Source: Verrucomicrobiota bacterium (GTDB taxonomy: Bacteria; Verrucomicrobiota; Verrucomicrobiia; Limisphaerales; UBA9464). From it: a DNA stretch of 64,000 nt. A program made the position numbers and the translations under genes. Below are positions 1 to 64,000 of this stretch, in pieces; position 1 is the first letter of the stretch; every line of letters begins with the position of its first letter. Where the stretch lies: positions 1 to 64,000 of the forward strand of contig CANIZL010000017.1 of the NCBI GenBank assembly GCA_947471985.1, read 5' to 3'. A model generated the notes under the pieces. That model made no database searches. It was given only the letters and a program-made list of their open reading frames with translations, and was not told the DNA's origin.

Positions 1-133
1 GGACGGCGCTCCCACGGAAGGTTTGGTGCTTGAAGATGGGGTTGCCGGGGTAGTGACTGTGACCTGGAATCAACAGGTGCGGGCCGAGCGACGCTATCGG
101 GCTACCATTACCCATCGCCTCCTTCAGCCGTAG
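1..133 (+). CDS. 3' end of an unidentified protein (partial)
   Basis: An open frame enters from the left edge (first full codon at 2) and stops at TAG 131-133, giving 43 residues that end in ATITHRLLQP. The fragment has alternating hydrophobic and charged residues, as in beta-rich secreted proteins. No motif is recognisable and the rest of the gene is outside the window. The frame is long and free of stops up to the edge, but a fragment this small is weak evidence on its own. Confidence 0.45.
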   Translation, partial: DGAPTEGLVLEDGVAGVVTVTWNQQVRAERRYRATITHRLLQP

Positions 134-410
134 AGAGAAAGGTTTAGTTCGGGTTCCTCGCTATTTTCAGTGGTGGGATATGAAGGAAAGGAGAGCTTGC
201 CGGCGACGAAGTAGAGCATGCAGGAGATATATTCGGAACTGCGAAATCCTCGTGCCTTCCGTTTCACTGCGCTGAAGACGCTAGTTTATTCTACTCCGGC
301 ACCTTTCTAGTTGCGTTTTAAGCTGTTTTATTTCAACCTAAAAACGTGAGTCGACGAAGTGGAGTTTTCTGGCAACCTGTTACCACAGAACGATATGGAA
401 GGAGATATTG
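134..410. other. Intergenic region upstream of sialidase-like gene
   Basis: This stretch is clearly more AT-rich than the rest of the window, especially 280-360. It probably carries the promoter and leader of the gene starting at 411. I see no convincing -35/-10 pair, RNA gene or terminator hairpin. Confidence 0.4.
399..404 (+). promoter_or_regulatory. Ribosome binding site deciding the start of the sialidase-like gene
   Basis: AAGGAG lies 6 bases before ATG 411. It is one of the few strong Shine-Dalgarno sites in the window. It favours ATG 411 over the in-frame ATG at 474, although 474 would give a more compact signal peptide. Confidence 0.6.
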
Positions 411-1745
411 ATGCGTCGTCGCCTCCCTCACGGGGTGAGGTGCAAAAGTCGGCAAATCGGGCTGGGGCCTCTCATGAATCCCTTTTTGGCCACGTTTTCA
501 CTGATTGCCGTCGTCGGGGTTCGTTCACTGGCTGCGGCTCCGCCCCTCGCCAAACCGGCGCCGCCGAGAGTCCACGTCGTGGAAAACGGAGAATCGAAAA
601 CGCCGCCGGAGGCGTGTCGGGCGATGCTGGTCGGGCCCGGGGTCAATCAGCCGGATCCGTTTCCGGGCTATGGTGGATTCGTCGGATGGGAGTCGCCCAT
701 TCGCTTGCGAAATGGGGACTGGCTGGTGGGCTTCAATGCCGGCTACTGGCACGCCTCCGCGCCGACGCCTCTGCGGTATCCGGCGAAGTCCCTGGCCGAA
801 TACCACAAGTTGGGATTGCCGGAGGGCATCGTCGCGCCGACCGGCGGTCGCGCGATGATCATGCGCTCCACGGATCAGGGCCGCACATGGAGCAAGCCGG
901 TGACGCTGGTGGACACTCCGGATGATGATCGCCATCCGGCGTTCGTGGAACTCCGCGACGGGACCTTGCTGTGTTCCTTTTTCAGTTATCCCGGTGAGCC
1001 CGAAGGCGGCGACCTGCTCAAGGATCCCTCGCTGGCGGCGCGGGTTCATTTTGTTCGATCCATGGATGGCGGCCGCACGTGGGAGGCGAAGCCGCGGCAG
1101 TTGAAGACGCCGTTCTTGTACGACGAAACCGACGGGCCGTTGGTGCGCCTGCGCGATGGCTCGGCGCTGGTGGCGGTCAATGGACGGGCCCGGAGCGGAC
1201 CGCCCGATCAGGCTGCGGTGTTGCGGACGACCAATCGGGGGCGCACTTGGAAATTATTGGGAGGCACCCACACGGATCACGACATGCAGGAGGTAACCGT
1301 CGCGGAATTGCCCGGCGGCGAGCTGGTGATGATGGCCCGACCGGAAGGAGACATCAGTTGGTCGCAGGACCACGGACACACGTGGACCCCGCCGGTGACC
1401 TTTGGTTTCCGCCTGTTTGCGCCGAGTCTTTATGTGCTGCGCGACGGCACGCTGCTCTGCCTGCATGGTTCCTACGCGCCGGGCCATGGGGGATTGCGGG
1501 TGATCTTCAGCCGCGATGGCGGGCGGAGTTGGATCGCGCCGGGCAAGGATCACGGGTTTCTGGTCGACAACGCCTATGGCTACGGCAAGGCGATGGAACT
1601 GCCGGACGGTTCTCTCTTCATCACGTACCTGGCGACGGGAGGACATCGCAGCGGGGACGCGAAGTCGAACTCGATCCGGTGCCTCGGATTGCGGGTGCGG
1701 GCAGATTACTCGGGCATTGAACTGTTGCCCGCGCCGAATCGATAA
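411..1745 (+). CDS. Exported sialidase-like (BNR/Asp-box) six-bladed propeller protein
   Basis: The product is 444 residues with an N-terminal hydrophobic stretch ending in SLAAA, a likely signal peptide, so the protein should act outside the cytoplasm. Five Asp-box motifs (S/T-x-D/N-x-G-x-T/S-W) lie near residues 153, 217, 273, 318 and 367, for example STDQGRTW and SRDGGRSW. They are spaced as in the sialidase/neuraminidase propeller fold. In Verrucomicrobiota and Planctomycetes such proteins are usually annotated as exo-alpha-sialidase, but the family also contains other glycoside-acting or non-catalytic propellers. I could not confirm the arginine triad, so the substrate is open. The start at 411 follows a strong RBS; 474 is the alternative. 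The neighbouring secreted DUF1080 protein fits extracellular glycan use. Confidence 0.85.
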   Translation: MRRRLPHGVRCKSRQIGLGPLMNPFLATFSLIAVVGVRSLAAAPPLAKPAPPRVHVVENGESKTPPEACRAMLVGPGVNQPDPFPGYGGFVGWESPIRLRNGDWLVGFNAGYWHASAPTPLRYPAKSLAEYHKLGLPEGIVAPTGGRAMIMRSTDQGRTWSKPVTLVDTPDDDRHPAFVELRDGTLLCSFFSYPGEPEGGDLLKDPSLAARVHFVRSMDGGRTWEAKPRQLKTPFLYDETDGPLVRLRDGSALVAVNGRARSGPPDQAAVLRTTNRGRTWKLLGGTHTDHDMQEVTVAELPGGELVMMARPEGDISWSQDHGHTWTPPVTFGFRLFAPSLYVLRDGTLLCLHGSYAPGHGGLRVIFSRDGGRSWIAPGKDHGFLVDNAYGYGKAMELPDGSLFITYLATGGHRSGDAKSNSIRCLGLRVRADYSGIELLPAPNR

Positions 1746-2037
1746 GGCCGCGGTGTGGCTCAGTTCGGAGTCCCCCCGCGACTGGCTTTTGCGCGGCGCC
1801 GGCGCTCCCTCAGGGTGCACCCAACGGAGGACGATGACTGCCGGCGAGGATCCGGATCGCTTGGGTGGGCTTCCGAGCCGGGCACGTCGATGCTTCGCTG
1901 TTTCGAGTGGGACGCACGCGGTACCTGGTATCGCTTTTGGCGTTGCATCGGCCCCGGGGCTCGGTGGTCGTGGTCCCGGGTGTTCGGATTTGCCAGCGGG
2001 TCCTGCATCCTCCGACACTCCGGCCGCTTTAGCACCT
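1746..2037. other. Intergenic gap between sialidase-like and DUF1080 genes
   Basis: This is 292 bases with the same GC bias as coding DNA. The open frames crossing it give low-complexity Arg/Pro-rich translations with no recognisable domain. No hairpin with a T-run or strong promoter is visible. It could hold a decayed gene remnant, but nothing supports one. Confidence 0.35.
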
Positions 2038-2622
2038 ATGAAACGCTTGTTCCTGCCCGTTTCCGTCGCCGCCTTCGCCGTCGCTGCCACCCTTGTGGGG
2101 TGTGTGCAATTTGGCCATCGGGAACCGGGGTTTGTCAGCCTGTACAATGGGAAGAATCTCACCGGCTGGGGGTATTCGCCGTCGGAACAGTTTGATCGTC
2201 AGAAAGAGGCGAGCGATGGCCGGTATACGGCTACGAGCCACGCGTTGGTGGTGAATGATCACGTCCCGGCCCGCGGCCCGCGGTTGCGTCAGCTCTGGAC
2301 GACCCAGGAATTCGCCGGGGATTTTGTGCTGAAGCTGGAGTTCCGGGCGGCGGTGAATGCGGATAGCGGGATTTTCCTCCGCAAACCGCAGCTGCAATGC
2401 CGGGATTATCTGGTGGCGGGGCCCTATACCAATCTGACGAAATACAAGCCGCAGGATTGGAATGAGATCGTGGTCGAGGTGAAGAACAACGTGGCGCGGT
2501 GCACGTGCAACGGCGAGGTCCTGGAAGCGGCCCTGAAGTTGCCGATCAGCGGTCCGATCGGGCTCGAGGCGGATCATGGGCAGATGGAGTACCGGAACAT
2601 CCGGATCCTACGGCTGCCCTGA
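2038..2622 (+). CDS. DUF1080 (3-keto-disaccharide hydrolase fold) lipoprotein
   Basis: The product is 194 residues with a lipoprotein signal peptide ending LVGC, lipidated Cys at about 22. It is followed by the family opening FVSLYNGKNLTGW, the standard start of the 3-keto-disaccharide hydrolase/DUF1080 jelly-roll domain (Pfam PF06439). The motifs NADSGIFLR and YRNIRILRL near the end also fit, so the protein is essentially one complete domain. In PVC bacteria these lipoproteins are abundant near sugar oxidation and DUF1501/PSD1 genes and are thought to act on 3-keto-glycosides or bind glycans in the periplasm. The start is the ATG giving the signal peptide; longer in-frame extensions overlap the upstream gene in another frame and make no sense. 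Its exact substrate cannot be read from sequence. Confidence 0.88.
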   Translation: MKRLFLPVSVAAFAVAATLVGCVQFGHREPGFVSLYNGKNLTGWGYSPSEQFDRQKEASDGRYTATSHALVVNDHVPARGPRLRQLWTTQEFAGDFVLKLEFRAAVNADSGIFLRKPQLQCRDYLVAGPYTNLTKYKPQDWNEIVVEVKNNVARCTCNGEVLEAALKLPISGPIGLEADHGQMEYRNIRILRLP

Positions 2623-2639
2623 GCTGCGGCTTCAGAGTG

Positions 2640-4127
2640 TCAGAGGATTCCCTGGATCACATTGGCGCCCTCGACGCCGACCAGTTTTTGATCCAGGCCG
2701 CCGTAGAAATAGCTGAGTTTATTCGGATCAAGCCCCAACTGGTTCAGGATGGTGGCGTGGAGATCCCGCAGGTGGTGGCGATGGACGACGGCTTCGTGGC
2801 CGAGTTCGTCGGTTTCGCCGTACGACGTGCCGCCACGGACGCCGCCGCCAGCGAGGAAATAGGTGAAGCCCTTCGGATTGTGATCGCGTCCGCCCTGGTC
2901 GCCCTGACTCACGGGCTGACGCCCGAATTCGCCACCCCAGACGACCAATGTTTCCTCGAGCATGCCCCGCCGTTCGAGATCTTCGAGGAGGCCGGCGATC
3001 GGTTGATCGATCTCGGGGCAGTGGATCTTCAGATTTTCCTCCACGCCGTTGTGTGCGTCCCAGTTCTGCTGCTGATGCCCGCCGCCGTGGTAGATCTGCA
3101 CGAAGCGAACGCCCCGTTCCACCAGGCGACGTGCGATCAGGCATTGGCGACCAAAGGGTGCGGGTCCCAATGCGAGTGGGTGATCGGTGCGGGCGCCGTT
3201 CAATCCGTAAAGTTCCCGGGTGGCGGCGGTCTCCTGGGAAAGATCCAGCGCCTCGGGCGCGGTGCTTTGCAATTGAAACGCGAGTTCGTAGCTGGCGATG
3301 CGCGCCGACAATTCGGAGTAACCGGGATGGCTGGCGAGATGTTCGGCGTTCAGACCGTTGGCGGCGTCGATGAGGTCGCGCTGCATCGCCGAGGTCACGC
3401 CGGCGGCGGGATCGAGATTCAGGATCGGCTGACCACTCGAACGGAAAACCGTGCCCTGATGCGCCGCGGGCATGAAGCCGCTGGACCAATTCGCGGAACC
3501 ACTGATCGGTCCGCCGCGGGGATCCAGCATCACCACGTACCCGGGCAGATTCTGGTTTAGTGTGCCCAGGCCATAATCCAGCCAGGAGCCCAGCGAGGGA
3601 TGTCCCTGAATGATGCGACCGCTATTCATCTGAATCATGGCGGTGCCGTGGGCGAAGGAGTCGGCGTAGAGGGATTTGATGACGGCCAGCTTGTCCGCGT
3701 GACGGGCCAGGTGCGGCAGGGCATCCGAGACCCAGAGCCCGGATTTCCCGTGCTGAGCCCATTGTCGTCGGCTGCCGAGGAGCTTGCCCGGCTTCACGTC
3801 CCGCAAGCGCAGTTCGAGATTCACCGTCTGGCCATCGCGCTTCTGCAGCTCAGGCTTGTAGTCGAAGAGATCCATCTGCGACGGCCCGCCGTACATGAAG
3901 AGGAAGATGCAGGATTTCACTCGCGTGGGCCGGGCGGGAAGTCGGGCGATGAAGCGCGTTTCGCGTCCGGGATCAGCGGCCTCGGCCCGGGAGAAGAAGC
4001 CCTCGCGATCCAGCAACGCGGTGAGTGCGACGCCGGCGAACCCCGCGCCGGCTTGGCGGAAGAATTCGCGGCGGGAAGCGAGACTGGGTGGGGTCAGCCG
4101 GGTGGGATGCGGGGACGGCGGGTTCAT
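2640..4127 (-). CDS. Tat-exported DUF1501 protein
   Basis: The product is 495 residues. A twin-arginine signal (SRREFF, Arg19-Arg20, then a hydrophobic segment) marks export of the folded protein by the Tat system. The DUF1501 hallmarks follow: CIFLFMYGGPSQMDLFDYKP, the HGGGHQQQNWDAHN stretch, VVWGGEFGRQP and GRDHNPKGFTYFLAGGGVRGG. The fold is related to alkaline phosphatase/sulfatase enzymes and probably binds metal. The biochemical role is not established. It follows the PSD1 cytochrome gene by 11 bases on the same strand; this pairing is extremely common in Planctomycetes and Verrucomicrobiota and implies a joint cell-envelope function. The start at 4127 was chosen because it places the RR motif correctly; a longer frame to 4304 would overlap the upstream gene. 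Confidence 0.92.
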   Translation of the reverse strand: MNPPSPHPTRLTPPSLASRREFFRQAGAGFAGVALTALLDREGFFSRAEAADPGRETRFIARLPARPTRVKSCIFLFMYGGPSQMDLFDYKPELQKRDGQTVNLELRLRDVKPGKLLGSRRQWAQHGKSGLWVSDALPHLARHADKLAVIKSLYADSFAHGTAMIQMNSGRIIQGHPSLGSWLDYGLGTLNQNLPGYVVMLDPRGGPISGSANWSSGFMPAAHQGTVFRSSGQPILNLDPAAGVTSAMQRDLIDAANGLNAEHLASHPGYSELSARIASYELAFQLQSTAPEALDLSQETAATRELYGLNGARTDHPLALGPAPFGRQCLIARRLVERGVRFVQIYHGGGHQQQNWDAHNGVEENLKIHCPEIDQPIAGLLEDLERRGMLEETLVVWGGEFGRQPVSQGDQGGRDHNPKGFTYFLAGGGVRGGTSYGETDELGHEAVVHRHHLRDLHATILNQLGLDPNKLSYFYGGLDQKLVGVEGANVIQGIL

Positions 4128-4138
4128 GGCGTCAGCGT

Positions 4139-7100
4139 TCAGTCGACATAGACCACTTCGTTCAAATTGAGCAGCAACAGGCAGATTGATTCCAGTGCGC
4201 GTTGCGTCGGCGGGGCTGGATCGGGGGTGACGGCAATTCGATGCTCGGTCCCTACCGATTCCGGCTGCAAAGTCAGGTCTTCCAGGCTCAAGGCGCCGCC
4301 CCACGTACGGACGCCGAATAAACCGGATTCCAACAAGGGCTCGGGATCCACCGCGGTGAGCCGGGGGTGCGGATCTGTGCCCAACCAGACTTGGATCCGC
4401 GCGCCGGACAGTTCAATCCGGACCGGGAGTGCGATTCCCGCGGGAAGGTCGGCGGTGGCGGTGGCCAGGGTGCGAACGTTCTTTTCGTGGCGTAGCAGGC
4501 GGATTTCCTGCTGCCGGGTGTCGAAGCATACCTCATATCCGTGCGCCACATCGGCGTCGGCATGGGAGCGGAGCAGCAGGCTGGCGAATTCGGTTGAACT
4601 TGCGAACAGGATCCGGGTGGCGAGGTGACCGTTGGTGAAACGGGCCCCCGGCCAGAGGGCGAACGGTCCCCGCTGGCGATCCACCACCCGAATGCCCTCG
4701 TAGCCCGCCGCCCAGAAGCCGCGGTGATAATTCCAACCGGCGGTGGGGCCGAGTAAAAACTCGTTCGTGCCGAGGCGATCAAAATAATCGGTGGCCAGCG
4801 CGCTGGCGATATCGGGTCGGAAACTCAGGCGCGAGGAAAGGGCGGCGAACGCTGCGGTCTGGCGTTGCCACAAGCCGAGCGCGATTTCCTGTTCCCGCGG
4901 GGTGGGCGCACGGTTGACGGCCAATTGATAGGCCCGCTGGATCTGGCGCGCCGTGTCGTCGCCCGCTTCGCGACGAATCCGTCGGGACATGGCGGCCGCC
5001 TGTTGATGCAGGAAATCATCGTTGAGCAGCATCAACGCCTGCGGAGCGACGGTGGTCGTGGGGCGTTCCCCCTGCGGCGACGTGGTGTTGTTGAAATCGA
5101 AGTTTTCCAGCAAGGGGATCGCCATCGTCCGGCGGACGTAACTGTAAACGCTGCGGCGATTGCGCTCGGCCTCGGTGGAGACATCCCAATCCAATCCCGG
5201 TCGCGACTGGCCAGCCAGCACTTCGCCGCCGAGATGCGGGAAATAACCGCGGCCGCCCATCTGCCGATTCAGGGTGCCGGCGACGCTGAGGACGGTGTCG
5301 CGGATCGCTTCCGCTTCGAGACGCCGCAGGTTCTGTCGCCACAGCAGACGATTGCCGGGATCGGCGGCCAGTGCGGCGGGATTGCCCGTGCGGGAGGATT
5401 GCTGGTAGGTGGCGGAGCGCAGGATCAGCCGGTGCAGGTGCTTCATCGACCAGCCGCCCGCGACGAATTCGGACGCCAGCCAGTCGAGGAGTTTGGGATG
5501 GGTCGGGGGCACGCCGGCCCGGCCGAAATCGGTGGTGGTCTTCACGATTCCCTGGCCGAAGTGATGCTGCCAGAGGCGGTTCACCATCACCCGGGCGGTG
5601 AGGGGGTTCTGCGGACTGGCGATCCACCGGGCGAGGGTAAGGCGGCGGCCGCTCGACGGCGCGTCGGCGGCGGGGGCGGGCAGTTGGGGTTTTTCGTTCC
5701 CGAGAATGCGGAGGAATGCGGGTTCCACCGGCGCGCCGGGTGTGGCGGTGTTGCCGCGGATCAGAATGTGAGTCGCCGGCGGATTGGGACCCGCCTCCCG
5801 GACGGCGAGCGTCCATTCGAACGGCGGGTTGTCCTGCAGTTGGCGGATCTCCTTTTCGAGGCGCTTCTTTTCCGGAGCGTCTGTCGTCTGAACCAGCTTC
5901 TCCCGCAGCGGCTGTATCCGGGCTTGGACGTTGGTTTGCCACAGCTGCACGTCCCGCGGCGGCGCCAGCGGGGCGAAGCCGGGGGAATCGAAGGACGAAC
6001 GGGCGCTTTCAAAGGGGCGAAGGCCCCGGAAAAACGCGAGCATCCCGTAGTAATCCGCCTGTGGCAGAGGATCGAACTTGTGGTCGTGACACCGGGCGCA
6101 TCCCACGGTCAGGCCCAGGAACGCGGCCCCGGTGGTGGAAAGCACGTCGTCCAAGGCCTCGAACTCCGCGGCCAGGCGATCGTCGGGTTCGTCGTTGAAA
6201 ACACCGAGCCGCTGGAATCCGGTGGCGGCCACGGAGTCGGCGGTGGCATCCGGCAATTCGTCGCCGGCGAGCTGTTCCAGAATAAAGCGATCGTAGGGTT
6301 TGTCTTCGTTGAAGGCGCGGATGACGTAGTCGCGGTAACGCCAGGCGAGCAGTTTTTCACCGTCCCGTTCGTACCCGTTGCTTTGGGCGAAGCGGACGAC
6401 ATCGAGCCAGTGGCGTCCCCAGCGTTCGCCGTATTGCGGCAGGGCGAGCAGTTGTTCGATGAGGCGGTTGTAGCGCTCTTCCGAGGGATCCGCGGTGAAG
6501 TCCGCGACGGCCTCGGGGGACGGCGGCAGTCCGAGGAGATCGAAGTAGACGCGGCGGATGAGTTCCCGCGGCGTGGCGGGGGCGTTGGCGGTCAGGCCGT
6601 GGGTGCGCAGTTCCTCGCCCACCAGGGCATCGATGGCATTCGGGCCGGGTGGGAGGGCGGGGCGACGGACCGGTTGATACGCCCAGTAGGCGCGGTCTTC
6701 CGCGGAAATCTGGAATTCCTTGCGGGCGGGGCGGACGGCGGCGGTGCTGCCGGCTGGCAAGGGGGCGCCGAGCTGGACCCATTCCGCGAGGTCGGCCACC
6801 TGACGTTCCGACAGGCGTTGTTTGGGCGGCATCTGCAGGTCCTTGTCCTGATACCCCACCGCCCGGAGCAGCCGGCTTTCCGTGGGATTGCCGGGTTGCA
6901 GCAGCGCGCCGGATTCGCCGCCGGTTCGGATGTGCGCGGGGGAGTCCAGACGCAGACCGCCTTTTTGCTTTTCTTCGCCGTGACAGGAAAAGCAGTTTTC
7001 TGCGAAGAGCGGGCGGATACGGCGCTCGAAGAAATCAATCCCCGCTGCGGTGGGGTCGGCTGCGCGGAGCGCGGTGGCCGACACGATCAGCAGGACCAGC

Positions 7101-7201
7101 CAGGTCCGGTGGATACGGCGCCACCCAGCCGTCGCCGACGAGGTTGTCGGGCGAACGGAGCAGGGCAGGGCGCACCGCGAGGAGGCTGGGCGGGCGGACA
7201 T
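4139..7201 (-). CDS. PSCyt1/PSCyt2/PSD1 c-type cytochrome protein with inserted jelly-roll domain
   Basis: The product is 1020 residues. A signal-like hydrophobic segment (about 33-47) precedes the planctomycete cytochrome domain with heme site C70-x-x-C73-H74 (NCFSCHG). The DUF1549 (PSCyt2) domain follows, with LIRRVYFDLLGLPP and RWGRHWLDVVRFAQSNGYE. The DUF1553 (PSD1) domain then has NPLTARVMVNRLWQHHFG and ATYQQSSR. About residues 815-980 do not look like PSD1; they read like a DUF1080/LamG jelly roll. They are followed by the usual PSD1 ending LNLNEVVYVD, so the extra domain appears inserted near the C-terminus. Start ATG 7199-7201 overlaps the upstream stop in TAATG, indicating coupling. 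The protein should be periplasmic or surface-bound; its partner is the DUF1501 protein just downstream. Confidence 0.92.
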   Translation of the reverse strand: MSARPASSRCALPCSVRPTTSSATAGWRRIHRTWLVLLIVSATALRAADPTAAGIDFFERRIRPLFAENCFSCHGEEKQKGGLRLDSPAHIRTGGESGALLQPGNPTESRLLRAVGYQDKDLQMPPKQRLSERQVADLAEWVQLGAPLPAGSTAAVRPARKEFQISAEDRAYWAYQPVRRPALPPGPNAIDALVGEELRTHGLTANAPATPRELIRRVYFDLLGLPPSPEAVADFTADPSEERYNRLIEQLLALPQYGERWGRHWLDVVRFAQSNGYERDGEKLLAWRYRDYVIRAFNEDKPYDRFILEQLAGDELPDATADSVAATGFQRLGVFNDEPDDRLAAEFEALDDVLSTTGAAFLGLTVGCARCHDHKFDPLPQADYYGMLAFFRGLRPFESARSSFDSPGFAPLAPPRDVQLWQTNVQARIQPLREKLVQTTDAPEKKRLEKEIRQLQDNPPFEWTLAVREAGPNPPATHILIRGNTATPGAPVEPAFLRILGNEKPQLPAPAADAPSSGRRLTLARWIASPQNPLTARVMVNRLWQHHFGQGIVKTTTDFGRAGVPPTHPKLLDWLASEFVAGGWSMKHLHRLILRSATYQQSSRTGNPAALAADPGNRLLWRQNLRRLEAEAIRDTVLSVAGTLNRQMGGRGYFPHLGGEVLAGQSRPGLDWDVSTEAERNRRSVYSYVRRTMAIPLLENFDFNNTTSPQGERPTTTVAPQALMLLNDDFLHQQAAAMSRRIRREAGDDTARQIQRAYQLAVNRAPTPREQEIALGLWQRQTAAFAALSSRLSFRPDIASALATDYFDRLGTNEFLLGPTAGWNYHRGFWAAGYEGIRVVDRQRGPFALWPGARFTNGHLATRILFASSTEFASLLLRSHADADVAHGYEVCFDTRQQEIRLLRHEKNVRTLATATADLPAGIALPVRIELSGARIQVWLGTDPHPRLTAVDPEPLLESGLFGVRTWGGALSLEDLTLQPESVGTEHRIAVTPDPAPPTQRALESICLLLLNLNEVVYVD

Positions 7202-8157
7202 TATTTCTTCGCCGGGAGAGCGGCTTGCACCGGCATGGAATTCCCGAAGTTCTTAAAGTCCTTGAATGTCCAGACTACCTTCTTGTCGGGCGTCACCTCG
7301 ATGAACTGCGGATTTTCGGGGCCGGCGTGGCAGTTGCCGAGCAGGGTGTTGCCATTGGGCAGACGTTCAACGCGAGTGACCCACGCCAGGGTGATGCCCG
7401 GGAGTTCATTTTGGCTGAGATGCCAGACGATTTTTTGGGCGGGAGTGACTTCGAGGACGCAGTGCCCGTTGCCGCCGCCGATGAGCGTGTTGCCATTGCG
7501 CAGACGGATCGCGCTGAAGACCGAATTGCCAAACGCCTCCGGACCGTGCCCGCCCTTGGGGGCCTGGCCGAAGAGCGGCACGGCGAACTCCCAGACGACC
7601 TTGCCGCGGGCGTCATATTCGCGGACGACGCCATCACTCTCGTGGGCGACCAGGTAGTGCCCATTGTCGAGCTTCCGTGCGAGCCGGGTGTCGCTGTGAG
7701 CGCTGGGATGATCGACCTTGAGTTTAATCTCGCGGTGAATCTTGCCGTTGTGATCGACTTCAATGATCCGGGCCGGGCCGGATTCAACGATCATGGTGCG
7801 ATCGCGACCGACTCGCTGGAACGCGTGGACTTCGACGCGCTTTCCCTGATTGCCATTCTGGGCGGCGGCATCGTATTCCCAGACCATCTTTTTGTCGGGC
7901 GTGACCTCCACGATCCGGGTCCAGCCCTGTTGGAAGAGAATGTTGCCGTTGGGCAGGATCCAAGCGTCGTGAATGGCCCCGACTTTCATTTCCCATTCCA
8001 ACGAGCCATCGGGGGCGACGATGGCGAGGCGTTGGGTGGAGTCATCGCCGGCGAGAATGCGGCGGGGCGTGCCGGTTTGTTCGGCGGACACGTTGGGGGT
8101 CACGGCGACCATCAAGGCAACGCCGAGTGCGACCCAAGGCAGGGGCAGGAGATTCAC
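7201..8157 (-). CDS. Secreted beta-propeller protein (PQQ/NHL-like)
   Basis: The product is 318 residues, starting with GTG and a clear signal peptide (PLPWVALGVALMVAVTPNVSA). The rest is built of repeated blades with the pattern R/KLxNGNxLxG and EVTPDKKxVWE, for example ILPNGNILFQ, RLRNGNTLIG and RLPNGNTLLG, each followed by a strand ending in VW. This is typical of PQQ-like or arylsulfotransferase-type propellers that bind ligands or partners outside the cytoplasm. No catalytic motif is visible. It overlaps the PSD1 gene by one base, so the three genes 8157 to 2640 form a coupled operon, and the propeller probably serves the same envelope complex. Confidence 0.8.
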   Translation of the reverse strand: MNLLPLPWVALGVALMVAVTPNVSAEQTGTPRRILAGDDSTQRLAIVAPDGSLEWEMKVGAIHDAWILPNGNILFQQGWTRIVEVTPDKKMVWEYDAAAQNGNQGKRVEVHAFQRVGRDRTMIVESGPARIIEVDHNGKIHREIKLKVDHPSAHSDTRLARKLDNGHYLVAHESDGVVREYDARGKVVWEFAVPLFGQAPKGGHGPEAFGNSVFSAIRLRNGNTLIGGGNGHCVLEVTPAQKIVWHLSQNELPGITLAWVTRVERLPNGNTLLGNCHAGPENPQFIEVTPDKKVVWTFKDFKNFGNSMPVQAALPAKK

Positions 8158-8737
8158 GGGGAAAAGCTAGTCAGGTCCGCCCGGCGACGGAACGATTTTT
8201 TGCCGGGAAGGCAGGAATTCGTGGGGGTGATTTCGCGGGCTGGGTGGCGCCGTGAATGGGGTACCAGGTTCGCTGTTGGCCTCTGGAACTTGGGCGTCTC
8301 GATTGGGTGCCAGGTTCACGAGCCGTCAGCGGCATGGATCCGGTGGCAGGTTCAGGTTTCGGGAAAACAGGGTGCCAGGCTCAGAATTCGACGTGGCCGC
8401 GAATGGGGTGGCAGGTTCAATATTGAGCAATCGCGTGGCTCGGGGGCAGGTTCAGCTTTTGGGAAAATAGGGTGCCAGGTTCAGTGTTTCGCGACGCCGC
8501 CAATGGGGTGGCAGGTTCGTTTTTGGGCTCGGATGGAAGGGGTGAGGGTTTCGCCTATAACCCCATCAGGATTGCGGTGGATCGGGCTGGCCGGCCAGTG
8601 GATGACGCCCGGTTTATAATTCGCCACCCGGGTGGATCGGGTGACGGATTTCATTTGGCCTTTTCGGGCCAGCAGTGTTGAGCGCCCCTGCCGTGGATTT
8701 CTCGGTGGTCGACGACACTGCCCCCGGGATTGGAGGT
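8158..8737. other. Long intergenic region between two propeller genes, half filled by repeats
   Basis: This is the longest gene-free stretch (580 bases). Its centre, 8256-8518, carries a repeat array described separately. The flanks 8158-8255 and 8519-8737 show no gene, tRNA or rho-independent terminator. Because the upstream gene (8738-10060) and the downstream operon are both on the minus strand, the region must hold the transcription signals of the 8157 operon or be transcribed through. Confidence 0.6.
8256..8518. repeat. Eight-copy GGTGCCAGGTTC-type repeat with 100-base higher-order period
   Basis: A 16-base motif, consensus ATGGGGTGSCAGGTTC, occurs at 8256, 8302, 8338, 8367, 8403, 8438, 8467 and 8503, always in the same orientation. 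Spacings are 46, 36, 29, 36, 35, 29 and 36. Copies 3-5 and 6-8 are exactly 100 bases apart pairwise, and the sequence between them is also related (GGGAAAACAGGGTGCC versus GGGAAAATAGGGTGCC). So 8338-8437 and 8438-8537 are degenerate tandem duplicates, and 8256-8337 looks like an older, more diverged unit. The period is not a multiple of three, which argues against coding. Function is unknown. Confidence 0.85.
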
Positions 8738-10060
8738 CTACTTGGCGCCGAAGCAATAGAGCGCCTTCGCCGAGCGGACGAAGACCTGGCCGTGCGAGAG
8801 CGCCACGCTGCCGAAGCAAGGCGCTTCGTCCGGGGGCAATTGGTAGCGACTCAGAATCTTGAATTCGTCGCCGGCGGAACAGACCAACACGGCGCCCGAT
8901 TCGCTGCGCAGATAGATCTTGCCGTCGCCGCCATGAGGGGAACTCCAGATGGAGTCCGGAACTTCGAGTTTCCCGGTCCACTTCACGGCCCCAGTTTTGG
9001 GATCCAGTCGGCTGAGTACGCGTTTCCCGCCGTCGAGCACAAAAAGTTTTCCGTCCATCACCAGCGGCGTGGCCCAGTCGGTGGGGCTGTCCTTGAATTC
9101 CCAAGCCTTGTGGGTCGCGGTCACGTCGCCGTGCCCGCCCTGCTTGAAGGCCACGACGGGTTGTCCCTTCGGTCCGCTCGCGTAGATGAGATCATCTTGG
9201 GTCACGGCCGAGGTTACGATCCGGTACCAGTCATCCCGCTTCTCGTAGAGCCGCGCGCGCCAAATTTCGCTGCCGTCCTTGGGGCTGTGGCCGGAGACGT
9301 GGTCGCCGCCCACCACCACGATTTCGGTGCCGTTCTTGCCGGCGTAGGGTACGGGGGTGGCGTAGGATTCGTGGCTTTCCTTGGTGGAATCCGTGGTGCG
9401 CACGTGTTTCCACAGCGTCTCGCCGGTCTTGGGATCCAGGCAGAGCAGGAACGATTCGCGGGCGGGTTTGCCGTCGAAGAGCGGATAATCCGCGGGCATT
9501 TCGTCCCGTTGGAAGACCTGGACGTAGAGCTTGCCTTCAAAGAGGAGCGGGCTCGAGCCGTAGATCCACATGACGGCGAAGCGGCCGAAATCCTTGTGCA
9601 ACGAACGGCGCCAGACCTGCCGGCCAGAGACGTGCAAGGCGACGAGATCGCCGGATCCGAACAGGGCGAAGACGGTCTGGCCATCCGTAACCGGAGTCGG
9701 GGCGCAGAGGTTATTGCGGGATTTTTCCTTGTCGGGGACCCCGGTATCGAAGGCCCAGCGTTGGCTGCCGGTCTGCCGATTGAGGCATACCACCGAGAGG
9801 TTCTTGGCCTCGTTGGGGCTGGTGAGGAAGATGTTGTCGCCCCAGACGATGGGCGTCGATCCGGCCCGACCGGGCAGGGGCGTGCGCCAGACCTGGTTTT
9901 CGGCGGAGATCGTGGCGGGCAGGCTGCCGGCGGGAGCGGAGCCATTGAAGGCCGGACCGCGCCATTGAGGCCAATCGCCACGGACGGAACCCGTGAGGGC
10001 GGACACAGCGAAAAGGGCCGCAGTCAAGCCGGCCGTCCGGAGGGAATTCAGTCTTTTCAT
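8738..10060 (-). CDS. Secreted PQQ-like beta-propeller protein
   Basis: The product is 440 residues with a signal peptide (RTAGLTAALFAVSALTGSVRG). The mature part begins with DWPQWRGPAFNG, the standard opening of the PQQ-like/outer-membrane-type propellers that are very common in PVC bacteria. Blade motifs follow: VCLNRQTGSQRWAFDTG, LDPKTGETLWKH, KDGSEIWRARL and LDPKTGAVKWTG (D-x-x-T/D-G-x-x-x-W). There is no sign of the Asp/Glu set or Cys pair of true quinoprotein dehydrogenases, so it is probably a binding or scaffold propeller. ATG 10060 is chosen over a GTG five codons earlier. It is separated from the next minus-strand gene by the repeat-rich gap and may be its own unit. Confidence 0.85.
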   Translation of the reverse strand: MKRLNSLRTAGLTAALFAVSALTGSVRGDWPQWRGPAFNGSAPAGSLPATISAENQVWRTPLPGRAGSTPIVWGDNIFLTSPNEAKNLSVVCLNRQTGSQRWAFDTGVPDKEKSRNNLCAPTPVTDGQTVFALFGSGDLVALHVSGRQVWRRSLHKDFGRFAVMWIYGSSPLLFEGKLYVQVFQRDEMPADYPLFDGKPARESFLLCLDPKTGETLWKHVRTTDSTKESHESYATPVPYAGKNGTEIVVVGGDHVSGHSPKDGSEIWRARLYEKRDDWYRIVTSAVTQDDLIYASGPKGQPVVAFKQGGHGDVTATHKAWEFKDSPTDWATPLVMDGKLFVLDGGKRVLSRLDPKTGAVKWTGKLEVPDSIWSSPHGGDGKIYLRSESGAVLVCSAGDEFKILSRYQLPPDEAPCFGSVALSHGQVFVRSAKALYCFGAK

Positions 10061-10187
10061 TTTGTGAGCACGCAAAGTGCCTTCCCCGGACGCTTAGGCC
10101 AGCGCGGAATTCAGAGGAACAGTGGCGGGGCGGATGTCGCTGCGGTCCGCCGCGGGTGCGGGGTGCGGTGGCGGGGAGAAGAATTCG

Positions 10188-10766
10188 ATGGCGGGGAGTT
10201 TCGGTTTCGTGTCTGGTTCCCCAATGCTCCCCAAGACGGAATCTTCGGCCCGTTGGTGCTGGCCGTTGCTGGCGATGGAGTTCGCGGTGCTCCTCGGCTT
10301 AATAATGCTCTATGTCGGCTACCGCTCAGCGTCTGGCGACCTTGATGCCGCGGGACAGCGATTGGGTTTCAATGAGCCGCTGACGCTGGATCACCTGCGA
10401 TTGATGGCGGGCAGTCTGACTTTGGACGGGTTCCTGACCGAAGAGGGTGGGTTTCTGGCCTTGCTGGTGGCGGGGTTGGTGGGCTTGGTCGGTCGGGTGG
10501 CCCGGGCTTCGAAAGGCGCCGGCAAGGATCGCGAGTTTCCCTGCTGGAAACTGCTGCATAGCGTGATTTTCCTCGCCGTTTGGGCGGGCGTTCTGCTTCA
10601 GGCTGGGTTGGGCGGCGCCCGTTGGACCGGTGAGACCATCGTCGAAGGCGAACTCTGCGCGGTCCTTTGGTTCCTTCTGTGGCTGGCGATCTGGCCGCTG
10701 ATTTATGGCTGTCGTTGGTTGGCCAGCCGTTTGATTTCCGCCCCGGCGAGCGCGCGGGGGTGGTAG
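10188..10766 (+). CDS. Predicted integral membrane protein, function unknown
   Basis: The product is 192 residues with about four hydrophobic segments: CWPLLAMEFAVLLGLIMLYV, FLALLVAGLVGLVG, LLHSVIFLAVWAGVLLQAG and LCAVLWFLLWLAIWPLIYG. No family is recognised. GGGGAGA 7-13 bases before ATG 10188 supports this start; the frame extends upstream to 10122 without hydrophobic character. Its last 64 bases overlap the end of the minus-strand ceramidase-like gene, tail to tail. Its context, alone on the plus strand between minus-strand secreted-protein genes, gives no functional hint. Confidence 0.6.
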   Translation: MAGSFGFVSGSPMLPKTESSARWCWPLLAMEFAVLLGLIMLYVGYRSASGDLDAAGQRLGFNEPLTLDHLRLMAGSLTLDGFLTEEGGFLALLVAGLVGLVGRVARASKGAGKDREFPCWKLLHSVIFLAVWAGVLLQAGLGGARWTGETIVEGELCAVLWFLLWLAIWPLIYGCRWLASRLISAPASARGW

Positions 10767-12871
10767 GCGATTTCATCCACCTTGCCTTGCCAAGGGGAGG
10801 CGGTGCCGCCGCCACCGATCTGCCAGAGGCCCGTCAGGTCCGCTGTGGGCACGTCGAATTCGAACTCCCGGACCCCATCCAGAAAACCGGTCACGTGCCC
10901 CTGGTTTTGCACGAGCGCCAGGTGGTGCCACTGACGGAAGCCCAGCTGGGTCGTGCCGCGCTGATTCGCGGTGCCGCCCACGAGTTGGAGGCAACCGGTG
11001 GGACCATTGGTACCGGCTAATTGCAGGCGCCATGCGGTACCCGGGCGGCCACTGGCGAGTATTTCCCCGGTGGTCCCGGTGGCGGTGTTGGGAAAGCCGT
11101 TCCACAACCACAGACTCAGCGTGCTGGAAGGCTGCACCGGGGTGGTGATTTGTACCGAACCGTCGACCAGATGAATGGCGTGATTCGGACGCCCTGGGGT
11201 GGGGCGAGTGGCGGCCTTGGGTGTGTCAATGCCGTCCAGATAGAGGGCGTACCGGCCGTTTAGTTGGGCGGTACTGGGGCTGGCGGCGATTTGGTTGCGC
11301 AGGGGGCCGGTGGATTGTTCATCCAGTCGCCAGTACGCGGTGGGCCGGGTTTGCCGGAGCGCCTGGGACCAGGCGGTTTCCGGATCCCGAACGCGGTTGC
11401 GAGGACGTCCGGCGAGGTCTTCCAGCAGGTGTAAGACGGATTCCACGATGCGTGGTTCGGCATTGGTTTCCAGCCCGGCGGTGCGGGCCGCCCAGGTGGT
11501 GTAGCCGCCGAGCGGATGCTGTTCCGGCGGCGGGATATAGCCTTCGGCCCCATTGGCGAGTTCCACGTTCATGGTCAGGGGCCAAGGACTCTGGGCTTTC
11601 AACTTCAGCCCGGTGAGGGCGAAGACTTCGTTGGGCAGGGCAGTGATGCCGAGATCGCCGATCCGTAGCGCCTGCAGCACCAATTCCGTGTGACCGCGAC
11701 GCTTAAGTTCCAATTGTTCCAGAGCGTAGATTTCGGGCAAAGTCTGGGGCAGTTTGTCCCCCAACTTGTCCGCCAGGGCTTGGGACCGTTCCAGACGCGT
11801 CGCGTCGGCCACCCGGTAGGACAGGGGCAAATGGGTCTCGCGGATGCCCAGCGGAACATCCGATCGGTGCTCGATTCCCCGCCACGCGGCCAAGGCCTTT
11901 TCGGACAGGCCACGGGCATAGGCGTCGTAGCCGATGAAATTGCGGGGCTGGGAGTAGTCCATCCACATCAGGTCGCCGCTCGTGCCTTGGGACATCAGGG
12001 CCAGCACCGGACCTGCCGTTGCAGTCGCGGCGTTGCCTTGAGCGGATTTGGGCGCACGCAGCCGGCCATGTTCGGTCGCGAGGGCGGATTCCATTTGCTG
12101 ACACCAGCGGCCAAAGTAGTCGGACGACAGCAGGTCCGACTCGTAGTAGTGCATGGAGAAATTGCCGAACACGGCGATCGGGGAACCGTCGGGTCGCACG
12201 AATGAAAGCAGCGTAAACGCGGGATCGACCGGGCCGGAAGGTCCGATGACATCCGGACTGACGTGTCCGGGATGCATATGGGCGCGGACGGTGCGTTCAC
12301 CGAAGGGATCCACTTCGATGCGGTCTGATCGGCGGATCCAGCGTCGATTGTGGGTGAACGCGGAGGCGTCGAAGACGGTGGAACCGGCGAGCGCGGGCTC
12401 GAGTTGGCGGGCGGCGCTGTCGATGGCCTGCGCGATGAGTGCGGGCAGACTGGCCGCGTAGCGGGGATCCATCCGGGAGCCCAGGCAACCCATGGCGGAG
12501 GGTGCGGAATGCGTGTGAGTGGCGGAGATCAGCATCTGGCTCGGGGGGATCCCGGTGGCCTTGGCCGCCTGGGCCTTGGCGGTGTCCAGGAGGTCCCGTG
12601 ACATCATGCAGGTGTCCACGACCGCGAGGGCGATGCGCGTTCTGCCGTTTTCGAGTACCAACGCGCGGACCATGAGGGGATCCACGACGCGGCTGGCGGT
12701 TCGCTCGGTGAACATCGCATTGACGAGCACGGGAAACTGGGTGGGGGAAATATCCACCTTTGCTGTGCCGGCCCGGAGCCCGGCGGCAGCGACGGCGGGG
12801 GCGGTGGCGAGGGTCAGGCAGAGACCGGATAGAACCGGCACGCGCGCAATCGATGGCCAGTGGAATTTCAT
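10703..12871 (-). CDS. Secreted neutral/alkaline ceramidase-like protein with C-terminal LamG domain
   Basis: The product is 722 residues with a signal peptide ending APAVAAAG. Residues 30-470 resemble the neutral/alkaline non-lysosomal ceramidase N-domain as used in PVC genomes: LRAGTAKVDISP at the start, VDTCMMSRDLL, ISATHTHSAPS (metal-binding His pair), NFSMHYYES and SQGTSGDLMWMD. After about residue 500 the sequence changes to a LamG/concanavalin-like domain (AYWRLDE, then HHLALVQNQGHVTGFLDG, and the ending VDEIAYHPRALAGAEI). The first part could hydrolyse amide or ester bonds of lipids or other substrates; true ceramide activity is not implied. The LamG part probably binds glycans. The 3' end overlaps the convergent membrane-protein gene. 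Confidence 0.85.
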   Translation of the reverse strand: MKFHWPSIARVPVLSGLCLTLATAPAVAAAGLRAGTAKVDISPTQFPVLVNAMFTERTASRVVDPLMVRALVLENGRTRIALAVVDTCMMSRDLLDTAKAQAAKATGIPPSQMLISATHTHSAPSAMGCLGSRMDPRYAASLPALIAQAIDSAARQLEPALAGSTVFDASAFTHNRRWIRRSDRIEVDPFGERTVRAHMHPGHVSPDVIGPSGPVDPAFTLLSFVRPDGSPIAVFGNFSMHYYESDLLSSDYFGRWCQQMESALATEHGRLRAPKSAQGNAATATAGPVLALMSQGTSGDLMWMDYSQPRNFIGYDAYARGLSEKALAAWRGIEHRSDVPLGIRETHLPLSYRVADATRLERSQALADKLGDKLPQTLPEIYALEQLELKRRGHTELVLQALRIGDLGITALPNEVFALTGLKLKAQSPWPLTMNVELANGAEGYIPPPEQHPLGGYTTWAARTAGLETNAEPRIVESVLHLLEDLAGRPRNRVRDPETAWSQALRQTRPTAYWRLDEQSTGPLRNQIAASPSTAQLNGRYALYLDGIDTPKAATRPTPGRPNHAIHLVDGSVQITTPVQPSSTLSLWLWNGFPNTATGTTGEILASGRPGTAWRLQLAGTNGPTGCLQLVGGTANQRGTTQLGFRQWHHLALVQNQGHVTGFLDGVREFEFDVPTADLTGLWQIGGGGTASPWQGKVDEIAYHPRALAGAEIKRLANQRQP

Positions 12872-12952
12872 GAGGCGGAGGAAAGTGCGACGAGCATGCG
12901 GCGGGGGAAGGTGGGGTGTCCAACCTCCTTCATGGGGAGCGGTGGCGGCGGC

Positions 12953-12981
12953 TTGACATACGACGACGATTTTTATTAGAT
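12953..12981 (+). promoter_or_regulatory. Sigma70-like promoter upstream of the two-repeat secreted protein
   Basis: TTGACA at 12953-12958 is a perfect -35 box. It is followed after 15-17 bases by TATTAG/TTAGAT (12974-12981) as an imperfect -10 in a locally AT-rich stretch. The gene starts at 13006, leaving a short leader. Confidence 0.55.
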
Positions 12982-13005
12982 TGCTGCGTTACATTTTCCC
13001 CGAAC

Positions 13006-15003
13006 ATGAAACTCAGGTTCCTGTCCACACCCCTTGTGCCGCTGCTATTTTTTACGGGTGTAGCGCAGACGACCCAGCAGCAGTTGATCAACCTGAAGTT
13101 TGGCGGGAACAATTCCCTTTTGAAGACCGGACCCGCTGCCGTGGGGGTTGCACCCGACGATTATTGGAACCGCTATAGCCGGGATGGATCGCACGGGCAG
13201 TATCTGGAATTTGGGGTGGCGGCGAATCTCAAGTGGGCCGACGGAACTGCGGCTTCTGTGGGGGCGTTGGTCGAGAACGCACCGGGCCTGTGGGGTAATG
13301 GGCATGGGGATCCCATGTTTATGGATTACCTCTATCCGTTCAACGGCCGGTCGATCACGGTGACCGTGACCAATCTTCCCCCGGGGGTGTACTCGGTATA
13401 TGCCTATGGCCACGGTGGTCCCCCAGACGTGCAAAATACACGTTTCTCGGTGCAGTCGGCCGGGGTGGATTATGGCTCCCAGCGGACGACCACGCGCCCT
13501 GGTTGGCTGTCGACGCGATGGGAAGTGGGCGTGCAGTATGCGTGGTTTACCAACGTCTCCGTGCATCCCGGTTATCCCTTGGTCGTGATCTCCTCGCCGG
13601 ACGCAATCCCGCAGGCGATCCTCAATGGCCTGCAATTGGTCCGGGAAGCGGTGACACCGAACACTCCGTTTCCCACGATCCCGCCGCCGCCGTTGCCCGG
13701 GGGCGAAACGATTATCCTGCCGCCGCTGCCGCCGGTCCCGCGTCCGGATGTGACGGGAGCGATCCGGGTTCCAGCGGGCACCAATGACCAGCCCGGGGTT
13801 CTGCTGAACATTCAATTCGGCGTCGACGCCTCGCCGGTGCGAGTGGGCCCCGCCGGACTGGGGCAGGTGGCGACGGATTTTTGGAACCTTTACAGCCGGG
13901 ATAACGGGCAGGGGGGGTATCGACACAACGGCGGTCTCACGAATCTTTTCTGGGCTAATGGTCAGCCGGCTCCGGCGAGCCTTTTACTGGCGAACGCCCC
14001 GGGAGCCTGGGGGAATGGTTTCCCGGATCCCATGATCAGTACCTATCTCTATCCGCTGGGGACGAACGCCGAGATCCAGCTGACCTTGAAGGATCTGCCG
14101 ACGGGGACCTATGACGTCGCAGTCTTCGCCCACGGCGGGCCGCCGGACGCGCAGAATTCGCAGGTGGAGTTGTTTTCCGTCGGGGATTCCTGGGGCACGG
14201 CCGCAACCGCTTCCGGACCGGAGTGGCACCTGCCGGAACTGCGCCCGGGTCGACAATTCGTTTTGTTTACGAATGTACCGGTGGTTTCGGGTCAGCCTTT
14301 GATCGTCTACTCACGGCCGGATGCGACCCCCGGGGTGTCGACGATCAACGGAGTGCAACTGCTCCAGACATCCACCTCCGTGATCCTGCCCTCACCGGAA
14401 ATCAGCATCTCGCCGGGCGGAACCGGAATATTCACCAACTCGGTTGTGGTCACGTTGGGCGGACACCGGGCGGGGGCGGAGGTGCGGTTTACCACGGACG
14501 GCTCGGAACCGACAGTGTCGTCGGCGTTGTACGTCCGCCCCTTTGAGTTGCGGACCTCCAGTCTCGTACAAGCCCGGGCGTTTCGGGATGGGGTGGCCGT
14601 CGGAGCGCTCGCCGCCCAGAAATTTGCGCGCGCCTACGAGTTTAACGATGGGATTACCGCGGAATGGCGCACCCGTTACTTCGGGGCGAATTTCTGGTTG
14701 GACGCCCGGGCTCTCCCCGCGGCGGATCCGGATAGTGACGGCTCCACGAACGCCCAGGAGTTTGCCAACCACACCGATCCGCTGGATCCGCTCTCGGGCT
14801 TCCTCACCAGCGTTCGGCTGGTCCCGGCCATCACCTGGCGGAGCGAACCCGGGAAGGCGTACGAGATCCTGCGCAAAGAGCAGGCGGGAGATCCCGAGTG
14901 GATTTTTGTCCGGGAGATCGTTGCCGATGGGCCGTTCAGCCGGTTTGTCGATGCGGACGTTGCCAACGCCAACTCGTTTTACATCGTGCGGCCAAAGCCG
15001 TGA
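13006..15003 (+). CDS. Large secreted protein with duplicated domain, chitobiase-like C-terminal domain and dockerin-like Ca-binding motif
   Basis: The product is 665 residues with an N-terminal signal (LSTPLVPLLFFTGVAQ). Two homologous blocks of about 200 residues follow. Each opens with LLNIQFGVD or LINLKFGGN, passes through DDYWNRYSRD or TDFWNLYSRD and NAPGLWGNGHGDPMF or NAPGAWGNGFPDPMI, and carries YAYGHGGPPDVQN or AVFAHGGPPDAQN. They are separated by a Pro-rich linker near 225-245. Next comes a chitobiase/beta-hexosaminidase C-terminal type domain (GAEVRFTTDGSEPTVSSALY), then a thrombospondin-type-3/dockerin-like loop (DPDSDGSTNAQEFANHTDP). The last part resembles a sorting or surface domain. 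The duplicated block is not assigned to a family by me; it looks carbohydrate-binding or malectin-like. ATG 13006 gives the signal peptide and follows the promoter. Confidence 0.8.
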   Translation: MKLRFLSTPLVPLLFFTGVAQTTQQQLINLKFGGNNSLLKTGPAAVGVAPDDYWNRYSRDGSHGQYLEFGVAANLKWADGTAASVGALVENAPGLWGNGHGDPMFMDYLYPFNGRSITVTVTNLPPGVYSVYAYGHGGPPDVQNTRFSVQSAGVDYGSQRTTTRPGWLSTRWEVGVQYAWFTNVSVHPGYPLVVISSPDAIPQAILNGLQLVREAVTPNTPFPTIPPPPLPGGETIILPPLPPVPRPDVTGAIRVPAGTNDQPGVLLNIQFGVDASPVRVGPAGLGQVATDFWNLYSRDNGQGGYRHNGGLTNLFWANGQPAPASLLLANAPGAWGNGFPDPMISTYLYPLGTNAEIQLTLKDLPTGTYDVAVFAHGGPPDAQNSQVELFSVGDSWGTAATASGPEWHLPELRPGRQFVLFTNVPVVSGQPLIVYSRPDATPGVSTINGVQLLQTSTSVILPSPEISISPGGTGIFTNSVVVTLGGHRAGAEVRFTTDGSEPTVSSALYVRPFELRTSSLVQARAFRDGVAVGALAAQKFARAYEFNDGITAEWRTRYFGANFWLDARALPAADPDSDGSTNAQEFANHTDPLDPLSGFLTSVRLVPAITWRSEPGKAYEILRKEQAGDPEWIFVREIVADGPFSRFVDADVANANSFYIVRPKP

Positions 15004-15063
15004 CTCAGGCCGGGGCCGCGCTAGTTTCGCGTCCGCGGTGGATCGCTGTTTTCCGCCGTCCTG

Positions 15064-15774
15064 ATGATTTTACCCCAGTTGTTGAAGCGCTTCGCGGCTC
15101 ACCGCGATGACGAGGGATTCTACCGTCTTCAAGCGGTGGATGCTGTGCGCTGGATCGAGTCCCGTGGCGTCCGCTTGGGCGCGGACTGTCGGGCCGTGGA
15201 TCTGGGCTGTGGGCACGGTGTTTTTGGCGAATGCCTGCAGCAACGTGGCTGTGCGGTGACCTTCGCTGATGAACAGAACTTCCTGCTGCCGCGCCTCCGC
15301 TCGTCCCCGTTCCGGCAGGTGAATCTCGACCGGGACGATCTCAGTCAGGTGGGCCGGCATGACCTCGTGGTTTGCTCCAATGTTCTCGAACATCTGGCGG
15401 ATCCGAACCGGTTTCTGGCTTCTGCTCAGGATTTCTTGGTGCCGGGCGGGTACCTGTATTTGAGCTGGACGAACTGGCTTTCGCCCTGGGGCGGCCACGA
15501 GTTTTCGCCCTGGCATTACTTCGGGACGCGCCTCGGGCCCAAGATTTATGATTTGTACGGTGCGAAACGCTTTCACGAGCCGGGGCGCAATCTGTTTGTT
15601 ACTTCGATCGGTGGGGTTTTGCGGCAGCTGGCCCGGAATCCCCAACTGACCGTGGTGGGACGGGCGCCGCGCTATTACACGGAGGCGGCGGCGCTTTTGC
15701 ACATACCACTGTTGCGGGAATTTCTGGCCTGGAACTGCGCGTTGCTGATCCGTCGCACCGATCCGCCGCAGTGA
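15064..15774 (+). CDS. Class I SAM-dependent methyltransferase
   Basis: The product is 236 residues. The Rossmann methyltransferase motif I, AVDLGCGHGVFGECL, lies near residues 43-57. An acidic post-motif (VTFADEQ) and motif IV-like DLVVCSNVLEHLADPNRFL follow. The pattern is that of the Methyltransf_11/23 group acting on small molecules or sugars and lipids. The C-terminal part (RYYTEAAALLHIPLLREFLAWNCALLI) is hydrophobic and may associate with membrane or a lipid substrate. The substrate is unknown. It is 60 bases after the preceding gene and may be cotranscribed with the CtpA-type protease that follows. Confidence 0.85.
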   Translation: MILPQLLKRFAAHRDDEGFYRLQAVDAVRWIESRGVRLGADCRAVDLGCGHGVFGECLQQRGCAVTFADEQNFLLPRLRSSPFRQVNLDRDDLSQVGRHDLVVCSNVLEHLADPNRFLASAQDFLVPGGYLYLSWTNWLSPWGGHEFSPWHYFGTRLGPKIYDLYGAKRFHEPGRNLFVTSIGGVLRQLARNPQLTVVGRAPRYYTEAAALLHIPLLREFLAWNCALLIRRTDPPQ

Positions 15775-15871
15775 CACCTCCGCCGTTCGGCCGCGGCCGG
15801 GTTTTTGCGCCTGTCACTTGCTGCTGAGCCGCTTCGCGGCAACGCTCCGGTGTCGTGACTGCCAATCGTCC

Positions 15872-17221
15872 ATGAAAACTCGACTCTCCTTCGCCCTCCT
15901 GATTGGTGGGCTGGTGTGGTTCCTCGCCACCGGAGCCCGCACGTTTCGCGCCAGCGCTGCCGACGGCGATACCGATGATTCGTACAAGCAGATCGAGCGC
16001 TTCACCCGGGTCCTGTTCAAGGTCCGCAACGACTACGTCGATGGCGATAAGACCAACTACAAGGAGTTGGTCGACGGCGCGCTCCATGGACTGATGGAGA
16101 CCCTGGATCCCCATTCCGAATACATGGAGCCGGTGAAGTTCGACAGTCTGCGGGAGGATACGGAGGGTCAGTACAGCGGGGTGGGTCTGCAGGTGCAGCC
16201 GCGGGAAGGCGCCCTTCAGATCATTGCACCCATGGAGGATACCCCGGCGTTTGAAGCGGGGCTGAGCACCGGTGATCGCATCGTGAAGATCGATGGCAAG
16301 TCGACGGAGAAAATGACCCAAGGCGATGCGGTGACGGCCCTGCGGGGAGCGGCGGGCAGCAAGGTGATCTTGCAAATCAGCCGGCCGGCTTTCGCTGAGC
16401 CGAAGGATTTCACGCTGACCCGGGCCGAGATTCGGGTGTTTTCGGTGAAGGATAGGAACAATCGTCGCGAATTTCCGTTGGGCGCGGACAAGATTGGTTA
16501 CGTGCGCCTGACGCAGTTTGCGGAACGGACGGCGGACGAATTGGAAGAGGCACTGAAGCTGATGGAATCCCAAGGCATGGAGGGATTGGTGATGGATCTG
16601 CGGGGTAATCCGGGCGGGTTGGTGGATCAGGCGGTGGCCGTCGCAGAGAAATTTCTGGAAGCCGGCAAACTGGTGCTGACCACCGAAGGCCGGAATCCGG
16701 CGGCGGATACACGCCGCGTTGCGTCCGGCCGCAATCGGATCCGGAAGGGCAACCTCGTGGTCCTGGTCAATGGCGGCAGTGCCAGCGCGGCAGAGATTGT
16801 CAGCGGTTGTTTGCAGGATTTGAAACGCGCCGTGGTGGTGGGTGAGCAGAGCTTCGGCAAGGGATCCGTGCAGAGTGTCGTGCCGCTGCCGGACGGAGCA
16901 GCGCTGCGGCTTACCACGGCCAAGTACTACACGCCCAGCCATAAGGTGATCCATGAAAAGGGGATTACCCCCGACATTATCGTCCCCATGACTGATGACG
17001 AAGAGATGGCGGTTCAACTGGCCCGCTTACCGGGCGGCGAGAAGAATCTGGACGAAGTGCTGCAGCGGTTCGAGGAACCCAAACGCGGGGTGCTTCGGGA
17101 GTTGGTGAAGGATCGACGGGACAGTCAGCTGGAACGCGCCATGGATTTGTTGAAGGGCGTTAATCTGTTCAGCAAACGGCGCGCGGAGGCCGTCGAGCCG
17201 AAGCCGGCTCCGGCGAACTGA
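15872..17221 (+). CDS. S41-family carboxy-terminal processing protease (CtpA type)
   Basis: The product is 449 residues with an N-terminal signal/anchor (LSFALLIGGLVWFLATGA). The family layout is complete: N-terminal helices (FTRVLFKVRNDYVD, LMETLDPHSEYM), a PDZ domain (GVGLQVQPREGALQIIAP to ITLT-like ILQISRPA), then the protease core. The catalytic Ser/Lys dyad region reads NGGSASAAEIVSG for the nucleophilic Ser and GEQSFGKGSVQ for the Lys. It should cleave C-terminal tails of exported proteins in the periplasm. ATG 15872 is chosen because it begins the signal sequence; upstream residues are Arg/Cys-rich and unlikely. It converges with the glycosyltransferase gene, leaving only 9 bases between stops. 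Confidence 0.93.
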   Translation: MKTRLSFALLIGGLVWFLATGARTFRASAADGDTDDSYKQIERFTRVLFKVRNDYVDGDKTNYKELVDGALHGLMETLDPHSEYMEPVKFDSLREDTEGQYSGVGLQVQPREGALQIIAPMEDTPAFEAGLSTGDRIVKIDGKSTEKMTQGDAVTALRGAAGSKVILQISRPAFAEPKDFTLTRAEIRVFSVKDRNNRREFPLGADKIGYVRLTQFAERTADELEEALKLMESQGMEGLVMDLRGNPGGLVDQAVAVAEKFLEAGKLVLTTEGRNPAADTRRVASGRNRIRKGNLVVLVNGGSASAAEIVSGCLQDLKRAVVVGEQSFGKGSVQSVVPLPDGAALRLTTAKYYTPSHKVIHEKGITPDIIVPMTDDEEMAVQLARLPGGEKNLDEVLQRFEEPKRGVLRELVKDRRDSQLERAMDLLKGVNLFSKRRAEAVEPKPAPAN

Positions 17222-17230
17222 CGGTGTCGC

Positions 17231-18580
17231 CTACTTCCGGATCAGGGACTCCAGGCGTTCCCAACCCGGGACCAGCCACCAAGCGCCGCGATCCACCAGA
17301 TTCCAGTAGCCCTGGCGGACCCGGCGTCGCCAGTTGGGCCGGGCCGCTTGGGCCTCGCGGGTTTCCATCTCGAATTGGCGGGCGAAGGCAATCGTTCGAT
17401 GGAGTGCGTCCGCTGCCACCTCCGCGGAAACCGGCGGGCGGGGATTGGTTTGGTGCAATTCGATGGCCCGGTTGAGAACGGCCTCCATGCGATCCCCCAT
17501 CTGATCGAGGCGGAAATGGTTCTGTAATCGCTGCCGCGCGGCGGCCCCGAGGCGGGTCAAAGCGGCCCGGTCGCGCAGCAACTTCAACAGGGCTTGCGCA
17601 TAGGCGTTGCCTTCGTTGGGACCCCGCTGGATCAGGACTCCGCAGTCCGGCGTTACGAGTTCGGCCTGGCCCCCGACATCGGCGCTGACCGGGACGACGC
17701 GCATGGCCATGGCTTCAAAGATGGCCAGGGAAATCCCCTCCATTTCGGACGGCAGAAAGAAGAGGTCGCTCAACGCCAGCAGCTCGTGCATGCGCTCATT
17801 GCGGACCGCCCCCAGCATCCGAATGCGGTGGCCCAACCCGTGGTGGCGCAGATAGCCGCGGACATAGCCGGCGTATTGCCCGTCGCCGGCGATGAGGAAA
17901 AGGACGTCCGGGTTTGCGGCGGCCACCTGACGCATGACCGACAGGGCCAGTCGTGGTTGCTTCTGCGGGACCAGCCGACCGGCGTAGAGCACCACCGGGG
18001 CGGTGTCTGGAATCTCCAAGGCCTGTCGCAATTGAGCCCGGTCATGGGCCGCGGGATTCCAATTCGAGAGATCGATGTTGGTTGTGCAGACTTCGATTCG
18101 ATCCGCCGCGGCGCCGCCCGCGCAGAGCCAGGTCTTGAGGTGTTCGGACGATACCACCTGCAAATCGAGGTGCGCCGACTGATGGAGGCTCATCCGGGGG
18201 AAGCCGCCGTTGTCCCAGTTCAGCTCCTCCATGTGGCAATAGTCCACGAAGGGCAGGTGGGGCAGGTGCGCCCGCAAAAAGGGCAGCAGACGATAGCTGG
18301 CGCCGCTGTGGGAGAGGAGGGCCGCCGTCAGCTGGCGTTGCCGGGCCCATTCCACGAGCCGGGTGGGTCGGTCCTCCGGTTTTTCCTGGGCGAGATCGAG
18401 GACTTCGTCGGCGACCCGTTCGAAGTTGGCCCGCCACGGATGCCGGCTGGGCAACGTGGTGACCACGGTGGAGACCCAGCCCCGGGAGCGAAGGCACCCG
18501 AGTAGATCGAGATTGAATTTGTCCGCCCCCCCGATTTCCATCCAGGGGTAAAGGCAGAGGAGATGTTTCGGTGCGGGCAT
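17231..18580 (-). CDS. GT4-family glycosyltransferase
   Basis: The product is 449 residues of GT-B fold. The N-terminal half has LLCLYPWMEIGGADKFNLDLL, the acceptor-side Gly-rich loop usual in GT4 enzymes. The C-terminal half has VVLYAGRLVPQKQPRLALSVM and the donor-binding E-x7-E signature SEMEGISLAIFEAMA. It transfers a sugar from a nucleotide donor, probably to a surface polysaccharide or glycolipid, at the cytoplasmic face of the membrane. Donor and acceptor cannot be told. ATG 18580 was chosen because the family begins shortly before the GGADK loop; the frame extends to 18811 with unlikely sequence. It lies divergent to the Cys-rich sialidase-like gene with a 272-base gap. Confidence 0.88.
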   Translation of the reverse strand: MPAPKHLLCLYPWMEIGGADKFNLDLLGCLRSRGWVSTVVTTLPSRHPWRANFERVADEVLDLAQEKPEDRPTRLVEWARQRQLTAALLSHSGASYRLLPFLRAHLPHLPFVDYCHMEELNWDNGGFPRMSLHQSAHLDLQVVSSEHLKTWLCAGGAAADRIEVCTTNIDLSNWNPAAHDRAQLRQALEIPDTAPVVLYAGRLVPQKQPRLALSVMRQVAAANPDVLFLIAGDGQYAGYVRGYLRHHGLGHRIRMLGAVRNERMHELLALSDLFFLPSEMEGISLAIFEAMAMRVVPVSADVGGQAELVTPDCGVLIQRGPNEGNAYAQALLKLLRDRAALTRLGAAARQRLQNHFRLDQMGDRMEAVLNRAIELHQTNPRPPVSAEVAADALHRTIAFARQFEMETREAQAARPNWRRRVRQGYWNLVDRGAWWLVPGWERLESLIRK

Positions 18581-18852
18581 GCGGCGTCGGGTGGGGCGGC
18601 GCATCAATCGGCGCGGCGGTACCTCGGTCGATCTTTCGGCCGCGGCAGATTCATCAGCGAGATCCCATCCACCCTCTGCATGCCCACCGCTTAGCCGTAA
18701 TTTGGGGGGCGAACAAAGGACATGTGCCGGGGAGATGGATTCTGGGTATGGACATAGGGGGCGGAGGACCGGATGGTGGGATGTCCAAGGAGAGTTTCGC
18801 GCCTTGGGCAACCGTTCGGATTTTGTCCGGGCGCACGCGCTTACCTTGTTTT

Positions 18853-20043
18853 ATGCCTACGCCGTTTAAACCACTTCTCGCCGGGCTGGTGCTGGCCACC
18901 GGATCCTTCGCGCTCCCGTCGGCCGCTGCCGCGGCGGCCACGCCGCTCACCGTGCGATTGGAGCGGGTACCCGCTGGCGGCTTGCAACCCCAGGCGGCCG
19001 TCGATGCCGCGGGGCGGACCCATCTGGTCTGGCTGGAGGGCGAAGCCAAGGCGGCGGATGTCCGCTATGCCTGGCGCGATCCGGCCACGACCGCCTGGTC
19101 GACCCCGCTGCGGGTGAACACCACGCCCGGCAGCGCGCTGGCGGTGGGCACGATTCGCGGACCCCAGTTGGCGCTGGGCCGGGCGGGGCGGGTACATGTG
19201 TGCTGGAACGGATCCTCGGAGGCCCGACCGAAACCGGAATTGGGCGGAGCGCCGTTGTTGTACACCCGGATAAATGCATCCGGCATGGGTTTTGAACCGG
19301 AACGGAATCTGATGGGCCATACCCGGCATTTGGATGGGGGCGCTGCGGTGGCGGCCGACGCGGAGGGGCGGGTCTTTGTCGTTTGGCATGCCGCACCGGC
19401 CACGGACCCCGCGGTGGAGATGCGACGCTCCGTGTACCTCGCGGCATCGAGCGACGATGGAACGACGTTTGCCTCCGAGCGGATTGTGAGTCCGACAGGG
19501 AGTGGGGCCTGCGGTTGCTGTGGATTACAGGCCCATGCCGGTCCCGGCGGGACCTTGGCGATACTCTATCGCGGGGCGTCGGCGGTGGATCAGCGCCCCG
19601 CCACCTTGCTCGCTTCGCACGACCACGGGGCGACATTTTCGGTGCTGCTACGCGAGCCGTGGAACGTGGGCCAATGCCCGATGAGTTCCGCGAGCCTACA
19701 CCTGACGGATTCATCCACGGTCCTGGCCGCCTGGGAATTGGGTGGGCAAGTGCACTGGCAACGGGTGGCGTGGACCGACGCCGTCCAACCGCCGGAGGCC
19801 CGCCCGCAGGTCGTCACCGCGGATCGCTCAACGAAGCATCCCGTGGTCGCGGTGAATGGGCGCGGAGAAACGTTGATTGCGTGGACCATCGGCACCGGGT
19901 GGCAACGCGGTGGATCGCTGGCGTGGCAGGTGGTGGACGCGCGCAACGCCGTGCTGCGGGAAGGTCGCTCGGACGGCGTGCCGGTCTGGGGCTCGCTCGC
20001 CGCAGTGGCGGAGCCCGACGGAACGTTTGTCGTCTGGTACTGA
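18853..20043 (+). CDS. Secreted sialidase-like propeller with CxCC motif
   Basis: The product is 396 residues with a signal peptide (LLAGLVLATGSFALPSAAAAA). The body is propeller-like: repeated strands such as RTHLVWLEG, RVHVCWNG, RVFVVWHA and TLIAWTIG, with an Asp-box-like SSDDGTTFASERI and SHDHGATFSVLL. It is distinguished by Cys220-x-Cys222-Cys223 in GACGCCGLQAH and Cys275 in VGQCPMSS, which could form a metal site or disulphides at one face of the propeller. There is no evidence of sialidase activity; related proteins in databases are just called sialidase family. ATG 18853 begins the signal peptide. It converges with lepA, with a perfect hairpin in between. Confidence 0.8.
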   Translation: MPTPFKPLLAGLVLATGSFALPSAAAAAATPLTVRLERVPAGGLQPQAAVDAAGRTHLVWLEGEAKAADVRYAWRDPATTAWSTPLRVNTTPGSALAVGTIRGPQLALGRAGRVHVCWNGSSEARPKPELGGAPLLYTRINASGMGFEPERNLMGHTRHLDGGAAVAADAEGRVFVVWHAAPATDPAVEMRRSVYLAASSDDGTTFASERIVSPTGSGACGCCGLQAHAGPGGTLAILYRGASAVDQRPATLLASHDHGATFSVLLREPWNVGQCPMSSASLHLTDSSTVLAAWELGGQVHWQRVAWTDAVQPPEARPQVVTADRSTKHPVVAVNGRGETLIAWTIGTGWQRGGSLAWQVVDARNAVLREGRSDGVPVWGSLAAVAEPDGTFVVWY

Positions 20044-20068
20044 GGTGCCTGAACGGGGGAGGCATGGA

Positions 20069-20094
20069 CTTCCGGAGCGCTGACGCTCCGGAAG
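20069..20094. terminator. Perfect hairpin between convergent genes
   Basis: CTTCCGGAGCG (20069-20079) and CGCTCCGGAAG (20084-20094) form an 11-base-pair perfect stem around a CTGA loop. It sits between the plus-strand sialidase-like gene and minus-strand lepA. No T-run follows on either strand, so it is either a bidirectional, U-tract-less terminator or a palindromic repeat. Confidence 0.5.
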
Positions 20095-20106
20095 CGAACC
20101 TGCCGG

Positions 20107-21900
20107 TCAGTTGGTCTTGAGCACTTCGATGAAGGCTTCCTGCGGGATTTCCACCGAACCGATGGATTTCATCCGCTTTTTGCCCTCTTTCTGCTTCTCC
20201 AGGAGCTTGCGTTTCCGGCTGATATCGCCGCCGTAGCACTTCGCGGTGACGTCCTTGCGCATCGCGCTGATCGTTTCGCGCGCGATGATCTTGCCACCGA
20301 TGGCCCCCTGGATGGCGATCTGGAACTGCTGCCGGGGGATCACTTCCTTCAACTTCGCGGCCAGGGTGCGTCCCCGGTTCTCGGCCTTGCTGCGATGCAC
20401 CAGGCTGGAGAAGGCGTCCATCGGCTCATTGTTCACGAGCATGTCGAGCTTCACCATGTCGCTGACCTCGTAGCCGGCCTGTTCGTAATCCATCGAGCCG
20501 TAGCCGCGGGTGATCGATTTAATGCGGTCGTGGAAATCGATCAGGATCTCGTTCATGGGAATCCGACAGGTGAGCATCACGCGCCGGGTGTCCAGGGTCT
20601 CGGTGTTCTTGATGACGCCACGCTTTTCCGAAATGAGCCCCATGATGTCTCCAAGGTTTTCCCCGGGACAAATTACGAACGCCTTCACGATGGGCTCTTC
20701 GATCTGCTCGATGTAGGTGACATCGGGCAGAAACGCGGGGTTATCGACTTCCTTGACCACGCCGCCGGTCAGCTTCACCCGGTAGATCACGCTGGGATAC
20801 GTGGCGATGATGTCCATGTCGAACTCCCGGCGGAGCCGCTCCTGGACGATTTCCATGTGGAGCAATCCGAGGAACCCGCAACGGAAGCCGAACCCGAGCG
20901 CGGCGGAGGATTCGGTCTGGAACGTCAGGGCTGAGTCGTTCAATTGCAGCTTGGAGATGGCCACCTTAAGGCCTTCAAAATCCGCCGTATTGATCGGGTA
21001 AATGCCGGAGTACACCATCGGCTGGATCTCCTGGAAGCCGGGCAATTCCTCGGAGGGATTGCGGGGATCGGTGATGGTGTCGCCGACTTTGACCTCGCGC
21101 GGCGTCTTGATGTTGGCGGTGATGTAGCCGGTTTCCCCGTTTTCCAATTTGGCCCGTGTGTAGGGCTTGGGGTTGAAGGAGCCGACTTCCTTGATCTCCA
21201 CCGATCGACCGGAATGGAGCATCTTCACGTGCATGCCGGGGCGGAGTTCGCCGGCGGTGACGCGGACGAGAATCACCACCCCTTTGTAGGTGTCGAAGTA
21301 ACTATCGAAAATCAGCGCTTGGAACGTCTCAAGGGGATTGATCTTCGGGGCCGGGATCCGGGCGACGATCGCTTCCAGAATTTCCTCGATCCCGATGCCT
21401 TCCTTGGCGCTGGCGAGGATGGCGTCATCGCCGGGGATGGCGAGGATGTCCTCGAGTTGCTGCCGGGCCATGGGGATGTTGGCGTGGGGCAGGTCGATTT
21501 TGTTGATGATCGGGATGATGTGCAGGTTCTGCTTCATCGCGAGGTGCACGTTGGCGACCGTCTGCGCTTCCACGCCCTGGGCGGCATCCACGATCAACAG
21601 GGCCCCTTCGCACGCCGACAGGGAACGGCTGACCTCGTAGGCGAAGTCGACGTGTCCGGGGGTGTCGATGAGGTTCAGTTCGTACTCTTCCCCGTTCTTG
21701 GCCGTGTAGAGCATGGTGACGGGGTGGGCCTTGATGGTGATCCCGCGTTCACGCTCCAAGTCCATTGCGTCGAGCAACTGATCCTCCATATCGCGCGTGG
21801 CCACGGTGCCGGTGCGATGCAGAAGACGGTCAGACAGAGTGGTCTTCCCGTGATCAATGTGGGCAATGATGCTGAAATTACGAATGTGCGCGGCGTCCAT
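20107..21900 (-). CDS. lepA: Elongation factor 4 (LepA), translation GTPase
   Basis: The product is 597 residues, the usual length. The GTPase domain begins immediately: [20 protein letters not shown] (P-loop), [14 protein letters not shown] (switch I), [12 protein letters not shown] (G3) and INKIDLPHA (G4 NKID). EF-G-like domains II, III and V follow, then the LepA-specific C-terminal domain ending in [20 protein letters not shown], which is diagnostic. LepA binds ribosomes and promotes back-translocation or initiation/biogenesis under stress. ATG 21900 matches family N-termini and is preceded by GGGAG about 11 bases upstream. The longer frame to 21960 adds no conserved sequence. Confidence 0.98.
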
Positions 21901-22167
21901 CGGATATCGTTCTCCCTTTCGGTCCGGAAACCATCCGGCAACCGAAACGGAGGTGGACAATATCGGGGAAACCCGCTGCCGAAAGGGTTTTCACGGTCGG
22001 AGCTGGGTGGCGACCGTGGGCCGGATTCCGCCGGTCGGAGGGTTTCCAGGGCGGGCATCGGTCCGATGTTAAGGCTGCGCGTCGGGGCTCCCGAAGAAGG
22101 ATCTGTTACGATTGGGTGCTAAAGCTTGACGACCGGGTGGGTGCCGGTTTCTAAATCCCCGGTTCAC

Positions 22168-23667
22168 ATGCACAATCTCCACACTGCATTTCACGCGTCG
22201 GTGGCGGCGAATCCCGACAAGACCGCGCTCTTCTGGGCGGACGCGCAGTTCAGTTACGCGCACTTTCAGGGGGAATCGGCAGCGGTCAGCCGCGCCTTGC
22301 GGGAGCGATTCGGGATTCGGCCGGGCGACCGGGTAGGGTTGTGGCTGCGGAATCGACCGGAATTCGTCAGCGCACTCTTCGGGGTGTTGGGCGCCGATGC
22401 GGTCGCCGTACCCGTGAATACGTTCCTCAAGCCCACGGAGGTGGCGTACCTGCTGGCGGACGCGGGCGTAACGGTGTTGCTGACCGAAGAGGGGATGGGG
22501 GAGGCGGTGGCCGAATTGACGGCCAGCCTCAATTTCCTGCAGATCCTGCGGGCCGAAGATTTTGCTGGGTTGCCGGCGGCCGTGGCGGTCGGGGAACCGC
22601 TGCCGGTCTCGGGGCGGGCCCATGCGGATCTAGCGGTATTGATTTACACGAGCGGCACCACCGGTCAGCCCAAGGGCGCCATGCTCACGCACGGCAATCT
22701 GATGTCGAACATTGAGTCCTGCCGCCAGGTTTTGGAAGTCGTGGATTTTGACCGGTTCGTCCTGCTGCTGCCGATGTTCCACAGCTTCATGCTCACCGTT
22801 TCAGTCCTGCTGCCGCTGATGGTGGGCGGGAGCATTGTGCTCATCAAGGGCCTGAGTCAGCCGAAGCTCATGGTCGCGGAGATGCTGCAGAGTCGGGGTA
22901 CGGTGCTCCCGGCGATGGCCGCGTTGTTCCGCGCCTTGGCGCATTTGCCGGCGCAAGTCGAGCTGCCCCTGCGGATCTGTGTGAGCGGGGCGGGGCCGTT
23001 GCCCAGCGAGATTCTGCGCGCCTTCAATGCGCGCCATCCCGGGGTGCCGCTGATCGAGGGCTATGGCCTGAGCGAAGCCAGCCCGGTTGTCTGCGTCAAT
23101 CCCGTCAAAGGCCCGCATCACGCCGGCACCATTGGCCCGGTGATTCCCGGGGTGGAAGTGAGTGTGCAGGACGATGCCGGTGCGTTCCTGCCCGACGGCA
23201 CCGACGGGGAACTTTGTGTGCGCGGGCCCAACGTGATGGCGGGCTACTGGAATGCGCCGGCGAAGACGGCCGAGACCATTGTGAACGGCTGGTTGCGGAC
23301 CGGCGATATCGGGCATCGTCGCCCGGATGGCTGGTATGTCGTGACGGATCGCAAGAAGGACATGCTGAAGCCGAATGGCATCAATGTGTATCCGCGGGAG
23401 ATCGAGGAAGTGATTTACCGGTTTCCGGGCATCAAGGAATGTGCGGTCGTCGGTGAGGCCGACGAAAAGCGGGGTGAACGCGCGGTGGCTTTCGTGGCCC
23501 TCGACGAGTCCGCTGCGGCGGGGTTTTCGGACAAGGCGTTGCTGGAGTTTCTCCGGCCGCAGATGGCGGATTACAAGCTGCCGCGGCGGGTCATTGTGCT
23601 GCCCGCGCTGCCGCGCAACGCCACGGGCAAGATTCTCAAGACGGCGTTGCGCGAGAAGCTGGCTTGA
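22168..23667 (+). CDS. AMP-forming acyl-CoA synthetase
   Basis: The product is 499 residues with the full adenylate-forming enzyme layout. The P-loop-like motif LIYTSGTTGQPKGAMLTHGN lies near residue 160; GYGLSEASPVVC is the A5 motif; TGDIGHRRPDGWYVVTDRKKDM is the hinge region; and the catalytic Lys is in NATGKILKTALR near the C-terminus. It activates a carboxylic acid (probably a medium- or long-chain fatty acid) to acyl-AMP and then acyl-CoA. The substrate pocket was not analysed. ATG 22168 fits family N-termini (LHTAFHASVAANPDKTAL); a TTG at 22126 is possible. It is divergent from lepA, and TTGACG at 22126 could be part of its promoter. Confidence 0.92.
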   Translation: MHNLHTAFHASVAANPDKTALFWADAQFSYAHFQGESAAVSRALRERFGIRPGDRVGLWLRNRPEFVSALFGVLGADAVAVPVNTFLKPTEVAYLLADAGVTVLLTEEGMGEAVAELTASLNFLQILRAEDFAGLPAAVAVGEPLPVSGRAHADLAVLIYTSGTTGQPKGAMLTHGNLMSNIESCRQVLEVVDFDRFVLLLPMFHSFMLTVSVLLPLMVGGSIVLIKGLSQPKLMVAEMLQSRGTVLPAMAALFRALAHLPAQVELPLRICVSGAGPLPSEILRAFNARHPGVPLIEGYGLSEASPVVCVNPVKGPHHAGTIGPVIPGVEVSVQDDAGAFLPDGTDGELCVRGPNVMAGYWNAPAKTAETIVNGWLRTGDIGHRRPDGWYVVTDRKKDMLKPNGINVYPREIEEVIYRFPGIKECAVVGEADEKRGERAVAFVALDESAAAGFSDKALLEFLRPQMADYKLPRRVIVLPALPRNATGKILKTALREKLA

Positions 23668-23739
23668 GGCTCCCGGCGAGGTGCATTTTTCGGCCGGCTC
23701 TTAGTTGTTCCTTCGAAGGTCAGCGCCTTAAACTGCGCC

Positions 23740-24678
23740 ATGCCTCGTAAGCTAAGTGCGATTGCCCCGGACTGGTGGGACTATACCACGTTGGATTCGG
23801 AGATCATCCGGACCGCTGCGGCCCTGACCCCGCGGGATCTGGCCCGGCTCTCCCGCCCGGGATTCAAGGTGGTTTTTTACGACACGCTGGAGGATTTTTA
23901 TCTCGCTGAAGCCTTGGAATACATCGAGGCCTGGCGCCAAAGCACGCCGGACAACCCGGTGGGTATCTGCGGTCCGATCGGTCCGACGGAGCAGTTGCCT
24001 CTGGTGGCACGGTTGGTGAACAGCTTGGGATTGAAGCTGGGCGACGCGCATTTCTGGGGCATGGACGAATGGTTTGATGTGGCCACGGGGCGTGAGGTGC
24101 CGGTCACGCATCCGCTGAGCTTCGAGCGGGCGGATCGCGAAATGTGTTTCGATCGCATTCAGAAATCCCTGCGCCCGCCCGAGGCGAACCTGCATTTTCC
24201 GCGGGCGGATACGGCGGCTTACCGCAAATCCTGGAACTCGGGAGTGCGCTGTGCGGTGATGCAGGGCGGGCAGGGGGACACCAAGCACTGGGCCTTTAAT
24301 GATCCGGTGGCTCGTCGCGGCCGTTACAAGGATCAGCCGCCGACCGCGGCGGAGTTCCGGGCGCTGACGACCCGGGTGGTGGACCTGCACCCGTTGACGC
24401 TCGCGCAGAATGCCCGCACGAGCGGCGGGGGCAACATTACGATGGTCCCGACGCGGGCCATCACCGTGGGGCCCGTGGAGACGTGGCAGGCGGACAAGGT
24501 GTCCATCTGGCAGGCGGGCACGCACGACAATCCGTTGGGACAGCGGCTGACGGCCCTGATGATCTCGCAGCGGCTGGTGGATACGGCGGTGCCCATGTCG
24601 CTGCTCGCCGAGCACCCGAACGTGCAGTTCAATTATTATCGGGGTGGGCTGGGCACGTGCGCGGTGGAAATGCATTGA
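23740..24678 (+). CDS. Divergent glucosamine-6-phosphate deaminase/isomerase-family protein (NagB-like)
   Basis: The product is 312 residues. NagB-like marks are [14 protein letters not shown] (phosphate loop region), [11 protein letters not shown] (NagB has MDEY, the catalytic Asp72 region) and [14 protein letters not shown], aligned with GGVGNDGHIAFNEP of NagB. In that last motif the His is kept. The catalytic Asp position is Thr, with Asp one residue earlier, and the catalytic Glu is Asp. The fold is therefore clear, but standard GlcN6P deaminase activity is not certain. It may act on a related amino- or keto-sugar phosphate. The gene stands alone, 73 bases after the acyl-CoA synthetase. 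The alignment is from memory of E. coli NagB. Confidence 0.75.
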
Positions 24679-24771
24679 GCGACGGCCGAAAAGCCACCGA
24701 GCGGATTTTGGGCTGTCCTGCTTTAGGGCCGCCCTGCTTTCACACCCGTCGGGGCCGTAGCCCCGGCACCG

Positions 24772-25794
24772 TCAGTTGCCCACGCCGTCGGGTTTCGTCT
24801 CCGGCTCGCTGCTTGTCGCGGGGATTTCAGTGGCCACCTCGGCATCGACGGTGGGCGCACCGGCACCCGCGTTCTCCGCCTGTTCCAGGGTCATCTGTTG
24901 CACCGGATCGGGTGCCGTCGTGGCCAGGCCTGGATCCACGGTTGAGAGGTTTTCGGGCCGTTGGACGGGGATGCGGCGCAACTCATCCGCGGAGGGCAAG
25001 GCCGTGAGTGCGGCCAGTCCGAAGTAATTGAGGAATTCGGGGGTGGTGGCGTATTGCATCGGACGCCCCAGCACTTCTGCGCGACCGGCCTGCTGGATCA
25101 GCTGCCGTTCGACCAGCGTGGTGATGGTGCCGTCGACCGCGACGCCCCGGATCTGTTCCATTTCGGCGCGGGTAATCGGTTGCCGGTAGGCGATGATCGC
25201 CAGTGTTTCGAGGGCGGCCTGGCTCAGGCGGGACGGGCGGTTTTTCACGCCCAGCATGGCGCGGAGCCACGGGGCGTAGTCGGGTTGGGTGACGAATTGC
25301 CAGGCCCCCGCAATGCAGACCAGCCGGTAGCTCCGGGCGGCGGCTTCGTGATCGCGAGCCAACTCCGCCAAAGCGGTGGTGAGTTTTTCCGCCGGCAGTT
25401 TGCGCAGCGCCCGGGTCGCCTCGGCGGCGCCTTCCTCATTCGACGCCAGCGTCAGCAGGTCGCGCAGTTCGGCGACGCTCAAGGGTTTCTGGGAAGTAAA
25501 CAGGAGCGCTTCCAGAATGAACTTCAGCTCCATAAAGATGAGCTGCTGTACCGGATGATCCTCCTCTTGGACGGGGGTGGCGTCCGATGACGGAACAACC
25601 GGGGCGTCGACAACGGCATCCACGTCGGCAGTTATTGGCGCATCCACCGGCGCATCCACCGGCGCATCCACCGGCGCATCCACCGGCGCATCCACCGGGG
25701 CTACTTCGGCGGTGGGTTCTTCGGAAACTTCGCGGGGCGCCGTCGTGGGCGGGATTTCCGGGGCGGGTTGATCCGGATTTTCAGGGGCATCCAT
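24772..25794 (-). CDS. scpB: Segregation and condensation protein B (ScpB)
   Basis: The product is 340 residues, longer than the usual 180-200. The core, about residues 82-250, is typical winged-helix ScpB: LKFILEALLFTSQKPLSV, LAIIAYRQPITRAEMEQIRGV and YATTPEFLNYFGL. It is flanked by an acidic, Pro/Val-rich N-terminal tail with five repeats of VDAP and a Pro/Thr-rich C-terminal tail. ScpB pairs with ScpA and the SMC ATPase to organise and segregate the chromosome. It follows scpA by 21 bases on the same strand, the standard order. ATG 25794 is used; the tail could be unstructured and dispensable. Confidence 0.93.
   Translation of the reverse strand: MDAPENPDQPAPEIPPTTAPREVSEEPTAEVAPVDAPVDAPVDAPVDAPVDAPITADVDAVVDAPVVPSSDATPVQEEDHPVQQLIFMELKFILEALLFTSQKPLSVAELRDLLTLASNEEGAAEATRALRKLPAEKLTTALAELARDHEAAARSYRLVCIAGAWQFVTQPDYAPWLRAMLGVKNRPSRLSQAALETLAIIAYRQPITRAEMEQIRGVAVDGTITTLVERQLIQQAGRAEVLGRPMQYATTPEFLNYFGLAALTALPSADELRRIPVQRPENLSTVDPGLATTAPDPVQQMTLEQAENAGAGAPTVDAEVATEIPATSSEPETKPDGVGN
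25637..25696. repeat. Five perfect 12-base tandem repeats inside scpB
   Basis: GGCGCATCCACC occurs five times head to tail with no mismatch. On the minus strand it encodes the VDAP repeats of the ScpB N-terminal tail. The unit is a multiple of three, so copy changes keep the frame. Confidence 0.95.
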
Positions 25795-25815
25795 GCAATG
25801 AAGACAATGAAGAAA

Positions 25816-26703
25816 TTACGCGACCTGCGGTGCGGAGCCTTCGCCGGCGGAGGGCGTGGCGTCGGGCAGTTGTTGATTCAGGATCTCGTCGGCGGTCCGC
25901 TCCGGGGCCGGGGGCGGCGTATCGAGGCCCGGGAGTTCCGGCGTGGTGTTCAGGTCCGGCGGCGGTGGTTCCGGGGGCGGGGCGGCGGAGACATCGATCT
26001 CCCCGAATTCCTCGCCCTGACTGAGCACGAATTGTTTGAGGCGGGTCAGTTCCAGGATGGCCAGAAAGGTGACCACCACTTCAGTCTTGCTATGGGCCTC
26101 CGCGAACAGTTCGCTGACCCGGAAGCGCGGCCGGGTCAGGATCAGATTCCGCAGCGTTTCCATTTTCTCGCTGACGGTGTACGGATCCGCCTGGATCTCG
26201 CGGACATCGTCCCGGGCATTGAAGCGCTTGAGGATCGCACTGACCACCTGCACCAGATCCCACACCGTCGCGGGCTCGGTCCGGGTTTCGACCACTTGGG
26301 TGAACTCCATCTTCCCCGGCCGACGCTCGTAAATATCGGCCATCTGGCCCTCGCGCTCCTGCAGCTGGGCTGCGGCGTCCTTGAACTTCTTGTATTCGAC
26401 GAGCCGCCGAATGAGCTCGAACCGCGGATCGTCCTCGTCCGGTTCATCCTCGGCGACTGTGGCGCGTTTGTCCTTGGGGAGGAGTTCGCGGCTCTTGATG
26501 AAGAGCAGGGTGGCCGCCATGACGAGGAATTCCCCCGCCACCTCCAGGTCCAGCTGCCGCATCTCATTGAGGTAAGCGACGAATTCCGTCGCCACGCGCG
26601 TCAGGTTGATCTGGTAAATGTCCACCTCCTGCTTTTTCACCAGGTGAAGCAGCAGATCGAGCGGGCCTTCAAAGACCTCGAAATGGACACGGTATTCCGA
26701 CAT
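25816..26703 (-). CDS. scpA: Segregation and condensation protein A (ScpA kleisin)
   Basis: The product is 295 residues. The kleisin N-terminus is clear: YRVHFEVFEGPLDLLLHLVKK, followed by VDIYQINLTRVATEFVAYL and MAATLLFIKSRELLPK. The C-terminal winged helix region is around VSELFAEAHSKTEVVVTFLAILEL, before a Pro-rich tail. ScpA bridges the SMC heads and binds ScpB. ATG 26703 fits the family start; a longer frame to 26817 encodes a Trp/Arg-rich extension without similarity. The smc gene itself is not in the window. Confidence 0.95.
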   Translation of the reverse strand: MSEYRVHFEVFEGPLDLLLHLVKKQEVDIYQINLTRVATEFVAYLNEMRQLDLEVAGEFLVMAATLLFIKSRELLPKDKRATVAEDEPDEDDPRFELIRRLVEYKKFKDAAAQLQEREGQMADIYERRPGKMEFTQVVETRTEPATVWDLVQVVSAILKRFNARDDVREIQADPYTVSEKMETLRNLILTRPRFRVSELFAEAHSKTEVVVTFLAILELTRLKQFVLSQGEEFGEIDVSAAPPPEPPPPDLNTTPELPGLDTPPPAPERTADEILNQQLPDATPSAGEGSAPQVA

Positions 26704-26948
26704 GCAATTCCCCGGTCCGCCGCACAGCGAAGGCGATCCGCTTTCCCACGTGCGTCTCCCGGGGACCGCAACCCTAGGAAACCATGGTGCGTCGCGGCAA
26801 GGAAGGGTTGTCCACATCGGACCCCTTCTGCGGCTGGGCTCAGGCTCGGCCGGCGGGCACTTTCCAAAGTCTTCGATCGCAGCAGATTCGCCGTTTGACA
26901 GTCACTGTTCTGGTGTTATCCAACAGCCGGTAACGGAAGGATTTAGCC
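26704..26948. other. Divergent intergenic region scpA / gntR-type gene
   Basis: These 245 bases separate scpA (minus) from the GntR-type gene (plus). The right end holds a strong promoter and RBS for the latter, listed separately. No RNA gene is visible. Confidence 0.5.
26895..26922 (+). promoter_or_regulatory. Sigma70-like promoter of the GntR-type gene
   Basis: TTGACA (26895-26900) is followed after 16 bases by TATCCA (26917-26922). GGAAGGA at 26935-26941 is a good Shine-Dalgarno site 7 bases before ATG 26949. Autoregulation by the GntR protein is likely for this family, but no operator palindrome is obvious. Confidence 0.6.
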
Positions 26949-27401
26949 ATGACCGCCCAACTGCACCTCCAAATTGACGATCGCTCCGGGGTCCCTGTGT
27001 ACCGTCAGATGATGGATCAGCTGAAGTACTATGTGGCCGGAGGCACGCTGCGTCTCGGTGATCAGCTGCCCTCGATCCGCGAGTTGGCCAGTGCGCTGGC
27101 GGTGAATCCCACCACGGTGGTGAAGGCGTACACGGAGCTGGAGCGCGATGGCGTCATCGAAATGCGGCATGGCAAGGGGGCCTTTGTGGCGGAAGCCGCC
27201 GTGGCGCTGGCGCCGGCCGAACAGGAGCAGGCGCTCCGGCGGACCGCCCGACAACTCGCGCTTGAAGCCGCCCAACTCAAGGTGCCCGGCCCCCGGGTCC
27301 TGGCGGTGGTGCGGGACGAATTGAATCGCCTGGCCAAGGATCACGAAGCCACCGGCGCGGAGCCCCAGAAGTTTTCCGTCGTGGCAGGCGGTTCGGCCTA
27401 G
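26949..27401 (+). CDS. GntR-family transcriptional regulator (YtrA type)
   Basis: The product is 150 residues. The winged helix-turn-helix fills the first half: GVPVYRQMMDQLKYYVAGG, LGDQLPSIRELASALAVNP, TTVVKAYTELERDGVIEMRHGKGAFV, all canonical GntR. The C-terminal part is a short helical region (LRRTARQLALEAAQL) without a ligand domain, as in the YtrA subfamily that controls adjacent ABC transporters. It precedes an ABC ATPase gene by 45 bases on the same strand, fitting this scheme. ATG 26949 has a strong RBS. Confidence 0.93.
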   Translation: MTAQLHLQIDDRSGVPVYRQMMDQLKYYVAGGTLRLGDQLPSIRELASALAVNPTTVVKAYTELERDGVIEMRHGKGAFVAEAAVALAPAEQEQALRRTARQLALEAAQLKVPGPRVLAVVRDELNRLAKDHEATGAEPQKFSVVAGGSA

Positions 27402-27446
27402 GCCTGGCAGCCCCATTCTTCTTCGGGGCCAGCCGGCCGCACCGAT

Positions 27447-28493
27447 ATGATTCCCATCGCTGCACATCAACTGAGCAAGACGTTTCGCTCGACGTTTGGG
27501 CGGGGGGTGGTGGCCGTGAATGGCTTCAATCTGCGGGTCGAGCCAGGATCCGTTTATGGCTTGATCGGGCGAAATGGCGCGGGCAAGACGACGTCGCTCC
27601 GTTTGCTGTTGGGATTGCTGCGGGCGGATTCGGGGGAAGCCCGATTGCTGGGGCAGGATTTTTGGCTGGCGGATCGGTCCGTGCGGCAACGGGTGGCTTA
27701 TGTTGCCCAGTCGGCGGCGGCGCCGGATTGGATGAGTCTGGATGACTTGTGCCGCTATTCCGCCCATTTTTATGACCGGTGGGACCAAAGCCTCGCCCAA
27801 TCGCTGGCGCGCCGATGGGAGATCCCGGGGGATCGACCGCTGGGCCGATTGTCCGGGGGCACCCGGCGTCTGGCCTCGGTTTTGACGGCGCTGGCCGTTC
27901 GACCGGAGGTCTTGATTCTGGATGAACCGGCGGCGGGTCTCGATCCGATTGCGCGGCGCGAGGTGTTGGGGTGTCTGGTGGACGCCCTGCTGGGGACCGA
28001 TGGCTGTACGATTCTTTTATCAACGCATCTGCTGGGCGATCTGGAGCGACTGGCGAGTCATGTCGGCATGATGGAGCACGGCCGGGTGATGGCCGAGGGA
28101 CCGGTGGAGGAATGGAAGCGCACCATGCGCCGGGTTCAGGTGGTCTTCCCGGGTGCGGTCGTGCCGGACGGGGTGGCGGTGCCGGGTGCCCTGCGGAGTC
28201 AATCGCTGGGCCCGGTCCTGACCGCGGTGGCGCGGCTGACGGACGACAGTCAACTCGATGGGCTTCGCGCCCTGCCGGAAGTACGCGTTAATGAATTTCC
28301 CCTGACGTTGGAGGAGCTTTTTGTGGAGCTTTTTCAACCGGTTCCCGGCCTGGGTGCTGATGAAGCCCCCGGGATGGAAGCCGGGGGGACTCCAGACCGG
28401 CCCGGTGGCCGTGCTGCCCGGGAGCCATCTCATCGTGTGGGCCTGGCTCCCGCGGTGGCCGTCGCACCCGCCTCGCGGGAGCGCGACGAGTAA
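27447..28493 (+). CDS. ABC transporter ATP-binding protein
   Basis: The product is 348 residues. Walker A is GLIGRNGAGKTTSLRLLLGL, the signature is LSGGTRRLASVL and Walker B is VLILDEPAAGLDP, with a switch His in STHLLGDLERLASH. It belongs to the ABC-2/DrrA-like group that works with separate membrane subunits. The last 60 or so residues are low-complexity Pro/Gly/Arg. The GntR-YtrA regulator upstream suggests an operon, but the expected permease is not downstream: the next gene is purK, 93 bases away. It may pair with a permease elsewhere. Confidence 0.92.
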   Translation: MIPIAAHQLSKTFRSTFGRGVVAVNGFNLRVEPGSVYGLIGRNGAGKTTSLRLLLGLLRADSGEARLLGQDFWLADRSVRQRVAYVAQSAAAPDWMSLDDLCRYSAHFYDRWDQSLAQSLARRWEIPGDRPLGRLSGGTRRLASVLTALAVRPEVLILDEPAAGLDPIARREVLGCLVDALLGTDGCTILLSTHLLGDLERLASHVGMMEHGRVMAEGPVEEWKRTMRRVQVVFPGAVVPDGVAVPGALRSQSLGPVLTAVARLTDDSQLDGLRALPEVRVNEFPLTLEELFVELFQPVPGLGADEAPGMEAGGTPDRPGGRAAREPSHRVGLAPAVAVAPASRERDE

Positions 28494-28586
28494 GGCCCGG
28501 GCCGGTTCTGGAGTTTCACGCTTTTCCGGTTCCGCTGTTGTTCAGGTTGTTCAACCGCCCGGCTGCGGCCATTCTCGGCGCGCTTT

Positions 28587-29744
28587 ATGTCGGAACGGAT
28601 CTCTCCTCTTTTGCCCGGAGCCACCCTGGGAATCCTGGGCAGTGGCCAACTGGGCCGCATGCTGGCCCTCGCGGCCCGCGAACTGGGCTACCGCGTTCAT
28701 GTGTATTCCCCGGATACCGATTCGCCCGCCGGTCAGGTGGCGGACCGTGAGTTTGTGGGACGTTACGAGGATCTGGACGCGGTGCGGGAGTTTGCCCGGA
28801 CGGTCGATGTGGTGACGTTTGAATTTGAAAATGTGCCAAGCGTGACCAGTGCGGCCTGTGCGGAAATTGTTCCGGTGCGCCCGGACGGCCGGGTGCTGCA
28901 CGTCACCCAGCATCGGTTGCGCGAGAAGGGTTTTCTCGCGGAACACGGCATTCCGGTGACGCCGTTTCGGGCGATTCGATCGCTGGCCGATCTTGAGGCG
29001 GCCGCGGCGGAGCTGGGGCTGCCGGCGGTGCTCAAGACGGCGAGCTTTGGGTACGACGGCAAGGGGCAGCAGAAGTTGCGTCGGTTGGACGAACTGCCGG
29101 CCGCGTATGCGCGTTTGGGCGGGGCGGAGGGGATTTTTGAGGCTTGGGTGGATTTCGCCAAGGAGATCAGCGTCGTGGCTGCCCGGACGGCGGAGAGTGA
29201 ATTTCGGGCGTTTGCGCCGTTCGAAAATGCCCACGCCCACCATATTTTGGATGTCACGTTTACGCCCGCGGATATTACGAGCGCCTTGACGGACGAAGCG
29301 GTGCAACTTGCCCGGCGCATTCTGGAATCGCTGGAGGTGGTGGGCCTGCTCACCGTGGAATTGTTTGTCACCGGTGACGGCCGGTTGCTGGTGAATGAGC
29401 TGGCGCCCCGAACGCATAACTCGGGGCATATCACCCGGGACGCGTGTCTCACGAGCCAGTTTGAGCAGCAGTTGCGCGCGGTGTGTGGCTTGCCACTGGG
29501 GTCGGTGGAACTCCGGGCGCCGGGTGCCATGGCCAATCTGTTGGGCGACGAATGGTTGGCGGCGGGCGGGGTGCCGGACTGGGCGGCGGCGCTGGCGGAT
29601 CCTCAAGTGAAATTGCATCTCTACGGCAAAGCCGAGCCTCGTGCCGGTCGCAAGATGGGCCATTTGAACACCACCGGGAGTTCGGTGGCGGACGCCGTGG
29701 AACGGATCCGGGCCGCGCGCCGACGCTTGACGGAAGGGCGATAA
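28587..29744 (+). CDS. purK: N5-carboxyaminoimidazole ribonucleotide synthase (PurK)
   Basis: The product is 385 residues of ATP-grasp fold. Key stretches are LGILGSGQLGRMLALAAREL at the N-terminus, VVTFEFENVP, AVLKTASFGYDGKGQQKL (ATP-binding Lys and Gly loop), TVELFVTGDGRLLVNELAPR and the PurK-typical ending RAGRKMGHLNTTG. It carboxylates AIR with ATP and bicarbonate in purine synthesis. The usual partner purE is not in the window. ATG 28587 matches the family start. Confidence 0.97.
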   Translation: MSERISPLLPGATLGILGSGQLGRMLALAARELGYRVHVYSPDTDSPAGQVADREFVGRYEDLDAVREFARTVDVVTFEFENVPSVTSAACAEIVPVRPDGRVLHVTQHRLREKGFLAEHGIPVTPFRAIRSLADLEAAAAELGLPAVLKTASFGYDGKGQQKLRRLDELPAAYARLGGAEGIFEAWVDFAKEISVVAARTAESEFRAFAPFENAHAHHILDVTFTPADITSALTDEAVQLARRILESLEVVGLLTVELFVTGDGRLLVNELAPRTHNSGHITRDACLTSQFEQQLRAVCGLPLGSVELRAPGAMANLLGDEWLAAGGVPDWAAALADPQVKLHLYGKAEPRAGRKMGHLNTTGSSVADAVERIRAARRRLTEGR

Positions 29745-29865
29745 ACTTCGCCGGTCCCGCAAGGCGTCTTTCCGCGGAGGCAGCCGCTGCGGGCGGTTCT
29801 GCCCACGGAAAAAGATTTCGTGCTTCCCGGGAACGCGGCGACGTGTTTCTCTGAGGATAGATTTC

Positions 29866-30540
29866 ATGAACGACAATTCCTTGTCTCCGGTTTCGAGGGT
29901 GGCCGCAGGGGCCGCGGCGGGTCAGCGCCAAGGTCGATCACCGCGACGCCTGACGGTGAAGCTGGCCGCCGTGTCATGGAGTTTGGTCGGGGCCAGTTAT
30001 CTCGCGGCGGCGGGTGACGGCTTGACGAAAACCGTGACCGCCACCGCGACCGTGAGCGAATCCGCTCCAGTATTGACGGGAACCAATGCACCGGCGGCCG
30101 GTTCATTGACCGGGGCTTCGGGCACCCCGGCCACTGCCCGCACCGTGTCGATCAGTACGTCGGCCAGTGCCTCCGTGGTGGTGGCCTCTTCGCCGCTGAT
30201 GGATTCGCCCGCCGGAACGGCTTTATCGCAGTTGGCGGCCCGCCCCACCGGAGTGGGACTCGAAAGCCGCATGAACCGGGAAACCCTGCAGGACGCCATC
30301 GATCGCGGGTCCCGTCAGTTTACGGTGGAGCAGGCCGGCAGTGCCCTTCGGTACCTGCGGCGGAAGCCCACGTGGCGCGGGGTGTGGGATCTGCTGGACC
30401 CGCTGGCGCCGGTCGAGAAGGTGGAAACTCCGGCGGCCACGGCCTTCGAAACCCGGGGCTCGCTGGGGCCGGCTCCGCGTTCTTTCCTTGATCCGGTTCG
30501 CGATCCAGCGACGCACGAGCCCCAATTGCGGGTGTTTTGA
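29866..30540 (+). CDS. Hypothetical Ala/Thr/Ser-rich exported protein
   Basis: The product is 224 residues. An Arg-rich start is followed by a hydrophobic stretch (LAAVSWSLVGASYLAAAGDG) that could be a signal peptide. A 90-residue Thr/Ala/Ser-rich low-complexity region follows, then a more ordered part (NRETLQDAIDRGSRQFTVEQAGSALRYLRRKPTWRGVWDLL). No family is recognised. AGGATAG lies near ATG 29866. It sits between purK and rpsT; the low-complexity composition makes gene prediction less certain, but its codon pattern matches its neighbours. Confidence 0.6.
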   Translation: MNDNSLSPVSRVAAGAAAGQRQGRSPRRLTVKLAAVSWSLVGASYLAAAGDGLTKTVTATATVSESAPVLTGTNAPAAGSLTGASGTPATARTVSISTSASASVVVASSPLMDSPAGTALSQLAARPTGVGLESRMNRETLQDAIDRGSRQFTVEQAGSALRYLRRKPTWRGVWDLLDPLAPVEKVETPAATAFETRGSLGPAPRSFLDPVRDPATHEPQLRVF

Positions 30541-30620
30541 AGGGAATTGGCGGAGGGTTTGACGCGGTGGGGGTCGGAAATGCCGTCGCGCAAAGGCTTG
30601 GGAAGGTCTGTACGGATCCG

Positions 30621-30650
30621 TTGACACCGCTTTTAGATGGCCGATAGCTT
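30621..30650 (+). promoter_or_regulatory. Promoter of rpsT
   Basis: TTGACA at 30621-30626 is a perfect -35. A weaker -10 (GATAGC/TAGCTT) lies 16-18 bases later at 30643-30650. ATG 30684 follows with an AT-rich leader and no clear Shine-Dalgarno sequence. Confidence 0.6.
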
Positions 30651-30683
30651 AGCGCTTCAGTTTTTACAACATAATAGCTCGCT

Positions 30684-30965
30684 ATGCCGAATACGAAGTC
30701 TGCCGCCAAGCGCGTCCGTAGCAGTGCCCGCAAGGCCGCTCAAAATCAGTCCGTCAAGTCCCGGGTCCGCACCATGGAGCGGAAGTTCACCACGGCCGTG
30801 GCCGCGGGTAAGCCCGATGACGCCAAGAAGGCGATCAGCGCCGCCGCGTCCGCCTACGACAAAGCCGCCAAGAGCGGTGTCCTGAAGGCGAAGACGGCCC
30901 AACGCAAACGCTCGCGCCTGCAGTTGGCGTTGAACCGTCTGGCCGCGAAACCCGCCGCCAAGTAA
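30684..30965 (+). CDS. rpsT: 30S ribosomal protein S20
   Basis: The product is 93 residues, small and Lys/Arg/Ala-rich with the S20 pattern: MPNTKSAAKRVRSSARKAAQN at the start, SRVRTMERKFTTAVAAG, and the closing helix KTAQRKRSRLQLALNRLAA. It binds 16S rRNA early in 30S assembly. It is monocistronic, with its own promoter and a terminator hairpin behind it. Confidence 0.97.
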   Translation: MPNTKSAAKRVRSSARKAAQNQSVKSRVRTMERKFTTAVAAGKPDDAKKAISAAASAYDKAAKSGVLKAKTAQRKRSRLQLALNRLAAKPAAK

Positions 30966-31001
30966 GCGGGACTTCCACGGGATTCTTTCCCCACCCATTT
31001 C

Positions 31002-31055
31002 CGGCCACTTAATGGCCGCGCACGGCACCCGTCTCCGGGTGCCTTGTCGTTTTCC
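31002..31055 (+). terminator. Rho-independent terminator of rpsT
   Basis: GGCACCCG (31024-31031) and CGGGTGCC (31036-31043) form an 8-pair stem with a TCTC loop, followed by TTGTCGTTTTCC. A second small hairpin, CGGCCA/TGGCCG at 31002-31018, precedes it. The T-run is interrupted but acceptable. It also separates rpsT from the convergent DUF167 gene. Confidence 0.75.
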
Positions 31056-31073
31056 GGGGGCGGGTCCGAGTGG

Positions 31074-31400
31074 TCAGGTCGATAGGCCGGCGGCCACCTG
31101 GTCCAACGTCAGGCCGTGAATCGCGACTTGTTTGTGGGTGTTGGACTGACCCCGCACCAGCACCACCGCCCGGCGTGGGCACCGCAGCTTTTTGGCGAGG
31201 AACTCCACCAGGGTTTCGTTCGCCGCGGAATCCACGGGCGGCGCGGCGATCTTGATTTTCAGTTCTTCGCCGAACGGTCCGACGATTTCCGTCCGGCTCG
31301 CCCGGGGTTGTGCCTTGATGGCGATGACCACCGCTCCGTCGGCCATCCGGAGGAAGACCGGCGCTCCATCGGATGCCGGCGCGGGCGGGGACGGTTTCAC
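31074..31400 (-). CDS. DUF167 / YggU-family protein
   Basis: The product is 108 residues with the family pattern: VVIAIKAQPRASRTEIVG, ELKIKIAAPPVDSAANETLVEFLAK, and LVRGQSNTHKQVAIHG. Function is unknown, although structures show a compact alpha/beta fold. It begins 4 bases after the YggT-like gene on the same strand; yggT-yggU neighbours are a conserved arrangement in many bacteria, which supports both calls. Confidence 0.93.
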   Translation of the reverse strand: MKPSPPAPASDGAPVFLRMADGAVVIAIKAQPRASRTEIVGPFGEELKIKIAAPPVDSAANETLVEFLAKKLRCPRRAVVLVRGQSNTHKQVAIHGLTLDQVAAGLST

Positions 31401-31404
31401 GGGG

Positions 31405-32319
31405 TTACCAGGGCAGACTGCGATACAGGGTGGGCAGGAGTCCGTGTTCCAACCACGGCGGGGCCTTGGCGCCGGCCACGCCCTTCAGCCCCGCGGCGGT
31501 GGTGAGCCGCCAGGGCAGTCCGGTTCCGAGCAGTCCCACCGCGAGCCAAAGCACGGCCAACCACACCAAGGGTGCCAGGTGCAGCCGGCCCAGGCGCAGA
31601 AAGGCGAGTGGACGACACAGTCGCGTCCCCGTTTGTTGGACGAAATCCCACAACGGACTCGCGCCGAAAAAGACGTAGGAATTCAGGAAATACAAGATCA
31701 GCACTCCGGTGAGGAGCCAGCGCCAGACCAGGACCGCGCCCACGCCCACCACGGCCGCCTGCTGAAACAAATGCGCCGGCCCTTGGAGCTCGGGCACCAA
31801 TCCCGTGCTCGCCGCCAGCCAGCCCAGGACGAGCCACACCAGCGTCAAGACCACCATGGGCAGCGCCAACAGGCAGACGGAGGGAAGCAGCGAGATCCAC
31901 CCGAGACGTCGCCGGACTTCCCGCGTCAACGCATCCTTGTCGTGCGGCGGGCGGTGCAAGGCCGCCACCAGGCACGCGGACGCCCACAGGCCAAACATCA
32001 TCCAGCCAAAGCCGAGGAGCGAGGACGCGAGCATCCGTAGGAAATGGTCGCTGCGAAACACCATGGATACGGCGCCCGGCGACCACGAGGGATGCCAGTC
32101 GAAGGACGGTCCAAATTGCCGGTACACGACGGCCCTTCCCAGCAGGAGGCCGATCAAGCCGATCAGGTAGCCGTGACGGCCGGCGCGGCCGCGGTGGGCG
32201 GGGCGCAAATTGGCCAACAACGTTCCGGCCGGGCCGCTGGCCTGTTCCGTGCCGATGCCTCTCCACGACAGCCACAACAAAAGGGCGGCGAGGTTCAGTA
32301 AAGAATCGAGGACAGCCAT
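31405..32319 (-). CDS. YggT-family membrane protein (two-module)
   Basis: The product is 304 residues with six or more hydrophobic segments. The C-terminal part carries the YggT pattern YFLNSYVFFGASPLWDFVQQ, TGTRLCRPLAFLR and LHLAPLVWLAVLWL, resembling the proline-flanked repeat of YggT. It is larger than the usual 100-190 residues and may contain two diverged YggT-like halves. The role of the family is unclear; links to osmotic shock and cell-division or thylakoid organisation have been made. It is coupled to the DUF167 gene. Confidence 0.8.
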   Translation of the reverse strand: MAVLDSLLNLAALLLWLSWRGIGTEQASGPAGTLLANLRPAHRGRAGRHGYLIGLIGLLLGRAVVYRQFGPSFDWHPSWSPGAVSMVFRSDHFLRMLASSLLGFGWMMFGLWASACLVAALHRPPHDKDALTREVRRRLGWISLLPSVCLLALPMVVLTLVWLVLGWLAASTGLVPELQGPAHLFQQAAVVGVGAVLVWRWLLTGVLILYFLNSYVFFGASPLWDFVQQTGTRLCRPLAFLRLGRLHLAPLVWLAVLWLAVGLLGTGLPWRLTTAAGLKGVAGAKAPPWLEHGLLPTLYRSLPW

Positions 32320-32493
32320 GACCGGATTGCTCTGGAGGAATAGGCAGAAAGCGCGGCTCGGACAAAGCCCGAGATGGAGGAAATGCGTGACGGGCGATCC
32401 GGGGACGTCCCGGCTTCGATCCCCGCCACGGGTGGAACGGCGCCGGGAGCAGACCGGTTTGGCGAGGTCGAGTTATTCGTTACGGTGCCGCCC

Positions 32494-33525
32494 ATGTCTT
32501 TGACTCCCGTTCGGGTTGCGGTCCTCGGCGTCGGTTCCCTGGGCAAGGAGCACGCCCGCATCTACGCCGAGCTGGCCCGGGCCGGACTGGTGGATTTCGT
32601 CGGGGTCTACGATGTATCGGCGGAAAACGCCCGCACCCACGCCGTCAAACACGGCGTACGCGCGTTTGCCAGTGTCGCCGAAGCGGGCGCGGCGAGCGAT
32701 GCCCTCAGCATTGTTACGCCCACGATCACCCACCACGCCCTGGCCCGGGAATTACTCCAGGCCGGGAAACATCTGCTGGTCGAGAAGCCGATGACGGATT
32801 CCGCCGTGCAGGCCGCCGAACTCGTGGAGTTGGCCGCCCAGAAACAATTGGTCCTGCAGGTCGGCCACGTGGAACGATTCAATCCGGTTTACCGCTACCT
32901 GGAGGAAGCCGCCCCGGAACCGCGCTTCATTGAATGCCATCGCCTTTCTCCGTACCCCGCCCGCAGCACGGACGTGGGGGTCGTGCTGGATCTCATGATT
33001 CACGACCTGGATATCGTGCTGGCGTTCGTCAAGTCACCGATCGTCAGCGTGGAAGGCGTGGGGATTTCCGTCCTCAGTGCCAGCGAGGACATCGCCAACG
33101 CCCGGCTTCGGTTCGCCAATGGCTGCGTCGCCAATCTTACCGCCAGCCGCATCAGTCCCGAGCGATTGCGCAAGATTCGGGTCTTCAGCGGTGCCCGGGA
33201 TGGCACGGGCGCTTCCTATATCAGCTTGGATTACCGGGCGCAGGAAGGCTTCGTCTACCGCTTGGCGCGGGGGGATGAGTCCGAAAGTTCGCTCCTGAAG
33301 AAGCTGCTATCCTCCCGCGATTCGACGATTGTGAGCGAATTCGCCGGCAAGAAGATTGTGCGCGAACCGGTGCCGATCGCCAAGGATGAGCCCTTGAAGC
33401 TCGAACTGACCCACTTCATTGAGAGCGTCGGTGCCCGTCGCACGCCGCGGGTCAGTGGGGCGCAGGCCAAGGCGGCGCTGGATGTGGCCTTTGAGATTGG
33501 CCGACAGATCGAAGCCGCCCGCTGA
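32494..33525 (+). CDS. Gfo/Idh/MocA-family dehydrogenase, GnnA-like
   Basis: The product is 343 residues. The NAD-binding Rossmann motif is RVAVLGVGSLGKEHARIY, and the family Lys motif is HLLVEKPMTDS (EKP). The C-terminal domain has VLQVGHVERFNPVYRYLE and VVLDLMIHDLDIVL (active-site His). These stretches resemble UDP-N-acetylglucosamine 3-dehydrogenase (GnnA), which begins the synthesis of GlcN3N-type lipid A. This assignment is from memory and tentative; no lpx or gnnB gene is adjacent. ATG 32494 starts just before the Rossmann motif. Confidence 0.85.
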   Translation: MSLTPVRVAVLGVGSLGKEHARIYAELARAGLVDFVGVYDVSAENARTHAVKHGVRAFASVAEAGAASDALSIVTPTITHHALARELLQAGKHLLVEKPMTDSAVQAAELVELAAQKQLVLQVGHVERFNPVYRYLEEAAPEPRFIECHRLSPYPARSTDVGVVLDLMIHDLDIVLAFVKSPIVSVEGVGISVLSASEDIANARLRFANGCVANLTASRISPERLRKIRVFSGARDGTGASYISLDYRAQEGFVYRLARGDESESSLLKKLLSSRDSTIVSEFAGKKIVREPVPIAKDEPLKLELTHFIESVGARRTPRVSGAQAKAALDVAFEIGRQIEAAR

Positions 33526-33612
33526 TCCCGCGGGTTTCCGGGGCGGGACTGCGGGTGATGAAATTGCACTCCCACCATTGCCGGACGCAGGGAACGTGCC
33601 CATGGTTGACCG

Positions 33613-34077
33613 GTGAAGCGCGATGTCGTGCCAGTGCAAATTCGAGGCCTGCTGCCTGCCAACAGCGGGGTCGCTTTGTTTCTCGGCAATGATGAGAAGG
33701 TGTTTGTCATCCAGGTGGAGCAGAGCATGGGCTCGGTGATTCACATGGCCATGCGGGGTGCCGCCAAGGATCGCCCGCTCACGCACGACATGATCGGGCA
33801 CGTCTTTCAGGGATTCGGCATCACCATCGAACGCGTGGTCATTACCGAACTGCGCAATGCGACCTACTACGCGCGCCTGATCCTGAAGCAGGAAAATGAA
33901 TTGGGCAGCAAGCTGGTGGAATTGGATGCCCGGCCCAGCGATTGCCTGGCCTTGGCGGCGGCGGCGAAGCGGCCCGTGTATGTGGCGGCCGCCCTTTTTG
34001 AGGATGTCGAGGACATGAGCGAAGTCCTGCAACGGCTCAACGAACAACGGGAACAATCCGGCGAAGACCCGGAGTAA
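33613..34077 (+). CDS. DUF151 / bifunctional nuclease-family protein
   Basis: The product is 154 residues, starting with GTG. The family core is clear: [57 protein letters not shown] and [12 protein letters not shown] (the DARPSDA-type motif). Bacterial members are often annotated as bifunctional nucleases from plant and mycobacterial work; the cellular role is uncertain. It follows the dehydrogenase by 87 bases. Confidence 0.92.
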
Positions 34078-34219
34078 CCGGGCGGACTGCCGGTCGCGGA
34101 ACGAACGCGCCGTCCCCCTGACGGACTCCCGAATGGGACCGGCACCGGAGTGTCACCGGGAATTGGCTGGACCCCGGTGCCGGATTGCCGTTGAATGCGA
34201 GCGTACGGACACGACGCTC

Positions 34220-34972
34220 ATGAAATCTCCCTTGAAACCGCGGTGCTGGCGGGTGCCGGGCTTCACACTCATCGAGTTGCTGGTGGTGATCGCAATCATC
34301 GCGATTCTGGCCGGACTGCTGTTGCCCGCGCTCAGCAATGCCAAGGAAAAGGCCCAGCGCACGGCGTGCGTGAACAACAATCGGCAGCTGGGGCTCGCCC
34401 TCCAGATGTACGCGAACGACAATCGGGATTACATGCCGTGGCCGAATTGGGGCAACGAATACGGGCCGGGCTGGCTGTACAAACCGATCGCCGGCCGGGC
34501 GCCGGACCCCGCCAAGACCAATGAGATCGCCCTCGCCAATGCCGGCCTTTACTGGCAGTACATCGGGGTCCGGAAATCGTATTTCTGTCCCCTGGACCCC
34601 ACCAATCACGTCTCGTGGAAGCCGCGCCTGCAGAAGCTGTCCAGCTACATCATGAACGGTGCGGTGTGCGGTTTCGCCAAACTTGGGGAAGGGAACACCT
34701 TCAAGGTCAGCCAGTTCAATCCATCGGCCTATGCGATGTGGGAGCCGGACTTCAAAAGGTACGGGGAGTACTGGGGCCCCAATGTGGGGCACGATGCCGC
34801 GCAGTATCCCAACGCGGACGAGGGCGTGGGGCGGCGACACAAGAAGGGGGCGGTGATCACGGGGTTCAGCGGACAGGTGCATTTCATCCGCTTCGAGGAT
34901 TTTCAGCGGGAACAGAATCTGAACAAGCCCGGACTTCTGTGGTGCGTGCCCAACAGCCCCACCGGGCAATAA
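34220..34972 (+). CDS. Pseudopilin-headed secreted protein (type II secretion-like)
   Basis: The product is 250 residues. It begins with a prepilin leader and the class III signal [19 protein letters not shown], cleaved between Gly and Phe by a prepilin peptidase, followed by the typical [21 protein letters not shown]. The C-terminal domain is of the DUF1559-like or H-x9-DG kind found in PVC bacteria, with a Trp/Tyr-rich body ([17 protein letters not shown]). Such proteins occur in dozens per genome and are thought to be surface or secretion-pseudopilus associated. Its partners are not nearby. Confidence 0.88.
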
Positions 34973-35037
34973 CGAATAACGACCGGCTGCAACTATCCGC
35001 TCGCGTCGGGGCGGGCAGCCGCTAGAGTGCGCGCTTG

Positions 35038-35442
35038 ATGGATGCGAAAAAACTCGCCCTCTTGTGCCGCAAGCTCGCCGACGATAAGAAGGCGGAGAAC
35101 TTGCTCGTGCTCGATGTGCGGAAGCTGTCGTCGGTGACGGATTATTTTGTAATCGCCACCGGCACCTCGGAGCCACATCTCCGGGCGATTGAATCGGAAA
35201 TCATTGATACCCTGGCGGTGGACCATGGTCTGCGGCCGACGAGCACCGAAGGCAATGCCCGCTCCAATTGGGTGGTGGCGGACTATTTCGACGTGATCGT
35301 CCACGTGATGAAGAAGGACGTGCGGGAGAAGTACGATCTGGAAGGGCTGTGGAGTGATGCGCCCCGGGTGAAGCCCCCGGCGACCCGTCGCAAGAAGTCG
35401 GCCACCGACACCGACACCGCCGAGGACGCCACCGCGGAATAA
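35038..35442 (+). CDS. rsfS: Ribosomal silencing factor RsfS
   Basis: The product is 134 residues, with the family core in the first 110: LCRKLADDKKAENLLVLDVR, VTDYFVIATGTSEPHLRAI and NWVVADYFDVIVHVMKKDVREKYDLEGLWSDA. It binds L14 on the 50S subunit and blocks subunit joining when nutrients are scarce. The tail is a Lys/Thr/Asp-rich extension. The ATG at 35038 follows a TTG and is preferred. Confidence 0.96.
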   Translation: MDAKKLALLCRKLADDKKAENLLVLDVRKLSSVTDYFVIATGTSEPHLRAIESEIIDTLAVDHGLRPTSTEGNARSNWVVADYFDVIVHVMKKDVREKYDLEGLWSDAPRVKPPATRRKKSATDTDTAEDATAE

Positions 35443-35553
35443 TTCCGGCCCTGCCGGTCGGCTCGGGGCTTTCCTCCCGAGCCTGAAGTGAGTTCGTTTG
35501 GGCGAGTGCTCCGGCCCTGTTCAAGGCCTCCGGAGGCGCTAGTGTGCTTTCCT

Positions 35554-37041
35554 ATGTCCATCCGCCGAGTGGTTGTCCTCGGAGCCGGCAGCGCCGGTCT
35601 CATGGCCGCGCTGACTTTGAAGCGCCGCTTGCCCCATCTGGAAGTCTCCATCGTTCGGAGCCCGGACTTGGGGATCATCGGCGTGGGCGAAGGCACGACG
35701 CTGGCTTTTCCCCGGCATTTCTTTGATTACTTGAAGCTCAAGCCGGGGCAGTTCTTCGCCCAAGCCGAGCCGACGTGGAAGTTGGGCATCCGCTTTTTGT
35801 GGGGCAGTCGGCGGGAGTTTTATTATACCTTCGCCTACGAGTTCCAGCAGCGGTTGCCGGAATTGGGGCGCAATAACGGTTTCTTCTTCGATGGCGACGC
35901 CCCGTGGGCGGGTCCCGTTTCGGCGTTCATCGCCCAAAATCGGGCGTTTCCCCGGCGGCCGGATGGGCAACCCCTGTTCCACAACAGTCACGCGTATCAC
36001 ATCGAAAACCGCAATCTGGCGGCGTGGCTGGAAAGTGTGTGCCGCACCCTGGGCATTGGCATCGTGGATGCGACCGTCACGGCGGAGCGCGGGCCCGAGG
36101 GAATTGCGGCCCTGGTGACACCGGCGGGCGAGCGGATCACGGCGGATCTCTTCGTGGATGCTTCGGGGTTTCGTAGCGAATTGCTGGGGCGCAGTCTGGC
36201 CGAACCTTTTATCAGCTACTCGGACACCTTATTTTGTGACCGGGCGGTGATCGGTGGCTGGCCCCGGACGACCGAGCCCATCAAGCCTTACACTACTGTG
36301 GAGACGATGGATTCGGGTTGGTGCTGGCAGATCGAACACGAGAACTTCATTAACCGCGGTTACGTCTACTCCTCGAATTTCATCAGTGACGAGGACGCAC
36401 TGGCGGAATTTCTGCGGAAGAATCCGCAAGTGGCGACCACCCCGCGGGTGGTGAAGTTTCGCAGCGGCCGGTACGCGCGGAACTGGGTGGGCAACGTCGT
36501 GGGTGTGGGGAATGCCGTGGGGTTTGTTGAGCCCCTGGAAGCCACCGCCCTGCAGGTAATCTGTGTCGAAGCCAGCACGTTGGCCGATTCCCTGGTGGAT
36601 TGTCTGGGAGCGCCCACGCCCACGTTGATCGAGTTGTACAATCGCTACAACGCGCAGGCGTGGGACGACATCCGGGATTTCCTCGCGGTGCACTACAAGT
36701 TCAATCGTCGGGTCGACACCCCGTTCTGGCGGGCGTGCAATAACGATACGCCGCTCCACGGGGCCCAATTCCTGGTGGACTTTTATCGGGAGAACGGCCC
36801 CAGCGTGGTGGCGGGAGCGCAATTGCTGCATCCCTCGAACTCCTTCGGCATGGATGGTTATCTCGCGATGCTCGTCGGGCAGGACGTGCCCCACGCGAAG
36901 CCGTATTCACCGTCGTCGGCGGAGCTGAGGGTCTGGCGGGATCGCCAGGCCAAGTGGTCGGCGGAGGCTCAGCGGGGCTTGGACGTGAAGCAATGTCTGG
37001 CGGCGGTGCGCGGTGGGGCGCTGCCGTGGGGCAAACCGTAG
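35554..37041 (+). CDS. Flavin-dependent halogenase (tryptophan-halogenase family)
   Basis: The product is 495 residues. The FAD-binding GxGxxG is RVVVLGAGSAGLMAALTL, and IIGVGEGTTLAFPRHFF fits the GVGEAT motif. Lys76 in TWKLGIRFLWG aligns with the catalytic Lys of PrnA/RebH. Glu329 in FVEPLEATAL matches the catalytic Glu, with Ala instead of the following Ser. Trp256-x-Trp258-x-Ile260 in GWCWQIEH is the WxWxIP motif with Glu for Pro. These points predict a FADH2-dependent enzyme making hypohalous acid for halogenation of an aromatic, possibly free or carrier-bound, substrate. No NRPS, PKS or flavin reductase lies nearby. It starts an operon with the next two lipoprotein genes (2 bases to the next ATG). 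Alignment with PrnA is from memory. Confidence 0.9.
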   Translation: MSIRRVVVLGAGSAGLMAALTLKRRLPHLEVSIVRSPDLGIIGVGEGTTLAFPRHFFDYLKLKPGQFFAQAEPTWKLGIRFLWGSRREFYYTFAYEFQQRLPELGRNNGFFFDGDAPWAGPVSAFIAQNRAFPRRPDGQPLFHNSHAYHIENRNLAAWLESVCRTLGIGIVDATVTAERGPEGIAALVTPAGERITADLFVDASGFRSELLGRSLAEPFISYSDTLFCDRAVIGGWPRTTEPIKPYTTVETMDSGWCWQIEHENFINRGYVYSSNFISDEDALAEFLRKNPQVATTPRVVKFRSGRYARNWVGNVVGVGNAVGFVEPLEATALQVICVEASTLADSLVDCLGAPTPTLIELYNRYNAQAWDDIRDFLAVHYKFNRRVDTPFWRACNNDTPLHGAQFLVDFYRENGPSVVAGAQLLHPSNSFGMDGYLAMLVGQDVPHAKPYSPSSAELRVWRDRQAKWSAEAQRGLDVKQCLAAVRGGALPWGKP

Positions 37042-37043
37042 CC

Positions 37044-38816
37044 ATGTTGCGTCGGAATCCCGAAGGTGGAAGTGGGCGCGGCGCACGGGCCGCGCTGATC
37101 TGGTTGTTCGCGTGCCTGTGGACCGGGTGCGATCGATCACCCGCTCAATCCGTAACGACCGCACCCAAAACCACCGGCGCCCCGCCGGCGGCGCTGGGGG
37201 TAGCCGCGGGGCCGGCCTGGCTGGAAGATGCCACCGCGGCGGTTCACTTGGATTTCGTGCACGTGGCGGGAACGAATTGGTTCATGGCCGACCAGGTCGG
37301 CTCGGGCGTCGTGGTGCAGGATTTCGACAACGACGGGCGGGCGGATTTGTACTTGGTGCAAAATGGCGGTGCGGACTCGGGCGTGCCGAATGCGTTGTAT
37401 CAGCAACAACCGGACGGCCGTTTTCAGGCCCTTGCAGCCGGGTCGTCCGGCGCGGGTTTGGTGGGGCGGGGCATGGGGGCGGTGGCGGGGGATCTCAATA
37501 ACGATGGCCTGGCGGACCTCGTGGTGACCGAGTACGGCGCGGTCCGGTTGTTGTGGAACCACGGTGAAATGAAATTCCAGGAAGTGGGTCGCGCCGCCGG
37601 TCTGGACAATCCGCGCTGGGCTGCTCCAGCAAGTTTCATCGATTTCGACCGCGACGGATGGCTGGACTTGGTGGTGGGGAATTATCTCGACTACGACCCG
37701 ACCCAGGTTTGCCACGACGTGCAGGGCCGGCGTGATTTTTGTTCGCCGGAGGCCTTTCCGGCCACGACCACGCGGCTGTGGCGGAATGTGACCGGGACGC
37801 CGGGAGCCCAGCCCCGGTTTGTCGAGGTCACGGAACGGGCGGGATTGACGCGCCTGCCCGGTGCGGCTCTGGGCCTGGTGTGCGCGGATTTTAATGGGGA
37901 TGGCTGGCCGGATATTTTCTGCGCGGACGACGGGCGGGTGAACCGGTTATTTGTCAATCAACACGACGGCACGTTTCGCGAGGAGGCGGCGATGCGCGGG
38001 CTGGCCTTCAATGCCATGGGGCGCACCGCGGCCAACATGGGCGTGGCGTGGGCGGATTTTGATGGTGACGGGCGGGGCGATCTGTTTGTTACTCACCTGA
38101 CGGATGAGTTTCACTCGTTGTACTGCCAGGATCAGGCCGGGCTGTTTACGGACACCGTGGCGCGTGCCGGATTGCAGCAGCAGGCCTGGCGGGGGACGGG
38201 ATTTGGCACCGTGGCGGCGGATTTTGATAATGACGGAAACGTCGATCTCGCCGTGGCCAACGGGCTGGTTTCGCGGGCCACTCCTCCGCAATCGCCGGTG
38301 CGGCTTGGGGTTTCGCCATGGTGGGCGACGTATGCGCAACGACCCCAGGTCTTCGCCAACACCGGCCAAGGGCACTTTAAGGATCAATCGCCCGCCAATC
38401 CCGCGTTTTCCGGTACTGCTTCCGTGGGACGGAGCCTGGCGGTGGCGGATCTGGATCGGGATGGGGGACTGGATCTGGTCCTGGGGAACGTGGCCGGCCC
38501 TGCGGTCGTGTTGCGCAACGTGGCTCCAAAACGGGGGAACTGGTTGCAGTTGCGACTTGTCGATCCGGCCCACGGCGGGCGCGATGCCATCGGTGCGGAG
38601 GTAACGCTGCGGGCGGGTGGACGACGCCAATGGGCCGTACTGCAACCCGCGATGAGCTATCTGTCGAGTCATGAACCCATGCTGCATTTCGGCCTGGGCG
38701 CGATCCCGGTGGTGGACTCGATCGAAGTGCGCTGGCCGGAAGGCGTGGTGGAGAAATTTCCGGGCGGCGCGGCCGGCCAACGCCGGGTATTGGCCCGCGG
38801 CTCGGGCCAACTTTGA
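37044..38816 (+). CDS. CRTAC1-type lipoprotein with FG-GAP/VCBS repeats and ASPIC/UnbV domain
   Basis: The product is 590 residues with a lipoprotein signal ending FACLWTGC. It contains at least six Ca-binding FG-GAP/VCBS blades, each with D-x-D/N-x-D-G: DFDNDGRADLYLV, DLNNDGLADLVV, DFDRDGWLDLVVGNY, DFNGDGWPDIFCADD, DFDGDGRGDLFV and DFDNDGNVDLAVANG. The C-terminus is the ASPIC/UnbV domain (RNWLQLRLV-like, GAEVTLRAGGRRQ, and IEVRWPEGVVEKF). It should be an integrin-alpha-like propeller on the outside of the cell. It starts 2 bases after the halogenase stop and the following TPR gene may overlap its stop codon, so it is part of that operon. Confidence 0.93.
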   Translation: MLRRNPEGGSGRGARAALIWLFACLWTGCDRSPAQSVTTAPKTTGAPPAALGVAAGPAWLEDATAAVHLDFVHVAGTNWFMADQVGSGVVVQDFDNDGRADLYLVQNGGADSGVPNALYQQQPDGRFQALAAGSSGAGLVGRGMGAVAGDLNNDGLADLVVTEYGAVRLLWNHGEMKFQEVGRAAGLDNPRWAAPASFIDFDRDGWLDLVVGNYLDYDPTQVCHDVQGRRDFCSPEAFPATTTRLWRNVTGTPGAQPRFVEVTERAGLTRLPGAALGLVCADFNGDGWPDIFCADDGRVNRLFVNQHDGTFREEAAMRGLAFNAMGRTAANMGVAWADFDGDGRGDLFVTHLTDEFHSLYCQDQAGLFTDTVARAGLQQQAWRGTGFGTVAADFDNDGNVDLAVANGLVSRATPPQSPVRLGVSPWWATYAQRPQVFANTGQGHFKDQSPANPAFSGTASVGRSLAVADLDRDGGLDLVLGNVAGPAVVLRNVAPKRGNWLQLRLVDPAHGGRDAIGAEVTLRAGGRRQWAVLQPAMSYLSSHEPMLHFGLGAIPVVDSIEVRWPEGVVEKFPGGAAGQRRVLARGSGQL

Positions 38817-38830
38817 ACCTGGCTCCCCCG

Positions 38831-40213
38831 ATGATCTTGAGCGTTCAGAAACACGACTCCCAAACCGCCCAACCGATGGGGTGGCGTGGGGTTCTTCTGG
38901 CGGGTTGCCTGGGACTGGTGCCGCTCACGGGCTGTTCGCCCAAAGCGCCGGAGTCGGCGGCTCCACCAGCATCGTTGGCGCCCGCCGCACCCGTGGCACC
39001 GCCGGAGGTGGTAACGGCGGGTTTGGATCCCGCACTGCAGTCCACGCTGGCCCGGGCGCGGGCCCAGTTGCTGACGAATCAGCTTTCCGCGATGGCCTGG
39101 GGACGCTACGGGCAGGCTCTGGACGCGGCTGATTTCGGCGCCCCGGCGGAATTCTGTTACACGGAGGCGCGTGCTCGGGATCCGCTTTCTCCCCGCTGGC
39201 CGCATCTGCTGGGATTGCGCCAATTACGCGAACAACCGGACGCCGCCCTGGAGAACCTGGACCGGGCGATTCGCTTGAGCGGCGTGACCAATGACGCCTC
39301 CCGCTTGCGGCGGGCGCAGGCATTGATCGAGCGGGGACGCTGGACGGACGCCACCAATCAATTGCACGCGCTGCTGTCGGTCGTGCCCGGGCATCCGGCG
39401 GCCCGCCTCGAATTGGCGCGGGCATCGCTGGCGCTCGGGGCGGTGGAAGCGGTGCCGGCGCTGTTGGCGCCCTGCCTGTCCAATCCGTACACAGCCCGTC
39501 CGGCGCACGTCCTGTTCGGACAGGCGCGCTTGCGGCAGGGACAAGCTGACGCCGCGCAGCGCCATTCCCAGATCGCGGCGGCGATGCCCAAGCCTTTTGA
39601 CTGGCCGGATCCCTTTCTGCGGGAAGTACAGGATTTGCGACTCGATGTTAGCAAACTGGCGGAACAGGCGAACGCCCTGCTGCGGGAGCGACGTTTGCCC
39701 GAAGCCGAGACGGTGGTGTCGAACCTGTTGATCCGCGTGCCGGATGACGCAGAAGGTTTGCTGCTACAGGGGCGGATCCGACTGCAACAACGTCGCTGTG
39801 CGGAGGCGGAAGCCCTCTTTCAGCGGCATTTGGTCGCGCGTCCGAATTCACCCAACGGTTGGGCCCAGCTGGGCATGGCGTGTTATTGTCAATCGCACTG
39901 GGCCGCGGCGACGGACGCGTTCAAAAAAGCCACCGTGCTGAAACCCGACTTCGCCCAGGCCCATTTCAATCTGGGACTCTCTCACTCCCGCCAGGGGGAC
40001 GGACCGGGGGCCATCGCCAGCCTGAAGGAAGCGCTGCGCTGCGATCCCAGCGATGCCACGGCGCACGTGGCCCTGGCGGAGGAGTATCTGCGCGCCGGGG
40101 ACCTGGGGACGGCGGCCCAGCACGTCGAGGCGGCCAGTGCCTTGTCTCCCCAATTGCCCAAAATCAAGGCCCTGCGGGAACGACTGAGAGTGGCGGCGCC
40201 AGCGACGCCGTAG
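38831..40213 (+). CDS. TPR-repeat lipoprotein
   Basis: The product is 460 residues with a lipoprotein signal ending LVPLTGC. At least eight tetratricopeptide-like units follow, for example EFCYTEARARDPLSPRW, AQALIERGRWTDATNQL, GRIRLQQRRCAEAEALF, WAAATDAFKKATVLKPDFAQ and YLRAGDLGTAAQHVEAA. It is a protein-interaction scaffold at the membrane facing the periplasm. ATG 38831 was chosen; a TTG at 38813 overlapping the upstream stop (TTGA) is possible. CRTAC1 plus TPR pairs are common in PVC genomes; here they follow the halogenase. Confidence 0.88.
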   Translation: MILSVQKHDSQTAQPMGWRGVLLAGCLGLVPLTGCSPKAPESAAPPASLAPAAPVAPPEVVTAGLDPALQSTLARARAQLLTNQLSAMAWGRYGQALDAADFGAPAEFCYTEARARDPLSPRWPHLLGLRQLREQPDAALENLDRAIRLSGVTNDASRLRRAQALIERGRWTDATNQLHALLSVVPGHPAARLELARASLALGAVEAVPALLAPCLSNPYTARPAHVLFGQARLRQGQADAAQRHSQIAAAMPKPFDWPDPFLREVQDLRLDVSKLAEQANALLRERRLPEAETVVSNLLIRVPDDAEGLLLQGRIRLQQRRCAEAEALFQRHLVARPNSPNGWAQLGMACYCQSHWAAATDAFKKATVLKPDFAQAHFNLGLSHSRQGDGPGAIASLKEALRCDPSDATAHVALAEEYLRAGDLGTAAQHVEAASALSPQLPKIKALRERLRVAAPATP

Positions 40214-40283
40214 CGCCGGCTCGGGGGGCGACGGCCGAACCGATTGGCGCGGGGATTGCGTGCCGGTTTCAGGACACGATAAA

Positions 40284-40312
40284 GGCCGGGGAGCCTGAAG
40301 GCTCGCCCGGCC
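40284..40312 (-). terminator. Hairpin terminator of the LamG/CHRD gene
   Basis: GGCCGGGGAGCC (40284-40295) pairs with GGCTCGCCCGGCC (40300-40312) around a TGAA loop, with a single bulged G. On the minus strand it is followed by TTTATCG, fitting the gene that ends at 40365. On the plus strand no T-run follows, so it serves the TPR gene less well. Confidence 0.55.
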
Positions 40313-40364
40313 GGGAAAGTCTCAGCGCCGCCGGGGTGGCCGGCGGCGTGAGAATTGTGCGTAC

Positions 40365-43300
40365 TTACGGCAGGATCTGGCCGCGGATTTCGCCGCCACC
40401 GAACTGCGTCGTGTGGATGTTGAAGTACCAGCCGCCGGAGACGATGGCGGTCTTTTGATCGGCCGTCAGTGTGGCCGTGCCCGAGATGATCCCCGAGAAG
40501 CTGCCGACCAACGGCGTGAAGCCGATGGACACCGGGCCGGCGACGCCGACCGCGCCGTTGTGGATGTGCGACGCGGTCAGACCGGTAGTCAGGCCTTCGT
40601 AGCTCACGTAGTAGGTGAGGTTCTGGCCTTCAATGATCGCGAGGCCCAACCCCGTGGCGGTCGAGGCCGGCTTGTTGGGTTCCTGCGCGGCATCCAAATG
40701 CGCCTTGAACAGTTGGACGGTCTTGGTCGCACCGTCGAGCACGCGGATGAAGCCCGCACCGCCGACGAGCGGCAGCGTCACGCTGCGATCCGAGGTGGTG
40801 ACCGTGTCGATCCAGGTGCCGAGAACCGGCGAGGTCTGGACGAGGAACGGACCCGCGCCGCCGGTCCAGGTGACGGTAATGTCCGGGGACTGGCGTCCTT
40901 GCCGCGTGGCGGTCACTTCGATGGGCTTGGTGACGACCGGCAGGGAATCGGGACCGGCAGCAAAGCTGGCCGTGACCTGAGCCGGGGTGAGCGCGCCCTG
41001 ATAGATGCGGAACTCATTGTACTTGCCCTTGAAGCTGGGATCCGCCGGGAACTGGGACTTGCCCAGCCAGTTATTGACGTCGCCCGTCAGCTCGGAGAGG
41101 CGCTTGGTCGTCGAACCCACCACGACTTCGGTGCCGTTGGTGAAGACGCGCACCGTGCTGCCGGTGAAGCTGTAGGTGATCGCCAGATGCATTTGCTCGC
41201 CGATCGGCGTGGAACCCGGCGTGCTGACGACGGTGGAGTCGCCGCCGTTCGGGAAGTTGGCGATGAAACGGGGCATGCCGTCGCCGGTCTTCGGGGTGAA
41301 GAAGAGGTAGTCCTGACCATTGCCGGTGCCGTCTTCCCCGTCCACCTGGCTGCCGAAATCAAACATACGGGACCAGGCGGGACCGCCGTCGTAGGTGAAC
41401 CAGGCTTCGATCGTACCATTGTCGCCCAAGGACGAAATGATGCCGTTCGGGAGGTTCACGTAGCCGTCCGTGCCATCGAGGGCGAGTTGGCCGCCACCGA
41501 GGGTACCCGTGCCGTTCAACGTGCCGTTCGCGGTGCCCACGGAGTCTTTTACGGACGTGCCGGAGGTCTCGGAGAAGCTGTACCGGTGCTTCAGGGTCAC
41601 CGTGTCCGAAACGACGATCAACGTCGCGGGAGCACTGGCCACGGTCACCGCCGTGGCGCCGGAGCCGTTGGAGACTTTCGCCGTGAACTTCGCATTGTTG
41701 TCCGCGGCGGAAACGGCCGGAATCGTATAGCTGCTGCCGGTCGCGCCGGGAATGGCGACGTCATTCCGATACCATTGGATCGTGATGGGAGTGGATCCCA
41801 GGCTCGCCACGCTGAACGTGGCGGACAGGGTTTCCGGGATCGTCTGGTTCGACGGTTGCTGGGTGATGGTGGCCGCGACGTCGTGATCGTTGATCAGATC
41901 CGGACCGGCCAGGGCGTTGCCCAAGGCCTGTTGCGGGGTCAATGCCGTATTGTAAATACGGAACTCATCGTACTCACCCTGGGTGTTTTGGTCGCCGTTC
42001 CAGTTGGAGCGGCCCAGCCAGACATTGACGTCGTGCAGATCGCTCATCGGATCGTCCGTCGTCAGGCTGGCGATTTCGAGACCGTTCTCATATAGAACGA
42101 TGCGGCCGGTGCTTTCCTTCCAGGTGACCAGGACCTGGAAGTCCTTGCCGAAGGTCTTGGTCGATGAATCCGACGTCACAATACCGCCGTTCGCTGGATC
42201 CTCATTACGGATTTCCAAGCGGCGGCTGCCCGTGTCGTCGCCGATTTGGGCGGAGAGTTCGAGGTAATCGAGGCCTGTGCCGCCACCACCGGGGCCGGTC
42301 ACTTCGTTGTCCGTCTCCGACGTGGAAGAACCGATATCGAACACGCGCGACCAGGTGCGGGCGCCGGTTACCTTCATCCAGGTTTCGATGGAGACCTCAC
42401 CCGAACCCCCATTATTGGTGCTGTTCGAGGAGATGATGCCGTTCGGCAGATCGCCGAAAGCGGCGGTGCCCGAAGGCCCGCCGGCCAGGACGAGGCGGCT
42501 GCCTGAGAAGGCGGCGCCGTCACCCTGCACCTTGCCGTGAGCGGTCCCCACGGAATCCTTGAACTCCGCATCCGTGGCATTGGCCGCCGCGGTTTCGCTG
42601 AACGAATACCGGTGGATGGGGCCTTTGGTCAGCCGGGCCGCAACGATGGGCGGCGGCGGAGCGGGATCGACGAAGTCGCCCTTTTCCAGATTGTAGTTCG
42701 CGAGAACCTGCTCCGGAGAGAGGACTCCGTCATGGATGCGGACCCGGGCGATGGCCCCGGTGTAGCGCAGGCCGCCCGTGGGGGTGACTCCGTCCGCTTC
42801 CAGCTGATTGGCAATATTGATGGCAGTGTCCGGATGGGTGTTCAGCACGTCCGGGCCGAGGATTTCCGCGTTGGTGAGTTTGCCATCCGCGTAGACCCGG
42901 CTGGTGGTTTCATCGTAGGTATAGACCAGGTGATGCCACTTGTTCGGGGCGGGATTGCCGCCGTCGTTGTTCCACCCGAGGTCGGGCGCGCCCCAGTGCC
43001 CCATGGCACCCCAGCGGAAGTCCGAGCCGTAACCGAAGGAGACGTTGGAGCCGTCTGGTCCACCGCGGTGGCCCCAGGAGACGAGGGTTTCTTCGCCCGC
43101 AACATTGGGATTCAGCGTCCACACCTCGATGGAATGCGTGGGGTTGGGTCCCGTGATGCTGGCCGGGGCGGTGATCAGGGAACCCCCGACGGCGTCCTCG
43201 AGCTGGAGGAAGTCCGTGCCGTCGAAATTCAACGCCTTGGTGCCGCCCACCAGTTGAACCGCCGGCCGGTCGGCCTCGGTTCCGGTGGCACCGAACACGC

Positions 43301-43502
43301 CGCCCAAGGTTCCTTTATTGGGAACGCTGGTCACTGAGCCCAAGGCCAAGCCGGTGGCGTCGACACTTACCAGGAGATCTCCCGCCTTTTGAACCTGTGC
43401 CTGGGCGCCGAAGGTGAGTGCGCCAGCGGCTAGCAGTGCGCAGGTCCAGCCTGGCAGGCCACGACGGGGAGCGGTCGGGGCCGTTCTTTGGTTGTTCTTC
43501 AT
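40365..43502 (-). CDS. Large secreted protein with three LamG domains, Ig-like domain and CHRD domain
   Basis: The product is 1045 residues with a signal peptide (WTCALLAAGALTFGAQAQ). Three concanavalin/LamG modules follow: LNFDGTDFLQLED to YTGAIARVRIHDGVLSPEQV, HRYSFSETAAANATDAEF to YDEFRIYNTALTPQQ, and HRYSFSETSGTSVKDSV to YNEFRIYQGALTPAQV. An Ig-like domain (ITQQPSNQTIPETLSATFSV, then IQWYRNDVAIPG) lies between modules two and three. The C-terminus is a CHRD domain (AHLDAAQEPNKPASTATG, HIHNGAVGVAGPV, and GGWYFNIHTTQFGGGEIRGQI). It is a typical surface or extracellular protein of the group; modules two and three share openings and look like duplicates. ATG 43502 begins the signal. It is divergent from a pseudopilin-headed gene. 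Confidence 0.9.
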   Translation of the reverse strand: MKNNQRTAPTAPRRGLPGWTCALLAAGALTFGAQAQVQKAGDLLVSVDATGLALGSVTSVPNKGTLGGVFGATGTEADRPAVQLVGGTKALNFDGTDFLQLEDAVGGSLITAPASITGPNPTHSIEVWTLNPNVAGEETLVSWGHRGGPDGSNVSFGYGSDFRWGAMGHWGAPDLGWNNDGGNPAPNKWHHLVYTYDETTSRVYADGKLTNAEILGPDVLNTHPDTAINIANQLEADGVTPTGGLRYTGAIARVRIHDGVLSPEQVLANYNLEKGDFVDPAPPPPIVAARLTKGPIHRYSFSETAAANATDAEFKDSVGTAHGKVQGDGAAFSGSRLVLAGGPSGTAAFGDLPNGIISSNSTNNGGSGEVSIETWMKVTGARTWSRVFDIGSSTSETDNEVTGPGGGGTGLDYLELSAQIGDDTGSRRLEIRNEDPANGGIVTSDSSTKTFGKDFQVLVTWKESTGRIVLYENGLEIASLTTDDPMSDLHDVNVWLGRSNWNGDQNTQGEYDEFRIYNTALTPQQALGNALAGPDLINDHDVAATITQQPSNQTIPETLSATFSVASLGSTPITIQWYRNDVAIPGATGSSYTIPAVSAADNNAKFTAKVSNGSGATAVTVASAPATLIVVSDTVTLKHRYSFSETSGTSVKDSVGTANGTLNGTGTLGGGQLALDGTDGYVNLPNGIISSLGDNGTIEAWFTYDGGPAWSRMFDFGSQVDGEDGTGNGQDYLFFTPKTGDGMPRFIANFPNGGDSTVVSTPGSTPIGEQMHLAITYSFTGSTVRVFTNGTEVVVGSTTKRLSELTGDVNNWLGKSQFPADPSFKGKYNEFRIYQGALTPAQVTASFAAGPDSLPVVTKPIEVTATRQGRQSPDITVTWTGGAGPFLVQTSPVLGTWIDTVTTSDRSVTLPLVGGAGFIRVLDGATKTVQLFKAHLDAAQEPNKPASTATGLGLAIIEGQNLTYYVSYEGLTTGLTASHIHNGAVGVAGPVSIGFTPLVGSFSGIISGTATLTADQKTAIVSGGWYFNIHTTQFGGGEIRGQILP

Positions 43503-43838
43503 GTTGGAACTATAGCAATACGTTGTGCACCGAATGGCGCCGGATGAAGTCAACGAAGGCCTCCCGGTTCCACAAAACGGATGTGGAGCCGCCGACAGTG
43601 CAGGGAACGTGAAGAGATTATCGAAAACCCCTGCGCCGGCTATGTGGTATTTCAACTATTGAATGCGAAATTTCACCAAGGCGGCTTAGGGCGTCACCCC
43701 CATTGACTTCCGGATTTAAGGTCGTGAGGGGGGATGGCCTTGGTGATATTTCACAACCCAAAGGAGCAAGTGTGCATGGTTTCTTCCGCGGACTCGCGTC
43801 ATGGTGGCGGTGTTCCACCACGAATTCTGAAAGTGTCT
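43503..43838. other. Divergent intergenic region LamG/CHRD gene and pseudopilin-like gene
   Basis: These 336 bases contain AT-rich parts (43503-43520 and 43615-43685), where the two promoters probably lie. TTGACT occurs at 43703 (plus) and 43553-43548 (minus), but neither has a -10 at a normal distance. No RNA gene is evident. Confidence 0.45.
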
Positions 43839-44597
43839 ATGAAGAAGCTGTCCGCTAGCCGCAGCGTCCGCTGGGGCGCGTTTACCTTGATTGAACTGCT
43901 GGTAGTCATCGCCATCATCGCGATTCTGGCGGGCATGCTCCTGCCGGCTCTGGCCAAGGCCAAGAGCAAGGCGGTCGCCATCAAGTGCAATAGCAACCTG
44001 CGCAATCTGGGATTGGCCATCCGCATGTATGCGGATGACAACCGGGAGCGATTTCCCGATTGCAGTGGCGCGAATTGGCCCTGGGATCTGCCGGCTTCCG
44101 CCGCGAACGCCTTCGTGAAGAATGGTGGCACCCGCTCGATCCTCTACTGCCCGGCGTTCGCGAAACAGAATAACGACGAACTTTGGGCCTTCACCACCGG
44201 GGTTAGGGGTGAGGTGGTCACCAACGAGGCCAGTACCGGCTATCGCGTCATCGGGTATGCCGTGGCCTTCAAAGGTGCGGGCCGCATCACCCTGACCAAT
44301 ATTACCGAATCTCTGAATCCCCGGCCGATCGTCACCTCCGCCGGGGAATATGAGCCGGGGCCCGCTGCCCGGGTGATCACGGCGGATGGTACGATTTCCA
44401 CCGGTGATAATGAAACCGACCGGAACCGGAACACCTACAAGGGCATTGATGGCGGTTGGAAGGGGCATCAAGCGCCCCACCTGGACGGAAAGTTGCCCTC
44501 CGGAGGCAATCTCCTCTATCTCGATGGCCACTCTCAGTGGACGAAGTTCCAGCAGATGCGCGTCCGCACCAGTGGCGGTCCGTCGTTCTGGTGGTGA
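43839..44597 (+). CDS. Pseudopilin-headed secreted protein with H-x9-DG-like ending
   Basis: The product is 252 residues. The prepilin signal is [20 protein letters not shown], here with Ala before Phe, followed by [27 protein letters not shown]. The C-terminal part ends with [19 protein letters not shown] and a Trp-rich tail, the H/DG ending of the PVC prepilin-like family. The length and first 70 residues closely match the protein at 34220, so both should use the same prepilin peptidase and secretion route. ATG 43839 gives a short leader; earlier ATGs at 43734 and 43776 are possible. Confidence 0.88.
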
Positions 44598-44767
44598 AAC
44601 AGCCAGGCAGGTGGGCCGGAGCAAACTCCCGAGCCCGACGCCGGGGCGCCTCCGGGGAATCTGGATGATCTTCCCCCATTTTTGGGTGAGCGATCCGAAT
44701 GTCCCTCCGTGCCCGGAGAACACTTTTTGAATCGATGGAATCCATGCCGTATTGAATGCAGAGCTGA

Positions 44768-45901
44768 ATGACTATGAGTAAGAACAAAAAAATCAATGTC
44801 GCGGTGGTGGGCCTGGGCTTCGGTGCGGAATTCATTCCGCTCTGGCAGAAGCATCCGCACACCGACTGCTACGCCATCTGCCAGCGCAGTGAAGAAAAAC
44901 TCAAGGCGGTGGGGGACTACTTCGGCGTGGAAAAGCGGTACACCGACTTCGCGGCCCTGCTCAAGGATCCGCAGGTCGAAGTGGTGCACATCAATTCGCC
45001 CATTCCCGACCACGGTTGGATGTCGATCGCCGCGCTGAAGGCGGGCAAGCACGTGGCGTGCACGGTGCCGATGGCGACCAACGTGGAGGATTGCAAAAAG
45101 ATCGTGGAATTGGTCCGGAAGACCGGCCTGAAATACATGATGATGGAGACCGTCGTGTATGCGCGGGAATACCTGTTCATGAAGCAGATGCTGGACGCGG
45201 GCAAGTTGGGTAAGCTCCAGTTCGTCCAGGCGTCGCATCAGCAGGACATGGACGGCTGGCCCAATTACTGGCCGGGTCTCCCGCCGATGTGGTACGCGAC
45301 GCACTGTGTGGGACCGGTGGCGGGCATGATCGGGCAATCGGCGGAATACGTTTCCTGCTTCGGCTCCGGCACCATCCGCCCCGAACTGGTGAAGCAGTAC
45401 AAATCCCCGTTCGCCGTCGAGACCGCGCACATCAAGTTTGCCAACACGGACGTCAACGCCCGCATCATTCGCTCGCTGTTTGATACGGCCCGCCAGTACC
45501 GCGAGAGCATCGACGTCTACGGCAGCAAGGCGTCCGTGGAATGGCCGTTGATCGAGCACGAGCCGCTGGTATTGCACACGGCCAAGCGGCCCGAGCCGAA
45601 GATTCCGCAGCCGTTGAAGTGCCCGGATTTCGCCAAGCGCCTGCCCAAGGGGATTGCGAAGTACACGACCCAGGGCGTCTACGATTCCTCCAAGAAGACC
45701 CATCTGTCCTTCACCCAGGGCAGCGGCCACGGCGGGAGTCATCCGCATCTGGCGAACGAATTCGCCATGGCGCTGGTGGAAGGTCGCGACCCGTTTCCGA
45801 ATGCGAAGCAGTCGGCGAACTGGACGTGCGTGGGCCTGTGCTCGCACGAATCGGCGCTCAAGGGCGGCGCCATCGTCAAACTGCCGGCTTTTACCATTTA
45901 A
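44768..45901 (+). CDS. Gfo/Idh/MocA-family oxidoreductase
   Basis: The product is 377 residues. The Rossmann motif is INVAVVGLGFGAEFIPLW. The Lys position of the usual EKP motif reads HVACTVPMATN, with Thr-Val instead of Glu-Lys. The C-terminal domain is WPNYWPGLPPMWYATHCVGPVAGMIG, keeping the His. It probably oxidises a sugar or sugar acid with NAD(P), though the missing Lys raises doubt about ordinary catalysis. In PVC genomes it typically sits next to heme-binding dehydrogenases; here the next gene, 45 bases downstream, is one. TGACTATGAGT offers ATG 44768 or 44774. Confidence 0.87.
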   Translation: MTMSKNKKINVAVVGLGFGAEFIPLWQKHPHTDCYAICQRSEEKLKAVGDYFGVEKRYTDFAALLKDPQVEVVHINSPIPDHGWMSIAALKAGKHVACTVPMATNVEDCKKIVELVRKTGLKYMMMETVVYAREYLFMKQMLDAGKLGKLQFVQASHQQDMDGWPNYWPGLPPMWYATHCVGPVAGMIGQSAEYVSCFGSGTIRPELVKQYKSPFAVETAHIKFANTDVNARIIRSLFDTARQYRESIDVYGSKASVEWPLIEHEPLVLHTAKRPEPKIPQPLKCPDFAKRLPKGIAKYTTQGVYDSSKKTHLSFTQGSGHGGSHPHLANEFAMALVEGRDPFPNAKQSANWTCVGLCSHESALKGGAIVKLPAFTI

Positions 45902-45946
45902 GACCGCGAGCCGCTCCACCGGTTATCTGACGCTGATTCCTCTGAC

Positions 45947-48871
45947 ATGATCCGTTCCTTTGCCCGTTCCCTGGCTGTGTTGGTGGCGGCCACGGCTTCC
46001 GTCGCCGCTGCCACCACCGGTCCGCTACGCATTCTCTACCTCGGTCGGGAAGGCACGCCGGCGGCCCAGCACTGTCACGTCCTCATGCGCGACCTGGGAC
46101 GCGATGCCATCTGGTTTGATTACATGGCCGACCCGGCCGTGGTCACGCCGGCGTGGGTGCAACGTTTCGACGTCGTCCTGTTGGACGCGGCAGGGACGGA
46201 TTTTCCGGCGCTGAGTGGGCTGGGAGCGGATCGGTTGGTGCGGGGTGATTTCTCCGGTGCGGAATCCGACTGGGCGGCTGCCTGCCGGGGGCGGCTGACG
46301 GCGGCGGTCGGTACCGCGCGGCGTCAGGCGTGGGAATCCTTTCTCGCGCAACGGGAACCCGAGAAACGGGAGGCCAATCCCAATGTGGCCAATTACGAGC
46401 GGCGTCCGGAGGCCATCACCTTCGTTCAACCGCTTTCCGTCCAGGGCAGTCGCGAGCGCACCCAGGTGCCGATCGATATGCGTCTGGAACTTTTTGCCGC
46501 CGAACCGGACATTGCCAAGCCCATCGCCATGGCGTGGGACGAACGCGGTCGTTGCTGGATTGCCGAGACGCGGGATTATCCCCACGGCGTCCAACGTTCC
46601 GGCGAGGGTTTAGACTCCATCAAGATCTGTGAAGACACCGATGGCGATGGCAAGGCGGACAAATTCACGGTCTTCGCCGATAAACTGAACCTGCCCACCA
46701 GCATCGTCTTTGTGAACGGTGGGATCATAGTGGCGCAGTCCCCGCGTTTTCTGTTTCTGGCCGACACCGATGGCGACGGTAAGGCGGATGTCCGGAAGGA
46801 GATCATGACGGGCTGGGGCATTGGCGACACGCATGCCCAGGCGAATAATCTGCATACGGGCTACGACAATTGGCTGTACGGCTGCGTGGGCTATTCCGGT
46901 TTCAACGGCGAAGTCGGCGGTGAGCGCAAGCAATTCGGGCAGGGGACCTACCGGTTCCGGGCCGATGGTTCCGCGCTCGAATTCCTGCATCAGTTCTCCA
47001 ACAATTCCTGGGGCCAAAGCGCGAATGACGCCGGGGATGATTTCGGTGGCACGGCCAACGGGGCACCGATCTTTTACGGCGGTATTCCGGCGACGGCGGC
47101 CCCGAAGGGCATGCGCATCATGTCCGCCAAGAAGATCAACGTGGAGGACAAGTGCCACACCATCACTCCCAATTTCCGGCAGGTGGACGTGTTCGGTGGC
47201 TATACCGCCGCGGCGGGCAGTGCCTTCATCTATTCCGCGAATCTTCCCGCCCGCTTGCAGGGGCGCGCGATGGTCTGCGAGCCGACCATGAAGGTCATCA
47301 CGTTGATGGATGTGCAGCCGTTGGGCGCCGGTTATGTGGCGAAAGATGGCTTCAATCTGGTGGCCAGCAGTGACGAGTGGATGTCGCCGGTGTTCGCTGA
47401 AGTGGGACCCGACGGTGCGGTGTGGTTTGTGGATTGGCAGAATTTCATTATCCAGCACAACCCCACTCCCAGCGTGCAGCGGGGTGGCTACGACGCCAAG
47501 ACCGGTGTCGGCGGTGCCCACGAAAATCCGCTGCGCGATCATGCGCGCGGCCGGATCTATCGGGTGGTGTGGGACCAGGCCACCAAGCCGGCAGTGGCTT
47601 CGCTGAAGGGCGCGTCCACGGAGGCGTTGGTGCAGGCGCTGGGCACAGACTCGCAATTCTGGCGCCTGACGGCCCAGCGGTTGCTGGTCGAGGGACACCG
47701 GACCGAGGCGGCGGCGGCGCTCAAGGCGCTGGTGACCGCGAAGGAAACCGGCGTGGCGGCCGTTCATGCCTTGTGGACGTTGAGTGGCTTGGGCCAATTG
47801 GATGAGGCCACGCATCTCACGGCCTTGCGGGCGAAGAACCCGAAATTGCGCCGCAATGCCACGCGTGCCCTGGGTCGGGATGATCACGCCAAATCCCTAT
47901 TTTTCGGAGCCGGGGTCATTAGTGATCCCGATCTGGTGACGCGTCTCGCGGGCATGGTGAAGTTGGCTGACTTTGCCACCACCCCGGAAATCCGGGCCAT
48001 GGTCGTGAGCCTGGCCCGCAAGCCGGAGCACCGGGCGGACGAGTGGCTGAACGAGGCGACCCGTCTGCTGCTGAAGAAACATCAGGCCGAGGCGTTCGCG
48101 GAAGGTCCCAATCTGCTGCCCAATGCGGATCTGGAAGTGGCCGGCGGCAACGGCTTGCCGCAGGGTTGGACGCGGCGCGACTACGGCAATCGCCCCGCCA
48201 ACACGGCTTCGGAGTGGTCGATGGTTTCCGGACCGGGCGAAGTGCACGGCGGCAAATTTGCCGTGCGGTGCGTCAGTCGCGGCGACGCGGATACGAGTCT
48301 GTACGCCGACGTCGACCTGAAGCCCAACACCATGTACCGACTCTCCGCTTGGGTGAAGGCCCGCGGCGGTCTGCGCGGGAAGCTCAGTCTCAATGATCAC
48401 ATCGGCCGCACCGAGACCGAGACGGTCACGCGCGATGGTGAGTGGACCCTGGTTTCGGTGGATTTCAACAACACCCAGCGGCCCCGTGCGTCCATTAACA
48501 TTCTGCACGTGGCGCGCGGCGAAGGCTATTTTGACGACATCAAACTCTGCGAGCTGCGCCCAATCGAGGCGGCCACCGGGGTCTCCGTAGTGGGCGATCT
48601 AAAGCGGGGCGAGCATATCGTTTTCAAGCACGTCGCGGCCTGTGTGCTGTGCCATCAGATCAAGGGGCAGGGCAGCACGGTGGGGCCGGCGCTGGATGGC
48701 ATCGCCACGCGCGGGACGCCCGAGTACATCCGGGAAAGTCTGCTGGAACCCAGCAAGGTGCTGGCGAAGGGGTTTGAAGCGCTGGAGATGTCGCCAATGC
48801 CTCCCATGGGCGATCTCTTCAACGAACAGGAGTTGGCCGATATCCAGGTCTATCTCCAGACACTCAAATAA
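45947..48871 (+). CDS. PVC-type heme-binding membrane-bound dehydrogenase with inserted carbohydrate-binding domain
   Basis: The product is 974 residues with a signal peptide (SLAVLVAATASVAAAT). A ThuA-like region opens it (LRILYLGREGTPAAQHC). The PVC dehydrogenase propeller follows: MRLELFAAEPDIAKPIAMAW, GRCWIAETRDYPHG, and repeated Ca-binding DTDGDGKADKF and DTDGDGKADVR. A CBM4/9-like domain lies near 720-870 (NADLEVAGGNGLPQGW, YFDDIKLCEL). The C-terminal cytochrome c has Cys899-x-x-Cys902-His903 (VLCHQ) and a likely Met ligand in SPMPPMG. It should oxidise a sugar-type substrate in the periplasm and pass electrons to the heme. It forms a unit with the oxidoreductase upstream and perhaps the XylR-like gene. 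Confidence 0.93.
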   Translation: MIRSFARSLAVLVAATASVAAATTGPLRILYLGREGTPAAQHCHVLMRDLGRDAIWFDYMADPAVVTPAWVQRFDVVLLDAAGTDFPALSGLGADRLVRGDFSGAESDWAAACRGRLTAAVGTARRQAWESFLAQREPEKREANPNVANYERRPEAITFVQPLSVQGSRERTQVPIDMRLELFAAEPDIAKPIAMAWDERGRCWIAETRDYPHGVQRSGEGLDSIKICEDTDGDGKADKFTVFADKLNLPTSIVFVNGGIIVAQSPRFLFLADTDGDGKADVRKEIMTGWGIGDTHAQANNLHTGYDNWLYGCVGYSGFNGEVGGERKQFGQGTYRFRADGSALEFLHQFSNNSWGQSANDAGDDFGGTANGAPIFYGGIPATAAPKGMRIMSAKKINVEDKCHTITPNFRQVDVFGGYTAAAGSAFIYSANLPARLQGRAMVCEPTMKVITLMDVQPLGAGYVAKDGFNLVASSDEWMSPVFAEVGPDGAVWFVDWQNFIIQHNPTPSVQRGGYDAKTGVGGAHENPLRDHARGRIYRVVWDQATKPAVASLKGASTEALVQALGTDSQFWRLTAQRLLVEGHRTEAAAALKALVTAKETGVAAVHALWTLSGLGQLDEATHLTALRAKNPKLRRNATRALGRDDHAKSLFFGAGVISDPDLVTRLAGMVKLADFATTPEIRAMVVSLARKPEHRADEWLNEATRLLLKKHQAEAFAEGPNLLPNADLEVAGGNGLPQGWTRRDYGNRPANTASEWSMVSGPGEVHGGKFAVRCVSRGDADTSLYADVDLKPNTMYRLSAWVKARGGLRGKLSLNDHIGRTETETVTRDGEWTLVSVDFNNTQRPRASINILHVARGEGYFDDIKLCELRPIEAATGVSVVGDLKRGEHIVFKHVAACVLCHQIKGQGSTVGPALDGIATRGTPEYIRESLLEPSKVLAKGFEALEMSPMPPMGDLFNEQELADIQVYLQTLK

Positions 48872-48901
48872 GCGGTCAGCCGGGGCAGCGGGCTGACGGG
48901 C

Positions 48902-50047
48902 TTACGGACGATTGAGGTTCCGGTAGCGGCCCGGAGGCGTGCCCACGTGCTTTTTGAACACCACACTCAGGTACTCCGTGTTCGAGAACCCCGCCTGTTC
49001 CGCCACCTCGGTCAGGGGGAGATCGGTCTCCGTCAGGAGCGATCGCGCCCGATCCAGCTGCACCCGGAGGATTTCCTCGTGGGGGGTGCGGCCGATGAAT
49101 TTCTGGAAGCGCGATTCCAACACGCGTCGTGACTGGGGCACGGCCTGCAGCAGGTCCTTCACCCGAATCCCTTCGCAGGCGTGGTCGCGGATGTAGCGGA
49201 CCGCGCGGGAAACGTTGACGTCATCAATGGCCACGATGTCGGTCGACTGGCGCGTGGCGATGCCAAGGGGTTCGATGAAATACCCCCGGGTATCGACCGC
49301 CGCGCCGCGCATCATTCGATCCAGCAATTCCGCGGCCTCGTAGCCGGTGCGGTGGGTGTTGGGGATGATGCTGGTTAACGGAGGCGTGCAGAGGCTGCAG
49401 AGCAATTCGTCGTTATCGACGCCGATCACGGCGACCTTTTCCGGTACGGCGATGCCGCGTCGTCGGCAGGCATCGAGCACCTGGCGTCCGCGAAAATCAT
49501 AGCAGGCGAGGACGCCCACAGGTTGGGGGAGTTGCGAGAGCCAGTTGCCAATTTCCTCGACTTCGTATTCCTCGTCCCCTCCGGATTGGGGGCGGGGTTT
49601 GAACTGGGCGCACGAGTGGCCAGCCTCGGCCAATTGTTTCCGAAAGCGCTCGCCGCGCCAATTTGACCAGTTGAAGCGGCTATCGCCGCAATAGGCGAAA
49701 TTGCGAAATCCGCGCTCGGACAAGTGCTGGATGGCCAGGCGGGCGATGGCGTCGTCGTCCGTTTCCAGCCAGGGCAGGTTGGGGACCAATTGCGCGGCAC
49801 TGACGTCCACGACCGGAGCGCGGAGACGCCGGATGGCGCGGGCGATGGCGGGGTTTTCAATCCGGGCAATCACGCCTTCGCCATCCCAGTCGGGCAGCCA
49901 GGCAGGCGGGACATCGCCGCGTCCGTGCTCGGCGAGATGAATGGACCACGGGCCGTGTTCGCGCAGGTAGGACACGACGCCGTGAAGGAGGCCCCGGGCA
50001 TAGGCGTTCGAGGTCTCGATGAGCAGGGCGACCCTGGGCAATTGCAT
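48902..50047 (-). CDS. XylR-family transcriptional regulator (LacI-type sensor, AraC-type HTH)
   Basis: The product is 381 residues. The N-terminal 250 residues are a periplasmic-binding-protein fold used as sugar sensor: RVALLIETSNAYARGLLHGV, YCGDSRFNWSNWRGERF and VGVLACYDFRGRQVLDACR, then VAVIGVDNDELLC. The C-terminal 100 residues form an AraC-type double HTH (RVLESRFQKFIGRTPHEEIL and TEVAEQAGFSNTEYLSVVFKKHVG). It lacks a LacI-type N-terminal HTH, as in XylR. It probably controls a sugar utilisation gene set, perhaps the convergent oxidoreductase/heme-dehydrogenase genes. Confidence 0.93.
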   Translation of the reverse strand: MQLPRVALLIETSNAYARGLLHGVVSYLREHGPWSIHLAEHGRGDVPPAWLPDWDGEGVIARIENPAIARAIRRLRAPVVDVSAAQLVPNLPWLETDDDAIARLAIQHLSERGFRNFAYCGDSRFNWSNWRGERFRKQLAEAGHSCAQFKPRPQSGGDEEYEVEEIGNWLSQLPQPVGVLACYDFRGRQVLDACRRRGIAVPEKVAVIGVDNDELLCSLCTPPLTSIIPNTHRTGYEAAELLDRMMRGAAVDTRGYFIEPLGIATRQSTDIVAIDDVNVSRAVRYIRDHACEGIRVKDLLQAVPQSRRVLESRFQKFIGRTPHEEILRVQLDRARSLLTETDLPLTEVAEQAGFSNTEYLSVVFKKHVGTPPGRYRNLNRP

Positions 50048-50194
50048 GGCGGACGCGAAAAATGGTTCCGCCGAGTTGGCGCGAGCCAGTTCAGCGGGAT
50101 TCCTACTAAGAAAGCCGAAAATGAGGATGGGCGCCAGTCCGGAGGTGTCGCTTCTGACTCGCCGACCGGCTGTGGCCCGTTACTGTGGGCGTCA

Positions 50195-50893
50195 ATGATG
50201 CCGACGTATCCGCAACGCCAGTCCGAGGATCCCTGGCGAGTTTTTCGCATTATGGCGGAGTTCGTGGATTCCTTCGACACCCTGAGCCGTCTGGGGCCGG
50301 CGGTCACGGTGTTCGGTTCGGCGCGGACGAAGTCGGAGGATCCCTACTACAAGGCCGCCCAGGCGATCGCGCGAAGCCTGGGGGAGAATGATATTTCGGT
50401 GATCACCGGTGGCGGTCCGGGCATCATGGAGGCGGCGAATCGGGGCGGCGCGGAGGCCCGTCCCAAGAGCGGGGTGAAGCCGCCCAGTGTTGGGCTGAAC
50501 ATCGAATTGCCGTTTGAACAAAAGGGCAATCGCTTCGCCAACCTGCAGGTCAACTTCCACTACTTTTTCAGTCGCAAAGTCTGCCTGGTGAAATACAGCA
50601 TGGGCTTTGTTTATATGCCCGGTGGCTTCGGTACTCTGGATGAACTGTTTGAAGTGGTGACGCTGGTGCAAACCCAGCGCATCCCGGCGTTTCCGTTGAT
50701 CCTCTACGGGAGTCAGTATTGGGAGGGCCTGATTGCCTGGATCAAGGCCACCATGGAGCCCGCCAAAATGATTTCGCCGGGCGATACGGATCTTTTTACG
50801 ATCGTCGATACCCCGGAAGCGGCGGTGGAAAAGATTCTGCATTACCGCCGCACGGTGGGCGCCCCCGAGAGCGTCCCCGCGGCTTACCGCTGA
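50195..50893 (+). CDS. LOG-family protein (TIGR00730, nucleotide-monophosphate nucleosidase-like)
   Basis: The product is 232 residues. The LOG motifs are VTVFGSARTKSEDPYY, VITGGGPGIMEAANRGG and YMPGGFGTLDELFEVVTLVQT (PGGxGTxxE). Family members cleave ribose-phosphate from nucleotides, originally described as cytokinin-activating or lysine-decarboxylase-like. The bacterial role is probably nucleotide salvage. ATG 50195 or 50198 (tandem) fits; the frame reaches farther upstream but over the divergent XylR gene. The M16 peptidase starts 7 bases after its stop. Confidence 0.92.
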   Translation: MMPTYPQRQSEDPWRVFRIMAEFVDSFDTLSRLGPAVTVFGSARTKSEDPYYKAAQAIARSLGENDISVITGGGPGIMEAANRGGAEARPKSGVKPPSVGLNIELPFEQKGNRFANLQVNFHYFFSRKVCLVKYSMGFVYMPGGFGTLDELFEVVTLVQTQRIPAFPLILYGSQYWEGLIAWIKATMEPAKMISPGDTDLFTIVDTPEAAVEKILHYRRTVGAPESVPAAYR

Positions 50894-50900
50894 TCCGCCG

Positions 50901-52169
50901 ATGGTCCCGGGTCAATTAACCACCCTGCCCGGTGGGGTTCGCGTCGCGACGGCCGAAATGCCGGAGATGGCGAGCGTTTCCTTGGGCATCTGGGTGGGCG
51001 TGGGCGGACGGCACGAGCCGGAACGGTTCAACGGGGTCTCGCATTTTCTGGAGCATCTGTTGTTCAAGGGGACGAAGCGTCGGACCTCGGCGCAAATCTC
51101 CCAGGCCATCGAGGGCATCGGCGGCTACCTCAACGCCTTCACTGACGAGGAACACACCTGTTTCTATGCCCGCGCCCAGGCGGCGCGGTGGCCCGATCTG
51201 TTGGAGGTCCTGCTGGACATGTTTCTCGATTCCGTCCTGGCGCCGGCCGAGATCATCCGGGAACGCGGGGTGATTCGCGAGGAGATCTCCATGTACCGGG
51301 ACCAACCCGGAGAGCACGTGCATGATTTATTGAACGCCGCCCAGTTCGGGGATCATCCGCTCGGCCGTCCGGTGATTGGTACGACGAAAACCATCGATCG
51401 TATGCGGCGGGCGGAGTTGCTGGGCTATTTGGGCTCGCATTATGTCGCCGGGGCGACGGTGATTGCGGCGGCGGGGCGGATCCGGCATCGCGATCTGGTT
51501 CGGGCGGTGCGCCGGCATACGGAACGATTCCGGCCGGGGACCCAGCCGCCGTTTTTGGCCGCACCGGACGCGGGGACACGACCGCGGGTCCGGCTGCATC
51601 GGAAAGCGACGGAACAAACGCACGTCAATCTGGCCCTGCGCACGGCGCCCCGGCGGGATTCGAGTCGTTACGCCCTGCGTCTGCTCAACGTGGTGCTGGG
51701 GGAGAACATGAGTTCCCGGTTGTTCCAGGTAATTCGCGAACAGCACGGCCTCGCGTACAACATCCAAAGCGGCACGTCCTTTTGGGCGGATGCCGGGGAT
51801 CTGGTGATTTCCGCTGGTGTGGAGCACCGGGAATTGATTCCCGTGGTGAAGCTGGTCCGCCGCGAATTGCGCCGGCTGGTGGAACGACCGGTGGGGAAGG
51901 CGGAGTTTGAGCGGGCGCGCGACTATGTCCTGGGGCAGTTGGAGTTGTCGCTGGAGGGCACGGAAAACCAGATGATGACCTTGGGCGAGCAGGTACTGGG
52001 CTTTGGCGAACCGATTCCCACCGCCCGCATCCGGCGCGGACTCCGATCGGTCACGCCGCAGCAGATCCAAGCCTGCGCCCGTCAATTCTTCGTGCCGGAA
52101 CGGACCAGCCTCGCGTGCATCGGGCCGCACGCAGACGTGGCGAAACTGGAAAAGGTCCTGGCGGATTGA
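50901..52169 (+). CDS. M16-family zinc peptidase (insulinase/processing peptidase type)
   Basis: The product is 422 residues. The inverted zinc motif HFLEH (H-x-x-E-H) lies near residues 48-52, in GVSHFLEHLLFKGT. The downstream Glu is in RERGVIREEISMYRDQP, and the second domain has LLNVVLGENMSSRLFQVIREQHGLAYNI. No signal peptide is visible, so it is probably cytoplasmic, and no second M16 subunit is adjacent. It degrades peptides. It is separated from the LOG gene by 7 bases and may be cotranscribed with it. Confidence 0.95.
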   Translation: MVPGQLTTLPGGVRVATAEMPEMASVSLGIWVGVGGRHEPERFNGVSHFLEHLLFKGTKRRTSAQISQAIEGIGGYLNAFTDEEHTCFYARAQAARWPDLLEVLLDMFLDSVLAPAEIIRERGVIREEISMYRDQPGEHVHDLLNAAQFGDHPLGRPVIGTTKTIDRMRRAELLGYLGSHYVAGATVIAAAGRIRHRDLVRAVRRHTERFRPGTQPPFLAAPDAGTRPRVRLHRKATEQTHVNLALRTAPRRDSSRYALRLLNVVLGENMSSRLFQVIREQHGLAYNIQSGTSFWADAGDLVISAGVEHRELIPVVKLVRRELRRLVERPVGKAEFERARDYVLGQLELSLEGTENQMMTLGEQVLGFGEPIPTARIRRGLRSVTPQQIQACARQFFVPERTSLACIGPHADVAKLEKVLAD

Positions 52170-52178
52170 GCAGTCGTC

Positions 52179-52210
52179 CTACGCCCTTCGCCAATGCGCG
52201 AAGGGCGTAG
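52179..52210. terminator. Perfect hairpin between convergent genes
   Basis: CTACGCCCTTCGC (52179-52191) and GCGAAGGGCGTAG (52198-52210) form a 13-pair perfect stem with a CAATGC loop. It sits between the M16 peptidase and the agmatinase-family gene. There is no T-run on either side. It is probably a bidirectional terminator or a stabilising structure. Confidence 0.55.
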
Positions 52211-52223
52211 TCCGTGCCTTACT

Positions 52224-53114
52224 TCAAGCCAGCGGCGGGAGCTGCTTTTCGAAAATATAACCGATCGTGCGGTAGATCAGTTTCGCCGTTGCAAACGCCG
52301 GGGCGTGATTGTCGGTGTTGCCCGACAGCTCGACGAAATCCATGCCGACGATCTTCCGACTCCGGGCCACCGTGCGCAGCAGCTCCAGGGTTTCATACCA
52401 CAATAGGCCACCCGGCTCCGGCGTGCCGGTCGTGGGAATGATGCTCGGGCAAAGGCCGTCGACGTCGAACGTCAGGTAAACTTCTTCGCTCAGGGAAGCC
52501 ACGACCTGATCGATCCAACCGGTGCGGCCGACGATGTCCTTCGCGTAAAACAAGCGGGTGCGCAGCTTCGGCGCGGCGAGCGCCTCGGGGGTGGACATGG
52601 AACGGATGCCCACCTGGACGGCCGGGCAGGTTTCCACGACCCGGCGCATCGCGCAGGCATGACTGAAGGGCGTGCCGTCGTAGGTGTCACGGAGATCGGC
52701 GTGGGCGTCGATCTGGAGCACGGAGAGCCGGGGATATTTCCGGTGGTGTGCGCGGACGAGCGGCGGGGTGATGGAGTGTTCACCGCCGAGGACGCAGACG
52801 AATTTGCCGGTGTCGACGAGTTCGGACATTTGCCGTTCGAGCGACTGCATCATGGGTTCCGGCGCGAGGTCACACGCGGCAGCGGGCAGGGTATGGATGC
52901 CGATGCGGGCGGTTTCCTTGCCCAGTTCCTCGTCGTAAAGCTCCATGTTGCGGGAGGCTTCGATGATGGCGTCGGGGCCGCTGGCCGTGCCGCTGCCGTA
53001 GCTCACGGTTTTCTCGTAGGGCACCGGCCACACCAGAACCTGGGCGGCGGCGCGGGACGACATCTCGGGAGGCAATCCGCCGAAATCGACGGGGGAATGA
53101 GCGGATTCAGACAT
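52224..53114 (-). CDS. Agmatinase/arginase-family ureohydrolase
   Basis: The product is 296 residues. The binuclear Mn site is complete: GGEHS (His), DAHADLRDTYDG (Asp, His, Asp) and TFDVDGLCPSIIP (Asp, Asp), with TTGTPEPGG behind. The usual GLDP is GLCP here. The family hydrolyses agmatine, arginine, guanidinobutyrate or related guanidino compounds to urea; I favour agmatinase in a polyamine route, but the substrate cannot be fixed. There is no decarboxylase neighbour. ATG 53114 follows an AT-rich stretch that may hold its promoter. Confidence 0.85.
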   Translation of the reverse strand: MSESAHSPVDFGGLPPEMSSRAAAQVLVWPVPYEKTVSYGSGTASGPDAIIEASRNMELYDEELGKETARIGIHTLPAAACDLAPEPMMQSLERQMSELVDTGKFVCVLGGEHSITPPLVRAHHRKYPRLSVLQIDAHADLRDTYDGTPFSHACAMRRVVETCPAVQVGIRSMSTPEALAAPKLRTRLFYAKDIVGRTGWIDQVVASLSEEVYLTFDVDGLCPSIIPTTGTPEPGGLLWYETLELLRTVARSRKIVGMDFVELSGNTDNHAPAFATAKLIYRTIGYIFEKQLPPLA

Positions 53115-53240
53115 GTTTGATCAATTTAGAACGGTTTAACCAGCACTCTGGACGAGGGCGGGGAAATTGCTGAGCGGCGGACCGGAGGCAAGGTGGAAAT
53201 GAATCCGGCCCTCCGGGCATCGGTCCGGCCGGCCGGGTGT

Positions 53241-54326
53241 CTAGCGGGGGAAATTCGGTGTTTGGTTCGCTTCCAGCGTGCCCTTCGGGACCCGGAGGAT
53301 ACGGGCCTCGACCCGGTACTTTCTGGCCACGGCGAGTCCCTGGTTCGTCGGAAGCACGCTGAGCGCGGTCGACAAGGCGTCGGTGGTCATTCCATCCCGT
53401 CCCAGTACGATCACCAGTCCGCGATCCGTCAGGCCCAGTCCCGTGTGGGGATCGACGATATGAGAGTACCGTTGGCCATCGATCTCCACGTATTGGAATA
53501 AATCGCCACTCGTACACAGCGCGCCGCGCCGGAGCCAGACCGCTTGGTCCGGTGGTGCTCCAGGGAATTCCACCGGCGGGAGATCAATCTTCCAACCGGG
53601 CTGCCCCGGGGGCGGATCTCCGGCGACCATGTCGCCCGCACCGGTGATCAGGGTGCGGTGCAAACCGTGAGCGCGCAGAATTCGGGTGGCTTCGTCCAGC
53701 GCATATCCCTTGGCGATGCCGCCCAAATCCAGACGCATGCCTGGCTTCAACAAGCGGCCGGTGAAAGGGAATTGCGCGGTCGTGGCTCCATGGGTGCGGC
53801 GAAGTTCCAGTTGGCCCCAGCCCACCGCCGCACTGGCTTCGCTGAGTCGGGCGGGATCCGGCATTTCCTTTTGTCGTCGAGCCCGGCGCCACAGCTGGAC
53901 TAGCGGACCCACCGTGACGTCGAAGGCTCCGTCGCTTTCCCGGGCCACCTCTTGAGCCCGCACCAAAACTGCAGCCAGCTCGGTGGACAGGGGCACCGAT
54001 TGTCCGGTCCCGGCAGTCCGCGAAAACCGACTCAACTCGGATTCGGGATCGTAATCGCTAAGTTGCCCGTTGAGTCCATGAATGCGGGCAAACGCCTGCC
54101 GGGCGGCGTTGGTGGCCACTTGGCTGTCGGCGGAGTAGACGACGATCCGGAACGGGATGGCCATCTCGATCGCTTCGAACTCGAAGCGATTCAGGGGGCT
54201 GGGCCGGGGGTGCGTGGCACACCCCGCGGCCAGCAGCAGGAGCACGGGCAACAGTCCCAGCCAGGACTGCATCGCCCGGGGTAAGAATCGCCCGTCGGAA
54301 GGCCTCCCGACGCGTTGCGGATTCAT
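53241..54326 (-). CDS. apbE: FAD:protein FMN transferase (ApbE) lipoprotein
   Basis: The product is 361 residues with a lipoprotein signal (LLPVLLLLAAGC, Cys36). The ApbE signatures are clear: FEAIEMAIPFRIVVY, SDYDPESELSRFSR, GAFDVTVGPLVQLW, LDLGGIAKGYALDEA, and CTSGDLFQYVEIDGQRYSHIVDP. It attaches FMN from FAD to Thr/Ser residues of redox proteins such as NqrC/RnfG or related. Its ATG (54324-54326) overlaps the leuB stop in TAATG, so it is translationally coupled to leuB, an unusual pairing. A second ATG at 54272 would also give a signal. No flavinylated partner lies in the window. Confidence 0.93.
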   Translation of the reverse strand: MNPQRVGRPSDGRFLPRAMQSWLGLLPVLLLLAAGCATHPRPSPLNRFEFEAIEMAIPFRIVVYSADSQVATNAARQAFARIHGLNGQLSDYDPESELSRFSRTAGTGQSVPLSTELAAVLVRAQEVARESDGAFDVTVGPLVQLWRRARRQKEMPDPARLSEASAAVGWGQLELRRTHGATTAQFPFTGRLLKPGMRLDLGGIAKGYALDEATRILRAHGLHRTLITGAGDMVAGDPPPGQPGWKIDLPPVEFPGAPPDQAVWLRRGALCTSGDLFQYVEIDGQRYSHIVDPHTGLGLTDRGLVIVLGRDGMTTDALSTALSVLPTNQGLAVARKYRVEARILRVPKGTLEANQTPNFPR

Positions 54327-55432
54327 TACACGGCGGCGGCGATCGCGGCGCCCATTTCCTTCGTGCCCACCCGACGGGCCGAGGCATCTTCCGCGCTGTA
54401 AATGTCGCCGGTCCGGAGTCCCTGCTGGATCGCACGCTGCACGGCGCCTTCGATGGCGGCCCCGACGTCGGCCCGGCCGAAGCTGTAGGTCATCATCATG
54501 GCGGAGGAGAGGATCTGGGCGATGGGATTGGCCAGGTCCTTGCCAGCGATGTCCGGGGCGGTGCCGCCGGCGGGTTCGAATAGGCCGAAGGTCTTGTCGC
54601 CCGTGGTATTGCCCAGACTCGCGCTGGGCAGCATCCCGAGCGAGCCCGCCAGGGCCGCGGCTTCGTCCGAGAGGATGTCGCCAAACATGTTTTCGCACAG
54701 CACCACATCGAATTGCGTGGGCCGGAGCATCAATTGCATGGCGGCGTTATCGACGAACATGTGTTCGAGGCTGACGTCGGCGTACTGCTTGCCGATGCGG
54801 GTCACGACTTCACGCCACAGGATGCCGTTTTCGAGCACGTTGGCCTTGTCGATGCTGGTGAGCTTTTTGCGGCGCAGCCGGGCGGATTGAAAGGCCACGT
54901 GGGCGATACGTTCGATCTCGGCGGTCGTGTAAACCATCGTGTCGGTCGCCCGCTGCTGGCCGTTGCCGAGGTCCTCGGTTTTCTTGGGCTGACCAAAGTA
55001 CATGCCGCCAGTGAGTTCGCGGACGACGAGGAGATCGAGACCATTGCCCTGACGTTCGGGCCGCAGGGGGCAGGCGTGGGCGAGGGCCTTGGGCAGCTGG
55101 ACGGGGCGGAGGTTGGCGAACAGGCTGAACTCCTTGCGGAGGCGCAGGAGGGCGGCGCGTTCGGGGCGCTGTTCCTTCGGAATGGTGGGGTCCCGATCCG
55201 GCAGGCCGACGCTGCCGAACAGGATGGCGTCGGAGGCGCGGCACAGGCTCAGGGTGGCATCTGGCAGCGCCTGTCCGGCGGCATCAATGCCGGCCCAGCC
55301 CACGGGGGCCTCGGTGATGGCGAGGTCCAGATTGAATTTGCGTGCCGCCGTGCGCAGGACGTTCAAGGCCTCGCGCATGACTTCGGGTCCGATGCCGTCT
55401 CCAGCCAGGGCGGCGATTTTCAGCTGACTCAT
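54326..55432 (-). CDS. leuB: 3-isopropylmalate dehydrogenase
   Basis: The product is 368 residues. It begins LKIAALAGDGIGPEVMREAL and has the loop FGSVGLPDRDPTIPKEQRPE. The substrate-binding part is LLVVRELTGGMYFGQPK. The metal and NAD parts are VDNAAMQLMLRPTQFDVVLCENMFGDILSDEAAALAGSLG and APDIAGKDLANPIA. It oxidises 3-isopropylmalate to 2-isopropylmalate-derived 2-oxoisocaproate in leucine biosynthesis. No other leu gene is nearby. It is divergent from the cyclase gene. Confidence 0.96.
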   Translation of the reverse strand: MSQLKIAALAGDGIGPEVMREALNVLRTAARKFNLDLAITEAPVGWAGIDAAGQALPDATLSLCRASDAILFGSVGLPDRDPTIPKEQRPERAALLRLRKEFSLFANLRPVQLPKALAHACPLRPERQGNGLDLLVVRELTGGMYFGQPKKTEDLGNGQQRATDTMVYTTAEIERIAHVAFQSARLRRKKLTSIDKANVLENGILWREVVTRIGKQYADVSLEHMFVDNAAMQLMLRPTQFDVVLCENMFGDILSDEAAALAGSLGMLPSASLGNTTGDKTFGLFEPAGGTAPDIAGKDLANPIAQILSSAMMMTYSFGRADVGAAIEGAVQRAIQQGLRTGDIYSAEDASARRVGTKEMGAAIAAAV

Positions 55433-55553
55433 AAGCGGCGGCCAATCTGGCGGCGGTCGCGGAAATGGGAAACGGATTTCATGCGGAATCCCGCGGGCGG
55501 GGCCGGCCTTCCGCAGGGTAGACTTTTCCGGAGACAGCCCCTATCGAGCAGGC

Positions 55554-57272
55554 ATGCCGATCAAGTACAGCATCCGGGTGAAGATCTTCGGTCTGGCCGT
55601 GCTGCTGTTGAGTTTCACCATCGTGTTGGCGGGATTTCTCCTGATTCAGGTCATCCAGACCCAGCGGACGCTCCAAGTCATCGCCGAGAAGGAACTGCCA
55701 CTGGCCACGGCCTTGTCGAGTCTGAATGAAACGGGTCTGCGCCGGCGGCTGGCCTTTGAGCGCTGGTTTGGCGCGCTGAATCAGGATTCGCCCAATCGTG
55801 CGGTTATCGCGGAGGCCAGCACGAATTACGTGATTTATTCTCAGCGCATTAGCACGGATATCGCCCGCGCCCACGCCTTGCTGGCGAAAACGTCACCCCA
55901 CGATTTGGATCAGCTGGACGAAATTCGCTTTCTGTTGGCGCAGGTGGAGGAGGATTATCCCCGCATTACCGCCCGTCAGCAGGAGGTACTGGCCCTGCAG
56001 CGGGAGGGCGCCCGGGAGCGGGCCCATGATATTCTCAACGTCCTCAATGAACTCCAGAGTTCGTTGCAAAATCACCGGGAAAAGCTGCAGGAAAAGATGG
56101 CGACCTTTGCCCACGCCGCGGCGGAATCCGGCGTGCGGGGACAGAATCGCGTCGTCTGGCTGACCGCGCTCGCCACCCTCCTGCTCGTCGTGCTGGGGAT
56201 CGTGGTGGCGGCGATGATCACCCGGCGTCTGGTGGCGCCGGTGCATTCCCTCCTGGCTGGACTGCGAACCGTGGAGACCGGGGATCTGAATGTGGAACTG
56301 CCGATCCGGTCGACGGATGAAGTCGCGTTGCTGACGCGGTCCTTCAATTACTTCATCCGTGAGCTGCGGGACAAGGAGCAGATCAAGCGGACGTTTGGGC
56401 GGTACATGGATCCCCGCATTCTGGAGCGGGTGATTCTACAACCCGGGACAGTGGATACGGCCGGTGGGCGGCGGGTGATGACGGTATCCTTCGCCGATTT
56501 GGCGGGCTTCACCGAATTGAGCGAGCAACTCACGCCCAGCGGACTGGTGAACCTGCTGAACCGCTATTTTACGTTGCAATCCAATGCCATCCAGCAGCAC
56601 CTCGGGGTGGTCGACAAGTTCATTGGCGATGCGGTCATGGCCTTCTGGGGACCGCCCTTTACGACGGAGGGCGAGCATGCGCTGCTGGCCTGTCGGTCGG
56701 CGCTTTCTCAGTGGCGGGCGGTGCAGCAATTCTTGGCGGAACTCCCTGAGTTGACCGGGATGCGAAAGAATCTGCCCCGGATCAGTTTTCGCCTGGGGAT
56801 CAACACGGGAGATCTGATTGTGGGGAATCTCGGTTCCGAAAACGCCCGCAGTTACACGGTAATTGGCGATACGGTGAACACGGCCTCGCGGCTCGAAGGG
56901 GCCAATAAATTTTACGGCACCCACCTCTTGATCAGTGAAGCCACCCGGAATCAGGCGGGAACGGGCATTGTGACGCGCGAGGTGGATCTGTTGGGGATGA
57001 AGGGCAAGGACGAGCCGACCCGGGTCTTTGAATTGCTAGCGCTGCGCGAGGAGGTGTCGCCGGAAATAGAGCAGCTCTGTCAGCGGTATGCCGAAGCGTT
57101 GGCGGCGTACCGGAGTGCGTCCTGGGCGGCGGCGGAGCAGGGCTTTCAGGAATGCCTGCGTTTGTTTCCCCAGGATGGACCCGCAAAAACCATGCTGGCC
57201 CGGGTGGTGGCGTGGCGGGCGGCCCCGCCGGCCCCGGGATGGGACGGGGTCTGGCGACTCGACAGCAAATAG
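55554..57272 (+). CDS. Class III adenylate/guanylate cyclase with sensor, HAMP and TPR-like tail
   Basis: The product is 572 residues. A first membrane helix (IFGLAVLLLSFTIVLAGFLL) is followed by a periplasmic helical sensor of about 160 residues and a second helix (ALATLLLVVLGIVVAAMI). A HAMP domain (RRLVAPVHSLLAGLRTVETG) leads to the cyclase domain. Metal-binding Asp315 (SFADLAGFT) and Asp359 (KFIGDAVMAF) and the transition-state Asn/Arg of TVNTASRLEG are kept, so it should make cyclic nucleotide. The specificity residues were not assigned. A short TPR-like stretch follows near the C-terminus (EALAAYRSASWAAAEQGF). The input signal is unknown. Confidence 0.93.
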   Translation: MPIKYSIRVKIFGLAVLLLSFTIVLAGFLLIQVIQTQRTLQVIAEKELPLATALSSLNETGLRRRLAFERWFGALNQDSPNRAVIAEASTNYVIYSQRISTDIARAHALLAKTSPHDLDQLDEIRFLLAQVEEDYPRITARQQEVLALQREGARERAHDILNVLNELQSSLQNHREKLQEKMATFAHAAAESGVRGQNRVVWLTALATLLLVVLGIVVAAMITRRLVAPVHSLLAGLRTVETGDLNVELPIRSTDEVALLTRSFNYFIRELRDKEQIKRTFGRYMDPRILERVILQPGTVDTAGGRRVMTVSFADLAGFTELSEQLTPSGLVNLLNRYFTLQSNAIQQHLGVVDKFIGDAVMAFWGPPFTTEGEHALLACRSALSQWRAVQQFLAELPELTGMRKNLPRISFRLGINTGDLIVGNLGSENARSYTVIGDTVNTASRLEGANKFYGTHLLISEATRNQAGTGIVTREVDLLGMKGKDEPTRVFELLALREEVSPEIEQLCQRYAEALAAYRSASWAAAEQGFQECLRLFPQDGPAKTMLARVVAWRAAPPAPGWDGVWRLDSK

Positions 57273-57283
57273 CCGGCGGCCGC

Positions 57284-58417
57284 TCAACGCGCGATCAAGT
57301 GCAGGTTGCGCAGGTGCAACCCATTCAGACCGGGAGCGCTTCGGGGTTTTAACGTGAGTTCGAATTCCCCCGGGCGGGTTCGCTGAAAGGTGCCGATGCG
57401 ACGGGTGATCTCCCGTTCGACCGTAGGTTCCAAGCGAAAGGGCGGGGGCGCGGTTTCGCCGGTGGCGGTGACTTCCAAGTCGCATCCGCGGAAGCCGACG
57501 TCGGTGGTGTAGGTCGCCTCCACGTCAAAGGTCCCAGCTTGGGCCAGGGAGCAGTCCCAGACGAGGAAACCCGTCGTGGCGCCATCGTCCCAGCCAGTGA
57601 CTGCGCCGGAGCCATCCACCAGCAGGCGGCGTCCACGTAGGGATGCGTCGCCCGGGGCCAGGAGAAGTTCGGCAGTCCCACTTTGTTGCATGCGATCCCC
57701 GGCCGGGGCCGGGCGGAGCGTGAGGGATCGCAGGGCTCCATTGAGGGTGGCCCGTTTTTCTCCCAGGAGCGCGGTGATGACGATCCGTCCGGCGGCGGGA
57801 ATCTGAAGCCGGCCGGCACCCGCGACGGACCAACGCGCGCGGGAATCGTGGCTGAGCATCAGGGCTGGCCGGGTTTTGCCGGCCAGGGTGACCTCGACCA
57901 CTTCACCGTGATCCGACCAGCCCTGACCGGTGGCTTCCACAAAATAGGTGCCCGGCCGGGTGGCCTCAATGGACCACGAATAGCTACGGGCTTCGCGCCA
58001 GCGGGCGTGCGGGGTGGTCGCGTCCTTCACGGGCAGCACCCAGCGTCCGTCGGGAAATTGCGTCAGGTGATCCACCGTCTCCACGATCAGCCGGGGTTGG
58101 GCTTCGACCGATGCTTCCAACTGCACGAGGGAGAGTTCCAGGCTCCGGCCGCCGCGGGTGGTCGACCACCATTTCACGTAGCGCTTGCTGCCACCGTCGA
58201 GCTGGGCGGACACCACGTCGCGACCATTCCAAGGGAGGACGACTCGGCTCAGGCGATTGGTCTCCTGCAGGGGGAGTTTGTACCGCCCGTTGTCATCGGA
58301 CGGGCCGGGGCCGGATTCAGCGGCGCGGGTGGGTAGCGAGTGCCCTCCGATGATCAGCAATAGGGCGGCCGCACCGCCGCAGCAGCGAGCGACGAACGAG
58401 TAATGGGACGTGGGCAT
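57284..58417 (-). CDS. Secreted protein of unknown function, beta-rich
   Basis: The product is 377 residues with a signal peptide (CCGGAAALLLIIGGHSLPTRA). The body is beta-rich and Trp-containing. Two parts resemble the galactose-binding/DUF5077 or alpha-L-fucosidase-accessory type of beta sandwich: WSIEATRPGTYFVEATGQ and CSLAQAGTFDVEATYT, followed by LEVTATGETAPPPF and FQRTRPGEFELTLKP. Such modules in PVC and Bacteroidota proteins bind sugars; no catalytic signature is visible. ATG 58417 begins the signal sequence; an upstream extension to 58453 is possible. It is convergent with the cyclase gene, 11 bases between stops. Confidence 0.7.
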   Translation of the reverse strand: MPTSHYSFVARCCGGAAALLLIIGGHSLPTRAAESGPGPSDDNGRYKLPLQETNRLSRVVLPWNGRDVVSAQLDGGSKRYVKWWSTTRGGRSLELSLVQLEASVEAQPRLIVETVDHLTQFPDGRWVLPVKDATTPHARWREARSYSWSIEATRPGTYFVEATGQGWSDHGEVVEVTLAGKTRPALMLSHDSRARWSVAGAGRLQIPAAGRIVITALLGEKRATLNGALRSLTLRPAPAGDRMQQSGTAELLLAPGDASLRGRRLLVDGSGAVTGWDDGATTGFLVWDCSLAQAGTFDVEATYTTDVGFRGCDLEVTATGETAPPPFRLEPTVEREITRRIGTFQRTRPGEFELTLKPRSAPGLNGLHLRNLHLIAR

Positions 58418-58542
58418 AATGGATGGCGATCCGGTGTTGCCGGAAACCAACACCCGTTGATCACCTTCGGCAACCGGGGTGTTTTGCCCGGGTTGGATTC
58501 GGTGGGCAGTCGGGGGCGGCCTGCCCGGAGCGCACCCGCTGA

Positions 58543-60015
58543 CTACAATTTCGGGACCGCGTTGGTGCGCGGGGTGCCGAAATCGGCGGGCAACTTCAAG
58601 GCGCTGCGCAGGGCATTCTGGAAGTCCGGATTCACATTCTCGTTGGGCGTCAGCAGCGTCCTGGCCACATCGATCTTCATCTCCTCAAACGGCGCCAGGG
58701 TCATGCGGACGACCGTGCTCTTTTGTCGACCAATCCGGTCCGAGAAGTTTTCGTGAATCTTCCCCGCCATCCGCAGGAGGGCCAGGGCCCGGTCGGTATC
58801 GCCCACCACCAGCTCGGTCATGCCGGCGGCAATCGGGCCCTCGATCATGGCCTTGATCCGATCCGGACTGGTTTCGTTGATATCCTCGCCGATGCGTCGG
58901 AGGCAGAAATCCTCCATGGATTCGCCGGGCTTCAGACCGTTCAGCGGGAAGTTCTGTCGGATATAATTGAACCACTGGGCGGCCTCTTTTTCCCGTCCGT
59001 AGGTGAAGAGGAAATAGACCGCGTCCTGAAGGAAGTTGCGATGGCCGGTGGCAAAGTGATCGGCCATCTCGGGATCCGCCTCGCGCTGGGAGAGGTACGC
59101 CTGATGGGCGTTGGGGATCATGGCCAGGTTCGGCGCCGACATGAAGCGCAGGCCCGGCGAGATATTGCTCTGGCCGATGAACAGCCGGTTTTCGATCAAT
59201 CGACCGCGTTGGAAGGCGGTCTGCATCGGCTGGAAGATGTTGCGGCGCAGATTGCGCTTGTCGCCCTCACCCCGGCCTTCCTTCAGGCCCAGACTGGCCC
59301 AGTAGATGGCGTGCGTTTCCGGCAATCGCCATTCCAAGGGGCCGAAGGTGTTATCGACCTCCTGCATGAAGGCCGGATCCATCTTGTAACGCTCCTTGAG
59401 GATGCGAACGCGTTCGGCGGCCTCGGGAGTTTTTGGGTTCAGCAGCTCGGTGTAGTCCGGTTTGCCCCCCGGGATCACGGCCTGCATTTCCTGATACCAA
59501 TGCCACTTGTAGGTGAGGTGCGCGTCGTCGAGGTACGCGCCCATCTTGTGGTGGAAATGCCGGGCCAGCTCGGCGTAGATGTCGACGGCGTGGGGATTGT
59601 ATTTCAAGCCCTCGTCGCGGAGCAGTTCGATCCCGCGCTGGACCCATTTCCAGCGATCCTCGGGATCCGGAAACTTGACGGAGATGTTGTAGCTGAGGTT
59701 CCAGGCGAGATTGACCCAGACGGTGCTGAAATAGGGCTGGAGCTTGGTGATCCAATCCGCGAGCTGCACGGCCTCGAAATAGCGGCCGTCCTCCTGCAGT
59801 TCACCGGAACGGATCCACAGCGCATTGACGATCATGCCGCGGAAGCTGCCCAGCGCGACCGTGGTGAAGGCCAGGACCGGCGGGGCATTTTTGAGCGGCT
59901 CGGAACGGGTGAGTCCGAGGGCCCCGCGGGCATCGTTCAGGCGTGGTTGGATGAAGTGGCTGCCGATCAGCGCGACCAGCCCCACTCCCAGATAGGTGAG
60001 TTTGCGCGGGTTCAT
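58543..60015 (-). CDS. Unknown membrane-anchored helical repeat protein coupled to ABC permease
   Basis: The product is 490 residues with an N-terminal helix (LTYLGVGLVALIGSHFI). The body contains TPR-like helices (YFEAVQLADWITKLQPYFST, VWVNLAWNLSYNISV, DAVYFLFTYGREKEAAQWF, ELVVGDTDRALALLRMAGKI). It also has an aromatic stretch, HHKMGAYLDDAHLTYKWHWYQEMQAV. No family is recalled. Its ATG overlaps the permease stop in ATGA, so it is translationally coupled to the ABC permease and ATPase and probably is a third component of that system. Confidence 0.75.
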   Translation of the reverse strand: MNPRKLTYLGVGLVALIGSHFIQPRLNDARGALGLTRSEPLKNAPPVLAFTTVALGSFRGMIVNALWIRSGELQEDGRYFEAVQLADWITKLQPYFSTVWVNLAWNLSYNISVKFPDPEDRWKWVQRGIELLRDEGLKYNPHAVDIYAELARHFHHKMGAYLDDAHLTYKWHWYQEMQAVIPGGKPDYTELLNPKTPEAAERVRILKERYKMDPAFMQEVDNTFGPLEWRLPETHAIYWASLGLKEGRGEGDKRNLRRNIFQPMQTAFQRGRLIENRLFIGQSNISPGLRFMSAPNLAMIPNAHQAYLSQREADPEMADHFATGHRNFLQDAVYFLFTYGREKEAAQWFNYIRQNFPLNGLKPGESMEDFCLRRIGEDINETSPDRIKAMIEGPIAAGMTELVVGDTDRALALLRMAGKIHENFSDRIGRQKSTVVRMTLAPFEEMKIDVARTLLTPNENVNPDFQNALRSALKLPADFGTPRTNAVPKL

Positions 60016-61817
60016 TTGTGGGGCATGGCGATTTCCCGTTTGGTCAGCACGAGCATGCCGATCAGTCCCAATCCACCCGCGCCCACGCCGAGTACCAAGC
60101 CCACGCACCGGGCGAGTTCGCCCCAGGTGATGGCATGTCCGGCGCTCAAGGCGGCCACGGGCGAGAAACCGACGATCTGTTCCAGGACGGTGTGGGCGGT
60201 GCCGTAGATGGCGACCGCCAGGCGGTTGACGAGATTGAACTCCTTGACCGCTCCCGTGTCGTGATCGAGGCCGACGATGCCGCCCTGTTCGACGACGGAT
60301 TTCAAGGTGCCGCCGGACAGGCCCACGAGCAGCAGGGCGAGTGAGACAAAGGCGGCGACGTTAAATTGCAGGAAGCTGGCCGAGAACAGCCCGATGGCCG
60401 CCAGCAGTCCGATCCAGCAATAGATGATCACCAGGCCACGGATATAATTGCCGGCGAAGCCGCCGGTGGGGGCGAGAATCTCGATGCCGTTCTCGGGCGG
60501 GATCAGCACCGTGTAGGTGGAGCCATTGCCGTACCGGACATAGAGCTTGCCGTCATCACGGATCTGCTCGGACGGGATCGCAAATTCCGTGGGAGTATCC
60601 GAACCAAAGCTATTGCGAAGGGTGACCAGACGCTGTCCCTCCCCGCCGATGCCCCAGAAGTGGTTCCAGGTGGCGTTCATGCCGGCGTATTCGGTGCTGG
60701 GGATGTAGAACCGGACCCGCAAATACAGGGGCCGACCCGCGAAACGCTTCCGGGCGTCCGGTCCCAGATTGAAAACCCAGGGCAGCGGCCGCTCGAATTG
60801 CGGCGGCGTGGCCATCAGAGAGGACTGCAATTGCTCCCGGATTTGTTTGCGGACGAAGGCCTCGCCCAGTTCCCGCACGCCGGGTTGATTGATGCGCTCC
60901 TTGAAGACGCGTTCCACGTCCTCGCTGATGTCGGGCGTGGGTGAGCGGAAGCTGACCCGCGAGACCAGTACTTCGTTGTGGAGCTTGCTTTGTTCCTCGG
61001 GCGAAAGTTGGTTGGCCCGGGCCATCATCAATCCGTAAACGATGGTGCCTGCCAGCGCGATGAGACCGGCATTCAAAACCATGATGCCCGTCCATTTCGC
61101 CAGCCAGATCTGCCAGCGGGGAATGGGTTTGACCACCACACTCAACAGGCTGAAGTCGTCGATATCCCGGGCCAGGGTGCCGCACGCCAGCCAGAGCGTC
61201 GCACAGCCGAGGAGGGCGGTGATGGTGGTCAGCGTGTAACTCAGGAGGATCTGGGTGAAACCATTGGCGGTGCCATCGTGCTTCAGGACGGCCGGGAGCA
61301 GGAAGACGGCGCTCACCAAAAGCGACACGAGCACCAGGACGAGGCGGAAGCGGAATGCGGCCTTCAACGTGAGCAGCACCACGCCGATGAATCCCCGCCA
61401 CGAAGACGGCACAAAGTCGGGCACGGAAACGATCTGGCGCGGACGCCACTCCGCCAGCGGAGTGCCGCCGACCTGGGCGAGCTTCGCCAGGGCATTGGCG
61501 CGATCGGTGCCCGGGATGGTCGCGACATAGGACAGTCCGTTGCGTTCGCAGCGGCGGGCCATCAGCGACCGAGCCCGCAGGGCCATCAGCAGGTTGTGCG
61601 CGGCCAGTGCGGCGACGTACGCCCAGATCCCTGCCTGATAAACATACAACACCCGGAAAACGGTGATCAGCGGCAGGCTATACGCCGGCACGGCCAGCCA
61701 AAGACGTTGTAGCAGCAGCCAGAGGGGCCCTAGCAACAGGGCACTCCAGGAAATGCCCAAGGGAACGGCTTCCCGCCGGGACTCCGCCCCTTCATAAATT
61801 TCGTACAGCCGCCTCAT
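60012..61817 (-). CDS. ABC-2-type transporter permease with N-terminal DUF2628-like region
   Basis: The product is 601 residues. The first 80 residues (YEIYEGAESRREAVPLGISW, then SALLLGPLWLLLQRLWLAV) resemble DUF2628, a small membrane module. The following part looks like an ABC-2 permease: FRLVLVLVSLLVSAVFLLP, TITALLGCATLWLACG, DDFSLLSVVVKPIPRWQIWLAKW, and further C-terminal helices (VIIYCWIGLLAAIGLF). A large extracytoplasmic region (about 270-440) contains a beta-rich domain (YLRVRFYIPSTEYAG). It starts in ATGA overlap with the ATPase gene. The substrate is unknown. Confidence 0.85.
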   Translation of the reverse strand: MRRLYEIYEGAESRREAVPLGISWSALLLGPLWLLLQRLWLAVPAYSLPLITVFRVLYVYQAGIWAYVAALAAHNLLMALRARSLMARRCERNGLSYVATIPGTDRANALAKLAQVGGTPLAEWRPRQIVSVPDFVPSSWRGFIGVVLLTLKAAFRFRLVLVLVSLLVSAVFLLPAVLKHDGTANGFTQILLSYTLTTITALLGCATLWLACGTLARDIDDFSLLSVVVKPIPRWQIWLAKWTGIMVLNAGLIALAGTIVYGLMMARANQLSPEEQSKLHNEVLVSRVSFRSPTPDISEDVERVFKERINQPGVRELGEAFVRKQIREQLQSSLMATPPQFERPLPWVFNLGPDARKRFAGRPLYLRVRFYIPSTEYAGMNATWNHFWGIGGEGQRLVTLRNSFGSDTPTEFAIPSEQIRDDGKLYVRYGNGSTYTVLIPPENGIEILAPTGGFAGNYIRGLVIIYCWIGLLAAIGLFSASFLQFNVAAFVSLALLLVGLSGGTLKSVVEQGGIVGLDHDTGAVKEFNLVNRLAVAIYGTAHTVLEQIVGFSPVAALSAGHAITWGELARCVGLVLGVGAGGLGLIGMLVLTKREIAMPHK

Positions 61818-63079
61818 GGCTTCTTGGGGCCGCCGCCCAAAAGGCCGGAAAGTTTATCATTCGCCTGCGAGAGATCCGCGGCGGGCTTCCGGGGTGGAGT
61901 CGCGGCGGCGGGGGTGGCCGGGGCGGAGGTCGCCGGGACCGACGGGGCGGTAACGGCTGCCGGTGCTGCGGGCGCGGGCGTTGACTGGGGTTCCGGCTCG
62001 GAGGGTTTCAGCAAGGCGCCCAGTTTTTGGGTGTTGACCGCGGGTTCGCTGGGTTCCGGCACGGCAGCCACGGACGCAGGGGCCGCAGCGCCGCGGGTCA
62101 GACGATCCAGGACCGTGGCGGCTTGATTGCGATCCGCATCGGCCCCTTCGCCGCGGATGAATTCCGCCACCGTATTGCCACTGGTGGCGCCGCTGGTGGC
62201 GCCACTCGTGCGGGCCCGTTCCACGACGCCGAGGAAGTACGATTCGAGATTCTGGGTGGGATTGTCGAGCCGGACGCGGTCGCCGGCCTCGGCTCGGAGG
62301 ATCTCCAATACCCGCTGGGTGGTTTCACGGGTCAGCATGGGCGCCGTGAAACGCACTTGATCGGGCGTCGCCAACAGGTCGCCCAGGGAACCGTTCGCCT
62401 GGATCTTACCGCCGTAATAAATGACCACCCGGCTGCAGACATCTTCGACGTCCGCCAGCAAATGGCTGGAGAGGATCACCGTCTTGCCGCGCCGGGCCAG
62501 CGCGAGGATCAGGTCCTTGACCTCCCGGCAACCGAGCGGATCCAGTCCGGCGGTCGGTTCATCGAGGATGATCAGGTCCGGATCATTGATCAGCGCCTGC
62601 GCGATCCCGATCCGGCGTTGCATGCCCTTGGAGAATTCACCCACGGTGCGCGTGCGGGCCTGGTTGAGGCCGACCATCTCGATGAGCTGTTCGGTCCGGC
62701 GGGCGCGTTCGGCGCTGGAGAGATGGAACAGGTTGCCGAAGAAATCCAAGGTCTCACCGGGAGTGAGGTACTTGTAGAGGTAACTCTCTTCGGGCAGATA
62801 CCCGATACGTGCCTTGGTCTGGACGTCATTGGGCGATTTGCCGAAGACGGTGATGTGCCCCTTGGTGGGGTACAGAAGCCCCAGCAGCAGCTTGATGGTG
62901 GTCGACTTGCCGGAGCCATTCGGTCCGAGCAATCCGAAGATCTCCCCCCGGGCGATCTCGAAATCGACATTGTCCACGGCCCGGGCCTTGGGGCGCCCCC
63001 AGAAATCCTTGAAGACCTTGGTCAGGCCGGTCGCCTTGACGACGATTTCCGGAGCGGAGGCAGGAGGCGAGATGGCCAT
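61814..63079 (-). CDS. ABC transporter ATP-binding protein with Pro/Ala-rich tail
   Basis: The product is 421 residues. Walker A is GLLGPNGSGKSTTIKLLLG, the signature is FSKGMQRRIGIAQAL and Walker B is LIILDEPTAGLDPLG, with SSHLLADVEDVC behind it. The N-terminal 300 residues match the DrrA/CcmA/NatA group. The C-terminal 120 residues are unusual: a SGATSGATSGN tract and then a Pro/Ala/Ser/Thr-rich linker and a short end (LSQANDKLSGLLGGG). Overlaps of ATGA connect it to the permease. ATG 63079 is used. Confidence 0.93.
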   Translation of the reverse strand: MAISPPASAPEIVVKATGLTKVFKDFWGRPKARAVDNVDFEIARGEIFGLLGPNGSGKSTTIKLLLGLLYPTKGHITVFGKSPNDVQTKARIGYLPEESYLYKYLTPGETLDFFGNLFHLSSAERARRTEQLIEMVGLNQARTRTVGEFSKGMQRRIGIAQALINDPDLIILDEPTAGLDPLGCREVKDLILALARRGKTVILSSHLLADVEDVCSRVVIYYGGKIQANGSLGDLLATPDQVRFTAPMLTRETTQRVLEILRAEAGDRVRLDNPTQNLESYFLGVVERARTSGATSGATSGNTVAEFIRGEGADADRNQAATVLDRLTRGAAAPASVAAVPEPSEPAVNTQKLGALLKPSEPEPQSTPAPAAPAAVTAPSVPATSAPATPAAATPPRKPAADLSQANDKLSGLLGGGPKKP

Positions 63080-63118
63080 GGGCAGGTGTGGGTTCGGAGG
63101 GTGAGTGCCGGTACGAGA

Positions 63119-64000
63119 TCAGGCGGCTTGCGGGCGGAGCGAAGGCGACGCCGCCGCTGGAGGCGTGGCGTTGGAGTCCGTCGGGGACGGGGCCAGGAAC
63201 GGTTCCAATTCCTCGCCCTGACGGACGAGTCGTGCGCTGTTGAAGACCACGAACAGGGCTCCAACGTTGTGCAGGATCGCGGCCATGATGGGATGGATGC
63301 GTCCGATGGCGCCGCCGATGATGACGAGGACCACGAACACGATGCCGAAGAGGAAGTTCTGGTTGATGACGCTCCGGGCCATCCGGCTGAGCTTCACCAG
63401 GAAGGGCAGGCGGCGCAGATCGTTGTTCATGAGGGCGATGGTGGCTGAATTGATGGCCACTTCCGATCCGGCAGCGCCCATGGCGATGCTGATGTCACCG
63501 GCGGCGAGTGCGGGGGCGTCATTGACGCCGTCGCCGATCACCGCCACGCGATAACCCGCGGCCTTCGCCTGGCGGACAAATTCCACTTTGTCCTGCGGCA
63601 GGCACTCGGCCACCACTTCGGTGATCCCGATTTCCGTGGCGACCCGATCCGCGACCGGCTTGCGATCCCCGGAAACCATCGCGATGCGGAGGATGCCGGC
63701 GGCAGCCAGTTCCTTGATCGCTCCGGCGGCCTCGGCGCGGGTTTGGTCCTGGAGGCCGATCCACCCGAGGCACTTTCCGTCCCGCGCGACAAACAACAGA
63801 CTGAAACCGGCGGTTTCATCGAGGTCCACCGACTTCATGAAGTCGCCACTGATGCCATTGTCCTTGAGCCAGATCGCGCGGCCGACCACCACTCGGGTGC
63901 CGTCGACGGTTCCGGCCACGCCCTTTCCGGCGGTTTCCTTAAAGTCCCGGACGTCGGCCAGGGACACGCCGGCTTCGAGGGCGAGGCTGGTGATCGCCTT
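63119..64000 (-). CDS. Heavy-metal P1B-type ATPase (3' part, truncated by window end)
   Basis: The reading frame enters from the right edge; about 293 residues are visible. They include the end of the nucleotide-binding domain (GTVDGTRVVVGRAIWLK), the actuator-proximal IAMVSGDRKPVADRVATEIG, the hinge motif VIGDGVNDAPALAAGDISIAMG, and two C-terminal helices (FLFGIVFVVLVIIGGAIG and AAILHNVGALFVVFNSARLV). A short tail of 35 residues rich in Pro/Ala/Ser follows. The phosphorylation motif DKTGT and the CPC-type helix lie beyond the window. The HNVG in the last helix replaces the Asp found in Zn/Cd pumps, so the metal is uncertain. It precedes the ABC set by 39 bases on the same strand. Confidence 0.93.
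   Translation of the reverse strand, partial: KAITSLALEAGVSLADVRDFKETAGKGVAGTVDGTRVVVGRAIWLKDNGISGDFMKSVDLDETAGFSLLFVARDGKCLGWIGLQDQTRAEAAGAIKELAAAGILRIAMVSGDRKPVADRVATEIGITEVVAECLPQDKVEFVRQAKAAGYRVAVIGDGVNDAPALAAGDISIAMGAAGSEVAINSATIALMNNDLRRLPFLVKLSRMARSVINQNFLFGIVFVVLVIIGGAIGRIHPIMAAILHNVGALFVVFNSARLVRQGEELEPFLAPSPTDSNATPPAAASPSLRPQAA

Follow-up and report, generated by a model that had tools for sequence, protein, structure and literature searches.

The window, by which we mean the whole stretch of 64,000 nucleotides that was analysed, carries a gene for a flavoenzyme of the Trp_halogenase family, followed on the same strand by two lipoprotein genes and, in convergent orientation, by a gene for a large secreted protein. 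The features to which we refer are the following:

35554 to 37041, plus strand: flavoenzyme gene of the Trp_halogenase family (ATG at 35554, stop codon TAG at 37039-37041, 495 aa)
35779 to 35781, plus strand: Lys76, catalytic in flavin halogenases and kept in 72 of 72 relatives
36319 to 36339, plus strand: WCWQIEH (W256-C-W258-Q-I-E261-H), with WxWxI kept, Pro replaced by Glu261, and then His262
36538 to 36549, plus strand: E329-A330-T331-A332, the catalytic Glu and halide loop, from the alignment of 72 relatives
37044 to 38816, plus strand: CRTAC1-like lipoprotein (Pfam FG-GAP_3 and UnbV_ASPIC; ATG at 37044, stop at 38814-38816)
38831 to 40213, plus strand: TPR lipoprotein (Pfam; possible starts at 38813, 38831 and 38876)
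40365 to 43502, minus strand: secreted protein carrying Ig, CHRD and three LamG domains (Pfam Laminin_G_3 at 5.5e-50, CHRD at 3e-23)
42672 to 43376, minus strand: ND, the N-terminal Trp-rich LamG domain of that protein, about 235 residues, which is the co-occurring module

The gaps around the four genes range from 2 to 151 bp. As the original prediction had it, the ATG of the CRTAC1 gene (37044) lies 2 bases past the stop codon of the enzyme gene, and the TPR gene starts 14 bases past CRTAC1 if ATG 38831 is used, or overlaps it if TTG 38813 is used; with a start at ATG 38876 the lipoprotein signal is tighter. Reading the two downstream proteins, CRTAC1 and TPR, we found the lipobox-like motifs LWTGC and PLTGC. 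The LamG gene, which the original prediction had overlooked, lies 151 bp past the TPR stop, with its likely ATG at 43502 in an ORF that is open to 43655. Regarding the surroundings, Pfam searches on twenty further large ORFs of the window agree with the earlier statement that no NRPS, PKS or flavin reductase is nearby, and no RiPP enzymes were found among the window ORFs scanned (the large ones, with the small ones partly covered). A RiPP precursor gene was considered as well, and the gaps around the enzyme gene are too small for a typical one (tiny ORFs partly screened). Just upstream of the enzyme gene lies rsfS, for a ribosome silencing factor (35035-35442), which is likely a chance neighbour since it does not recur beside the enzyme in relatives. 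Further away, at 2643-7201, the window holds DUF1501 and a PSD1/PSCyt2/PSCyt1 pair, typical of PVC bacteria.

To place the locus among its relatives we gathered 56 loci with named records and added those of 58 relatives and of 388 genomes across the phylum, giving 82 distinct loci. Cultured bacteria are among the carriers of the gene, namely Luteolibacter pohnpeiensis KCTC 22041, Haloferula rosea KCTC 22201 and Roseibacillus persicicus KCTC 12988 (loci L041, L055 and L058). The three-gene order highlighted in the original prediction does recur: ten loci, all from the near clade, show enzyme and CRTAC1 in succession (the window, L027, L029, L032, L104, L105, L106, L111, L112 and L116), and TPR follows in nine of them, the contig of L106 ending within CRTAC1. 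An apparent 4-bp overlap in L108 was set aside, as it rests on an over-extended start. Since the order is conserved across relatives, the coupling of the three genes is not due to chance. Nevertheless, in a FastTree tree CRTAC1-TPR is restricted to one enzyme clade and is missing from part of it, and close relatives without the pair still keep the LamG gene, so that we discarded CRTAC1-TPR as the defining partner of the enzyme. The CRTAC1-TPR coupling is an addition particular to one clade, on top of a broader tie between the enzyme subfamily and exported surface proteins; as a partner, the LamG protein is conserved over a wider range of relatives.

Orthologues of the LamG gene adjoin the enzyme gene in several arrangements: on the same strand upstream, downstream, divergent, or convergent past CRTAC1-TPR as in the window. 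In L028, L030, L107, L108, L110, L113, L118 and L038 the LamG gene immediately precedes the enzyme gene on the same strand, and in L050, L037, L039 and L073 it lies downstream. Within the clade, the available flank, which in some cases stops at a contig end, contains no LamG gene in L027, L033-L036, L040, L105 and L112. The ND domain appears in two architectures, either as one ND with ordinary LamG domains (the window type) or as three ND copies, some of them with TSP3 repeats. Of the LamG ORFs in the window genome, about 28 in number, a single one has an ND, and it is located in the enzyme locus. On the tree, the ND-linked enzymes form one clade, with the exception of L062, which lies outside it and has its ND four genes away.

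We then counted enzyme and ND across genomes. Among 320 genomes of the order, 21 have both, 2 only the enzyme, 33 only ND and 264 neither (Fisher 2.6e-16); that is, ND is found in 21 of 23 enzyme-positive genomes versus 33 of 297 enzyme-negative ones. The two exceptions with enzyme only are G007, whose enzyme gene is truncated inside a contig (about the first 180 residues are absent), and G029, a genome 70% complete in which the enzyme gene is cut by the contig end. Our first sample of 58 relatives gave 12, 3, 4 and 39 genomes for the same four classes (p = 7e-7), the enzyme-only ones being again G007 and G029 together with G002, which has enzyme fragments with stops only and lacks ND. A within-genus comparison in the family, which takes out most of the shared ancestry, gave a product probability of about 1e-4. 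Besides, enzyme and ND lie on the same contig and within 10 kb in 15 of the 21 genomes carrying both. ND of the window type (E up to 1e-70) is present in 15 genomes. Of these, 13 are enzyme-positive, G020 has a fragment of the enzyme at the edge of a contig, and G491 lacks the enzyme. The link is weaker in the phylum-wide sample, with ND in 4 of 12 enzyme-positive genomes, the window genome included. According to these results, the enzyme co-occurs with, and is linked to, the ND-bearing LamG protein. LamG proteins are an abundant family, and one of them could stand beside the enzyme by chance; we rejected this on the ND-specific counts.

One could argue that these genes travel together on a shared mobile or commonly inherited segment without any biochemical link, given that their distribution is patchy within genera and that they are carried together in several lineages. 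We consider such hitchhiking very unlikely, because enzyme and ND are found together in upstream, downstream, divergent and convergent positions, with or without CRTAC1-TPR, and because G046 has retained both on separate contigs, each well inside its contig. In this last genome, TPR and LamG are convergent as in the window (L153, G046:C16:106000-124000), with enzyme and CRTAC1 paired on a different contig.

The enzyme itself matches Pfam PF04820 (Trp_halogenase) over residues 5-446 at 3.8e-97, with 326 bits against a curated cut-off of 21, and the glycines of its GxGxxG FAD motif (G10, G12 and G15) are invariant. No signal peptide was seen in its sequence. The catalytic Lys76 and Glu329 and the double Trp, already pointed out in the original prediction, are present as described: Glu occupies position 329 in 72 of 72 relatives, and Trp256, Trp258, Ile260 and His262 are equally invariant. 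Two substitutions that it had also noticed, Glu for Pro in GWCWQIEH and Ala after the catalytic Glu, extend to the whole subfamily. The Pro of WxWxIP is Glu in 63 and Asp in 9 of the 72 relatives, so the complete motif is absent from the subfamily, which has WxWxI[E/D] throughout; position 330 is Ala in 69 of 72 and position 331 Thr in 71 of 72. A third change had escaped that reading: the Gly of the halide loop (position 332) is Ala in 64 and Ser in 8 of the 72, and the loop here reads Ala-Thr-Ala instead of Ser-Thr-Gly after the Glu. Given their recurrence across the 72 relatives, we take these oddities (Glu/Asp261, Ala330 and Ala/Ser332) as fixed traits of the subfamily. Throughout the subfamily, two motifs associated with halogenation have changed; for this reason, halogenation by this enzyme is a prediction, and we use ‘halogenase’ as a family name and for a predicted activity, the complete WxWxIP being absent.

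Both sequence and fold place the enzyme nearest to MibH. MibH (5uao) was the best PDB sequence match, at 1.1e-87 versus 4.3e-58 for the next, with 38% identity over 474 residues (34% over 402 for RebH). An AlphaFold2 model built with 59 relatives (mean pLDDT of 94.4) again gave MibH as the best Foldseek hit, at 2.8e-46 versus 8.4e-39 for the next, and the fold comparison yielded a Z of 44.5 with an rmsd of 2.1 over 480 residues, the next structure reaching 42.2. 

With these data, we tentatively propose, as a possibility short of a probable one, that the flavoenzyme halogenates Trp in a cognate exported protein before export. It would belong to the MibH branch and work in the cytoplasm as a two-component-type flavoenzyme, in which HOX (HOCl or, as likely, HOBr) would be made at the FAD and handed to Lys76/Glu329; in the cognate protein, at least one Trp side chain would then be halogenated prior to Sec export. 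In the window genome this protein would be the LamG protein at 40365-43502, and in the CRTAC1-TPR clade the two lipoproteins may aid its surface assembly or display. We infer the LamG protein as substrate, Trp as site, halogen rather than oxygen as the group installed, and the biological purpose. The partner has a signal peptide and the enzyme does not; were the partner the substrate, it would therefore be modified before export. Two precedents make us favor the LamG protein: the flavoenzyme QhpG oxidises peptidyl Trp in the cytoplasm prior to export (PMC7876137), and ChlH, which is MibH-like, can chlorinate a Trp within a protein of 1054 aa, although it spared almost every other Trp in proteins (PMC12518702). 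The co-occurrence and linkage of enzyme and ND, the single ND of the window genome, the grouping of ND-linked enzymes in one clade, the LamG/PATR adjacencies given below and the closeness to MibH speak for the same proposal. Against it count the loss of the WxWxIP Pro, the 33 genomes of the order with ND-like domains and no enzyme, the enzymes of the clade with no LamG gene in the available flank, the different contigs of G046, and the fact that a short cyclic peptide is the sole substrate of MibH, while ChlH was poor on most proteins (PMC12518702). We also sought in the ND domains a signature Trp unique to enzyme-accompanied partners and found none; the conserved ND Trp are present where the enzyme is absent too (L148), and hence no substrate Trp can be named.

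Most characterised members of the family use small molecules, and non-Trp enzymes such as BrvH take indole (PMC5945002). Hence, the enzyme could instead halogenate a small indole or phenol, with LamG, CRTAC1 and TPR as non-substrate members of the same surface or polysaccharide-handling regulon; LamG proteins can bind glycans, and one relative (L054) sits among GH95 and pectinesterase genes. We regard this alternative as somewhat unlikely, since biosynthetic genes are absent around the enzyme among the window ORFs scanned, the closest structure is that of a peptide enzyme, and the enzyme is associated with a single special LamG domain and not with LamG or polysaccharide genes in general. For the algal or exopolymer phenol originally suggested as substrate we found no support, the nearest structural relative acting on a peptide. 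The ‘surface-linked system’ of the same prediction holds as far as the link to the surface goes, but CRTAC1-TPR is limited to a clade and the strongest partner is the secreted LamG protein.

The motif changes bear on another question, namely whether the same protein partner is hydroxylated at Trp by the enzyme acting as a monooxygenase, as QhpG does in the making of a Trp-quinone. We keep this alternative because WxWxIP has been proposed to prevent hydroxylation (PMC10696468, PMC5945002) and its Pro is replaced in every relative; the loss of the halide-loop Gly points the same way. It is nonetheless distinctly unlikely in our view: Lys76 and Glu329, required for HOX chemistry, are kept without exception, and the similarity to QhpG is marginal (32 bits versus a cut-off of 240). 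The Gly loss is itself compatible with halogenation, since in RebH the halide is held via backbone amides of the loop, and BrvH, with Ser at that position, still brominates (PMC5945002).

Among more distant relatives, outside the ND clade, other exported proteins are often found beside the enzyme: large proteins with PATR (autotransporter-associated) repeats in L045, L046, L049, L081, L120-L122, L132 and L134, and small PEP-CTERM proteins in L041, L044, L047, L058 and L069. LamG or PATR genes were adjacent on 34 of 148 sides, versus 12 of 379 for genes three or more away. One set of autotransporter-repeat-linked enzymes falls in a clade other than the ND clade. We treat the PATR adjacencies as weaker, suggestive evidence because the genomes in question are very rich in PATR proteins. 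The autotransporter-repeat neighbours of L045, L046, L049, L081, L120 and L122 have in common a C-terminal tail, YEYRTFSLxGSxGLPxKGFLRVxVTP, possibly a sorting or anchoring signal. G309, a one-contig genome, has four enzyme copies (L120, L123, L128 and L134), each in a different neighbourhood, and two of them adjoin a different large PATR-repeat protein. In a separate enzyme clade, a second, divergent Trp_halogenase gene comes directly after the first (L052, L057, L062, L068, L128, L130 and L131, and also L055, L070 and L132); an alanine racemase gene is next in L052 and, by clustering, in L057, L062 and L068, which suggests a different substrate for this clade.

On a broader scale, and with slightly more doubt than we attach to the window enzyme, it is possible that a subfamily in Verrucomicrobiota and related bacteria is dedicated to halogenating (or hydroxylating) Trp in large surface proteins that are secreted, and that every enzyme has a cognate partner of its own, be it of the LamG, the autotransporter-repeat or the PEP-CTERM kind. 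To our knowledge, the natural peptide-modifying flavin halogenases known so far work in the making of small peptide natural products. If genome content and linkage tie a subfamily to exported proteins of about 1000 residues, this would bring natural halogenation to structural proteins outside RiPPs, and with it a new class of post-translational modification for bacterial surface proteins. It would also provide enzymes for Trp in large proteins, which are wanted in biocatalysis. The LamG link would point to a substrate that can be tested, where chemistry alone allows no guess, and the subfamily-wide change of Pro to Glu/Asp is a natural test of the role of WxWxIP. Our literature search gave no paper joining a halogenase with LamG/Verrucomicrobia or with autotransporter/PEP-CTERM proteins, and a 2025 review of peptide halogenation names RiPPs, NRPS intermediates and free Trp as the substrates of natural flavin enzymes, and describes none that is dedicated to large proteins (PMC12615548).

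Finally, we compared the locus with the known systems. The free-tryptophan halogenases RebH, PrnA and PyrH share with the enzyme the fold (Z of about 38-42), GxGxxG and the catalytic Lys and Glu; they differ in their lower identity (28-34%), and here no biosynthetic cluster is seen among the window ORFs scanned and the subfamily motif changes are present. The indole halogenase BrvH resembles it in having a non-Gly residue at the halide loop, Ser versus Ala here (PMC5945002), but retains WxWxIP and is 27% identical. MibH, the peptide Trp 5-halogenase of the lanthipeptide NAI-107 (PDB 5UAO), has, like ChlH, the same Lys and Glu and a similar C-terminal G(L/M)xGxxxxLxGQ(E/D)VP region, whereas its WCWTIPT and ESSG read WCWQIEH and EATA here; both enzymes, like SrpI, are RiPP peptide halogenases, and no RiPP locus was found here among the ORFs scanned, the partner in the window being an exported protein of about 1050 aa in place of a short precursor peptide. 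Regarding the peptidyl-Trp dihydroxylase QhpG, it belongs to another branch of the superfamily but would follow the same logic that we propose here, with a cytoplasmic flavoenzyme acting on Trp of a co-encoded exported polypeptide (PMC7876137).
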